Source: Bacteroidales bacterium
Lineage (GTDB): Bacteria > Bacteroidota > Bacteroidia > Bacteroidales > GCA-2748055
Direction: 5' to 3'
Assembly: GCA_029931975.1 (NCBI GenBank)
Contig: JAOZQY010000028.1
Coordinates: 1 to 44,931, forward strand
Length of the DNA stretch: 44,931 nt
The notes beneath the pieces were generated by a model that saw only the letters and a list, made by a program, of their open reading frames with translations, was not told the origin of the DNA and searched no databases. The position numbers were made by a program, and so were the translations under genes. Positions 1-44,931 of this stretch are shown here, piece after piece; position 1 is the first letter of the stretch; every line of letters begins with the position of its first letter.

Positions 1-28
1 AGTAACTTGTAAAAAAAAGATCTGTGCC

Positions 29-619
29 ATGAAACAGAAAATCACTCCCATTGTGATGCTCCTGTTTATCACTTTTGGTCTTTTACAGGCCCAGGAGGCG
101 CAAAACGATTCATCCATGGAAGATACCATCTTACTTAGGCCAATCTCGACGGGATGGGCCGATGAAGCGGTGACCATTGGGTATATTACAGCTCCTGCTA
201 CAATTAGCCTGATGTTTATATCGGCCCTGGTCAATGAATGGAACGCCGGAATAGCTGGCATCCCGGCATCGGCCATGATCCTTTTGGCTCCGCCCCTGAT
301 TTATGCCGGTGGACGTTCTGTGGACATTCGTAATGGAATCTCTCATCCCCGTGCCAAACTGGGATGGACACTCTATGCCATATCCATCCTTCCCACCTCC
401 CTGGCACTCTATGGCTTTACCACAGACTGGGGAGCCACTCTCCCCCTGACCATTGCCAGCGGGCTCCTTGGTACGGCAAGTATAATTGCCATGACCAGCT
501 ATGCATTTTCAAGGGCTGAGATGGCAAGAGAGATGAATACAAATAAAACCGCCTCTCTTCAGCTGGGCCTCTCCCCCCTTCAAGGCGGGGCCATGGCTAC
601 TGTAATATTAAAATTTTAA
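29..619 (+). CDS. Small polytopic membrane protein, unknown function
   Basis: 196 residues. The first 22 residues look like a signal peptide or first membrane segment (KQK, a hydrophobic stretch, then LQAQ). Further hydrophobic segments lie near residues 47-68, 76-93, 112-128 and 137-158, so this is probably an inner-membrane protein with about four spans. I do not recognise a family or catalytic motif. It converges on the SNF2 helicase gene with a gap of only 13 bases and no obvious terminator. The start ATG follows an A-rich tract. Only 28 bases precede it in the window, so its promoter and upstream partner cannot be judged. Confidence 0.7.
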   Translation: MKQKITPIVMLLFITFGLLQAQEAQNDSSMEDTILLRPISTGWADEAVTIGYITAPATISLMFISALVNEWNAGIAGIPASAMILLAPPLIYAGGRSVDIRNGISHPRAKLGWTLYAISILPTSLALYGFTTDWGATLPLTIASGLLGTASIIAMTSYAFSRAEMAREMNTNKTASLQLGLSPLQGGAMATVILKF

Positions 620-632
620 TATCTACTGTCCT

Positions 633-3575
633 CTAACTGAACAATTCCAACAACTCATTCTCAGACAAGGATTTCAAAGGATTGTTTGAGCTCACAAAAG
701 TTTCTGCAAGCTCGCGCTTACGCTCCTGCAGGCCCTGAATCTTCTCTTCGATGGAGTCTTTGGAGATAAAGCGGTAAACAAATACACTGTTCTCCTGTCC
801 AAATCGGTGAGCTCGGCTTAATGCTTGCATTTCCGCAGCAGGATTCCACCAGGGATCAAGAATAAAGACATAGTCGGCAGCGTACAGGTTGAGTCCTACC
901 CCACCGGCTTTCAGGGAGATTAAAAACAAGGAACACTTGCTTTTGGTCTGGAAATTTTTGACGGCCTCCTCCCGCTGTTTTTGATTCCTGGAACCAGTAA
1001 GATAAGCATAGCCTATTCCATCCTCTTCCAGCTGTGATTTAAAAAGATCCAGGTGCTTTACGAATGAGGAAAAGAGAAGAACCTTGTGTCCTTCGGCTAT
1101 TACACTCTCAATATTCCTGTATACTTCCGAAAACTTTCCCGAATCTTGCCCTTCATATTCTTCAAGCATATCCGGATGATTAGCAATCTGCCGAAGACGG
1201 GTCAATGCCGATAGTATTATCATGGAAGAACGCTCCTTTCCTACCTCCTCAAAGTTCTCCAGTATGGCATTGCGCACCCGGGATTTTTCCTCCTCATATA
1301 GTCTCTTCTGAGATTCGCTCATATTCACATAACGAACCTGCTCATAAAGCGGAGGAAGCTCACGGGCAACCTCCTCTTTTGTGCGTCTGAGGATAAAAGG
1401 ATTAATCAATTCCTTGAGCTTCTCCTCCCGAGCCTCATCTTTTTTCTTTTCAATGGCCTGCACAAAACTGCGTTTAAAAAACCCGAGTGTCCCCAGCAGT
1501 CCCGGATTCACAAAATTGATCTGCGACCAGAGATCGGTCAATGAGTTTTCAATGGGTGTACCAGTAAGGACCACCTTATGCTCGGACTGCAAGGTGACAA
1601 TAGCATTGTACAACTTGGAAGAAGGGTTCTTGATCATCTGGCTCTCATCCAGGATAATGTAATGAAAGCGAAAGTCTGAAAGTTGCATACTATCCTGCCG
1701 TACTGTATGGTAGGTTGAAATCACCAGGTCATAATAGGAGAAATTGCTTAATTCGCGGTTTCGTTGAGTGCCTATATGCATCAGTATTTTTAATGCCGGG
1801 GCAAACTTGCGGCATTCTCTGAACCAGTTATGCATAAGCGAAGCCGGTACAACGATCAGCGAGGTATGCTTCCGGGATACAGCATTAAACATCGAGAGCT
1901 GTCGCCCAACTATACTGTTCTCCTGATTCACCAGTCCGGAACCCGGCTCTGTTCCCTCTTCCTTTGATCGCAATAGTACAGCGATGGCCTGCAGGGTCTT
2001 TCCAAGGCCCATATCATCGGCAAGACAGCCTCCAAAGCCATTCTTTTGCAGTAAGCATAACCACCTGAACCCCTCAACCTGGTAAGATCTGAGTGATGCA
2101 TTCAGGCCTTCCGGAAGTTTCATTTCAGGTAAAGATTCCACCCTGTTCAGCGCTTCCAGCTTTTTCAGGGTTTCGGTTTGAAAGCCCCTAACTGACTTAT
2201 CCACCAAGGAAAAGTGCTGTTTATGTATCCGGATTCGTTCTCCGGTGGATTTTCCAAATTCAAACATGGCGCGATAGCGTGCAAACCACTCTTCCGGCAA
2301 TATAAAAATTTTTCCATCAGGTAACTCATAGGCTCTGTTTCCCTCCAGGATATGGCTCTTGAGAGATAAAAACGGAATCTCCAGCCTACCCAGCCTGACC
2401 ACTCCGTATATATCAAACCAATCTGCTTTCTCCCGGGAATCAATATCCAAGTCGATCCTTTCCAGATAATATTCACTATTCAGCCTCTGGCTGATTTCAA
2501 TACCCGAATCCTGCAAAAAGGAGCCATACTCATTGACAAAATTAACCGCTGTGTATATGTCACTTTCATCACCTTTATTAAACTTATGATTTAAGTAAAA
2601 GTTAGTCTCATCCCCGGACCGGAGTCCCACTTCATTCAACTCGCTCACAAGCTGCTGCTCCCAGGCCTCATCCCGTTCAAATTTTTCAAAAGCATTGTTT
2701 TCTTTCTCTCCCAGGTATTTTACAAAACACCTGGTAGGACTGTTACGAGAAATGATATAATCATTATAATGAAGAGCCAGGATCCAGACCGGCTTATTGG
2801 AAAGCCCCATCTCAAGGATCAGTTTGGCTTTCCTGCCGGGAGTTATTGTCCTAACCTCGAAACCTTCGGTCAGTGTATTGAAGTCTCTGAGTGTATTACG
2901 GACAAAGGATGCAAAGTATTTCCTTTCTGATTGGGGGGGGATCAGGATTCTTTCCCTGCTCATAAAAGGCAAAAGTTTTTTGCCATCTATATCACTTATA
3001 AAATAGAGAGTCGTCCCCAGGATAATTGATGTGGGATCATTGCTTACAATCTGAATCGGAGCATCCTTCAGGATCAGTTGATGATCACCGTGAATTAGGG
3101 AAAGGGCATAGGACAATTGTTCTTCATACCGAAAACTAAACACGGGAGTGGCAGGTATACGCTCCAGGTGAAGGAAATCCTCAGGAAAAATGTTCCGGCT
3201 GCTCTTATCCTTTAAAAAAACAGGGATGCGATTCTCCCTTGCAATTTCCAGGATGGCATAGAGCTTTTTCTCAATATAGGGTCTGATATGATTAATGATG
3301 ATCGGCCGGTCAACCTGATCTTGAAATTGTTTAACGGTCTTATGTTTGGAAAAAATACGGTGAAGACTTCGGTCGCTATACTCATCCACCAGTTGAAGCA
3401 CTTCCCTCTGCATAGGGCTCAGGCGCTGATAGGCACTGGTGGAGCTATCGTTCTGAACATACTCCCCCAGGGAATAGAAATCTTTTCCCGGCTCCTTCTC
3501 CAGAACCTGTGGCTGCAGAAGACTCCCCCATAAACGATGCGGCATATAACCCAAAGCAAATCGACTCTCCCTCAT
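633..3575 (-). CDS. SNF2-family DNA helicase/ATPase
   Basis: 980 residues. It carries a complete SNF2-type ATPase in its C-terminal half: motif I DDMGLGKT near residue 520, motif II DESQ near 641, motif III LTGTPIENS, and the C-terminal lobe with KAGGVGLNL, DPWWNPA and a QALSRAHRFGQ arginine-finger motif. The first 450 or so residues form a family-specific N-terminal region without a recognised zinc-finger SWIM signature. Bacterial members of this family are ATP-driven DNA translocases linked to transcription recycling or repair; the exact role here is unknown. The start codon overlaps the stop of the upstream AsmA-like gene as ATGA (3572-3575), so translation is probably coupled. Length and motifs look intact. 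Confidence 0.9.
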   Translation of the reverse strand: MRESRFALGYMPHRLWGSLLQPQVLEKEPGKDFYSLGEYVQNDSSTSAYQRLSPMQREVLQLVDEYSDRSLHRIFSKHKTVKQFQDQVDRPIIINHIRPYIEKKLYAILEIARENRIPVFLKDKSSRNIFPEDFLHLERIPATPVFSFRYEEQLSYALSLIHGDHQLILKDAPIQIVSNDPTSIILGTTLYFISDIDGKKLLPFMSRERILIPPQSERKYFASFVRNTLRDFNTLTEGFEVRTITPGRKAKLILEMGLSNKPVWILALHYNDYIISRNSPTRCFVKYLGEKENNAFEKFERDEAWEQQLVSELNEVGLRSGDETNFYLNHKFNKGDESDIYTAVNFVNEYGSFLQDSGIEISQRLNSEYYLERIDLDIDSREKADWFDIYGVVRLGRLEIPFLSLKSHILEGNRAYELPDGKIFILPEEWFARYRAMFEFGKSTGERIRIHKQHFSLVDKSVRGFQTETLKKLEALNRVESLPEMKLPEGLNASLRSYQVEGFRWLCLLQKNGFGGCLADDMGLGKTLQAIAVLLRSKEEGTEPGSGLVNQENSIVGRQLSMFNAVSRKHTSLIVVPASLMHNWFRECRKFAPALKILMHIGTQRNRELSNFSYYDLVISTYHTVRQDSMQLSDFRFHYIILDESQMIKNPSSKLYNAIVTLQSEHKVVLTGTPIENSLTDLWSQINFVNPGLLGTLGFFKRSFVQAIEKKKDEAREEKLKELINPFILRRTKEEVARELPPLYEQVRYVNMSESQKRLYEEEKSRVRNAILENFEEVGKERSSMIILSALTRLRQIANHPDMLEEYEGQDSGKFSEVYRNIESVIAEGHKVLLFSSFVKHLDLFKSQLEEDGIGYAYLTGSRNQKQREEAVKNFQTKSKCSLFLISLKAGGVGLNLYAADYVFILDPWWNPAAEMQALSRAHRFGQENSVFVYRFISKDSIEEKIQGLQERKRELAETFVSSNNPLKSLSENELLELFS

Positions 3576-6500
3576 TCCAGAAACTTATTCCGCTTATCAC
3601 CCAGTTTGAAATCTGAATCTGTTCCATTGCTCCAAACTGTAATCATCATAAAATCTCCTCTTTTCATCTGGTTTACCTGGTCCTCCCCATCCTCTTTCGC
3701 GCTTTCAGACATGGCACTTCTCGCTGCTTCCTTGGCCAGTTTCGGGGGAACATATACAAGGTAAAGATAGCTCATATCGAGACCCTGTTCACCCTGAATC
3801 AGCAATTGTCCCAGGGTAGATTCCACATTCATCAAGGGAATATTGATCTTTGAGTCCATCAGAGTAAAACTGTTCCTCACCGTTGCAAACCTGACATTAT
3901 TCAGATCCTTGCTGTCCAAAAACTTTCCTGCCGCCTGAAGGGGTGTGAAATTTATCAGCGCACCATCATTTACCGTCACATTGAACGCCGCTGTGCTAGA
4001 GGGCATATCCACTTTCAAATCCGGAGTAATAAAGATCTCGGCCAGGCCCCTCGCATCAACGACCCCCTGAAAATTATCCTTGAGCATAAAAGTGGTATCT
4101 TCCGACTGAAGTTCCAGGTTCAGGTCACTGATATCAATTCCTTTAAGATCCAGCTCGGCACTAATGGAATACATAGTTGAATCAGATACATTTAACTGCC
4201 CGTTAAATTCCAGAGTACCCCTGCCTTCAGGAGAGGTTATTAGCCTGTCCAGGTAAAAAATCTTTTCCCTGCTCGATCTGAATTTACCATTCATCCCATA
4301 GATCGTGTTTTTTCCATAGCGCAACTCGCCAATATCTATTATGAAATTGATACTTGGATAAGTAAGCTCGTAGAGTCGCAAAGGAGCACTATGCTCAATA
4401 GTGTCAGGGACCTCTGTTTCTTTCGCCTCATCGAGATGCCGGTAATTGAGTAGCTGGTTGAAATCCAGCAAATCGGAATATAACTCAATACTACCATAGA
4501 TATTCTCCACCACCGAATCCGTAAAATTCCCAAGAGACGCGGATAATTTCATGTTATTCTCACCCACACTACCCTGAATATTCTCGATTAGCAGCAGGTC
4601 TCCCTCTCTTTCAATCTGGATTATAAAATCCTTGAACCTGCTTGGGTAGTACCTGAAGCCCCAACCAAGATTCTCAATATCGAGAGCGAAATCCATAGAA
4701 ACACTATCATAAACCAGGCCGGCAGCCGGTGCTTCAACCTTGCCAGTCAACCTGAAATCCTCCAGATACTCAGAGCTGTATTCCTGCGGCAGCAAAAACT
4801 CCCTATTAATCGTGAAGAGATCCTCAGCTCGCAGCATGTTTGATGAGATATCAAAATCCAGGGCCACCATTCCCCCTGAATCGACTCGGCTAAGGGCGCC
4901 ATAGTTGGCCAGTATTCCTGACAAATCAAAAGAGCTCTCCCCGATGGTTCCTCCCAGGTGATGCAAGCTTATGGAATCAGAAGCAAAACTCAGGGATGCA
5001 TTAACATTTGAAATATCGGCATATATGGGAAGCGATATTCCAAAACTATCAATGAAGATCTCCATATCAGGAATGGAATCCCATTGAAGGAACTTATCCA
5101 ATTGCCTTTTTTCCACATCGACCCCGGCACTTAAATAAAATGCCCGGATCTTCTCTCCAAGCATATTCGTAATGGCAGTATCTCTGATTATTTCAGCAGG
5201 AGAAAAAAGCTCCGAGGATATGGAAATATCTGCACTTACATCTCTGTTAAAGTCGAAAAAGTAGAGTAGCAGATTTTCGGTTGAGACTCCAACATTAAAA
5301 GCATTGCCATTAAATTTCACAGCCAGCTTCTCAGTTCCCAACATGTTTTCACGCAAGACAATTTCTCCCTGAACAGCCGATACACTATCCTTCGTTAAGC
5401 TGTCCTGATTTATCACAAAGGCAATATCATTTAAAACCGCCGACATTGATCCTTCACTATTCAGGAACTGCCCTGTTTCCGTGTTTACCTTTCCCTTGAG
5501 TTTTCCCTTTAAAGCCACAGCTCCGGAAAAATCACTCAGCAAGCCTTTGTTGAACATCTCCTCAATACCTTCCAGATTTACAGCAGCATCTATTTCAATG
5601 CTTACTTCAGGTGTCTTAAAATTACTTACTGTTAAATTGACGTTTATCCTTCCTTCAGGAAACTTCGCTCGAAATCCCGTTAAATTTAAAAATCCTTCGC
5701 TCAAGTCGCTTTTTCTTCCATTGCTTGCAAACATTTCAAAGGAAATACCTGTCACATTTTGATCCAGTGATTTAATTCTGAAGCCAAGCTCTTTTGCATT
5801 TCCATTCACACGGATAACAGGCAATTCATCATCTCCAAGATTTCCCTGCATGGTACCATTCAGGTGGATGCTTCCTCCTCCAATCTGCTCAATCTCATCC
5901 AGGTCAAGAATCCCACGGAAAAGAAAATTCAATAGCTCCAGGCCCTCATTGCTTGCAGTATATGCAAAATCGACCCTGGGAGTCTCTTTTAAATCCAGGC
6001 TCCCCCAGGTTTCAAACTCAAGTCCGGATACACTTAAACGACTGGGCTCAACTTCGACCAGATGGGCCTCAGGATCGAAGGAAATACTCCCGTTCAAATA
6101 AACATTTTTATCTATTTGTTCATTGAATGTGTGATACTTAACCGTATTTATATCAATATCTACTTCAATTGCCGCCCTGACTAATCCCTGGAGGTAGCTA
6201 AAGCTACTCTCCAGGCGGTTTACTTTGGCACTGAAATGTTCTTCCAGCACCTGGTTATTCATACTGACAGAGATATTTACCAGTTCCATTTTATCCAGAT
6301 CGATGGCAAACGCGGATCCGGGCTCTTCTTCCTCCCCGGGACTTTGCTCCCCAAAGCTCATCCCCAGAGCATTCTCAAGATTACTGACGCTATCGGCATA
6401 TACCTCCATATGAACAAAACCTTCTATCAACCTGGCTTCCGAAACCATTATCCCTCCCCTGATTAGCTCGACCAGGTCCAGCGTCACATGAATCTCGTCC

Positions 6501-6787
6501 AGGGCAAAAATGGGCTCCTGGCTGCCTGTATCTTTCCGCTGTGCTTTCTCATAATATTTTACCTCGCGGAGCTGAAGGGTAACATCCGGGAAATTCAAAA
6601 ATGGAATCAGATTCATCTTCTCCATCTGCACCTCCCCGGGTTGCTGCTCATTCAGATAGCTTACAGCTTTTCTCATAAAATATTCCCTTCCCAGGTAAAA
6701 CACCAGGGTAATAAGCAGAACCAGTGAGACAAAACCAAGAATTGTCCAGCCTCCTATTCTGAATATCCTGCCTTTTCGTTTAGCCAT
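3572..6787 (-). CDS. AsmA-like envelope protein (lipid-transport/assembly superfamily)
   Basis: 1071 residues. A single N-terminal membrane anchor (about residues 11-31) follows a KRKGR basic start. The rest is a long beta-rich body made of many alternating strands with repeated FNGxLNVSD-like turns, and a C-terminal AsmA-type segment near residues 930-1050. This is the layout of AsmA/YhdP-type repeating-beta-groove proteins, anchored in the inner membrane and crossing the periplasm, where family members are thought to carry phospholipids or assist outer-membrane assembly. The gene is first in a coupled pair with the SNF2 helicase (4-base ATGA overlap). The pairing has no obvious functional logic. 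Assignment rests on architecture, since this family has weak sequence motifs. Confidence 0.75.
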   Translation of the reverse strand: MAKRKGRIFRIGGWTILGFVSLVLLITLVFYLGREYFMRKAVSYLNEQQPGEVQMEKMNLIPFLNFPDVTLQLREVKYYEKAQRKDTGSQEPIFALDEIHVTLDLVELIRGGIMVSEARLIEGFVHMEVYADSVSNLENALGMSFGEQSPGEEEEPGSAFAIDLDKMELVNISVSMNNQVLEEHFSAKVNRLESSFSYLQGLVRAAIEVDIDINTVKYHTFNEQIDKNVYLNGSISFDPEAHLVEVEPSRLSVSGLEFETWGSLDLKETPRVDFAYTASNEGLELLNFLFRGILDLDEIEQIGGGSIHLNGTMQGNLGDDELPVIRVNGNAKELGFRIKSLDQNVTGISFEMFASNGRKSDLSEGFLNLTGFRAKFPEGRINVNLTVSNFKTPEVSIEIDAAVNLEGIEEMFNKGLLSDFSGAVALKGKLKGKVNTETGQFLNSEGSMSAVLNDIAFVINQDSLTKDSVSAVQGEIVLRENMLGTEKLAVKFNGNAFNVGVSTENLLLYFFDFNRDVSADISISSELFSPAEIIRDTAITNMLGEKIRAFYLSAGVDVEKRQLDKFLQWDSIPDMEIFIDSFGISLPIYADISNVNASLSFASDSISLHHLGGTIGESSFDLSGILANYGALSRVDSGGMVALDFDISSNMLRAEDLFTINREFLLPQEYSSEYLEDFRLTGKVEAPAAGLVYDSVSMDFALDIENLGWGFRYYPSRFKDFIIQIEREGDLLLIENIQGSVGENNMKLSASLGNFTDSVVENIYGSIELYSDLLDFNQLLNYRHLDEAKETEVPDTIEHSAPLRLYELTYPSINFIIDIGELRYGKNTIYGMNGKFRSSREKIFYLDRLITSPEGRGTLEFNGQLNVSDSTMYSISAELDLKGIDISDLNLELQSEDTTFMLKDNFQGVVDARGLAEIFITPDLKVDMPSSTAAFNVTVNDGALINFTPLQAAGKFLDSKDLNNVRFATVRNSFTLMDSKINIPLMNVESTLGQLLIQGEQGLDMSYLYLVYVPPKLAKEAARSAMSESAKEDGEDQVNQMKRGDFMMITVWSNGTDSDFKLGDKRNKFLE

Positions 6788-6873
6788 ATTTCAGAAATGA
6801 TGATTGTTTTCCGAAATTAACAATAAGCAGACAATCTGCACGAACCTTTTGACGAAATGATTCGTATATAATC

Positions 6874-6904
6874 TTGAATATCCCTGCATCTTATTGTATT
6901 TTTG
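6874..6904 (+). promoter_or_regulatory. Bacteroidota-type promoter for the cysteine-rich lipoprotein gene
   Basis: TTG at 6874-6876, a 20-base spacer, and TATTTTTG at 6897-6904 match the Bacteroidota housekeeping consensus (-33 TTG, -7 TAnnTTTG). The start codon is 20 bases downstream, giving a very short leader. Confidence 0.75.
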
Positions 6905-6924
6905 CAGGATAACTAAGTCACCCT

Positions 6925-7155
6925 ATGAAAAAACGAAATTTTTTGATTGCAGCTACGCTTGTGATGTCCATGGTAATTGTTCCATCATGCGACTTTATTG
7001 AAGAGTGTGGAACCTGCGAGCTGGTAACAGAGGATGCTGATGGAAACAAGACCTACGGCACACCCCTTCCATTTTGCGGTGATGACTTAACTGAAAAGGA
7101 TAATGAATCGCCTGTAACTATCAACGGTATAACCACATATTGGAACTGCTACTAG
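6925..7155 (+). CDS. Small cysteine-rich lipoprotein
   Basis: 76 residues. There is a KKR start, a hydrophobic segment and a lipobox-like VPSC with the acylatable cysteine at residue 22. The mature part is only about 55 residues and holds four more cysteines: a CGTC pair (29 and 32), one near 51 in PFCGDD, and one at the penultimate position (NCY). Four cysteines could make two disulphides or bind a metal. I do not recognise a named family. It has its own canonical promoter, so it is very probably a real gene in spite of its size. Its stop codon shares the palindrome CTAG with the stop of the convergent phosphatase gene. Confidence 0.75.
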   Translation: MKKRNFLIAATLVMSMVIVPSCDFIEECGTCELVTEDADGNKTYGTPLPFCGDDLTEKDNESPVTINGITTYWNCY

Positions 7156-8966
7156 GCCCTGACCCCAACGATCACCACATCATCTACCTGCTCAACCTCT
7201 TTCCGGTAATCAGCAAATACTTCATCCAGGCGCTTCCCCTGTTCAATCATGGGAAGATTCTGGATATGCACAATCAGGTTCCTAAAATTCTTGGTCAGGA
7301 ATTTTTTCTCCTTTGGACCTCCAAACTGGTCAGCAAATCCATCTGAGAAGGTATAGAAAGTATCCCCCTCCTTTAATTCTAACTGATGTAGTGTAAATGG
7401 GTCCATCACTTCGTGTATGGCCACCGGCATTTTATCGCCCTTAATCTGCGTCAGGACACCATCCGACACCAGGTAAAGAGGATTATTTGCTCCGCTGAAC
7501 TGTAAGTGCTTTGTCTGGCTATCGAACAGGCAAATAGTCATGTCCATTCCATCCTTAAGGATACTCCCACTATCCTGCTTAAGGGCTTCTATGATTTTAT
7601 CACGCAATTCATTCAGAATCGAATCCGGACGAGTGATCTCATTTGAAATAATAATCTCATTTAAGAGGCTGACTCCCAGCATACTCATAAATGCCCCGGG
7701 AACTCCATGGCCTGTACAATCGGCTGTGACAATCATATATTTTCCCTCCACCTCTTCTGCCCAGTAAAAGTCTCCGCTTACGATATCCCTCGGTTTAAAT
7801 AGCACAAAATGATCAAGATTGTGTGAGAAGAGTTCCATGGTTGGAAGAATGGCTGTCTGAATCTTCTTTGCATACTCGATACTATCGGTAATATGTTTCT
7901 TTTGATAGGCAATCTGGTCTCTCTGGGCCTGCAGCAAAACATTTGCTCTTTTCTTGAGCAGATAATTTCGCCAGATAAAATAAGCCAGGCCAAACAAAAG
8001 CAGTAATGCCAGAGCTGCTGCCAGTATGATGATTTTCTGTTTCTGAATCGCCTCCGCCTGCACCACAATTTTTTCATCCTGCTTTCTGATCTCTGTCTCT
8101 TTTTGCGTAATAGCCTCCTCTTTTTCCCGGATGCTGAGTTCCTGCTTGGCCAGAATCTCACGCTGTTGATTCACCTCCTTGATCTGAGTCTCAATGGTGG
8201 TGCTTTGCTCTTTGATTTCTCCTTCCTGTATCTGAAGCACTGCGGTCTTTTCCAGAATCTCAGCTTCCCGCTCCTCTATTTCACCTCTTAACTTATTTAG
8301 GGTCTTCCTGTTATCGCCTATTAACACTTCCTGGTCGCGAATCTGATCCTGTTGCTGTTCAATTAACAGGTACTGCTGTTCGGTAATGCTTTTCTCAAGT
8401 TCCAGTTCATCTTCTGTAACCTCATACAGGGATTCCCAATCTTCCCTGGTCTTAATAGCATGAGCCAGAAAGGATTCATTTACATAGAGACCCTCCCGGA
8501 GCATTAACTCCTCATTTGCCTCAAACTGTGGCTCACCATCAATTACCACGAAATTGATCATAGATGAACGGAAGGGGTAACCTTCGGATATCAAAAGCGT
8601 ATTGGCTCCTCTGGTCTTCTTTATAACTTCATCCATCTCAAAGCCATCCTCCCGATTCAGAAAGACAAGCTGTCCTGGTTCAAGTTTTTCAATATCGGTA
8701 CATACTCTGATCCGGATTGGTAAGCCCTGAATCTCCTTACGGGTCTTCGACAATTTCTCCAGGTCAAAGAAAAGATCCGTATCATTATCAAGAAGGGTTA
8801 TCAAAAAATCCTCACGCCCCTGCTCAGCATCGTTAAAAAGAACATACCTGGAGATGTCAAGTATATACAGGGCACGGGTTTCATTGGTAAATCCCTCCTG
8901 TGCCAGCACAAGGGGTGCAGACAAAAAAAATAATACCAGGAAGACCAGATTCCTGAAGCTTTTCAC
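7152..8966 (-). CDS. YfiR-like sensor / coiled-coil / SpoIIE-type PP2C phosphatase
   Basis: About 604 residues from a GTG at 8966. An in-frame TTG at 8981 is also open, but GTG gives a clean signal peptide (KSFRNLV, hydrophobic run, VLAQ). Order: signal peptide; a YfiR/DUF4154-like periplasmic domain (about 25-170, with the typical SSMINFVVIDG stretch); a long heptad-rich coiled coil (about 185-305); one membrane helix (about 311-333); and a cytoplasmic SpoIIE/RsbU-type PPM phosphatase. In the phosphatase GDFYW, ADCTGHGVPGA and FSDGFADQ supply the metal-binding aspartates. The family dephosphorylates anti-anti-sigma-type partners. Here it probably passes a periplasmic signal inward. No kinase or STAS partner is adjacent. 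Confidence 0.85.
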   Translation of the reverse strand: MKSFRNLVFLVLFFLSAPLVLAQEGFTNETRALYILDISRYVLFNDAEQGREDFLITLLDNDTDLFFDLEKLSKTRKEIQGLPIRIRVCTDIEKLEPGQLVFLNREDGFEMDEVIKKTRGANTLLISEGYPFRSSMINFVVIDGEPQFEANEELMLREGLYVNESFLAHAIKTREDWESLYEVTEDELELEKSITEQQYLLIEQQQDQIRDQEVLIGDNRKTLNKLRGEIEEREAEILEKTAVLQIQEGEIKEQSTTIETQIKEVNQQREILAKQELSIREKEEAITQKETEIRKQDEKIVVQAEAIQKQKIIILAAALALLLLFGLAYFIWRNYLLKKRANVLLQAQRDQIAYQKKHITDSIEYAKKIQTAILPTMELFSHNLDHFVLFKPRDIVSGDFYWAEEVEGKYMIVTADCTGHGVPGAFMSMLGVSLLNEIIISNEITRPDSILNELRDKIIEALKQDSGSILKDGMDMTICLFDSQTKHLQFSGANNPLYLVSDGVLTQIKGDKMPVAIHEVMDPFTLHQLELKEGDTFYTFSDGFADQFGGPKEKKFLTKNFRNLIVHIQNLPMIEQGKRLDEVFADYRKEVEQVDDVVIVGVRA

Positions 8967-9039
8967 AGATCCCAAATTCAATATTTAGTGGTCAAATTAA
9001 CTATTTTTTTTTACTATTGCAGCATAGACACGCCTCCCG

Positions 9040-10251
9040 ATGAACCTATTAATCGTTATCCTCTGCATTTTTGGAGGCTCGATACTTCTGCTTTTTCTTC
9101 CATTTAAAGGAGCTCACTCCTACACCCAGCCTCGTCCGGAAAAAAGGATTCATGAGGGTGATGTTGTATTGTCGAGAAGAATGCTCATTCCCGGCAGCGA
9201 TGCCTACAAAGCCTATTACCAGTGTCGCCCGGAGTTCCGAGATGCAGATGATCGTTCAAGGAAAACTCCCGGTCTGCTGGACAGGCAGTCCCGGTTTTTT
9301 CATGCCGAAACCTTTGCCGCTGCAAAAGCCAACTTTGAGTTGATCGACTACATGGGAGCACTCACCCACGGTTCAAAAAGCGCAAATCTTGTTACTTCAG
9401 AATTATTGACCGCCGAAGCCCTAAAGGTGAACCCGAACAAAACTTCACGTTTTATTTCTACCTGGTTAAAAAAAACCGGAGCCCACAGTGTTGGATTTAC
9501 ACGCCTGGAAGACTATCATCTCTACTCACATAAAGGAAGAGGGCCCCATTCAGGAAAACCCATCATCAAAAAGCATGAATATGCCATCGCCCTAACCGTT
9601 GAGATGGATCACAGGATGATGCAATCGTCGCCCCGGGGAAGCACAGTTATGGAATCATCCGAACAGTACCTGCAATCGGGGGTTCTTGCCCTGAAGCTGG
9701 CCGCCTGGATCAGAGAGCTTGGATATGAGGCAAGGGCCCATATTGATGGCAACTACGAAGTGATTTGTCCCCTCGTGGCCATGGATGCCGGATTGGGAAC
9801 CATAGGAAGAATGGGACTTCTGATGACCCCCCGTCTTGGTCCGCGGATCAGAATATCAGTAGTTACCACCAATATGCCGGTGTCCTGTGAAGATCATAAA
9901 CCCGACAGAACCACTCTCCATTTTTGTCAGCTCTGTAAAAAATGTGCAAGAGTTTGTCCCTCAGCTGCCATCCCCGAGGGTCCCCGTGAAATCATAGAGG
10001 GACAGGAGCGTTGGCAGATAAATTCAGAGAAATGTTATCACTTCTGGACCACCTCGGGAACCGACTGCGGTATGTGTATGTCAGCCTGTCCATTCAGTCA
10101 CCCCGATAACCCATTTCACCGCTTTATCAGGTGGGGTATAAAAAATAATTTGTTTTTCCGACATCTGGCAGTTAAATTGGACGATCTGTTTTATGGCCGG
10201 AAACCGGCCATAAAACCATTACCTGACTGGACAGGTATAAGAGAAAGATAA
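9040..10251 (+). CDS. Membrane-anchored reductive-dehalogenase-like / epoxyqueuosine-reductase-superfamily Fe-S protein
   Basis: 403 residues. Residues 3-22 form a single hydrophobic anchor; there is no twin-arginine signal. The middle has the cobamide-binding reductase signature of the RdhA/QueG superfamily: an AxxIRELGYEARAHIDGNY segment, then DAGLGTIGRMGLLMTPRLGP and a TTNMP strand. The C-terminal part has two 4Fe-4S motifs, C296-x2-C-x2-C-x3-C306-P and C332-x10-C343-x2-C-x3-C350-P, the two-cluster pattern of reductive dehalogenases. Family members use a corrin cofactor to remove halogens or reduce epoxyqueuosine. The substrate here is not known. It is translationally coupled (TAATG) to the SLC13 permease. 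QueG itself is less likely because of the membrane anchor and the long N-terminal region. Confidence 0.78.
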   Translation: MNLLIVILCIFGGSILLLFLPFKGAHSYTQPRPEKRIHEGDVVLSRRMLIPGSDAYKAYYQCRPEFRDADDRSRKTPGLLDRQSRFFHAETFAAAKANFELIDYMGALTHGSKSANLVTSELLTAEALKVNPNKTSRFISTWLKKTGAHSVGFTRLEDYHLYSHKGRGPHSGKPIIKKHEYAIALTVEMDHRMMQSSPRGSTVMESSEQYLQSGVLALKLAAWIRELGYEARAHIDGNYEVICPLVAMDAGLGTIGRMGLLMTPRLGPRIRISVVTTNMPVSCEDHKPDRTTLHFCQLCKKCARVCPSAAIPEGPREIIEGQERWQINSEKCYHFWTTSGTDCGMCMSACPFSHPDNPFHRFIRWGIKNNLFFRHLAVKLDDLFYGRKPAIKPLPDWTGIRER

Positions 10252-12056
10252 TGACTATCACTTCCTATATAGCCCTTGGAGTAATCCTCCTGATGATTGT
10301 AGCTCTGATTCGGGAAATTCTGCGTCCCGGTCTGATTCTCTTTGCGGCCCTGGTTATTTTCATGGTAACCGACATTATCTCTGCAGAGGATGCCCTGTCC
10401 GGGTTCTCCAACAAGGGAATGATTACCGTAGCCCTGCTTTTCCTGGTAAGTGAAGGGGTGAAAGAGTCGGGGGTCCTGGCCCGTGTGGGACGATATATTC
10501 TTCCTAAAAAGCGCAAACCCATTTCTAGGCTGCTGATGCAGATTATGATCCCCGTAGCAGGCATCTCAGCATTTCTCAATAACACACCCGTGGTGATCAT
10601 TTTCGGTCCCATGTTAAAAAAATGGGCCGATAAACTGAGCCTGCCCTCCCAAAAATTCCTGATCCCCCTCTCCTATGCCACCATTTTCGGTGGTACATGT
10701 ACCCTTATCGGCACATCCACCAACCTGCTGGTTCATGGTATGATGCTCGACCGGGGAATGGAAGGCCTGGGAATGTTCGAACTGGCCAAAGTGGGGCTCT
10801 TCATGGTCTTTTTTGGCTTCATCTACATGAACCTCTTTGCTAACCGGCTCTTGCCGGGAGAAAAGATCCCCAGGTTTAGTTTCCCCAACGATACCAGGGA
10901 ATATTATTTTGATCTCTACCTGCCAAAAAACTCCAACCTCATTGGAAAAGAAATTGAAAAACGAAAGCTTCCCGGCCTGGAGGAATTCTCGGTACGTACT
11001 GTAATCAGAAACGATAAGCACATTCGCATTTCAAACACCCCCTTCCTGCTGGAGGCCGATGATAAGTTAATTGTTGCCGGAAGTTCTGAAAATGTGGGCT
11101 ATCTGACCCGGGCCACAGAGGTGAAGTTGAAAGCCCTGGAAAATGTGGCTCCCGATTTCCTGAAAAAATCACTGCGACAGGTGGAAGTGGTAATTGCTCC
11201 CCGCTTTCCCGGTATTCAGCGAACACTGAAAGAGTTTGACTTCTTTGGCCACTACAATGCTGAGGTTATGGCTGTGCATCGCAATGGTGAACGTATTACC
11301 ACCAACCTTGATAAGCTTGAATTTAAGGCTGGTGATAACCTGATGCTTCTGACCACAGAAGATTTTACCAGGTACTGGGGCGAATCCAGGGTCTTTTATA
11401 TGGCATCCGAAATTGGTGAGATGGACAACTCCAAGGATCGAAGGAGAAGATGGATAGCTATGATTCTTGTTTTCCTGATGATCGCAGGAGCAACTCTCGG
11501 TCAATTCATCCCGGTGCAGGGGAAAAATCAGTTTGACATGTTCTTCTTCGCTGCCATTACAGTTGTCCTGATGGCTCTGATGAAAATATTTTCAGCGAAA
11601 AAATACACCAAACCCATCAACTGGGATGTGCTGATCACCATTGCCTGTGCCATTGGTATCAGCCGTGCTCTTCAAAACTCAGGAGCTGCAGATTTCATTG
11701 CACGCAGCACCATCAATATTTCAAAAGGTTTTGGGCCACTGGGGGTTATGGCAGCCATATTTATTATTACCAATATCTTCACCGAAATCATTACCAACAA
11801 TGCAGCTGCGGCCATCACCTTCCCCATCGCCTATGCAGCAGCCACCCAGCTTGGAGTAGACCCCAGGCCCTTTTTTATTACCATATGCATAGCTGCTTCG
11901 GCTAGTTTTTCAACCCCCATAGGCTATCAGACCAACCTGATTGTCCAGAGTATTGGCAACTATAAGTTCAGTGACTACTGGAAAATAGGTTTGCCCCTCA
12001 ATATCCTGGCATTGATCATCTCACTGCTGGTTATTCCTCGTTTCTGGCCCTTTTAG
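10251..12056 (+). CDS. SLC13/DASS-type anion permease with two TrkA-C (RCK_C) domains
   Basis: 601 residues. Two transporter halves of several membrane helices each flank a cytoplasmic insert. Each half has a re-entrant SNT-like motif: FLNNTPVV near residue 110 with GTSTNLL near 152, and ITNNAAAAITFP near 520 followed by TPIGYQTNL. The insert (about 215-390) holds two TrkA-C domains, each with the EFSVRTVIRNDKHI-type strand and a DKLIVAG or DNLMLLT end. This is the architecture of bacterial Na+/sulfate or dicarboxylate permeases of the SLC13 group. The start ATG overlaps the stop of the dehalogenase-like gene by one base, so the two proteins are probably made together; the permease may supply or export an anion related to that enzyme. 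Confidence 0.85.
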   Translation: MTITSYIALGVILLMIVALIREILRPGLILFAALVIFMVTDIISAEDALSGFSNKGMITVALLFLVSEGVKESGVLARVGRYILPKKRKPISRLLMQIMIPVAGISAFLNNTPVVIIFGPMLKKWADKLSLPSQKFLIPLSYATIFGGTCTLIGTSTNLLVHGMMLDRGMEGLGMFELAKVGLFMVFFGFIYMNLFANRLLPGEKIPRFSFPNDTREYYFDLYLPKNSNLIGKEIEKRKLPGLEEFSVRTVIRNDKHIRISNTPFLLEADDKLIVAGSSENVGYLTRATEVKLKALENVAPDFLKKSLRQVEVVIAPRFPGIQRTLKEFDFFGHYNAEVMAVHRNGERITTNLDKLEFKAGDNLMLLTTEDFTRYWGESRVFYMASEIGEMDNSKDRRRRWIAMILVFLMIAGATLGQFIPVQGKNQFDMFFFAAITVVLMALMKIFSAKKYTKPINWDVLITIACAIGISRALQNSGAADFIARSTINISKGFGPLGVMAAIFIITNIFTEIITNNAAAAITFPIAYAAATQLGVDPRPFFITICIAASASFSTPIGYQTNLIVQSIGNYKFSDYWKIGLPLNILALIISLLVIPRFWPF

Positions 12057-12067
12057 TGCTTAAGCAC
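12056..12067. repeat. Perfect 12-base palindrome in a convergent intergenic gap
   Basis: GTGCTTAAGCAC begins on the last base of the permease stop codon and sits between the permease gene and the decayed gamma-glutamyltransferase. It is followed by GGGCGCTTAGTACC, which resembles short words seen at 13434-13466 and 31263-31290. It could be a weak bidirectional terminator stem, although no T-run follows. Confidence 0.4.
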
Positions 12068-12074
12068 CGGGCGC

Positions 12075-13345
12075 TTAGTACCCTGCCGCCTGTCCGTCTT
12101 TTCTGGATTCGGAGGCACCAAAATAAACCCCCTTCTCCTTATCCCACATTATGGCCTGGTACCCACCATAACCACCTGTAGAACTCTGAACCTGGTGACC
12201 ACGATCCAACAAAGCACGAATACTTTTATATGGGATTCCCGACTCCAGGTTCACAACTCCCCCGTCAGTCATGTTTGTCCCCGTTGGCTGAGATGATCCA
12301 TCATGACGTATTCGCGGAGCATCTCCGGCCTCCTGTAAATTCATTCCAAAATCGATCATATTAACAACTATCTGGGCATGACCCTGGAGCTGCATGGATC
12401 CTCCCAATACCCCAAAACTCATAAATGGCAGGTATTATGGTGTGAAAAGGTCTCTTTCCGGGCTCATACATATTGAAGTGTCCCTCCTCCAGGGTGAACA
12501 ATTCACCACGGTCCTGCAGAATAAAACCCAGTCCCGGGGGACACATCCCTGAACCAAGACCCCTGAAATTGCTCTGGATCAGGGAAATCATATTCCCCTC
12601 TTCATCAGCTACAGTAAAGTAAAATGTATTTCCGTACTCCATCTCGCCAGCATCCAGGTTACGTGATGCCCTGACCATTGGGAGGAAGCTCCCATATATC
12701 GTAGCCGCGATAATTTATACTTAACGGTTCGACCCACTCAGAACGATGACTGGCCAGATCCTCATAGGAAACATTAGGATAACTGCTCAGGGATCTGGCG
12801 TTGCCAGCCCAGTAATGAGCAATAAGTTCCGTTACAGGAAAACCTTCCCTGGCATAAGTAATGGTTGGTTTCAGTATCTGATCCATTTCCATAGTCCCAA
12901 ACTTCTTATTCAATTCAAACCAGCCATCCACACATCCTGGTACTGAAACTGGAAGTGGACCAAAAGCAGGAATTTTATCATAATCATTCTGCCTGAAATA
13001 ATCGATGGTCAGTGAACGGGGCGACCTGCCGCTGGCATTCAGCCCATACAATTTCTTTGTTTTAGCATCCCATAGAATCGCAAACAGATCTCCACCCACT
13101 CCATTCCCGGTAGGCTCCACCAGTCCAAGCAAGGCATTTGCCGCAATGGCAGCGTCAATGGCGTTTCCGCCAGCTTTCAGAATATCCAGCGCCACCTGGG
13201 TGGCCAGGGGCTGACTCGTACAGGCCATTCCATGCTGTGCAATCACTTCGGACCGAGTTGCAAATGCTTCTCCTGTAATCCTGTCCTGAGCAAAAGTGAC
13301 AGTAAACAACAGAAACAGGCTTAAACTAAAAAATAGATTTTTCAT
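12075..13345 (-). pseudogene. ggt: Gamma-glutamyltransferase (GGT), broken by two internal deletions/frameshifts
   Basis: Three reading frames give consecutive pieces of one GGT. The first piece (start ATG 13345, signal peptide ending VTFAQ) runs through AGGNAIDAAIAAN and GNGVGGDLFA to ELPPNGQGIT and stops at once. The second (12361-12678) resumes at RASRNLDAGE and includes NTFYFTVADEEGN, where the Thr aligns with the autoprocessing nucleophile. The third (12075-12422) starts at SFGVLGGSMQLQGHAQ and carries the C-terminal region. By comparison with remembered Bacteroidota GGTs, about 75 codons are missing at the first join (near 12670) and about 8-10 codons at the second (near 12425). Both joins change frame. 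GGT normally cleaves glutathione in the periplasm; this copy cannot. A terminator precedes the gene, which also argues for the 13345 start over 13405. Assembly error is the alternative. Confidence 0.85.
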
Positions 13346-13389
13346 GTTTTCTATATATGTCTTCTTGAACAATATGGGCAGTAAAATAC

Positions 13390-13420
13390 AAAAAACCCTG
13401 CCCACAATGGTGAACAGGGT
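13390..13420 (-). terminator. Rho-independent terminator after the GH16-like gene
   Basis: Read on the minus strand, a stem of ACCCTG / CAGGGT (13415-13420 and 13395-13400, 14-base loop) is followed directly by a T-run (13390-13394). It lies downstream of the GH16-like gene and upstream of the GGT start. Confidence 0.7.
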
Positions 13421-13433
13421 CTCATATTATTTT

Positions 13434-13466
13434 TCTCCCCAGGCACTTGGCGCCAGGCACTATTTC
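13434..13466. repeat. Short degenerate intergenic repeat
   Basis: The words CCCCAGGCACT, GGCGCC and AGGCACTATTTCCC lie head to tail just after the stop of the GH16-like gene. The same words, slightly changed (AGGCGCTATTTCCC, CCAGGCACT), occur at 31267-31289 between proB and proA. Function unknown. Confidence 0.4.
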
Positions 13467-14473
13467 CCTTTCAACTTATACACCCTGACCCAGTCAATCT
13501 CCATTGCAGAAGGAAGTCCGTTTTCATCGGCATCTTTCTTCAGGTTGGATGAGAAGTTGATATACATCTCCTCCTGTGGCACTCCCGAGGTTTGAGTTTT
13601 AAATACTTTGCCATTAATTTTCCAGGTTAGCTTATTGGGTGTCCATTCCAGGGTATATATGAAATATTCATCAGCATACTTGGCTCCCCCTGTTTTTGAG
13701 AGGGCCTTATGGGGGGATGAACTATTTCCCCAGAAGAAATTAGAATAGATTTTTCCATTCTCGAACCTGACCACATCTATATGAGGCAACATGGTCTCAG
13801 ACACCATCCAGAATGCCTGAGCCACTGAGCCTCCAGCCAACTTTATTTTAGCATTGAAAACACCATACTTCTGCTTAAAGCTCCTGGCTGTACTGATCAT
13901 ACCCGAAGTATAATCAAATACTTCGCGAACAAATCCCTGCTCCGATCTCCACACCAGTCCTTCCGCTTTACCTGCCCTGGTTACAATCCGCACCTTGTTA
14001 TCGTAAAATTCAATGTTCTCCCCATTGGTGGGAAAACTCTTATCATCCTCCATGGCAAAAGGTTCCTCCACGCTTTTCTCACCCCAATAGTTCTGAGTCA
14101 TCCATTTGCTTCCATCCAGCTTACTTTCATTGAATTTTTCATCGAAAGTGAGATCCCACCTTTCTATCTCTTTGAAGGGGTACTTCTTTTTGGTTTTGAA
14201 ATACCACTTAACCTTTTCTGATTTCTTCAGAACAGCATATTCAGTTTCCTTATGGTATTCCGCCGAATCCTTGTATTCACTCTTCTTGATTTTCTTTTTT
14301 CTCAATGCAAAATCGCTAGATTTCACCTCCTTCTCAAGGTCCAGGTAATGTTTCAGTTCGTCTGAAGTTTCATAATCCTTATATGCTTGATAGTTAGCAC
14401 GTAGTTGATCATCTGCCGCCTCCACCTTCTCAGTCCCGGGAATCATCCCAAGTAAAAAACTTAAACTTGCCAT
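13460..14473 (-). CDS. GH16-fold (laminarinase-like) protein lacking the catalytic glutamates
   Basis: 337 residues. A short hydrophobic start (about 1-20) precedes a lysine/glutamate-rich helical region (about 25-100) and a concanavalin-like GH16 domain (about 105-335) with WDLTFDEKF, NGENIEFYDNKVRI, KYGVFNAKIKLAGG, YTLEWTPNKLTWKINGK and a closing MEIDWVRVYKL. GH16 hydrolases need the motif E-x-D-x-x-E. The aligned stretch here is H231-I-D233-V-V-R236, so both catalytic glutamates are replaced while the central Asp is kept. The fold probably survives as a binding or structural module rather than a glucanase. A terminator follows the gene. No SusC/SusD or polysaccharide-utilisation genes are adjacent. 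The domain call is firm; the non-catalytic reading rests on my manual alignment. Confidence 0.8.
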   Translation of the reverse strand: MASLSFLLGMIPGTEKVEAADDQLRANYQAYKDYETSDELKHYLDLEKEVKSSDFALRKKKIKKSEYKDSAEYHKETEYAVLKKSEKVKWYFKTKKKYPFKEIERWDLTFDEKFNESKLDGSKWMTQNYWGEKSVEEPFAMEDDKSFPTNGENIEFYDNKVRIVTRAGKAEGLVWRSEQGFVREVFDYTSGMISTARSFKQKYGVFNAKIKLAGGSVAQAFWMVSETMLPHIDVVRFENGKIYSNFFWGNSSSPHKALSKTGGAKYADEYFIYTLEWTPNKLTWKINGKVFKTQTSGVPQEEMYINFSSNLKKDADENGLPSAMEIDWVRVYKLKGK

Positions 14474-14534
14474 AACTATATCAAATCTGAAACAGGTTAA
14501 TACTCAATATATAGTGATTAAAGATATAAAAAAA

Positions 14535-15122
14535 TCATCTCCTGTAGGCTGTTCTTCTGCTTTTAAAATAGTACACCCCCTGTACTGAAATAATGAACTG
14601 GGAGTATCTGGAAAAGAGATATTTCCCACTGATATTAAAGTCCCACTTTGGCGCCATTCTCAACTCTAATCCTGCTCCCAGGTTAGCTCCCAATGCAAAG
14701 TCCGATTCGTCAGTGACAGTCTCATTTCCAGTAAGCACAATAGCTTCAAAATTTGAATCCAAATAGGTCGCATTCCCACCCCCAAAAGCTATAGCTTTAA
14801 CGGTGCCTTCCGTAAGAATAGTATACTGGAAATCCAAATCACCCTGAAACATCAGATTTGTTAATACATACATCCCTGTTTCAAGCTTGTAGCGATTATA
14901 GGCTGTCACAGATGGAACAATATGAAAGGTACTTGCCTTATTCAATGCCAGCCAGGTCTTCACGACAATGCCCGGATTGCCCGTCTCTCCATAATTAAAC
15001 TCAGCCCCCGAGGAGAAAGTTAATCCACCACCAATACGGTGAATCTGCCCGTAGCTGTTTAGTTCGGCTAACAACAGGACTGCAAGGAATATTGAAATTT
15101 TAAAGAAGACAGAAGTTTTCAC
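14535..15122 (-). CDS. Small outer-membrane beta-barrel protein
   Basis: 195 residues from a GTG start; an in-frame TAA lies directly before it, so no upstream start is possible. A signal peptide (residues 1-25, ending NSYGQ) is followed by about eight amphipathic strands (GGGLTFSSGAEF, FHIVPSVTAYNRY, KAIAFGGGNATYL, FALGANLGAGLELR, WDFNISGKYLF, FIISVQGVYYFK). A penultimate aromatic strand closes the chain, as in small OmpA/OmpX-type or porin-like barrels. No function can be assigned. It is divergent from atpD across 184 bases. Confidence 0.75.
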   Translation of the reverse strand: MKTSVFFKISIFLAVLLLAELNSYGQIHRIGGGLTFSSGAEFNYGETGNPGIVVKTWLALNKASTFHIVPSVTAYNRYKLETGMYVLTNLMFQGDLDFQYTILTEGTVKAIAFGGGNATYLDSNFEAIVLTGNETVTDESDFALGANLGAGLELRMAPKWDFNISGKYLFSRYSQFIISVQGVYYFKSRRTAYRR

Positions 15123-15231
15123 TTAACTTAGTTTTAGATTTGTAATTCTACGCAACCAGGACAAAGTAGTTTCAATTTTTCTTATTAAATCCTTCCATTA
15201 AACAGTGTTTCAACTTTCTAGGAAAAATGAG

Positions 15232-15260
15232 TTGTTCGCGTTAAAAAAGTGCTAAATTTG
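15232..15260 (+). promoter_or_regulatory. Promoter of the atpD-atpC unit
   Basis: TTG (15232-15234), an 18-base spacer and TAAATTTG (15253-15260) match the Bacteroidota -33/-7 pattern, with the spacer at the short end. The atpD start is 46 bases downstream. Confidence 0.65.
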
Positions 15261-15291
15261 TGCTTCTAAAATAACATTTTTTATTGCATAA

Positions 15292-16818
<1,527 letters not shown>

Positions 16819-16824
16819 AGAGGT

Positions 16825-17073
16825 ATGTTGCTTGAGATTATTGCACCGGATCAAAAAGTATACTCAGGAGAGGTGAACCTGGTTCAGGTTCCCGGTTCAA
16901 AGGGTTCATTTGAGATCCTCAGAAATCATGCTCCCATTATCTCTACTCTTGAACAAGGAAAGATCAAGATTGTTGATAATAAAGGAAGAACCACCTTCTA
17001 TGAAGTGGACGGTGGGGTTATTGAAGCAAAAAATAATAAAATCATAGTTCTTGCAGAAACAGCAAAGTCATAA
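16825..17073 (+). CDS. atpC: F1 ATP synthase subunit epsilon, short form
   Basis: 82 residues. It contains the N-terminal beta-sandwich (LEIIAPDQKVYSGEV, PGSKGSFEILRNHAPIISTLEQGKI, VDGGVIEAKNNKIIVLAE) and ends where the two C-terminal helices of the usual 130-140 residue protein would begin. The sandwich links gamma to the c-ring. The absent helices are the part that inhibits ATP hydrolysis or binds ATP in other bacteria, so this enzyme cannot be restrained in that way. An AAAGAGG sequence lies just before the ATG, one of the few Shine-Dalgarno-like sites in the window. The gene is directly downstream of atpD, as in most Bacteroidota. Confidence 0.95.
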   Translation: MLLEIIAPDQKVYSGEVNLVQVPGSKGSFEILRNHAPIISTLEQGKIKIVDNKGRTTFYEVDGGVIEAKNNKIIVLAETAKS

Positions 17074-17830
17074 TCGCCTGAGGAGCATCTCTAAACAGGT
17101 AATATCTTTTGCGTGCATCTTATTTTTATCATTTGCGTTCAGCTCCTTCAATGTAATCCGTGTAAGCACGGTTACCTTCACTTCTGAGGATGGTCTTCAG
17201 GTCACAGCCGACGAGTATGTCATTGAACCCGGCAATCCCTATGTCCTGCTATTTCACGAACAGGGCTCCAGCAGAGGAGAATTTAAAACCATAGCCCGCA
17301 GGCTGTGTAAATTGGATTACAATTGCCTTGCTGTAGATCTTCGCAATGGCGGTAATTCCAACTTTGTATCCAACGAGAGCGCCAAGGAATTCAATAAGAG
17401 TAATCTGGAATCCGGCTTAAGTGGTATTGAACGGGATATGATGGCGGCCATCAATTACGTCATTGAAAAATCCGAACTCCCCGTAGTTCTTTTCGGTAGT
17501 GGTGCCAACGGCTCACTCAGCCTGAAAATAGCTGTTACAGAGGAAAATGTGAGAGCAGTTGTGGCCCTGAGCCCGGGGGAATACTTTCTACCTGAAATCA
17601 AGATCCAGGACACCATTGCAGCTCTGCAAAAACCAGTCTTTATCTCATCCAGCAAAGCAGAGTTTCCCTATGTTTCTGAGCTGGCCTCAGGCATTAATGA
17701 AAAATATATTAGCCTTTTCGAGCCCAAACAGGGACCTGGAGATCGCGGTACTGCATCCCTCTCGTTGGATTATGAGCAAAATACAGAGTACTGGATTGCC
17801 TTGATTCTCTTCTTCAATGAACTTAAGTAG
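17051..17830 (+). CDS. Alpha/beta-hydrolase-fold exported protein, nucleophile missing
   Basis: About 259 residues. No ATG exists in the first part. The frame can start at TTG 17051 (overlapping atpC by 23 bases) or CTG 17078, just after the atpC stop. A hydrophobic export segment spans residues 17-33. The body resembles small alpha/beta hydrolases: YVLLFHEQGSSRGEFKTIARRL, then NCLAVDLRNGGNS, and the strand-turn VVLFGSGANGSLSL at the nucleophile elbow. The canonical G-x-S-x-G is here G149-S-G151-A-N153, so the serine position is glycine. A late GPGDRGTASL segment may hold the acid/histidine region, but no clear catalytic His is seen. Probably a pseudoenzyme or binding protein of the envelope. 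It is cotranscribed with atpDC and the GT9 gene. Confidence 0.7.
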   Translation: MQKQQSHNRLRSISKQVISFACILFLSFAFSSFNVIRVSTVTFTSEDGLQVTADEYVIEPGNPYVLLFHEQGSSRGEFKTIARRLCKLDYNCLAVDLRNGGNSNFVSNESAKEFNKSNLESGLSGIERDMMAAINYVIEKSELPVVLFGSGANGSLSLKIAVTEENVRAVVALSPGEYFLPEIKIQDTIAALQKPVFISSSKAEFPYVSELASGINEKYISLFEPKQGPGDRGTASLSLDYEQNTEYWIALILFFNELK

Positions 17831-18823
17831 ATGGTTAGATTCCTGATTGTCCGATTCAGCTCTATCGGGGATATCATTCTGACCACTCCTGTGGTCCGCC
17901 ATCTGAAAAAGCAGGTAGAAGATGTCGAGATTCATTACCTCACCAAGGCAGCTTATGCCTCCCTGTTAGAGGCCAATCCATTCATAGATAAGGTCCATTC
18001 CTTCAATGGCGATATGAAAGCCTGCATTGCTTCTCTCAGGAAAGAGAAAATTGATTATGTCATTGATCTTCATCATAATGCTCGTTCAGCCCGGATTAAA
18101 TACGGGCTAAAGCGGATCGCTTTTACGGTGGATAAACTTAACTGGAAAAAGTGGCTCTATGTCACATTTAAAAGGGATCGTATGCCTGACATGCATATGG
18201 TCGATCGAAATCTTGATACCATTCAATCCTATATAGAATACCGGGATGAGCTGGGCCTTGATTACTTCATTCCAGAAAAAGATGAGATTAGCAGGGCTTC
18301 GCTTCCCGAGGACTTTCGTTTAGCTTATATGGGGCTTTCTATCGGGGCACAGCACGAAACTAAAAAACTCCCCCCGGAATCACTTGTGGAACTCTGTCGG
18401 AAACTAAAACATCCGGTAATTATCCTGGGAGGCCCTGGTGATAAAACTACTGGCGAAGCCATCGTATCAGCCCTCCCGGAGAAAAAGATCCTCAACGCTT
18501 GTGGTCAATATAACATCCATCAGTCGGCTTCACTGGTCAGGCAGGCAAAGGTACTTATTACACATGACACCGGTTTAATGCATATGGGGGCCGCCTTTCA
18601 GCTTAAGATCGTCTCTATCTGGGGCAATACCGTGCCACAATTTGGCATGTACCCCTATCGCGCAAACCCCTCCTCTGTTCAGTTTGAGGTCCCGGACCTC
18701 CCCTGTCGCCCCTGTTCAAAGATCGGATATCAGAAGTGTCCTAAAGGCCATTTCAAATGTATGTTGAACCAGGATTTGGAAAGCATTGCCAAAGCTGTCC
18801 ATCGCCTCTGGGACTCCCCCTGA
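17831..18823 (+). CDS. Glycosyltransferase family 9 (heptosyltransferase-like)
   Basis: 330 residues. The N-terminal Rossmann half begins FLIVRFSSIGDIILTTPVVRHL, the classic GT9 start, and continues with VDYVIDLHHNARS-type strands (about 72-83). The C-terminal half has SIGAQHETKKLP (nucleotide-sugar phosphate contact), VIILGGPGDK and the ITHDTGLMHMGAA motif near residue 245 that closes on the donor. GT9 enzymes add ADP-heptose or related sugars to the lipopolysaccharide core on the cytoplasmic face of the inner membrane. The ATG touches the stop of the preceding gene (TAGATG), so it belongs to the atpD unit. Which sugar is added cannot be told from sequence. Confidence 0.88.
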   Translation: MVRFLIVRFSSIGDIILTTPVVRHLKKQVEDVEIHYLTKAAYASLLEANPFIDKVHSFNGDMKACIASLRKEKIDYVIDLHHNARSARIKYGLKRIAFTVDKLNWKKWLYVTFKRDRMPDMHMVDRNLDTIQSYIEYRDELGLDYFIPEKDEISRASLPEDFRLAYMGLSIGAQHETKKLPPESLVELCRKLKHPVIILGGPGDKTTGEAIVSALPEKKILNACGQYNIHQSASLVRQAKVLITHDTGLMHMGAAFQLKIVSIWGNTVPQFGMYPYRANPSSVQFEVPDLPCRPCSKIGYQKCPKGHFKCMLNQDLESIAKAVHRLWDSP

Positions 18824-18830
18824 AATCAGT

Positions 18831-19595
18831 TTATTGTGCAATAAATGAGTAGGTGATAATGGCCCGGTGTTTATCGGGGCCATCCAGTTCTATCCTGAAC
18901 TGCGACGACCGGGCGGCAGCAATAGCCGCATCACTGAAACAGACTCTGTCAGACCCCTGAATGGGTCCCACCACACGAGCCTCACGTACTGTACCATCAG
19001 GTGCAACGACCACCTCTACTTTTACCAGTCCTGATCCCTGGCATCGATAGACGGGTATGGTAAGTTTGTCTTTACCTCTGCTGCGGGGTTCCTCCAGAAA
19101 CTCAAAAGTTATAGTGGTTGGACCGGCATATTCAGCCTGCTCAGCATTTTCTTCAAAAGAAGGCGGAACATAATCGGCCGAAGCAAGAATCGATTGCAAC
19201 TCCTCCAGCTTTTCTCGATCTTCCTGCTCGCGGGCTTCCTCAATCTGATCCAGCAAATCATTGACATAATCGTCCGTGGAGATATCTTCAGTAAACTTAT
19301 TTTCGGCGTTCAGGTTAACCGCCCTGTTACTGGAGAGTTCACGTTGACGCATCAGCTCTTCGAGCCAATCGGCAGGAACATCCACTAAAGCGTCCTCAAT
19401 CTTCTCTTCAATGGTCTTTTCCTCAAACTCCAGTGCGATTCCAAGCTCCCGGTCATTCTTCAGTGTTTCCACCTTCGAAAAGACTAGGATGATCAGCACC
19501 ACCAGGTGAACAATCAGCGTATACAGAATGGGCACCAGGTTCTTCTTAATATACCGGAGCATCCCCTTCCTGCCATATTGAAATAGTGCGTCCAT
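18831..19595 (-). CDS. TonB-like energy transducer
   Basis: About 254 residues from ATG 19595. TTG 19604 is also open, and ATG 19562 (MLRYIKKN) is the most TonB-like start. A single membrane helix (PILYTLIVHLVVLIILVF) follows a basic start. Then comes an acidic, coiled-coil periplasmic linker instead of the Pro/Lys-rich one of E. coli TonB. The C-terminal domain ends in VKVEVVVAPDGTVREARVVGP and AAIAAARSSQFRI, the TonB C-terminal fold. TonB passes proton-motive energy to outer-membrane receptors. A -7 box TAATTTTG at 19602-19609 (minus) puts the transcript start close to 19595, which favours 19562 or a leaderless message. ExbB/ExbD are not adjacent. Confidence 0.85.
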   Translation of the reverse strand: MDALFQYGRKGMLRYIKKNLVPILYTLIVHLVVLIILVFSKVETLKNDRELGIALEFEEKTIEEKIEDALVDVPADWLEELMRQRELSSNRAVNLNAENKFTEDISTDDYVNDLLDQIEEAREQEDREKLEELQSILASADYVPPSFEENAEQAEYAGPTTITFEFLEEPRSRGKDKLTIPVYRCQGSGLVKVEVVVAPDGTVREARVVGPIQGSDRVCFSDAAIAAARSSQFRIELDGPDKHRAIITYSFIAQ

Positions 19596-19681
19596 GCGCT
19601 GCAAAATTAAGATCTTAGTACAACATCTCCATTATCAAACTAAAATTTCCTAAGTTTATCTTTACCATTTAAGACAGAAAC

Positions 19682-19936
19682 ATGAAAAAAGTCCTCCTCT
19701 TCGTCTCTCTGCTCCTGATCTTGAACGGATGTTCCATCCTTTCTGAACTTACAGCCTTTTCAAAATATGATGATATGCAGGTGGCACAAGGGCTTATAAA
19801 CCAACGAATAGAAATAGCTCCAATGGGTAGAGTCGGTATGATTCGGGTAAAGGTTCATGCCGACCTGATGGATTACCTGGAAGGGGATAGTCCGGGCTAT
19901 TTCAACATTAGCCATGAATTTAGTTCAGGAAACTAA
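19682..19936 (+). CDS. Small lipoprotein, unknown function
   Basis: 84 residues. A KK start, hydrophobic segment and lipobox LNGC put the acylated cysteine at residue 17. The mature portion (about 67 residues) has a VGMIRVKVHADLMDYL strand-helix and no other cysteines. No family recognised. It is divergent from the TonB-like gene and convergent with the peptidase/TolB-like gene; its TAA overlaps the opposite stop (CTAA at 19933-19936). Confidence 0.65.
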   Translation: MKKVLLFVSLLLILNGCSILSELTAFSKYDDMQVAQGLINQRIEIAPMGRVGMIRVKVHADLMDYLEGDSPGYFNISHEFSSGN

Positions 19937-22794
19937 TTGATGTCGATAGAGTAGATGCCCTCAAATCCAAAGACTCCGGTGGCAGGCTCATAGGTGACCC
20001 TTCCTCCAAGAGAAAGAGGAAAAGAGATTCTCAGAATATTCATATCAAAAACCAGGTCAGTTCCATAGCTGGAATAGTGCCTGTCTTCATAATGGGGGTT
20101 TGGATCATGAATAATAACATTTGATCCAAACAGGTGGTCCATCCACAGGGATCCCCTGATCCTCTTTATATAGAGCAGGGATCCAATTTCCAGATCAGGA
20201 TACAGCAAGGGGAAAACATAATCGGCACTGTATTTCGTGAGAATCTCTCCAAAAATTCCCCGCAAGCCTCTTGGCATACTGATCAGGTTTATAAATGCCG
20301 GACGAGTTATATCAAGTGGAAATTGCTTCTGTTGATTAGCAGATAACCTGATGGTCTGATGTTTCAGGGGTCCGGGCAGATAAGCGCTTATTCCCCCCAT
20401 TGCAACCGAGCCAAACACCTGGTTGTCGAATGGGGCATGATAATACCCTCCATTCATGATAAATCCAATCCGCGGCAGAATATCTTTGACACCCTTTCGC
20501 AGGTATGATGTTGCATAAAGCTTATAATAGAGATAGTGCACTCCCTGCTGGTACTGACCCTGGCTCTCGTTGTACTGAATATCCCTCCGGTAATGGTAGT
20601 CGACGCCCGGCTGTATCAATGAAAGGAATTTCCCGGTATTGATACGTAAAGGAATATAGGTCTGAGCCGTGAAATTAATCGCATTATTAGTCGCCAGAAG
20701 GGAATCTCCCTCTGCGTAACGTACCACATCAGCTTTTCCTCCATAATCAAAACAGAGGTTCAAAACCGGATACCTCCCTTTTAGCTTGATACCAGAATGA
20801 AACAAGTGATCCCCATCCCGGTACTCGTAGCTCAGTTGACTCACCGCTGTGCTGAGTCTGTTCTGTGAAATCAGTGATATTCCGGGACTCACTGACAGTT
20901 GTTCCGGATCGATTGTAAGTTCCGGATTCAGGTAATCAAAATAGATCGGCAACCAGGAGTGAACGTTAAATAGATGCAGAGCCTTTCGGTACCTTCGGGT
21001 GTCAAACTCAAGGGAATCTGAAGCAAGAGGCAAGGCAGCAATCTCTTTTTCTTCGGGCGACTGTTCATAATCGATCTGCTCGCGATGATCACACACTTCT
21101 TCCAGAGGTTTCCACAAACCCTGGTCAAGGTTAAGGCTGCTTGCTCTATATCCGCCTGAGGTGTAATTAGAATAGAGCAGTGTTGAGCCATCGGATGAAA
21201 GCTGTGGAAAAAAAGCTCCGAAGCGGGCCGAAGTTACCTGGTAAACCTGATCTTCTTCCAGCTTATAAGAGTAGATATTATCAATGCCCGAATAGGTACC
21301 GCTAAAGAAGATTTGCGATCCCCTCACAACAGGATAGGAGATATCATCCATCCCTGCATCAAACAGTCCGGTCCATCGTCCCGATTGAAGAGAATAACTA
21401 AAGAGGGATTTCCCTGAATCTACAGAAACAATTACCACCAGTGCCGAATCATTCTCCATCCAGGCAGGATGCTGCAGGAACTGGTTTCCCGGCGAGGCAA
21501 TCACGGCCTGGACACTGCCATCCATTCCAAGAATGCATAGATTAAACCGATGTCTACTGGTCTGTTCAATAACAGCAATCCGCGAGCCATCTCCTGAAAG
21601 AGCGGGTGAAAAGTACCTGGTCCTTTTCCCCAGGCTTTGTACCAGGCCCGTGGAAATATCAAAACTCCGGATAATGGAGTAGTTTCTGTTGCTCCAGCGG
21701 GTGTCGGAAACAAATTCATCCCAGACAATCTGGTCCCCGGAATACGTGATCCTGCCCGAATTCAGAAATCCGGGACGAAAAATCCGCTTCTCCTTTCCAT
21801 TATTATCCAGAAACACAAACTCAGGAATCTGGTCGATCCCGGTTTTAAGTGTTACCATCTCCGATTCCGAAACTGCATGAGGAAAGGTATAGTTGGTATA
21901 GTTCCGTATGGGGTATATATTCCAGTTGATGAGTGGCGTTAGCTGACGTTCCATGGCCATCTTCCGCCAGTGACTCCTGTACGCTGCAAGTGCCTCCTGG
22001 TAAAACTGCTTCTTGGAAGTGTAACCATATTGCCTCATGCTGAACCAGGTAGGATTCAGCAAAAAAGGTTTCCTGGCAGCATACTGCTGAAAGTCGATCC
22101 AGAATTTATCACCGTAGCTGCGTCTTCCGTGCCTGACCATAAGGTAGCCCAGCTCGTAATGATTTGGTATATAATCTTTGTAGGAACCCATGCTTGCCTT
22201 GGAGAAAGACCAGAGTTTATTGGCTTCCAGCAACTGGGCCTTTATCCCCATCTCAAAGGATGGCTGTCTGCCTCTTCCCGTTCTGGAGAGACGGGTTTCC
22301 GAATCCACAGCATCCCCTTCCATGTACCAGTACGGTAAAAATATTGCCATGGCTCCCACTGCCTGTTCCCCGCCAAGATAGTACAGTCCTTTGGTCAGGC
22401 CCTGATTCAGTTTATCGATCTGAACAGCATGTCTCCCCTCATGAAGGGCCAGCTGGGTCAGCCAGTCCTGGTAATACCCATTTGGATCGGGATTGGTAAA
22501 AATTTCAAGTCGTTTGGGCGCCCAGGCAAAAACACCGTTTGAAAAACTCGATTCGTTGTGAATAATCACAGGCATATGGCTGTGTTGATGATCGAGGGCT
22601 TTGCCCGTATAGGGATAGTAATGCTCGAGACGCCGGGCAAAAGACTGGGCCAGGCTATCCACCCCACCCGGGTGAATCACAGTAAAGTGAGGCGTTTCAA
22701 ACTGGTACCACTTCAGCAGACCGGCATCCTGGCCATACTCATAAAACTGCCCTTTCAGTCCGGCCGATATTAACAAAAGCAGAATGAAAATCAT
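19933..22794 (-). CDS. Peptidase-MA-like zinc metalloprotease fused to a TolB-type propeller and C-terminal barrel-like region
   Basis: About 953 residues from ATG 22794, which follows AGGCAGG and starts a good signal peptide (MIFILLLLISAGLKGQ). A TTG at 22842 would overlap the previous gene. The first 300 residues hold H118-E-G-R-H122 in ALHEGRHAV and a downstream glutamate in WYMEGDAVDSE (E159). This is the H-E-x-x-H plus E pattern of gluzincins, as in peptidase MA. Residues of about 320-590 are repeated WD/TolB-like blades (SGDGSRIAVIEQ, SSDGSTLLYSNYTSGG). The last 300 residues are amphipathic strands rich in aromatic residues that look like a surface or outer-membrane barrel. Likely an envelope protease or protein-handling factor; substrate unknown. 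Confidence 0.78.
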   Translation of the reverse strand: MIFILLLLISAGLKGQFYEYGQDAGLLKWYQFETPHFTVIHPGGVDSLAQSFARRLEHYYPYTGKALDHQHSHMPVIIHNESSFSNGVFAWAPKRLEIFTNPDPNGYYQDWLTQLALHEGRHAVQIDKLNQGLTKGLYYLGGEQAVGAMAIFLPYWYMEGDAVDSETRLSRTGRGRQPSFEMGIKAQLLEANKLWSFSKASMGSYKDYIPNHYELGYLMVRHGRRSYGDKFWIDFQQYAARKPFLLNPTWFSMRQYGYTSKKQFYQEALAAYRSHWRKMAMERQLTPLINWNIYPIRNYTNYTFPHAVSESEMVTLKTGIDQIPEFVFLDNNGKEKRIFRPGFLNSGRITYSGDQIVWDEFVSDTRWSNRNYSIIRSFDISTGLVQSLGKRTRYFSPALSGDGSRIAVIEQTSRHRFNLCILGMDGSVQAVIASPGNQFLQHPAWMENDSALVVIVSVDSGKSLFSYSLQSGRWTGLFDAGMDDISYPVVRGSQIFFSGTYSGIDNIYSYKLEEDQVYQVTSARFGAFFPQLSSDGSTLLYSNYTSGGYRASSLNLDQGLWKPLEEVCDHREQIDYEQSPEEKEIAALPLASDSLEFDTRRYRKALHLFNVHSWLPIYFDYLNPELTIDPEQLSVSPGISLISQNRLSTAVSQLSYEYRDGDHLFHSGIKLKGRYPVLNLCFDYGGKADVVRYAEGDSLLATNNAINFTAQTYIPLRINTGKFLSLIQPGVDYHYRRDIQYNESQGQYQQGVHYLYYKLYATSYLRKGVKDILPRIGFIMNGGYYHAPFDNQVFGSVAMGGISAYLPGPLKHQTIRLSANQQKQFPLDITRPAFINLISMPRGLRGIFGEILTKYSADYVFPLLYPDLEIGSLLYIKRIRGSLWMDHLFGSNVIIHDPNPHYEDRHYSSYGTDLVFDMNILRISFPLSLGGRVTYEPATGVFGFEGIYSIDIN

Positions 22795-22828
22795 CCTGCC
22801 TTTGCTATGCACTTGATATAATGGAAAG

Positions 22829-23176
22829 TTAGTTCTCTGCAAATTTCACTTTATATCCATTGTTGCGCAAATAGATGTATGCACGCTTACGAACATCTCC
22901 TTTTAATACAATATCATACATTTTTGAGGAGCCGCAGGTATGACATATATTCTGTAGTTCCTCCTCTATCTTGATAAGATCGATGCGGCGACCCACAAAG
23001 CCAGTAATATAAGTGATGGTGGCTCCATCCATTTTCCGCTTATCAACCCCAACCTTAAGGGTCTGCTTATGAGGAGGTAAGGTGTTGGGTTCCTTGATAT
23101 TGGCATATTCAAATTCGAATTCAGGATAGTCCGTGTAGAGAGGTTGATCCAGGTCGTTCATTCCTTTTAAAGTCAT
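22829..23176 (-). CDS. SUI1/eIF1-type translation factor (YciH family)
   Basis: About 115 residues. The SUI1 core is clear: QTLKVGVDKRKMDGATITYITGF, then an EEELQNICHTCGSSKM segment and the closing IVLKGDVRKRAYIYLRNNGYKVKFAEN. eIF1-like factors bind the small ribosomal subunit and act on start-codon choice; bacterial members are of less certain role. The CHTCG pair is usual in this group. A longer frame to 23239 exists, but its first 14 codons are the promoter itself (23199-23229). The real start is therefore 23176 or the internal ATG 23161 (MNDLDQPLY). The peptidase/TolB-like gene follows 34 bases downstream and may be cotranscribed. Confidence 0.85.
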   Translation of the reverse strand: MTLKGMNDLDQPLYTDYPEFEFEYANIKEPNTLPPHKQTLKVGVDKRKMDGATITYITGFVGRRIDLIKIEEELQNICHTCGSSKMYDIVLKGDVRKRAYIYLRNNGYKVKFAEN

Positions 23177-23198
23177 GTACTTTGGATTTAATGAACCA

Positions 23199-23229
23199 CA
23201 AATATATATTACGTTTTTATATATGTCAA
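23199..23229 (-). promoter_or_regulatory. Canonical promoter of the SUI1-type gene
   Basis: On the minus strand TTG (23227-23229), a 20-base spacer and TATATTTG (23199-23206) fit the Bacteroidota consensus exactly. The predicted transcript start near 23193 lies downstream of the upstream-most in-frame ATG at 23239. Confidence 0.8.
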
Positions 23230-23251
23230 CCTTTTTCAAAGAATTTGTTTT

Positions 23252-23284
23252 TTGCCAGCAGTGCTGAAAAAAGAGTTAAATTCG
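23252..23284 (+). promoter_or_regulatory. Probable promoter of the DUF2723 gene
   Basis: TTG (23252-23254), 22 bases, then TAAATTCG (23277-23284), one mismatch from TAnnTTTG. The context TAAATTCGTGC is close to the atpD box TAAATTTGTGC. The start codon is 35 bases downstream. Confidence 0.45.
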
Positions 23285-23319
23285 TGCCAGCCAAAAAATA
23301 ATAAGATTATTCACAGCTT

Positions 23320-26300
23320 ATGCAATTCAGAAAAAGAAATTTGATCCTGGGTTGGGCCAGTTTTGCCATAGCTCTGATCGTATACATGCTCACCCTTGAA
23401 CCCTCTGTCAGTCTTTGGGACTGTGGAGAATTTATTGCCAGTTCATATAAACTTCAGGTAGGGCATCCCCCTGGGGCCCCCCTGTTTATGATAGTGGGAA
23501 GGGTCTTCTCCATTTTTACCTCCGATAAAGAAAAGGTGGCTTTGATGATCAATGCCGTTTCGGCTTTTGCCAGCGCATTTACCATTCTTTTTCTCTTCTG
23601 GACCATATCACACTTCCTGAAAAAAATCATTATAGGCTCGACCAAACAGGCCTCTCTGACAAATACAATCGTTATACTTGGTGGGGCTTTTGTTGGAGCC
23701 ATGGCCTATACCTTCTCTGATACTTTCTGGTTTTCAGCCGTTGAGGGAGAAGTATACGCAACTTCTTCTCTTTTTACTGCTGTGGTATTCTGGGCCATTC
23801 TCAAGTGGGAAAATGTGGCTGATGAACCAGGAGCCAACAGGTGGCTGATTCTGATTGCCTATCTGATCGGGCTCTCTATCGGAGTACACTTGCTGAACCT
23901 GCTTGCCATTCCTGCCATTGTGCTGGTCTACTATTTCAGGCTTACACCAAAAGTAAGCCGCAATGGAGTAATAAAGGCACTGATAGTATCGGTGGTACTA
24001 CTCCTTTTGATTATGTACGGGATCATCCCCGGAATTGTCCAATTGGCCACCGTGGTGGAAAAGTTTTTTACCAATACCGTGGGATTGCACTATAACATAG
24101 GAGTTGTTATATACATCATCCTGCTGCTGGGGGCCCTGATTTACGGGATATACAGAACCCAGTTCCTGAAAAAAAACATACTCTGGAACACCATACTGCT
24201 GGCCATCACTGTGATTGTTATCGGGTACTCTTCCTATGCTCTGATCGTTATCCGATCCCTGGCCGGGCCTCCCATGAATGAGAACCGTCCCGACAATGTA
24301 TTTGCCCTGCTCTCCTACCTGAACAGGGAACAGTATGGCGACCGCCCCTTGATCCTGGGATACCAGTACAACGCCGAAGTAGAGGACCTGATCTATAAAA
24401 AACCCGTCTATGTCCTGAACAAGGAGGAGAACAGGTATGAGATTGCCTACCGCAAACCTGAGGTTGTAATGAAGGGCAACAAAGTGCTGCTACCTCGCAT
24501 GTACAGTCGTGATGCCAGGCACAGGCAGGCCTACCAGGAGTTCGCGACCATAAAAGATCCGGCGAATCCTACTTCCCTGGACAACCTGGAGTTCCTGTTC
24601 CGATACCAGATAGGACATATGTACCTGCGCTATTTCATGTGGAACTTTACAGGAAGGCAGAATGATATACAGGGCCATGGAAACGTGCTGAACGGAAACT
24701 GGATCAGTGGAATCAAAACCATCGACTCGGCCAGAATCGGGCCCCAAAAAAACCTGCCCGACCAGATGCTTAACCATCCGGCCAGGAATACTTATTTCTT
24801 TTTGCCTCTATTGCTGGGACTGGTGGGCCTGTTTTTCCAGCTGGATAAGAGTGCTCGCGATTTCTGGGTGGTCATGAGTCTATTTATCCTGACCGGAGTG
24901 GCCATTGTCATCTACCTGAATCAGACCCCCTATCAACCCCGGGAGCGGGACTATGCCTTTGCCGGGTCCTTCTATGCCTTTGCCATCTGGATCGGCATGG
25001 GTGTGGCAGGCCTTTTTCAGATACTCAGAGCGAAATTGAATGCCAATCTCTCTGCCATCCTGGCAACTGTGATAAGCCTGCTGACGGTTCCCCTGCTGAT
25101 GGCCGTTCAGAACTGGGATGATCACGATCGTTCCGGCCGCTATATTGCCCGCGATATAGCCAGGAACTATATGAATTCCTGCAGTAAGGATGCTGTGCTG
25201 TTTACCGTAGGCGACAACGACACCTTTCCCCTCTGGTATGTACAGGACGTGGAGGGTATAAGAAAGGATGTCCGGATCATTAATATGATGCTCTTCAATA
25301 TGGACTGGTATATCGACCAGGCCAGATGGAAAAACTATGATTCTGATCCTCTGCCATTCACTCTTCCTCAGAAAAAATATGAAGCAATTCCAGGGAATAG
25401 CATCTATGTAAGAGAGCACAAGCAGTGGGCCACAGCAGACTATATGCTCAATTTTATGAAGAGCGACGATCCCCGTACCAAGATAAAATTGCGCAGTGGT
25501 AGTCAGGTAAACTTCATCCCAACCCATCAGCTTATCATTCCTGTTGATTCAGCCACGGTGGTCTCCAACAGAACAGTGGCCCCCGAAGATGCCAACAGGG
25601 TAGAAAAGGAGATCCGTATTCAGCTTGAGCCCAACGGTCAGATCCTGAAGAACACACTGGGGCAGCTGGATATTATCGCTTCCAACAAATGGGACAGACC
25701 CATCTACTATACTTCGGGAGGATTCGACGGATCGCTGGGAATGGAAGAATTTTACCGGCTCGAGGGACTGGCCTACAGGCTTGTACCAGTAAGAACGCCC
25801 TATGAAAGCATTCTGGTTATGGGCGCAATTGATATAGATACACTCTATGACCGGCTTATGAACACCTTTGAATGGGGCAGGATGAATGAGGAGGATGTTC
25901 ATCTCGATTACTATACCATTCGTACCCTGTCGGTGATACGATTCAGAAGCCTCTATACACGTCTTGCCATGGAGCTGCTAAAGCAAGGAGATAGGGAGCG
26001 TGCAATAAAGGTGCTTGACCGTTGTATGGAACAGGCTCCCTCACGTGTGCTTCCCTTTGATCAATATGTTACCGGAATCACCATGCCAAAAAGGGATGGC
26101 GGGATCATCCACCATGAGGGAATCATAGAGGCCTATTACCTCTGTGGAGAGCCTGGAAAAGCCAATCAGATTCTCTCCGAACATTACCAGAACCTGAGTC
26201 AGGAAATTCTCTATTACAACACCATGAAACCAAGACACCGATCTTCCATACAACGGGAGATTAATGAGGCCATGTTCCAGTTGGAGGAATTAAAGATTCT

Positions 26301-26364
26301 TCTGGAGAACTTCCAGCAAAAAGAATTAATGCTGGAACTTGGAATTAACGATTTCGATTCATAA
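23320..26364 (+). CDS. DUF2723 polytopic membrane protein (GT-C-like, O-glycosyltransferase-type)
   Basis: 1014 residues. The N-terminal third opens with a membrane helix and the DUF2723 hallmark LEPSVSLWDCGEFIASSYKL with QVGHPPGAPLF (about residues 26-55). The acidic residues after the first helix resemble the catalytic loop of GT-C lipid-sugar transferases. About 12-13 membrane helices run to residue 600, with NQTPYQPRERDYAFAGSFYAFA in the second block. The last 400 residues are a soluble periplasmic-type region with a TPR-like ERAIKVLDRC helix pair near 890. The family is widespread in Bacteroidota and is thought to transfer sugars from lipid carriers to proteins. It overlaps the convergent polyprenyl diphosphate synthase gene by 20 bases. 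Activity is not shown here. Confidence 0.85.
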   Translation: MQFRKRNLILGWASFAIALIVYMLTLEPSVSLWDCGEFIASSYKLQVGHPPGAPLFMIVGRVFSIFTSDKEKVALMINAVSAFASAFTILFLFWTISHFLKKIIIGSTKQASLTNTIVILGGAFVGAMAYTFSDTFWFSAVEGEVYATSSLFTAVVFWAILKWENVADEPGANRWLILIAYLIGLSIGVHLLNLLAIPAIVLVYYFRLTPKVSRNGVIKALIVSVVLLLLIMYGIIPGIVQLATVVEKFFTNTVGLHYNIGVVIYIILLLGALIYGIYRTQFLKKNILWNTILLAITVIVIGYSSYALIVIRSLAGPPMNENRPDNVFALLSYLNREQYGDRPLILGYQYNAEVEDLIYKKPVYVLNKEENRYEIAYRKPEVVMKGNKVLLPRMYSRDARHRQAYQEFATIKDPANPTSLDNLEFLFRYQIGHMYLRYFMWNFTGRQNDIQGHGNVLNGNWISGIKTIDSARIGPQKNLPDQMLNHPARNTYFFLPLLLGLVGLFFQLDKSARDFWVVMSLFILTGVAIVIYLNQTPYQPRERDYAFAGSFYAFAIWIGMGVAGLFQILRAKLNANLSAILATVISLLTVPLLMAVQNWDDHDRSGRYIARDIARNYMNSCSKDAVLFTVGDNDTFPLWYVQDVEGIRKDVRIINMMLFNMDWYIDQARWKNYDSDPLPFTLPQKKYEAIPGNSIYVREHKQWATADYMLNFMKSDDPRTKIKLRSGSQVNFIPTHQLIIPVDSATVVSNRTVAPEDANRVEKEIRIQLEPNGQILKNTLGQLDIIASNKWDRPIYYTSGGFDGSLGMEEFYRLEGLAYRLVPVRTPYESILVMGAIDIDTLYDRLMNTFEWGRMNEEDVHLDYYTIRTLSVIRFRSLYTRLAMELLKQGDRERAIKVLDRCMEQAPSRVLPFDQYVTGITMPKRDGGIIHHEGIIEAYYLCGEPGKANQILSEHYQNLSQEILYYNTMKPRHRSSIQREINEAMFQLEELKILLENFQQKELMLELGINDFDS

Positions 26365-27319
26365 GAAAAGAGGCGAAATTGAATAATTCCGTTTTCCGCT
26401 CTTCCGGCCTGTTCAGATTTTCCAGGTTGGTCAGGGCGTGCCTGTAATAGTCCTGGATTCTATTCTCTGCCAGCTCTTTGATTTTCAAAGTATCAAAGAT
26501 GGCTGTAACTGCCTTAATCTTTTCTCCCCGGTCAAACTCTTTTCGCTTAAGCCACTCACACAACTCCTCTTTCTGTGCAAGCGAAGCAGCTTCCAGTGCC
26601 TGGATCATCAGAAAAGTCTTCTTATTATCTACAATATCAGTTCCCTGATTTTTCCCCATTACCTCCGAATCACCATAGGTGTCTAGCAGGTCATCCTGCA
26701 GCTGAAAAGCAAGGCCAAGATATCTTCCAAACTCATAGAGATCCTCAGCATCTCTCTGTGAAGCACCTCCCAGGATAGCACCGATCTTCAGGCTGGCTGC
26801 TATCAATACAGCCGTCTTTAACTCAATCATGGTCAGGTATTCATCTTCGGTAACCGTCAGAAGCTCCTCAAAATTCATGTCCATCTGCTGGCCCTCGCAC
26901 ACCTGCATCGCCGTATGGGTAAACACATCATGTACCACATTCCGAACCACCCCCGGAGCATGGTTCATCAGGCGACTGGCTAAAATTGACATGACATCGC
27001 CAGAAAGAATAGCCACATTCTCATTGTATTTAATATGAACTGTTGGATGACCCCTCCGCCGTTCAGAACGATCCATGATATCGTCATGCAAAAGGGTGAA
27101 ATTGTGAAATATTTCGATGCCCATGGCCGGGAGAAGTGCAGATTCCACCGCTCCTGCGAACAGATCACATGCCAGAATCACAAGTGCCGGCCTGATCCGC
27201 TTTCCGCCCAGGGAAAGGATGTATTTTACTGGCTCATATAGTTCAGGGGGAGTATCCGGAACTGATAGCGTATTTATATGTCTCTCAACCAGATTTTGTG
27301 CTTCAAGTAATGTATACAT
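26345..27319 (-). CDS. Polyprenyl diphosphate synthase
   Basis: About 324 residues from ATG 27319 (MYTLLEAQ); an ATG 13 codons upstream at 27358 is open but gives an atypical start. Trans-prenyltransferase motifs are present: GGKRIRPALV for diphosphate binding, the first Asp-rich motif DDIMD (Asp 79, 80, 83) followed by RRGHPTVH, and the second FQLQDDLLDTYG. It condenses isopentenyl diphosphate onto an allylic diphosphate in the cytoplasm to make the chain for quinones or related lipids. Chain length cannot be judged with certainty: the residues before DDIMD are FHNFTLLH, with Phe and Thr near the elongation pocket. It converges on and overlaps the DUF2723 gene by 20 bases. Confidence 0.92.
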   Translation of the reverse strand: MYTLLEAQNLVERHINTLSVPDTPPELYEPVKYILSLGGKRIRPALVILACDLFAGAVESALLPAMGIEIFHNFTLLHDDIMDRSERRRGHPTVHIKYNENVAILSGDVMSILASRLMNHAPGVVRNVVHDVFTHTAMQVCEGQQMDMNFEELLTVTEDEYLTMIELKTAVLIAASLKIGAILGGASQRDAEDLYEFGRYLGLAFQLQDDLLDTYGDSEVMGKNQGTDIVDNKKTFLMIQALEAASLAQKEELCEWLKRKEFDRGEKIKAVTAIFDTLKIKELAENRIQDYYRHALTNLENLNRPEERKTELFNFASFLMNRNR

Positions 27320-27392
27320 AGTGTGAACAAGGTAATGATTTTCGATAAAGAGGGGCATGGGGATTGTACAATATGTTTTAAAATAGAATCAC

Positions 27393-27400
27393 TAACTTTG
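27393..27400 (+). promoter_or_regulatory. -7 box upstream of the thioredoxin-like/carA unit
   Basis: TAACTTTG matches TAnnTTTG, 25 bases before the ATG at 27425. No TTG sits at the ideal distance; the nearest upstream is 26 bases away, so only the -7 element is supported. Confidence 0.45.
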
Positions 27401-27424
27401 ATCGATTTTTAAAAGCGCTATTTG

Positions 27425-28921
27425 ATGACATTTTTAAAGGGATTTATTTCCTTGCTTTCCGGCTTACTTCTTACCGCTTCCTCCCTTTCGGCCCAGGGAT
27501 ACCGAATTGAAGTTGAAATAAAGGGACTCTCAAAAGACACCCTTATTCTTGGTGAATATTTCACCTCCCGAATGATCCCCAAAGATACCATTGTACTGGA
27601 TCAAAAGGGTCAGGGTCTGTTTGAAGGAGATGAAAAATTTACGGGTGGACTATATCTGATCTATATCAACCCGGAGCAATATTTTGATCTCCTGTTGGGG
27701 GATGACCAGGAGCTATCGATTGTAGCTGATACTGCTGATCTTACAGGAAGCCTGGTCTATACCGGATCAAAAGACATGCAGATATTCCAGGAGTACAAGC
27801 TCTTTCTCCAGGAAAAACGAGAGGAGCTCAAACAACTTACATCCCAGTTCAGTGCTGCTGCCAGTAAAACAGACAGTACAGTGATTATTGATCAGCAAAA
27901 AGCGCTTAACCGCGAGATGGAAGCTTATATGAACCAGATAGAGGCTGAACATTCCGCGCTTTTTGTGGCAGATTTTATTGCATCCACCCGAGAACCATCC
28001 CCCCCCGAATCCATGTTGACAGGAGAAAGAAGATCCGACGATTCCATCAGGTACTTCTATTACCGGGAACACTACTTTGATCGCTTCGACCCCTTTAACA
28101 TCAGGCTTCTGCACACCCCTCTATATGAAGGGAAGATAAAGAACTACATTACCCGGGCCGTGCCTCAGCATCCCGATTCACTTATTGTTGCTGTGGATTA
28201 CCTGCTTAACGGTTCCAAAACAGATGATGACCTCTACCGTTATATGCTGATCACCCTCTTCAACCATTTTGCTGAGAGCAAGTTTATAGGTATGGATGGG
28301 GTCTATTTCCATATTGCTGAGTACTACTATATACCAGACGCCACATGGAGCAGCCAGGAGTTTCTCGATAAACTAAAGGAGAACCTGGCCCTCAACAAGC
28401 CGACTTTAATCGGTCAGACGGCCCCCAACCTGATTATGCGACAGATCCCCGAGGAACACTTCGGCATGGCCGCACAGGACACAGCCATAAAAAGGGATCC
28501 CCATATCGGGCACGATTTTTTCATTCATGATGTAGAGGCCCGGTTTACTATGCTCTATTTCTGGGAAGCAGATTGCGGGCACTGTAAGAAATCAACACCG
28601 GCGCTCTATGAGGTCTATACCAGGATGAAAGAAAAGGGGGTAGAGGTCATCTCTGTGCATGTGATCAATTCCATTGAAGGGAAAGAGAAATGGATCGATT
28701 TTGTTAACAAACACCACCTGACGGGATGGATCAACTGCTGGAGTCCGTACAGCAATGAGTTCCGGAAACTGTATAATCTACAGAGTTATCCACAGCTTTT
28801 TGTGCTCGATAAGGATAAAAAAATTATTGCAAAGAGGGTGACCCCTGAGCAGGCAGAGAAAATCATTACCAACCAGATTGAAATTGAATCTAAAGATAAG
28901 AGTAAAGCAGATGGAGTTTAA
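27425..28921 (+). CDS. TlpA/ResA-like exported thioredoxin-fold protein with DUF4369/DUF5106-like N-terminus
   Basis: About 498 residues from ATG 27425; the preceding codon is TTG. A signal peptide (to about 24, SSLSAQ) leads to a beta-rich DUF4369-like domain (about 25-115) and a helical DUF5106-like linker (about 120-320). The C-terminal thioredoxin-like domain carries the redox motif C384-G-H-C387 in EADCGHCKKSTP and a cis-proline in SYPQLFVLD. Such proteins reduce disulphides or assist cytochrome c and envelope protein maturation in the periplasm. No cytochrome gene is adjacent. Its 3' end overlaps the carA start by 11 bases, so it shares a transcript with carA, an unusual pairing. Confidence 0.88.
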   Translation: MTFLKGFISLLSGLLLTASSLSAQGYRIEVEIKGLSKDTLILGEYFTSRMIPKDTIVLDQKGQGLFEGDEKFTGGLYLIYINPEQYFDLLLGDDQELSIVADTADLTGSLVYTGSKDMQIFQEYKLFLQEKREELKQLTSQFSAAASKTDSTVIIDQQKALNREMEAYMNQIEAEHSALFVADFIASTREPSPPESMLTGERRSDDSIRYFYYREHYFDRFDPFNIRLLHTPLYEGKIKNYITRAVPQHPDSLIVAVDYLLNGSKTDDDLYRYMLITLFNHFAESKFIGMDGVYFHIAEYYYIPDATWSSQEFLDKLKENLALNKPTLIGQTAPNLIMRQIPEEHFGMAAQDTAIKRDPHIGHDFFIHDVEARFTMLYFWEADCGHCKKSTPALYEVYTRMKEKGVEVISVHVINSIEGKEKWIDFVNKHHLTGWINCWSPYSNEFRKLYNLQSYPQLFVLDKDKKIIAKRVTPEQAEKIITNQIEIESKDKSKADGV

Positions 28922-29996
28922 AGCTATTAAACTGATCCTGGAGGATGGATCTACATTTTTTGGTAAATCATTCGGCTATGAAGGCAGTATTGCCGGAGAA
29001 GTAGTTTTCAATACAGCCATGACTGGTTATCCTGAGAGTCTTACCGACCCCTCCTACAAAGGACAGATCCTGGTCCTCACATATCCCATTGTGGGCAACT
29101 ACGGAGTACCAAGGGAAGATTCCGAAAATGATCTTTACAAATTTTTTGAATCGAACCACCTTCATATATCCGCCCTGGTGATCTCTGACTATTCTGCAGA
29201 ATATTCTCATTGGAACGCTGAGCAAAGTTTGGGCGACTGGCTGAAAGAAAACAAAATACCTGGTATTTTTGATGTGGATACCCGCCGGATCACCAAATTA
29301 CTTCGTGAAAAAGGATCCATGCTGGGGAAACTGGTATTTGAAGAAAAAGAACCTCCTGACTATGATCCCAACCAGGATAACCTGGTAGCACAGGTCAGCA
29401 TTGGTGAAAGGAAGGTTTATGGCAAGGGAAAGCACAGGATCCTTCTGCTCGACTGCGGAGTTAAGTACAACATAATCCGCTACCTGCTTGAACGGGACAC
29501 CACCGTCATCAGAGTACCCTGGAATCACGATATCAGTAAGGAAGAATACGACGGGTTGTTTATTTCCAACGGACCAGGCGATCCCAAACAATGCGATATC
29601 ACCATCAATAGCCTGTCCAGAGCATATGATCAGGAAATCCCCATTTTTGGGATATGCCTGGGGAACCAGCTAATGGCCCTGGCCGCTGGTGCCGATACCT
29701 ACAAACTGAAATACGGTCATCGAAGCCATAACCAGCCGGTACTGGAAGTGGGAACAGACAAAGCCTATATCACCTCGCAGAACCATGGATTCGCCATCAA
29801 CAATGATTCCCTGCCCAAAGGATGGGAACCTCTCTTTATTAACCTCAACGATGATACCAACGAGGGGATGAAACATCTTTCAAAACCATTCTTCTCCACA
29901 CAATTTCATCCCGAGGCTTCGGGCGGACCAACCGATACGGCCTTCCTTTTTGATGTATTTATCGCTCACATCGAAAAGTCAAAAGTTGAAAGTTGA
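28911..29996 (+). CDS. carA: Carbamoyl-phosphate synthase small (glutaminase) subunit
   Basis: 361 residues from ATG 28911; an in-frame TTG at 28878 lies inside the previous gene. The N-terminal CarA domain (LEDGSTFFGKSFG, MTGYPESLTDPSYKGQ, DTRRITKLLREKG) is followed by a class I glutamine amidotransferase domain with GICLGNQ (nucleophile Cys249) and FHPEAS (His333, Glu335). It hydrolyses glutamine and channels ammonia to CarB. It is not next to carB: eight arg/pro genes on the opposite strand lie between them. Its last codons and TGA stop fall in a short AAAGTTG tandem repeat, and it converges on proA with a 4-base gap. Confidence 0.96.
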   Translation: MEFKAIKLILEDGSTFFGKSFGYEGSIAGEVVFNTAMTGYPESLTDPSYKGQILVLTYPIVGNYGVPREDSENDLYKFFESNHLHISALVISDYSAEYSHWNAEQSLGDWLKENKIPGIFDVDTRRITKLLREKGSMLGKLVFEEKEPPDYDPNQDNLVAQVSIGERKVYGKGKHRILLLDCGVKYNIIRYLLERDTTVIRVPWNHDISKEEYDGLFISNGPGDPKQCDITINSLSRAYDQEIPIFGICLGNQLMALAAGADTYKLKYGHRSHNQPVLEVGTDKAYITSQNHGFAINNDSLPKGWEPLFINLNDDTNEGMKHLSKPFFSTQFHPEASGGPTDTAFLFDVFIAHIEKSKVES

Positions 29997-30001
29997 AAGT
30001 C
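29974..30001. repeat. AAAGTTG-type tandem repeat at the carA/proA junction
   Basis: About four imperfect units of AAAAGTC/AAAGTTG run through the last codons of carA, and one unit supplies the TGA stop. The array ends at the first base of the convergent proA stop. Confidence 0.6.
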
Positions 30002-31248
30002 TATTCTCTGATCTGGCCGGATCCATAGATGATATACTTGTTGGTAGTAAGCTCTTTGAGCCCCATGGGTCCGCGGGCATGTAATTTTTGAGTGCTGATC
30101 CCTATTTCTGCCCCGTAGCCAAACTCAAATCCGTCAGTAAACCTGGTGGAAGCATTCACATATACTGCCGCAGCATCCACCCTGTCGAGAAAGTATTGTG
30201 CATGACTGTAGTTCTCGGTAACAATGCTTTCTGAATGTTTGGATCCGTATTTATTAATGTGATCCACAGCTTCCTCCAGCGACCCAACTACTTTAGAACT
30301 GATCACCAGGTCGAGATACTCGGCGGACCAATCCTCCTCAGTGGCAGGAATAGCTTCAGGTACCAGGTCACAGGTATGTTGGTCGCCCCGAATCTCTACC
30401 TCCCCCATTTTTAGTGAGAAGCCAATGGAGGGCAAGGCCTCCCCGGCCACTTTTTCATGTATCAGCAGACTTTCGGCTGCATTGCATACCCCTGGTCGAT
30501 GGGTCTTGGCATTATATACAATGGCCACCGCCTTCTCCAGATCGGCCGCCTCATCCACATAGACATGGCAATTACCAACCCCGGTTTCAATGACCGGAAC
30601 AGTACTGTTCTGGACCACTGCCTGTATCAAACCAGCACCTCCCCTGGGAATCAGTATATCCAGGTATTCATTCAGTTTCATCATGGCCACGGCACTCTCC
30701 CGGGAGGTATCCTGTACCAGTTGAACTATATGAGGGTCAAGTCCGAATTCAATAAGAGCATTTTGAAAGATCTCCACAAGAGCATTATTTGAGCGAAATG
30801 CTTCCTTCCCTCCTCTGAGCACGCATACATTTCCTGTTTTTATACAGAGCGCTGCCACATCGGCAGTCACATTGGGCCTTGATTCATAGATCACGCCGAC
30901 CACCCCCAGAGGCACCCGCTTCTTCCCGATCATCAGTCCATTGGGTCTTTTTTTCATCTCCTCAATCTCCCCGATGGGATCCTCCAGCTGCACGATCTCC
31001 CTCAAGCCTTCAGCAATCCCTTTGATCTTCTCCTTTGAAAGGGACAAACGCTCCACAATGGCGCCTTTTAAGCCCAAAGCCTCCCCCTGTTTCAGATCTG
31101 CCGCGTTGGCCTCCAAAATTGCTGGAGCAGATTGTTCCAATAAATCAGCCACCATCTGCAAGACCTTGTTTTTCTGGTTGGTATTCTGATGGGCCAGCTC
31201 TTTGGATGCCTCTTTGGCCCTTTTCCCTATCTCAATTAACTCTTTCAT
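30001..31248 (-). CDS. proA: Gamma-glutamyl phosphate reductase
   Basis: 415 residues from ATG 31248. An in-frame GTG at 31287 overlaps the proB stop but would add an untypical 13-residue leader. Aldehyde-dehydrogenase-fold enzyme: PLGVVGVIYESRPNVTADVAALCIKTGN binds the substrate/NADPH region, VLRGGKEAFRSN follows, and HRPGVCNAAESLL holds the catalytic cysteine. It reduces glutamyl-5-phosphate to glutamate-5-semialdehyde, the second step of proline synthesis. It is the last gene of the argR-to-proA unit and sits 38 bases after proB. That gap contains a degenerate repeat. Length is normal for the family. Confidence 0.96.
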   Translation of the reverse strand: MKELIEIGKRAKEASKELAHQNTNQKNKVLQMVADLLEQSAPAILEANAADLKQGEALGLKGAIVERLSLSKEKIKGIAEGLREIVQLEDPIGEIEEMKKRPNGLMIGKKRVPLGVVGVIYESRPNVTADVAALCIKTGNVCVLRGGKEAFRSNNALVEIFQNALIEFGLDPHIVQLVQDTSRESAVAMMKLNEYLDILIPRGGAGLIQAVVQNSTVPVIETGVGNCHVYVDEAADLEKAVAIVYNAKTHRPGVCNAAESLLIHEKVAGEALPSIGFSLKMGEVEIRGDQHTCDLVPEAIPATEEDWSAEYLDLVISSKVVGSLEEAVDHINKYGSKHSESIVTENYSHAQYFLDRVDAAAVYVNASTRFTDGFEFGYGAEIGISTQKLHARGPMGLKELTTNKYIIYGSGQIRE

Positions 31249-31262
31249 ACAATTTCCATTTT

Positions 31263-31290
31263 TACTAGGCGCTATTTCCCCAGGCACTAA
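31263..31290. repeat. Short degenerate intergenic repeat (second copy)
   Basis: AGGCGCTATTTCCCCAGGCACT lies between proB and proA and overlaps the proB stop. It uses the same words as 13434-13466, in swapped order. Confidence 0.4.
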
Positions 31291-32099
31291 CCTGCCATCT
31301 GGGTGGCATCAGAAACAAAGAATGTTCCCAGGTCCTTTCCCTCAAGCACATCCATAATGGTGGAAGGGTCCTCACCGTTAGCGATTACTACATCCACATT
31401 GTGTTCTCGGCAGAGCTCTGCTGCTGCAATCTTGGACACCATTCCACCGGAACCCATTTTTGACGATCCCTTCAGATCAATATCCTTCAGATCGTGGCTT
31501 GCTTTCATCACCTTGGGTACCTTTTGAGCTGAATGATGAATATGCGGATCGGCGGTAAAGACCCCATCGGTATTGGTAAGGATTAGCAAGAGATCTGCCT
31601 GGATCAAGGTGGCCACAGAAGCTGAGAGGGTATCGTTGTCTCCAAATTCAATCTCATGAGTGCTTACCGTATCATTTTCATTTACCACTGGGATAATTCC
31701 CATCTCGATCAGCGTGTTCAGCGTGTTCCTGGCATTCTTACGGCGAATGCTGTTCTCGATCCCGTCGCGGGTCAGAAGCACCTGAGCCACGGTCTTGTTA
31801 TACTCATCGAAAAACTTCTGGTATAAACGGATCAATCCCACCTGCCCGATGGCAGCCAAGGCCTGTTTTTTCACCAGTGTATCAGGTTTGCTATCCAGTC
31901 CGATCATACCCACGCCAACACCCACTGCACCAGAAGACACAAGTACCACCTCCCTGCCGCTGTTGCTCAGGTCTGCCAGAACCCTCACCAGTTTCTCCAT
32001 ACGCTGCAGGTTAATCTTACCATTATCATAGGCCAGCATACTGGTACCCACCTTCACTACGATCTTCTTTTTCTCTTTTAAATATTTTCTGTGTGTCAT
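31287..32099 (-). CDS. proB: Glutamate 5-kinase, lacking the PUA domain
   Basis: 270 residues. The amino-acid-kinase domain is complete: IVVKVGTSMLA at the phosphate-binding start, VVLVSSGAVGVG, VNENDTVST for glutamate, LLILTNTDGVFTADP, and KMGSGGMVSKIAAA near the end. It phosphorylates glutamate for proline synthesis, and proline normally inhibits this domain. The chain ends where E. coli ProB (367 residues) continues into its PUA domain, so this is the short form. Its ATG overlaps the argH stop (ATGA, 32096-32099), which points to coupled translation. Confidence 0.95.
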   Translation of the reverse strand: MTHRKYLKEKKKIVVKVGTSMLAYDNGKINLQRMEKLVRVLADLSNSGREVVLVSSGAVGVGVGMIGLDSKPDTLVKKQALAAIGQVGLIRLYQKFFDEYNKTVAQVLLTRDGIENSIRRKNARNTLNTLIEMGIIPVVNENDTVSTHEIEFGDNDTLSASVATLIQADLLLILTNTDGVFTADPHIHHSAQKVPKVMKASHDLKDIDLKGSSKMGSGGMVSKIAAAELCREHNVDVVIANGEDPSTIMDVLEGKDLGTFFVSDATQMAG

Positions 32100-33445
32100 G
32101 ATTTCTCAAAATATTGAACCAATGCATCAACTACCTTATCTGTCTCTGTAAAGCGAAAACCTTCAAAAGCACGATTAAGTTTCGCCTCGATCTCTTCCAG
32201 TCCGGGATTACCTATGCTTCCTGTGTGCGTGTAGGCATGGTCCCGGCCGGGCCTATAACGGCCACTATCAATTTCGGATGCCACTTCGCGGTACGCATCC
32301 CTGAAGGGAATTCCCGCCTGAACTTTATTATTGACCTCCTCCACCGAATAGAGATAGAGATAGGTATCATTATTCAAAATATTTCTGTTCACTTCCATAT
32401 GCTCCACCACATAGTACATCATATCCAGGCAACTCATCAACTCGTCCAGGGCAGGGTGTATAATCTCCTTCAGGATTTGGAAATCGCGGTGATAACCGGA
32501 AATCAGGTTGCCGGTCACTGAAGTAACCTCAGAGGCCACCATGGTCAGGCGGTTGCACTTTGCACGAAGCAACTCCAGCACATCCGGATTCTTCTTATGC
32601 GGCATGATGGAAGAACCTGTGGTCAGCTCCGGGGGAAGAGAAATAAACTTGAAGTTCTGTCCCATAAAAAGAACCGCATCCATGGCCAGACGGGCCAGTG
32701 TTGAAGCCACAGCACCAATGCCGGCACCCACATACCATTCTGTTTTCCCCCGGTTCATCTGCGCATTGACCGAACTGATATGCATCTCTTCAAAGGCCAA
32801 CAGACGGGTGGTCAGCTCCCTGTCGACCGGAAAAGAGGAACCGAAACCTGCGGCCGAACCCAGTGGGTTCTGATTAATCACTTCATGGATCCCCTGCAAA
32901 AAGGTAAGATCATCGGCCAGCGCCTCTGCATATGCTCCGAACCAGAGTCCGAAAGAAGAGGGCATGGCCACTTGCATATGGGTATAGCCGGGCAGCAGTA
33001 CATCCTTATAGGCCTCGGCCTGTTTCAATAACATCTCTGCCAGCTTCCGGCTTTCAACTGCGACCTCTTTGAGCTCATCCCGCAAAAAGAGCTTAATATC
33101 CACCATCACCTGGTCGTTCCGTGAACGGCCTGTATGGATCTTCTTCCCCATATCGCCCAGACGACTGGTCAGCACCATTTCCACCTGTGAGTGGATATCC
33201 TCTACCCCAGGCTCCAGTACCAGGCTTCCCTCCAGAGAATCCTTGTATAACTTCGCCAGTTCTTCCACCAGTTGGGAAGCTTCCTCCTTTGCGATGAGCC
33301 CGGTTTCGGCCAGCATAATGGTATGGGCCATAGAAGCCAAAACATCGTAAGGGGCAAGTTCCAGGTCATAGATAGGATCCTTTCCCGTGGTAAACGCCAG
33401 GATGCGTTGCTCTGTTGATATGTCTTTGTCCCAAAGTTTCATCAT
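32096..33445 (-). CDS. argH: Argininosuccinate lyase
   Basis: 449 residues. Two ATG codons in tandem (33445, 33442) begin the frame. Fumarase/aspartase-superfamily motifs: HSQVEMVLTSRLG, HTGRSRNDQVMVD, LLPGYTHMQVAMPSSFG and the signature GSSIMPHKKNPD with the catalytic loop serine. It splits argininosuccinate into arginine and fumarate, the last step of arginine synthesis. Length is near the usual 455-465. It lies 8 bases after argE and is coupled to proB by a 4-base overlap, so arginine and proline enzymes are made together here. Confidence 0.96.
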   Translation of the reverse strand: MMKLWDKDISTEQRILAFTTGKDPIYDLELAPYDVLASMAHTIMLAETGLIAKEEASQLVEELAKLYKDSLEGSLVLEPGVEDIHSQVEMVLTSRLGDMGKKIHTGRSRNDQVMVDIKLFLRDELKEVAVESRKLAEMLLKQAEAYKDVLLPGYTHMQVAMPSSFGLWFGAYAEALADDLTFLQGIHEVINQNPLGSAAGFGSSFPVDRELTTRLLAFEEMHISSVNAQMNRGKTEWYVGAGIGAVASTLARLAMDAVLFMGQNFKFISLPPELTTGSSIMPHKKNPDVLELLRAKCNRLTMVASEVTSVTGNLISGYHRDFQILKEIIHPALDELMSCLDMMYYVVEHMEVNRNILNNDTYLYLYSVEEVNNKVQAGIPFRDAYREVASEIDSGRYRPGRDHAYTHTGSIGNPGLEEIEAKLNRAFEGFRFTETDKVVDALVQYFEKS

Positions 33446-33453
33446 GTTCGTTT

Positions 33454-34503
33454 TTAAACTTCAATATGATCCAGGAAACGACAGTAAGCCACCACTCCCT
33501 GGTCCAACTCACTTTTTAAAATATATTCCCCGGCCGTATGTGAACGGGCCGAATCACCAGGTCCCATCTTTACAGCCGGAAAAGGAATCAGAGCCATATC
33601 AGAAAGGGTGGATGATCCAAAAGGCTCCAGTCCGCCACGGCGGATGGCTTTCATTAAAAAATGATCTGTAGCAAGTCCCGATGAAAGCAAGCGGGTCGAA
33701 CGCGGGGTCAGTTTCGCCTTACATACCCCTCTGATCAAAGCCAGTAACTCTTCATTTCCATACCGGTCGTTGCTTCTTACATCCACTACATAGCGGCAGA
33801 GATCGGGTACCACATTATGGCGTGTCCCTGCCGAAATCATGGTCACCTGCATACCTGGTACAGGTAACCACTCCGACTCTCGTGAGAACTGCAGCTTTCC
33901 AATGGCATCAATATCTGTCATAGCTTCATAGATGGCATTTATTCCCTCGTTTCGTGCTGCATGCCCCGCTTTTCCCAATACCTCTCCATCAAGAACCATT
34001 AATCCCCTCTCAGCTACCGCAGGAGCCATTCCTGTAGGCTCGCCCACAATAATGCCCTGTAGGTCTCCCAGAACGGGCAATACTGAAGAAATGCCATGGC
34101 TCCCCGACACCTCCTCTTCAGCACTGATCAATAGCATCAGATTAATACGTCCGGATAGTCGCTCCTTCATCTTTTCATAAACCGCCAGCATCGTTACCAC
34201 CGAAGCCCCGGCATCATTACTACCCAATCCCACAATCTTTTCTCCGCACTGCTGAGGAGAAAAGGGGTCTGTCTCCCAACCATCCACCGGGGGAACAGTA
34301 TCCATATGCGAATTCAGCAGCACAGAGGCTCCCGACGCATCCGGATCTCCAAGCAGCAGGTTGTGGTGGATCCGGGTAAGTGGCCTTCCAAGTCCTCTTA
34401 TAAAACTTTCAAGAAAGTCGGAACGATTCTGCTCCTCCCGACTTACAGCAGGAATGGAAAGCATCTCCAGCAAGAGGTCGATATAGTTTAGCTCTACGCT
34501 CAT
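33454..34503 (-). CDS. argE: N-acyl-ornithine/citrulline deacylase-type M20 peptidase (ArgE-like)
   Basis: 349 residues of the M20 dizinc family: NSHMDTVPP (His66, Asp68), SNDAGAS (bridging Asp97), SAEEEVSGSHG (catalytic and metal Glu129-131), VGEPT (Glu155) and a late KMGPGDSARSHTAGEYI with the final histidine. M20 members in arginine operons remove the acetyl or succinyl group from ornithine or citrulline. Which acyl group applies in Bacteroidota varies, and argF, which would help decide, is absent from the window. The start overlaps the proC stop by 4 bases. LysK-type acetyl-lysine deacetylase is an alternative; the neighbours favour arginine. Confidence 0.88.
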   Translation of the reverse strand: MSVELNYIDLLLEMLSIPAVSREEQNRSDFLESFIRGLGRPLTRIHHNLLLGDPDASGASVLLNSHMDTVPPVDGWETDPFSPQQCGEKIVGLGSNDAGASVVTMLAVYEKMKERLSGRINLMLLISAEEEVSGSHGISSVLPVLGDLQGIIVGEPTGMAPAVAERGLMVLDGEVLGKAGHAARNEGINAIYEAMTDIDAIGKLQFSRESEWLPVPGMQVTMISAGTRHNVVPDLCRYVVDVRSNDRYGNEELLALIRGVCKAKLTPRSTRLLSSGLATDHFLMKAIRRGGLEPFGSSTLSDMALIPFPAVKMGPGDSARSHTAGEYILKSELDQGVVAYCRFLDHIEV

Positions 34504-35288
34504 TTCAGATCACTGATCTCCGAATAGGATTTTACAATGCCTTTGATCATGGCCGAACTCAGGCCAAAATGCTCCATTTCGTTCAAGCCAGATATCGTAC
34601 AGCCCATGGGCGTGGTAACCCGGTCAATTTCCGTTTCAGGATGGTTTTCAGTTTGCATCAGAAGCTGAGCTGCACCCAGGGCCGTTTGGGCAGCAATCTT
34701 GCCCGCTTCTTCGGCATGGAAGCCGATTTGGATTCCACCCTGGGAAACCGCACGGATAAAACGGAGGAAAAAGGCGATTCCACAGGCAGCCAGAATGGTG
34801 GCTGCCGGCATCAGCTGCTCCTTAATGACCATGGTATTTCCCAGCGGATCAAACAAGGTCCTGACCTGTTCCACAGCCTGCTCCCCCTCACCTGCGATAC
34901 AGGTCATGCTGGCTCCATACTCCACAGCTGTATTGGGCATAATCCTTACTACCTCTATCTGGTTTCCGCTCCACTCTTTTAATTCTTTGATACTAATCGC
35001 AGAGACAACACTGACCAGTATCTTTTCTCCTTTCTGCAAAAAGGGTTTAATGTCAAGAACCACTTCTTTTGCCTGTCCGGGCAATACGGCAAGGATCACA
35101 ATATCACACTTCGAAACCAGTGTGTGGTTATCGGTAACAGTCAGTCCCTGCTTTTTCTGCTCATCCAGAAGTTCTTTCCGTCTTCGGGAAAGAAAGAGCT
35201 TCGAAGGGGCAGAAACATTTTGTGCTACCAAGCCCTTCGCAATGGCACATCCGATATTTCCGGCACCTATTATTCCAACTTTTTTCAT
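34500..35288 (-). CDS. proC: Pyrroline-5-carboxylate reductase
   Basis: 262 residues from ATG 35288; the preceding codon is GTG. The NADPH-binding Rossmann motif is VGIIGAGNIGCAIAKGL, with VVRIMPNTAVEYG at the substrate side. The C-terminal helical domain ends in DRVTTPMGCTISGLNEME, the family signature region. It makes proline from pyrroline-5-carboxylate. It lies between argG (16 bases upstream) and argE (4-base ATGA overlap), so with proB and proA at the end of the unit the complete proline pathway is embedded in an arginine operon. Confidence 0.95.
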   Translation of the reverse strand: MKKVGIIGAGNIGCAIAKGLVAQNVSAPSKLFLSRRRKELLDEQKKQGLTVTDNHTLVSKCDIVILAVLPGQAKEVVLDIKPFLQKGEKILVSVVSAISIKELKEWSGNQIEVVRIMPNTAVEYGASMTCIAGEGEQAVEQVRTLFDPLGNTMVIKEQLMPAATILAACGIAFFLRFIRAVSQGGIQIGFHAEEAGKIAAQTALGAAQLLMQTENHPETEIDRVTTPMGCTISGLNEMEHFGLSSAMIKGIVKSYSEISDLK

Positions 35289-35304
35289 CACGATATTTTT
35301 TCTT

Positions 35305-36510
35305 TTAAAGTAACTGATCTTCTGTTCCGTTCACTGCATACCATATTCGCTGTTGGTTTCCCAGTATCCGTGTAAATCCATCTACTTCTTCAGCCGTCCA
35401 AGCTTTATTCATCTCACCATAGGAAGCAAAAGAGGTATTCATCAGGTCGAACTGGCTGGTAACACCCGTAACTGCATAACTATATGGGCGGAGCCTGACA
35501 CTAACCTCTCCGCTTACATTCTTCTGGGAGGATTCCAGGAAGGACTCCAGGTCGCGCATAACAGGCTCCAGATATTGCGCCTCATGTACAAACATTCCGT
35601 ACCACTGTCCGATTTGCTCTTTCCAATGCAGCTGCCACCGTGTAAGCACATGCTTCTCAAGCGCCAGGTGTGCCTCAATAATCACCCTTGCAGCGGCAGC
35701 CTCGAATCCAACACGACCCTTGATCCCGATAATGGTATCTCCCACATGCACATCTCTTCCAACACCCCATGGTCCCGCCAGCTTTTCAAGCTCCCTGATG
35801 ACCGCCAATGGTTCCATTGAATGTCCGTTTAAATTGACCGGCTCGCCCTGATCAAATCCAATGGTGAACGTTTCCGAACCAGCTTTTTCCATAGGTGTCG
35901 GATAAGCCTTGGAAGGCAATTCATTCTTCGAGTTCAAGGTCTCTTTCCCTCCAATACTGGTTCCCCAGATTCCCTGGTTGATGGAATATTCCACTTTGCT
36001 CCAGTTCATCTCAACACCAGCCTTTCTCAGATAGTCAATCTCATCATCCCTTGAAATTTTCAAATTCCTGATGGGTGTAATAATCTCCATTTCGGGAGCC
36101 AGCACCTGTATCACCAGGTCGAACCGTACCTGATCATTTCCAGCAGCCGTGGAACCATGAGCTATATATCCAAATCCATTTTCCCGTGCATATTCCACAA
36201 GCGCGATGGCCTGAAAGGTTCGTTCAGAACTTACCGACAGGGGATAACTCCTGTTACGAAGCGTATTTCCAAAAATCATATAGCGGATACAGCGGTTATA
36301 ATAGCCGGCAGTCACATCCAGCACCTGATGCGTGATGGTTCCCAGTTTTTTTGCATGTAAGGAAATCTGATCCAGTTCCACCTCAGAAAATCCGCCTGTA
36401 TTTACTATGGCCGAATGCACCTCCATATTTTTTTCCTTCGCCAGGTAGACCGCACAGAATGTGGTATCGAGTCCACCGCTAAATGCCAGCAATACTTTTT
36501 TCTTTTCCAT
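35305..36510 (-). CDS. argG: Argininosuccinate synthase
   Basis: 401 residues. The PP-loop LLAFSGGLDTTFC (residues 7-19) binds ATP; later motifs are EYAREN, IAHGSTAAGNDQVRFD and YSINQGIWG. It joins citrulline and aspartate into argininosuccinate in the cytoplasm. The sequence VSSERTFQAIALVEYA before the HGSTAAGNDQ motif looks like the Bacteroidota subtype more than the E. coli form. Second enzyme gene of the unit, 11 bases after the GNAT gene. Confidence 0.95.
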   Translation of the reverse strand: MEKKKVLLAFSGGLDTTFCAVYLAKEKNMEVHSAIVNTGGFSEVELDQISLHAKKLGTITHQVLDVTAGYYNRCIRYMIFGNTLRNRSYPLSVSSERTFQAIALVEYARENGFGYIAHGSTAAGNDQVRFDLVIQVLAPEMEIITPIRNLKISRDDEIDYLRKAGVEMNWSKVEYSINQGIWGTSIGGKETLNSKNELPSKAYPTPMEKAGSETFTIGFDQGEPVNLNGHSMEPLAVIRELEKLAGPWGVGRDVHVGDTIIGIKGRVGFEAAAARVIIEAHLALEKHVLTRWQLHWKEQIGQWYGMFVHEAQYLEPVMRDLESFLESSQKNVSGEVSVRLRPYSYAVTGVTSQFDLMNTSFASYGEMNKAWTAEEVDGFTRILGNQQRIWYAVNGTEDQLL

Positions 36511-36521
36511 GATTCAATCGA

Positions 36522-37121
36522 TCAGATATGATTAATTTTTACTTTAATTCCTGAGGCCGCTGCCTCACCATTTACTTTGTTCTTCTTTTTAGGATCCATC
36601 ACCATGGCTGTACAGAGGCAGTCATCCCGCTTTGTTCTCACCAGGATATCATAGTATGGACAGGTTTCACAGCCTTTCCAGAACTCATCATCATCGGTAA
36701 GTTCAGAGAAGGTTACCGGCTGGTAACCAAGTCCGCTGTTGATTTTCATCACCGCCAGACTGGTAGTCAGGCCAAAAAGCTGAGCACCAGGGAAAAGCTG
36801 GGCCGACAGTTCAAGGGCTCGCTTCTTGATTTCACTGGCCAGTCCCGCCCCCCTGAAAGCAGAAGAGACAATCAGTCCACTGTTAGCCACAAACTTGTTG
36901 TGACCCCAGGATTCAATATAGCAGAAACCTGCCCATAAACTCTCATTTCCAAGGGCAATTACAGCCTTTCCCTCCATAATCTTATCAAGCAGATATTCTG
37001 TGCTTCTGACAGCAATTCCTGTCCCCTTTTGCAGAGATGCCTGGTATATTGCCTGCTCAATTTCGGGGATATATGCCCGATGTACTTCCGAGGCAAGAGT
37101 TATTTCAATATTCTGTACCAT
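36522..37121 (-). CDS. GNAT acyltransferase of the arginine operon, with Cys-rich tail
   Basis: 199 residues. A GNAT fold is seen from residue 5 to about 150. SGLIVSSAFRGAGLASEIKKRALEL holds the acyl-CoA pyrophosphate loop, here R-G-A-G-L-A in place of the standard Q/RxxGxG/A. The tail carries four cysteines, CETC near 151-154 and CLC near 168-170, which could bind a metal. Position between argR and argG, 23 bases after argR, makes it the candidate for the first arginine step, N-acylation of glutamate, in place of ArgA or ArgJ; that function is inferred from context alone. A regulator-acetylating role is possible. Confidence 0.75.
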   Translation of the reverse strand: MVQNIEITLASEVHRAYIPEIEQAIYQASLQKGTGIAVRSTEYLLDKIMEGKAVIALGNESLWAGFCYIESWGHNKFVANSGLIVSSAFRGAGLASEIKKRALELSAQLFPGAQLFGLTTSLAVMKINSGLGYQPVTFSELTDDDEFWKGCETCPYYDILVRTKRDDCLCTAMVMDPKKKNKVNGEAAASGIKVKINHI

Positions 37122-37144
37122 TTCAATATGTATTGAATCCTATA

Positions 37145-37624
37145 TCAATGACTGGCCCCCTGTAAAAGTCCAGGCATTCTAAGTTGCAACAGATTTACCA
37201 GGTCAGACCGGGACACCCCGTCACGTGGAATCAGCAGGATGGTATCATCCCCGGCAATGGTTCCGGAAATCTCATAGGCATCCAGGTTATCAATGGTATA
37301 TGCAATACTGCTTGCATGCCCCGGAAGCGTTCTGAGAATAGCCATCCCCTGGGCAAAATTAAGCGATATGAGTCCCGAAAGCCCTCGACCCGATAGCTCG
37401 GCCGCTTCTACTACCTGTTCCTTATCGGGGAGAATATAAACATAACCAGCCTGATCATCGGGCATCTTGGCCACCTTCAAATATTTCAGGTCCCTCGAAA
37501 GGGTAGCCTGGGTCATCTCATACCCCTGCTTTTCGAGAATCTTTATCAACTCGTCCTGACTGGAAATATTCCTGCTTCCTATAAGCCGGCGGATTTCCAT
37601 TAAACGTTCATTCCTGTTTTTCAT
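37145..37624 (-). CDS. argR: Arginine repressor ArgR
   Basis: 159 residues from ATG 37624. An ATG at 37648 is in frame, but it falls at the predicted transcript start; the further TTG at 37678 is inside the operator. The N-terminal winged helix has QDELIKILEKQGYEMTQATLSRDLKYL with the recognition helix near 38-48. The C-terminal hexamerisation and arginine-binding domain has SGTIAGDDTILLIPRD. With arginine bound it represses arg genes. It heads its own operon, and an inverted repeat covers its -7 box, consistent with autoregulation and with control of the divergent carB. Confidence 0.94.
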   Translation of the reverse strand: MKNRNERLMEIRRLIGSRNISSQDELIKILEKQGYEMTQATLSRDLKYLKVAKMPDDQAGYVYILPDKEQVVEAAELSGRGLSGLISLNFAQGMAILRTLPGHASSIAYTIDNLDAYEISGTIAGDDTILLIPRDGVSRSDLVNLLQLRMPGLLQGASH

Positions 37625-37646
37625 GTCAGTTCGTGTATATTTATAC

Positions 37647-37680
37647 ATTTGGAATGCAAATTTATGTAAATATTCCAAAT
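37647..37680. promoter_or_regulatory. Inverted repeat between argR and carB, candidate ArgR operator
   Basis: Perfect 9-base arms ATTTGGAAT (37647-37655) and ATTCCAAAT (37672-37680) flank an AT-rich 16-base centre. The dyad encloses the argR -7 box. GAAT/ATTC half-sites agree with the general style of ARG boxes, though the exact spacing differs from E. coli. Confidence 0.55.
37657..37664 (-). promoter_or_regulatory. -7 box of the argR operon
   Basis: TAAATTTG on the minus strand matches TAnnTTTG, 32 bases before the argR ATG at 37624. No good -33 TTG is seen at the proper distance. Confidence 0.5.
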
Positions 37681-37749
37681 ATTTACCTTTCTCTCGGCTT
37701 TTTTTTATATTTTTACAAGCCGTAAAAAACAGTCAATTAGCCAATTTCC

Positions 37750-40700
37750 ATGAAAGAGTCTATCAAGAAAGTAATCATCCTGGGATCAGGAGCATTGAAA
37801 ATCGGTGAAGCCGGCGAATTCGACTATTCAGGGTCACAAGCCCTGAAGGCCCTGCGGGAAGAAGGTGTGTTTACTGTACTTATTAATCCCAATATTGCAA
37901 CGGTACAGACCTCCGAGGATGTGGCAGATAAAATCTATTTCCTACCTATCACACCCGACTTTGTAAAAAAAGTGATCCAAAAAGAGAAGCCCGATGGGAT
38001 ATTACTGGCTTTTGGCGGACAGACCGCGTTGAATTGCGGCGTGGCTCTCTACAAGGCCGGAACTCTGGAAGAATTCAATGTGAAAGTATTGGGAACACCT
38101 GTACAAGCAATCATGGATACCGAGGACAGGGAACTTTTCGTAGACAAACTGGATCAAATTAATGTGAAGACAGCACGCAGTGTCGCTGTCACAACAGAAG
38201 AGGATGCTCATAAAGCAGCCGAAAAACTTGGCTATCCCATAATTATTCGTGCCGCCTATACACTTGGCGGACAGGGAAGTGGGTTCTGCTACAATACAAA
38301 TGACCTCAATAAACTGGCGAAAAAGGCCTTCTCCTATTCACCTCAGATCCTGGTGGAGGAGTCGCTGAAAGGATGGAAAGAGGTGGAGTATGAAGTGGTC
38401 AGGGACCGCTTTGACAACTGCATTACGGTCTGCAATATGGAGAATTTTGATCCTTTGGGAATCCATACCGGGGAGAGTATAGTGGTCGCTCCATCACAAA
38501 CCCTCACCAACAGTGAATACCATAAACTGAGGAAACTTTCCATAGATATAATCAGGCATATTGGGATCATCGGGGAATGCAATGTACAATACGCCCTGGA
38601 TCCCGATTCGGAGGATTACCGCGTGATCGAGGTGAATGCCCGCCTCTCCCGATCTTCTGCCTTGGCCAGTAAGGCCACAGGATACCCGCTGGCTTTTGTG
38701 GCGGCCAAACTGGGACTTGGATTCGGGCTCCATCAGCTGCGAAACTCTATTACCAAAACCACATCAGCCTTCTTCGAACCGGCACTGGATTATATCGTTT
38801 GTAAAATACCGCGCTGGGACCTTAATAAGTTCCAGGGGGTCTCCAAACTAATCGATTCAAGCATGAAATCGGTGGGAGAGGTTATGGCCATAGGCCGCAC
38901 CTTTGAGGAGGCTATTCAGAAAGGGATCCGGATGATCGGGCAGGGAATGCACGGTTTTGTGGGCAACCATGAGATGAAGATTGAAAACATCGATAAAGAG
39001 CTCTCCGAGCCTACCGATATGCGAATCATGGTGATCGAACAAGCATTCAACGAGGGCTATACCATTGATAGGATTCATGATCTGACAAAGATTGACAAAT
39101 GGTTCCTGGTGAAGCTGAAGAATATTTTTAATCTTAAAGAGAAGCTTGAAAAAGTAAACTCGCTGACAGGCCTGGATGATGAATTGCTGCTGCAATCCAA
39201 AAAAGCGGGATTCAGTGATTTCCAGGTAGCCCGACTGGTTATGAAGGGAGATGTTTCGGCTAATCTGCTGGCTGTACGTGAACACCGTAAAAAGCGAAAA
39301 ATTCTGCCCAGCGTAAAACAGATTGACACACTGGCTGCAGAGTATCCTGCCCAGACTAATTACCTCTACCTGACTTATAGCGGCAGTGAACATGATATCG
39401 ACTTCAAGACCGACCAACGCTCTGTGGTAGTACTGGGATCAGGAGCCTACCGTATTGGCTCCAGTGTGGAGTTTGACTGGTGCAGCGTCAACGCACTGAA
39501 AACCTTGAATGATGAAGGGTACCGCTCCATCATGATCAACTATAACCCGGAGACTGTCTCCACCGACTATGATATGTGCGACAGGCTCTATTTCGACGAA
39601 CTATCCTTTGAGCGGGTGATGGATATCTATGACCTGGAACTACCGAAGGGAGTGATAGTCTCCGTTGGGGGGCAAATCCCAAACAACCTGGCCATGCGTT
39701 TGCATGAACAAAAGATTCATATCCTGGGAACCTCGCCCGAGAACATCGACCGGGCCGAGAACAGGCACAAATTTTCAATGATGCTGGATGAGCTGGGCAT
39801 TGATCAGCCACGCTGGAAGGAACTCAGTAGTTTGGAAGAGATCTTTTCCTTTGTGGATCTGGTGGGTTTCCCACTCCTGGTAAGGCCCTCCTATGTGCTC
39901 TCCGGAGCAGCCATGAATGTGGTATCAAACCGGGAGGAACTGGAAGGTTTTCTTACCCTGGCAGCAAAGGTATCCAAACAATATCCCGTGGTGGTCTCCG
40001 AGTTCATTGTACAAGCCAAAGAGATTGAGATAGATGCAGTGGCACAAGAGGGAGAACTCTTCTCCTATGCCATTTCTGAGCACCTTGAATTTGCAGGAGT
40101 GCACTCGGGTGATGCCACCATGATTTTTCCGCCCCAGAAGATTTATTTTGAAACGGTTAGAAGAATCAAAAAAATTGCCAGGCAACTGGCTGAGGCTCTT
40201 GAAATCTCTGGACCATTCAACATGCAGTTCCTGGCCAAGGACAATGATATCAAAGTAATTGAATGCAACCTCAGGGCCTCACGAAGCATGCCTTTTGTTT
40301 CAAAGGTCCTGAAGTCTAACCTGATCGACCAGGCCACCAAGATCATGCTGAAGGTCCCGGTAGAGAAACCTCATAAATCGATCTTTGACCTGGATTACAT
40401 TGGCTGCAAAGCACCCCAATTCTCCTTCTCCAGGCTGAAAAAAGCTGACCCTGTCCTTGGGGTGGATATGTCCTCCACCGGCGAAGTAGGATGCATTGGG
40501 GACAACTACTACGAAGCGATTCTCAAAGCGATGCTATCGGTAGGATATACCATCCCAAAAAAGAACATTCTGCTTAGCACAGGAGATATGCGCTCCAAAG
40601 TCGAGCTGGTGAATTCCTGCAACATGCTCATTGAAAGAGGATACAACCTTTTTGCCACCCATGGTACCCATGATTTCCTAAAGCTAAATGGCATCAAGTC

Positions 40701-40959
40701 TGTTGACCTGGCATGGCCCGATGAGGACCGGAAACCCAACGTGCTGGATTATCTGAAAGCCAAAGAGATTGACCTGGTGGTAAACATCCCCAAAGATCTC
40801 TCCTCCCATGAACTTTCCAATGACTACAGTATCAGGCGCGGGGCTGTGGATTTCAATATCCCCCTGTTAACCAATGCACGCCTTGCTTCGGCATTTATCT
40901 ATGCTATTTGTAAGATGGAAGTTGAAGACATCTCCATAAAGAGCTGGGATGAGTATTAG
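37750..40959 (+). CDS. carB: Carbamoyl-phosphate synthase large subunit, eukaryote-like sequence type
   Basis: 1069 residues, two homologous ATP-grasp halves (about 1-400 and 555-930), an oligomerisation part between them, and a C-terminal MGS-like allosteric domain (about 935-1069). It starts LGSGALKIGEAGEFDYSGSQ and continues with NPNIATVQTSE, YFLPITPDFV and GGQTALNCGVALYKAG. The second half begins LGSGAYRIGSSVEFDW with NPETVSTDYD and VGGQIPNNLA. By recall these match the animal CPS1/CAD type (NPNIASVQT, YFLPITPQF) more than E. coli CarB (NSNPATIMTD). It makes carbamoyl phosphate from bicarbonate, ammonia and two ATP. It is divergent from argR across the candidate operator. Confidence 0.96.
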   Translation: MKESIKKVIILGSGALKIGEAGEFDYSGSQALKALREEGVFTVLINPNIATVQTSEDVADKIYFLPITPDFVKKVIQKEKPDGILLAFGGQTALNCGVALYKAGTLEEFNVKVLGTPVQAIMDTEDRELFVDKLDQINVKTARSVAVTTEEDAHKAAEKLGYPIIIRAAYTLGGQGSGFCYNTNDLNKLAKKAFSYSPQILVEESLKGWKEVEYEVVRDRFDNCITVCNMENFDPLGIHTGESIVVAPSQTLTNSEYHKLRKLSIDIIRHIGIIGECNVQYALDPDSEDYRVIEVNARLSRSSALASKATGYPLAFVAAKLGLGFGLHQLRNSITKTTSAFFEPALDYIVCKIPRWDLNKFQGVSKLIDSSMKSVGEVMAIGRTFEEAIQKGIRMIGQGMHGFVGNHEMKIENIDKELSEPTDMRIMVIEQAFNEGYTIDRIHDLTKIDKWFLVKLKNIFNLKEKLEKVNSLTGLDDELLLQSKKAGFSDFQVARLVMKGDVSANLLAVREHRKKRKILPSVKQIDTLAAEYPAQTNYLYLTYSGSEHDIDFKTDQRSVVVLGSGAYRIGSSVEFDWCSVNALKTLNDEGYRSIMINYNPETVSTDYDMCDRLYFDELSFERVMDIYDLELPKGVIVSVGGQIPNNLAMRLHEQKIHILGTSPENIDRAENRHKFSMMLDELGIDQPRWKELSSLEEIFSFVDLVGFPLLVRPSYVLSGAAMNVVSNREELEGFLTLAAKVSKQYPVVVSEFIVQAKEIEIDAVAQEGELFSYAISEHLEFAGVHSGDATMIFPPQKIYFETVRRIKKIARQLAEALEISGPFNMQFLAKDNDIKVIECNLRASRSMPFVSKVLKSNLIDQATKIMLKVPVEKPHKSIFDLDYIGCKAPQFSFSRLKKADPVLGVDMSSTGEVGCIGDNYYEAILKAMLSVGYTIPKKNILLSTGDMRSKVELVNSCNMLIERGYNLFATHGTHDFLKLNGIKSVDLAWPDEDRKPNVLDYLKAKEIDLVVNIPKDLSSHELSNDYSIRRGAVDFNIPLLTNARLASAFIYAICKMEVEDISIKSWDEY

Positions 40960-41006
40960 GCACCACTCGGGATATTTATCTCGGAGCTTAAATTCGTTAC
41001 CTTGTA

Positions 41007-41894
41007 CTATCCTTTCAGGGCTTCAGCACCACTTACAATTTCGAGGATCTCGTTTGTTATGGATGCCTGCCGTGCCTTGTTAAACAGGATACCCAGCTCT
41101 TTCAGCAGCTCGCCAGCATTATCTGTAGCCTTATGCATAGAGGTCATCCGGGCTCCATGCTCGGCAGCATGTGAATCCAGTATCGCTTTATAGAACTGAA
41201 GGTTTAAGGAGCGGGGAATAAGTTCCTGCACAATATACTCCTTGCTTGGTTCAAAGATATAGTCCACATTGGAAGCCGGGCCAGATTCTTTCGCAAGCTG
41301 ATTGACTTCAATGGGTAAGAACTGCTCCTCTGTTAAAATCTGCGTTCCAGCATTCTTAAAACGATTGTATATCATATCCACATGGTCATATTCTCCATCG
41401 GTGAAGAGCCCCATGATCATATTGGCTATTTCGGCCACCCGGTCAAAGCTTAGATCGTCGAAAAGCTTACTGCCATCGAAGATCACATTGTAGCCCTTCT
41501 TACGTAGAAAATCAGCACCTTTTTTGCCTATGGCAATAAAATCCACCTGACTGGCCATCATCTGAGTACCAAAAGTGGTAAGCGCCCTGGTAATAGTTGC
41601 TTTGATAGCATTGGAGTTAAATGCTCCACACAATCCACTATTGGATGTAATCAGAACCAGTAAGATCCGCTCCTTATCGCGCTGCACTGCATACTGGTTA
41701 TCTTCATCATCTTTGATGCTGTCACCCACGCTTGCCAGGATCTCCTGCAGTTTTTCTGCATAAGGCCTGAACCGAACAATAGCATCCTGCGCCCTTCTCA
41801 GTTTGGCAGCAGAAACCATCTTCATGGCACTGGTGATCTGCATGGTGGAAGCCACAGAGACTCTGCGCTCCCGTATTTCCTTCAAACTTGCCAT
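41007..41894 (-). CDS. atpG: F1 ATP synthase subunit gamma
   Basis: 295 residues, the rotor shaft of F1. The N-terminal helix (ASLKEIRERRVSVASTMQITSAMKMVSAAKLRRAQ) and the C-terminal helix (ARMTSMHKATDNAGELLKELGILFNKARQASITNEILEIVSGAEAL) form the coiled coil that turns inside the alpha/beta hexamer. The middle domain has ITSNSGLCGAFNSNA. It is the last gene of the minus-strand atp unit, with atpA 6 bases upstream, and converges on carB across 47 bases in which I see no T-run terminator. Confidence 0.96.
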   Translation of the reverse strand: MASLKEIRERRVSVASTMQITSAMKMVSAAKLRRAQDAIVRFRPYAEKLQEILASVGDSIKDDEDNQYAVQRDKERILLVLITSNSGLCGAFNSNAIKATITRALTTFGTQMMASQVDFIAIGKKGADFLRKKGYNVIFDGSKLFDDLSFDRVAEIANMIMGLFTDGEYDHVDMIYNRFKNAGTQILTEEQFLPIEVNQLAKESGPASNVDYIFEPSKEYIVQELIPRSLNLQFYKAILDSHAAEHGARMTSMHKATDNAGELLKELGILFNKARQASITNEILEIVSGAEALKG

Positions 41895-41900
41895 TCAATC

Positions 41901-43478
41901 TTACTTAAGTTTCTCAACAATTTCCCTAGCGACCTCTTCCAGTACACCGGTAATTTCGTCTGATAATTTGCCCTTTGCAAGTGCAGCAAGCGTATCTTTG
42001 TGCTTCAGCTCCAAGTACTCAAGGAACTCAATTTCAAACTCTTTTACTTTCTCCACCGGGATGTCATTCAGCAGACCTTTTGTTCCACAATAAATAACGG
42101 CAACCTGCTTCTCAACTGGCATAGGAGCGTATTGATCCTGCTTCAGGATCTCCACGTTTTTGCTCCCTTTGTCAAGCACGGCCTTCGTGGCAGCATCCAG
42201 GTCAGATCCAAACTTGGAGAAGGCTTCCAGTTCACGGAACTGGGCCTGATCAAGTTTGAGAGTACCTGCAATTTTTTTCATGGATTTAATCTGCGCATTA
42301 CCCCCTACCCTCGACACGGAAATTCCCACATTAATAGCAGGACGTACACCAGAGTTAAAGAGATTGGATTCCAGGAAGATCTGTCCGTCCGTAATGGAAA
42401 TTACATTAGTAGGGATATAGGCTGAAACATCACCAGCCTGAGTTTCAATAATGGGCAATGCAGTAAGAGATCCTCCACCTTTAACCAGGGGCTTGAGTTG
42501 CTCAGGCAGGTCATTCATGTTTTTGGCAATCTCATCCGATTTGATGATTTTGGCAGCACGCTCAAGTAAACGCGAGTGCAGGTAAAATACATCACCAGGA
42601 TAAGCTTCACGTCCCGGGGGCCTTCTCAAAAGCAGGGATACTTCACGATAGGAAACTGCCTGCTTGCTCAGGTCATCATAAATAATCAGTGCCGGCCTTC
42701 CGGTATCTCTGAAATATTCACCGATGGTGCATCCAGCAAAAGGCGCATAGAATTGAAGAGCAGCAGGATCGGCAGCAGTTGCTGAAACAATCACAGTATA
42801 ATCCATGGCTCCGGCTTCTTCCAAAGTCTTCTGGATATTAGCCACCGTTGAACCTTTCTGTCCAATGGCTACATAAATACAGTATACAGTTTCTCCCTTC
42901 TCGTAAAATTCTTTCTGGTTGATAATAGTATCAATAGCAATGGCTGTCTTCCCGGTCTGACGGTCTCCAATAATCAGCTCCCTTTGTCCACGTCCAATGG
43001 GGATCATTGCATCAATAGGCTTCAAACCAGTTTGCAATGGCTCACTTACTGGCTGGCGATAAATCACACCCGGGGCCTTACGTTCCAGCGGCAGGTCGAT
43101 CATTTCTCCGCTTATAGGTCCTTTTCCATCAATGGGCTCTCCCAGGGTATTGATCACACGTCCCAGCAATGGCTCGCCTACCTGAATGGAGGCAATTTTC
43201 CGGGATCGTTTTACAGAGTCCCCCTCTTTAATGAGTTCTGTCGATCCAAGCAACACGGCACCCACATTGTCCTCTTCAAGGTTTAAAACAATACCTGCAA
43301 CACCGCTGTCGAATTCGATCAATTCATTGGCCTGTACACTGTTTAATCCATAAATACGGGCAATTCCATCTCCAACCTGGAGAACCGTACCCACCTCTTC
43401 AAGTTCAACTTCACTTTTGAACCCTTCAATTTGTTTCTTTAATATTTCCGATACTTCGGAAGGCTTAATCTGAGACAT
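41901..43478 (-). CDS. atpA: F1 ATP synthase subunit alpha
   Basis: 525 residues, the non-catalytic nucleotide-binding subunit of F1. The Walker A motif [13 protein letters not shown] lies near 173, followed by [13 protein letters not shown] and [23 protein letters not shown]. The arginine-finger region is ISVSRVGG. It sits between atpH and atpG with short spacers of 6 bases on both sides. Length is within the family range (500-530). Confidence 0.97.
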
Positions 43479-43484
43479 ATGCTA

Positions 43485-44033
43485 TTACTTTTCAATACTG
43501 GTTTGAAGTAGTTGTTTTTTTAATCTTCTGAGATAGGTGGCCACGCTGGCATCATACTGCATATCCTCAATGGTAAGGACAAAACCGCCGATCACATCCT
43601 TATTTATAGACGATGTAAGTTCCACCTCGGAATCATATGCTTTTTTAATCAGGCTGCGAACGCCATTAAGGGCTGCTTCGTCAACTGGTTGTGCAGTGAG
43701 TAGTCTGGCAATCCGAACCCCCTTTTCCTTGCGATACAGGTCCTTGAAATACCTGGCAATGCCAGGAAGATAGGTCTCTCTCTTATTCTTAACGATCAGA
43801 CTAATCATTGAAAGAGAAATCATCGAAAAATGCTTTTCGAAAATATCGCCCAGGATCTTGACCTTCTGACTGGGTTGTAAGGTGGGAACTACCAACATAT
43901 GTTGGAATTCTTCCAATTTACAAGTACTGGCAAGCATCTCCATATCCTTATAAACATCCTCAAGAAGCTGCTGTTCAAGTGCGCTTTGAAACAATGCTTT
44001 TGCGTAACGTACTGAAATCTGACTTTCGTTCAT
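43485..44033 (-). CDS. atpH: ATP synthase subunit delta (OSCP)
   Basis: 182 residues. The N-terminal six-helix bundle begins SQISVRYAKALFQSALEQ, and the C-terminal part has GVRSLIKKAYDSEVELTSSINKDVIGGFVLTIEDMQYDASV, the family closing signature. Delta holds the b dimer to the top of F1 in the peripheral stalk. It follows atpF after a 61-base gap that contains an inverted repeat. Confidence 0.93.
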   Translation of the reverse strand: MNESQISVRYAKALFQSALEQQLLEDVYKDMEMLASTCKLEEFQHMLVVPTLQPSQKVKILGDIFEKHFSMISLSMISLIVKNKRETYLPGIARYFKDLYRKEKGVRIARLLTAQPVDEAALNGVRSLIKKAYDSEVELTSSINKDVIGGFVLTIEDMQYDASVATYLRRLKKQLLQTSIEK

Positions 44034-44038
44034 AAATC

Positions 44039-44092
44039 ATTTAATTGATTCGCCTCTCGGCAAAGACTCGAGGCATCATCGATTAATTAAAT
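44039..44092. repeat. Imperfect inverted repeat between atpF and atpH
   Basis: Outer arms ATTTAATT (44039-44046) and AATTAAAT (44085-44092) and inner arms GCCTC (44052-44056) and GAGGC (44070-44074) can fold into one interrupted stem in the atp transcript. No T-run follows on the minus strand, so it is more a processing or stability element than a terminator. Confidence 0.45.
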
Positions 44093-44094
44093 CA

Positions 44095-44589
44095 CTAATT
44101 CAGGTCGGCTTCGTTGATCAGCTTATCGACCAGATCCTTTTGTGCTTTGCTATCCTCCAGTTTTAACCGCAGAATCTTTTCAGCAATTTCAACGGATAGG
44201 CCAGCTATCTGCACCTTCATATCATTCAATGCAGCAGCTTTCTCACTCTGAATAGCTTCTCTTGCATTCTGCACCAATTTCTTGGCTTCCTCTGCTGCTT
44301 TTTCTTTGGCATCAGCAATAAGCTTATCCTTCACCTCTTTTGCTTCTTTCATCAAGACATCTCTTTCAGTTCTTGCTTCGGCCAGAATTTTTTGATTGTC
44401 TGCCTGCAACTGGGCCATCTCCTCTTTTGCCTTATCAGCAGCATCCAATGCCTGGCGAATACTTTCATTTCTGGCTTTCACAGCCGTCAGTATGGCCGGC
44501 CAGGCGAATTTACCCAGGATGAAGAGAAGGACCAGAAAGAAAAGAGTTGACCAGAAGATCATTCCTATTCCAGGAGTAACTAAATCCAT
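44095..44589 (-). CDS. atpF: ATP synthase subunit b
   Basis: 164 residues. A single N-terminal membrane helix (IFWSTLFFLVLLFILGKFAW, about 10-30) is followed by a long charged helix rich in Ala, Lys and Glu (EEMAQLQADNQKILAEARTERD and onward), as expected for the peripheral-stalk b subunit that joins subunit a to delta. It lies 70 bases after atpE, and a terminator-like hairpin fills that gap. Length is usual (about 160). Confidence 0.94.
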   Translation of the reverse strand: MDLVTPGIGMIFWSTLFFLVLLFILGKFAWPAILTAVKARNESIRQALDAADKAKEEMAQLQADNQKILAEARTERDVLMKEAKEVKDKLIADAKEKAAEEAKKLVQNAREAIQSEKAAALNDMKVQIAGLSVEIAEKILRLKLEDSKAQKDLVDKLINEADLN

Positions 44590-44613
44590 TTTATTTCGAG
44601 TTTAATTTTTGTC

Positions 44614-44642
44614 AAAAAAGCCTGTAACCAACCGTTACAGGT
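44614..44642 (-). terminator. Terminator/attenuator-like hairpin between atpE and atpF
   Basis: On the minus strand CCTGTAAC (44634-44641) and GTTACAGG (44621-44628) make a perfect 8-base stem with a 5-base loop, followed by CTTTTTTG (T-run 44614-44619). It has the form of a rho-independent terminator but sits inside the atp operon. Confidence 0.7.
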
Positions 44643-44659
44643 CTTTTCATTTAAGTTGA

Positions 44660-44878
<219 letters not shown>

Positions 44879-44888
44879 TTAAAGTGAA

Positions 44889-44931
44889 ACTAATCATGGT
44901 GATGCTCGGGCATCGCCATTCCAATAAATAA
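44889..44931 (-). CDS. atpB: ATP synthase subunit a, C-terminal end only (cut by window edge)
   Basis: Only the last 13 codons and the TAG stop (44889-44891) are in the window, reading LFIGMAMPEHHHD. The hydrophobic LFIGMA followed by a Glu-His-rich tail fits the C-terminus of Bacteroidota subunit a, and the position just before atpE, 22 bases away, agrees. The rest of the gene lies outside. Confidence 0.8.

Follow-up and report, generated by a model that had tools for sequence, protein, structure and literature searches.

Reductive dehalogenases (RDases) of the "hybrid" class, which carry N-terminal transmembrane helices (TMHs), have been described by Atashgahi 2019 (PMC6797604, where Jochum 2018 is cited). 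They are widespread in seabed bacteria, and the side of the membrane on which they act had been left open. TMHMM calls for hybrids are split between both sides, and the paper asks by which Tat-less route the exoplasmic ones would be secreted (PMC6797604). An EXE motif and three TMHs were stated for the majority of hybrids only, and are therefore not defining for the class. Indeed, Table 1 of that paper lists among the hybrids a 402-aa Bacteroidetes protein with a single TMH (RLD55593), which was called exoplasmic. In the cryo-EM structure of DhPceA2B2, RdhB loop 2-3, which holds the E.E motif, lies on the P side (8q4h, PMC10624902).

The window, which is the whole stretch of 44,931 nucleotides analysed here, contains a gene for an RdhA-like protein followed directly by a permease gene (Table 1). 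Both open reading frames, their TAATG overlap, the two 4Fe-4S motifs, the single N-terminal helix and the absent Tat motif were confirmed as the preliminary description had given them. A pattern scan of the first 70 residues found no twin-arginine motif, and the first 110 residues hold one helix and no E.E motif. No rdhB adjoins the gene: upstream, at a distance of 58 bases, is a divergent gene, and downstream is the permease gene. A missed upstream start that would restore helices 1 and 2 was ruled out because just these 58 bases are available. With its N-terminal TMH and two FeS motifs, and without Tat or rdhB, the protein fits the published description of hybrids, and the majority trait of EXE plus three TMHs is absent. 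By its sequence features, the 403-aa protein is thus placed among the hybrid RDases, in which RdhB-like helices are fused ahead of RdhA and the Tat signal is absent. A self-anchored protein without Tat and without RdhB alongside had been proposed before, and this was borne out; its presentation as a new kind was not, since the form is already in Atashgahi 2019 (PMC6797604, Table 1).

Table 1. Positions of the rdhA-like gene, its main features and the adjoining permease gene, numbered along the window
Feature	Position	Strand	Remarks
rdhA-like gene	9040..10251	+	403 aa, ATG start; single-helix 'hybrid-class' reductive dehalogenase homologue
Single N-terminal transmembrane helix, residues 3-21	9046..9102	+	hydropathy scan; corresponds to third helix of three-helix hybrids
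Tyr210 codon	9667..9669	+	aligns with catalytic Tyr337 of DhPceA / Tyr246 of SmPceA
Arg271 codon	9850..9852	+	aligns with Arg396 of DhPceA / Arg305 of SmPceA / Lys488 of NpRdhA
First 4Fe-4S motif, C296-x2-C299-x2-C302-x3-C306-P307	9925..9960	+	pattern
Second 4Fe-4S motif, C332-x10-C343-x2-C346-x3-C350-P351	10033..10092	+	pattern
C-terminal helix pair, model helices 358-369 and 371-385	10117..10194	+	includes H360, R364, D381, Y385
SLC13/CitMHS permease with two TrkA-C domains	10251..12056	+	601 aa, ATG start; one-base overlap with rdhA (TAATG)

The two 4Fe-4S motifs and the catalytic Tyr and Arg/Lys, all present, place the protein in the RdhA fold family in the broad sense. It scores 152.6 bits (E 2.2e-44) against the NCBIfam RDH profile TIGR02486, missing the curated cut-off of 160.35 by 8 bits, and many hybrids of the order likewise fall slightly below it. 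Against QueG (TIGR00276) it reaches 31.3 bits, under the equivalog cut-off of 200 bits, and the Pfam Dehalogenase profile PF13486 matches 3 of 31 relatives at E <= 0.01, this protein not being one of them. A profile search of the PDB returned NpRdhA (7e-53), SmPceA (1e-50), DhPceA (5e-45) and QueG (3e-6). In agreement with this, the AlphaFold2 model (pLDDT 92.6) superposes with VIA Z scores of 35.8 on NpRdhA, 35.0 on DhPceA (359 residues) and 14.7 on QueG. In a quick tree, whose entries do not include the published hybrid sequences (Atashgahi 2019) themselves, the hybrids form one set (SH-aLRT 96) with the source genus nested within (98); NpRdhA sits on a very long branch. Furthermore, the genome encodes a separate true QueG (G000:C319, 327.8 bits, above the cut-off). 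Y210, R271 and H360 are present in all 62 alignment rows labelled hybrid, and in RDases the catalytic Tyr and its Arg partner do not vary; an equivalent of Tyr210 is absent from all three QueG rows examined. Together, sequence, tree, model, catalytic residues and the genome's own QueG indicate an RdhA-type protein and not a QueG, as proposed earlier; a grouping with QueG was not seen. The QueG and ferredoxin-only explanations are ruled out by these profiles, the PDB search, the residues, the tree, the fold and the separate QueG.

Dehalogenation itself is a putative activity. We searched for recurring partners within 5 kb of hybrid rdhA at 80 loci, 68 of them outside the family, and found no neighbour that explains its function. 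Outside the family, a TPR-type sensor-like gene recurs most often (13 loci), along with a pair resembling polysaccharide chain-length and polymerase genes (11 loci each) and various scattered housekeeping genes; some others are nitrilase- or DDAH-like. All these names were given by eye. These varied surroundings, in which no halogen-linked partner was recognised, together with the nitrilase- or DDAH-like genes, would suit a cobamide/Fe-S reductase with an RdhA fold that does not dehalogenate and catalyses, for example, another reductive cleavage, like QueG in the same superfamily; PMC9303371 is cited in support. We regard this as unlikely, though worth keeping in view. The invariant Tyr and Arg pair, with the Tyr missing in the three QueG rows, argues against it, as do Bacteroidales RDases whose TAT motifs are incomplete or absent and which, according to PMC12090745, were transcribed in PCE-dechlorinating cultures.

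The helix1-EXE stretch of hybrids aligns with helix2-EXE of RdhB (hhalign 90.9%, E 1.1e-6; reversed decoy 0.3%). In this comparison, 50 of 53 long rows hold E.E within the searched stretch, one such window probably not being the motif itself; of the nine RdhB-like proteins, all but L152 and L165 entered it, and 6 of these 7 have E.E. In the source genus the two RdhB-like helices with EXE have been lost and only the third, linker helix is left, a loss reported here for the first time.

The charges around the helices suggest on which side of the membrane the enzyme lies. The protein has no K/R before its helix and four within 15 residues past it. All 52 three-helix and all 8 one-helix rows of the alignment show a positive-inside pattern pointing to C-in; these 60 rows are related sequences and not independent observations, and one further row of the 61 (L244), with two predicted helices, was left out. 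All eight one-helix proteins have no K/R ahead of the helix and two to five behind it. The pattern is opposite to that of real RdhB. In all nine RdhB-like ORFs beside Tat RdhAs, which include those adjacent to Tat RdhAs of congeners, loop 1-2 holds two to five K/R and loop 2-3 one; E.E lies within loop 2-3 in eight, the ORF of L112 being upstream and without E.E, and a second ORF at L165 was taken as chance and not counted. These charge patterns suggest that the catalytic domain of three-helix and one-helix hybrids is cytoplasmic and that the fused RdhB-like hairpin is inverted relative to genuine RdhB, both of which are new here. In the source genus the remaining third helix would anchor the enzyme N-out/C-in, and such an anchor would place the corrin and Fe-S domain on the cytoplasmic face. 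The catalytic domain is thus probably in the cytoplasm, the location that the preliminary description had considered most likely. An outward-facing domain, exported by a Tat-independent route, would agree with the TMHMM call for the 402-aa one-helix protein (PMC6797604, Table 1) and with the P-side operation of the PceA-type quinone pocket in the solved complex, but the missing Tat motif and the charges flanking the single helix in all eight proteins make it very improbable. Nor would Sec be expected to translocate a corrin/Fe-S domain that has already folded.

The C-terminal helix pair bears on the electron donor. H360, R364, D381 and Y385 match the RdhA half of the DhPceA menaquinone pocket (H495, R499, D515 and Y520), the match of Y385 to Y520 being approximate, one residue off by counting. 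R364, D381 and Y385 each occur in 61 of the 62 rows labelled hybrid, one of which, L113, is a different fusion and may be the odd row in these counts. That hybrids keep these RdhA-side pocket residues is reported here for the first time. SmPceA carries Glu at the R364 position, and among nine Tat RdhA rows seven show Gln in place of D381 and Phe in place of Y385. Since these residues are not universal in respiratory RdhAs, their conservation in hybrids is only suggestive of a quinol link. With the RdhA half of the pocket conserved, menaquinol at the membrane surface would be the most likely donor, the alternative being a cytoplasmic ferredoxin or flavin. The lost helices would have supplied one side of the pocket, and the coupling to quinol may thus have become weaker or disappeared in the source genus. 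The genome carries MenA and a cobalamin adenosyltransferase; CobS was not found, which leaves two options: the cobamide that the protein presumably binds is taken up from outside, or the assembly lacks the gene.

Profile matches of the permease are to CitMHS (224.6 bits), Na_sulph_symp (82.0) and, in two stretches, TrkA_C (50.0 over the full protein). The two genes had been proposed to form a substrate-uptake-and-reduction unit, in which the permease would import a halogenated or sulfonated anion for the cytoplasm-facing reductase. Such a substrate is compatible with the cytoplasmic topology, and the pair is indeed conserved beyond the source strain, being kept in 15 of 28 genomes of the family, and in none of the 28 was an intact rdhA seen in the block without the permease. 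In all 12 pairs examined the junction lies between a 4-base overlap (seen in 8) and a gap of 5 bases, and the dN/dS of rdhA (0.085-0.176 in 9 of the 14 pairs computed, dS being saturated in the other 5) indicates purifying selection; together these argue that the arrangement is not due to chance. However, the pair was seen in a single GTDB family only, where it sits in a block (asmA-spoIIE-rdhA-permease-ggt-GH16-atpD) that is largely syntenic, and the adjacency therefore needs no functional cause. Six family genomes have lost rdhA and kept the permease gene, in 4-6 independent events, and two others (G018 and G023) have a hybrid rdhA elsewhere without a permease orthologue. Outside the family, the fetched flanks of hybrid rdhA contain an SLC13 homologue at 0 of 68 loci. 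Permease orthologues also occur without an adjoining rdhA, in genomes of the order that have at best a QueG-like RDH match or carry their RDase on a different contig. Furthermore, the permease has a dN/dS of 0.028-0.090 (11 of 14 pairs usable, 10 of them at <=0.051; dS saturated in 3), compared with the higher values of rdhA. We thus find a functional unit of reductase and importer improbable, and an obligate one is not supported. In the literature searched, with subscription papers and preprints outside its scope, no pairing of a reductive dehalogenase with SLC13 was found. The permease is probably a co-expressed neighbour, not an obligate partner, and probably shares a messenger with rdhA in this family. 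A promoter scan of 8900-12200 gave no more sites than chance would (5, with 4.1 expected); terminator-like sites in the same interval number 8, with 3.8 expected (sd 2.0). For one permease orthologue from outside the family (L154), a scan of six neighbouring proteins gave five matches: a metallo-beta-lactamase/flavodoxin protein, NusG, DAP epimerase, a trypsin-like protease and a sigma factor. The sixth had no match, and none of the five points to the permease substrate.

Together, these observations lead us to favour, as probable but far from certain, an inward-facing, membrane-bound, probably quinol-linked hybrid RDase that is co-expressed with a separately useful permease. Electrons would reach cob(I)alamin by way of the two clusters, and the halogen would be removed from a substrate present in the cytoplasm, with Tyr210 (as proton source) and Arg271 acting, while the SLC13-type protein would serve as a separately selected transporter. 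More tentatively, and with appreciable doubt, the hybrid class as a whole may consist of inward-facing menaquinol:organohalide oxidoreductases, in which the hairpin was fused inverted, the third helix returns the chain, and the path from quinone to corrin is cytoplasmic without Tat; the source genus would then have shed the hairpin, and its one-helix RDase may use a different partner or donor. The uniform charge pattern makes an inward-facing answer testable. If it holds, dehalogenation would act on compounds that reach the cytoplasm, and the expected substrates and energy yield would change. The genus-level loss of the RdhB-like hairpin offers a natural truncation for probing its role.

Among known systems, epoxyqueuosine reductase QueG shares the superfamily fold and cluster motifs (Z 14.7) and differs in the Tyr210 position. 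The permease resembles DASS/SLC13 permeases with TrkA-C in its profile matches, but at 126 bits lies under the TIGR00785 dass cut-off of 198.6. The catabolic, cytoplasmic NpRdhA (4ras) is similar in fold (Z 35.8) and in the location predicted here, but it has no known membrane helix, about 700 aa, an internal repeat and NADPH dependence, and lacks equivalents of H360 and R364, the His and Arg of the quinone site. Canonical respiratory RdhAB differs in its Tat signal peptide and adjacent rdhB. The menaquinol:organohalide oxidoreductase PceA2B2 of Desulfitobacterium hafniense (8q4h, PMC10624902) shares the fold (Z 35.0), the Tyr/Arg pair, two clusters and the RdhA-side menaquinone residues, but is Tat-exported, has a separate RdhB and works on the P side, unlike the protein described here, which has no RdhB hairpin and a predicted cytoplasmic face. 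The hybrids of Atashgahi 2019 (PMC6797604) are likewise without Tat and rdhB, anchored by an N-terminal helix, equipped with both FeS motifs and found in marine-sediment Bacteroidota; most have three helices and the EXE loop, whereas the source genus has the third helix only, and an SLC13 permease gene that overlaps or adjoins rdhA.

The reductase (rdhA) and permease genes were found where the preliminary description had placed them and with the motifs it had described. The reductase has a single helix (residues 3–21) and both cluster motifs, no twin-arginine motif was found in its first 70 residues, and the permease consists of a CitMHS/Na_sulph_symp body with two TrkA_C stretches. Upstream, the gap from rdhA to the divergent gene is only 58 bases, leaving no room for an RdhB or for the helices missing from this protein.

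The window protein scores 152.6 bits with the TIGR02486 RDH profile versus 31.3 with the QueG profile. An order-wide RDH scan of 295 genomes gives it 146.9 bits; among the listed matches, RDase genes score mostly 119–218 bits and QueG-like genes no higher than about 77; two short fragments fall between these ranges. A profile built from 31 relatives matches NpRdhA (cytoplasmic; 7e-53), SmPceA (1e-50) and DhPceA (Tat-exported; 5e-45), with QueG at 3e-6. Similarly, an AlphaFold2 model (61-row alignment, pLDDT 92.6, pTM 0.91) superimposes on NpRdhA with Z 35.8, on DhPceA with Z 35.0 over 359 residues and on QueG with Z 14.7. Tyr210 and Arg271 align with Tyr337 and Arg396 of DhPceA, the catalytic pair discussed in PMC10624902; both have equivalents in 62/62 rows labelled hybrid and 9/9 Tat RdhA rows, while among three QueG rows Tyr is found in none and Arg in one. 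The window genome encodes a separate QueG elsewhere (327.8 bits, above the equivalog cut-off). Together, the profile scores, the fold Z values, the lack of the Tyr in QueG rows and the genome's own QueG rule out a QueG identity. The window protein is instead a member of the already known hybrid class, in which N-terminal helices precede RdhA without a Tat signal (Atashgahi 2019, PMC6797604), and in a quick tree of 77 rows it falls among the three-helix hybrids, with SH-aLRT support of 96 for the hybrid set as a whole and of 98 for the window's genus nested in it.

Coordinates and characteristics of the genes discussed
Feature	Location	Coordinates	Strand	Observation
Divergent neighbour	window	7152–8981	−	YfiR/HmsC-like domain (DUF4154) joined with SpoIIE phosphatase
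rdhA	window	9040–10251	+	
Permease gene	window	10251–12056	+	
Gamma-glutamyltransferase-like gene	window	12075–13405	−	Broken into three ORFs in different frames, shorter than relatives' (median 562 aa, 6 loci); pseudogene or assembly error
RdhA of G007 (L068)	G007	2073–3281	−	Gly replaces first cysteine of second cluster motif (C332); sole such row of 62
Hybrid outside the family (L141)	G224:C55	5514–6752		412 aa with a shortened N-terminus; first 110 residues lack E.E
Second fusion type (L113)	G156:C155	6657–8360	−	Three-helix RdhB-like module, internal Tat-like motif (SRRNFLGT), RdhA

Within the window's genus, each of the 11 sequences examined (the window protein and L061–L070, L067 being truncated at a contig end) is 383–423 residues long, with a single predicted helix. 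Three helices and 446–454 residues are found in 4/4 rows from other genera of the family (L071–L073, L075), and nearly all other examined hybrids are also three-helix; L141, with two helices, is shorter, possibly through an independent loss of the RdhB-like hairpin. In the alignment, the helix kept in the genus is the third helix of the three-helix hybrids, and the part lost includes the EXE motif, located within or at loop 1–2 in 50/52 three-helix rows. Profile comparison aligns hybrid helix 1, EXE and the start of helix 2 with helix 2, EXE and the start of helix 3 of the small RdhB-like proteins encoded beside Tat RdhAs (hhalign 90.9%, pairwise E 1.1e-6; reversed decoy 0.3%). From this alignment, the hybrids appear to combine an RdhB hairpin with an additional linker helix, and only the linker would be left in the window's genus.

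Charged residues were counted in rows that are related to one another, with helices placed by a hydropathy scan. Over 52 three-helix rows, K+R averages 0.40 before helix 1, 3.04 in loop 1–2, 0.60 in loop 2–3 and 3.40 in the 15 residues after helix 3, a pattern favouring a cytoplasmic C-terminal domain in 52/52; one-helix rows have no K/R ahead of the helix and 2–5 behind it (8/8). As a control, RdhB-like ORFs beside Tat RdhAs have 2–5 K/R in loop 1–2 and one in loop 2–3 (9/9), which places loop 2–3, with its E.E (8/9), outside, in agreement with the P-side location of the PceB loop in the cryo-EM structure (PMC10624902). The net charge of the EXE stretch averages +0.98 in hybrids (n = 50) and −1.0 in RdhB (n = 6). 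From these charge patterns we infer that the hybrids and the window protein would face the cytoplasm, as the preliminary description had guessed for the catalytic domain, whereas the TMHMM calls of Atashgahi 2019 are mixed.

In DhPceA, menaquinone is bound between two C-terminal PceA helices (H495, R499, D515, Y520) and PceB helices 2 and 3 (PMC10624902). Counted along the aligned chain, H360, R364 and D381 of the window protein fall on H495, R499 and D515, and Y385 near Y520; equivalents of these four are present in 62, 61, 61 and 61 of 62 rows, respectively. Given these conserved RdhA-side pocket residues, the helix pair (358–369/371–385) present in the AlphaFold2 model and the MenA encoded in the genome, menaquinol would be a plausible electron donor. 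The window's genus, however, lacks the part of the pocket that RdhB would supply. The NADPH-dependent NpRdhA lacks the His and Arg. Against a strict quinone-site reading, SmPceA has Glu where the Arg stands, and in 7/9 Tat RdhA rows the Asp and Tyr are replaced by Gln and Phe. The genome encodes a cobalamin adenosyltransferase. No CobS was found, suggesting that cobamide is imported, albeit in an assembly that is only 96% complete.

A permease orthologue (72% identity or more) is present in 22/28 family genomes, 15 of which carry an intact rdhA ahead of it (in G006 a contig end separates the two genes, and in G009 the rdhA 5′ end lies on another contig). G005, whose contig begins inside the permease, was not judged. 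The remaining six (G001, G011, G014, G019, G020, G027) have the permease without intact rdhA, with the full 601-aa frame in four; contig ends cut those of G011 (a 72-residue fragment) and G014. A 3′ remnant of rdhA directly precedes the permease start in 5/6; the match is clear in three of these (E 1e-5 to 2e-11) and weak in the other two (E about 0.01–0.02), while G020 shows no remnant. These remnants (L076, L078, L079, L159, L164) cover about the last 25–42 codons, a pattern that could mean that signals for permease expression lie in the rdhA 3′ end. The permease tree requires six changes, and strongly supported branches make four of these unavoidable. In two further family members, G018 and G023, the hybrid rdhA lies outside this block and the only permease homologue has 32–33% identity. 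Since gene order in the block asmA-spoIIE-rdhA-permease-ggt-GH16-atpD is largely conserved on sufficiently long contigs, with single genes absent here and there, the rdhA-permease adjacency follows from descent.

The reductase may nevertheless profit from the permease. In favour of a coupling, the junctions are tight in 12/12 examined pairs, eight of which overlap by 4 bases, and purifying selection acts on both genes, about three times more strongly on the permease in most pairs. However, the fetched stretches contain no permease homologue above 40 bits at any of 68 hybrid loci outside the family (GTDB scan, 80 loci kept of 331; 56/68 with at least 2 kb downstream) or of 38 order-set hybrids outside the family (overlapping the 68; 32/38 with at least 2 kb downstream). 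Outside the family, 18 genomes of the order encode full-length permease orthologues (47–58% identity). Among them only G201 carries a hybrid RDase, which lies on a different contig; for the remaining ones the top RDH match scores as QueG-like genes do, or no match is listed. We interpret the two genes as an operon specific to this lineage, whose permease also matters independently of the reductase, and the proposed coupling of the reductase to its own transporter finds little support.

Hybrid rdhA loci outside the family (L178–L246) often have, by names given by eye, a TPR-type sensor-like gene (13 loci), a nitrilase-like gene (6) or a DDAH-like gene (5) nearby. At L150, L151 and L152 (congeners G006, G017 and G013), a canonical Tat RdhA is followed 4 positions on by an RdhB-like gene of 93–99 aa that has an EGE motif; both RDase types are therefore present in some congeners. 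No second RdhA was found in the window's own genome. In the quick tree, L113 lies outside the hybrid clade and clusters with a Tat RdhA (SH-aLRT 99). According to Zhang and others 2025 (PMC12090745), 112 Bacteroidota genomes carry RDase genes, and Bacteroidales RDases whose TAT motif is incomplete or absent are transcribed in PCE cultures. Atashgahi 2019 lists a 402-aa one-TMH Bacteroidetes protein from hydrothermal sediment, which may be the 402-aa gene at L168 (73% identity). Anchoring by the protein's own helix, put forward as new in the preliminary description, was thus already known from that work. The window protein is a real, well conserved enzyme of this class in a truncated variant, and the useful addition to the known self-anchored hybrids is its predicted orientation.
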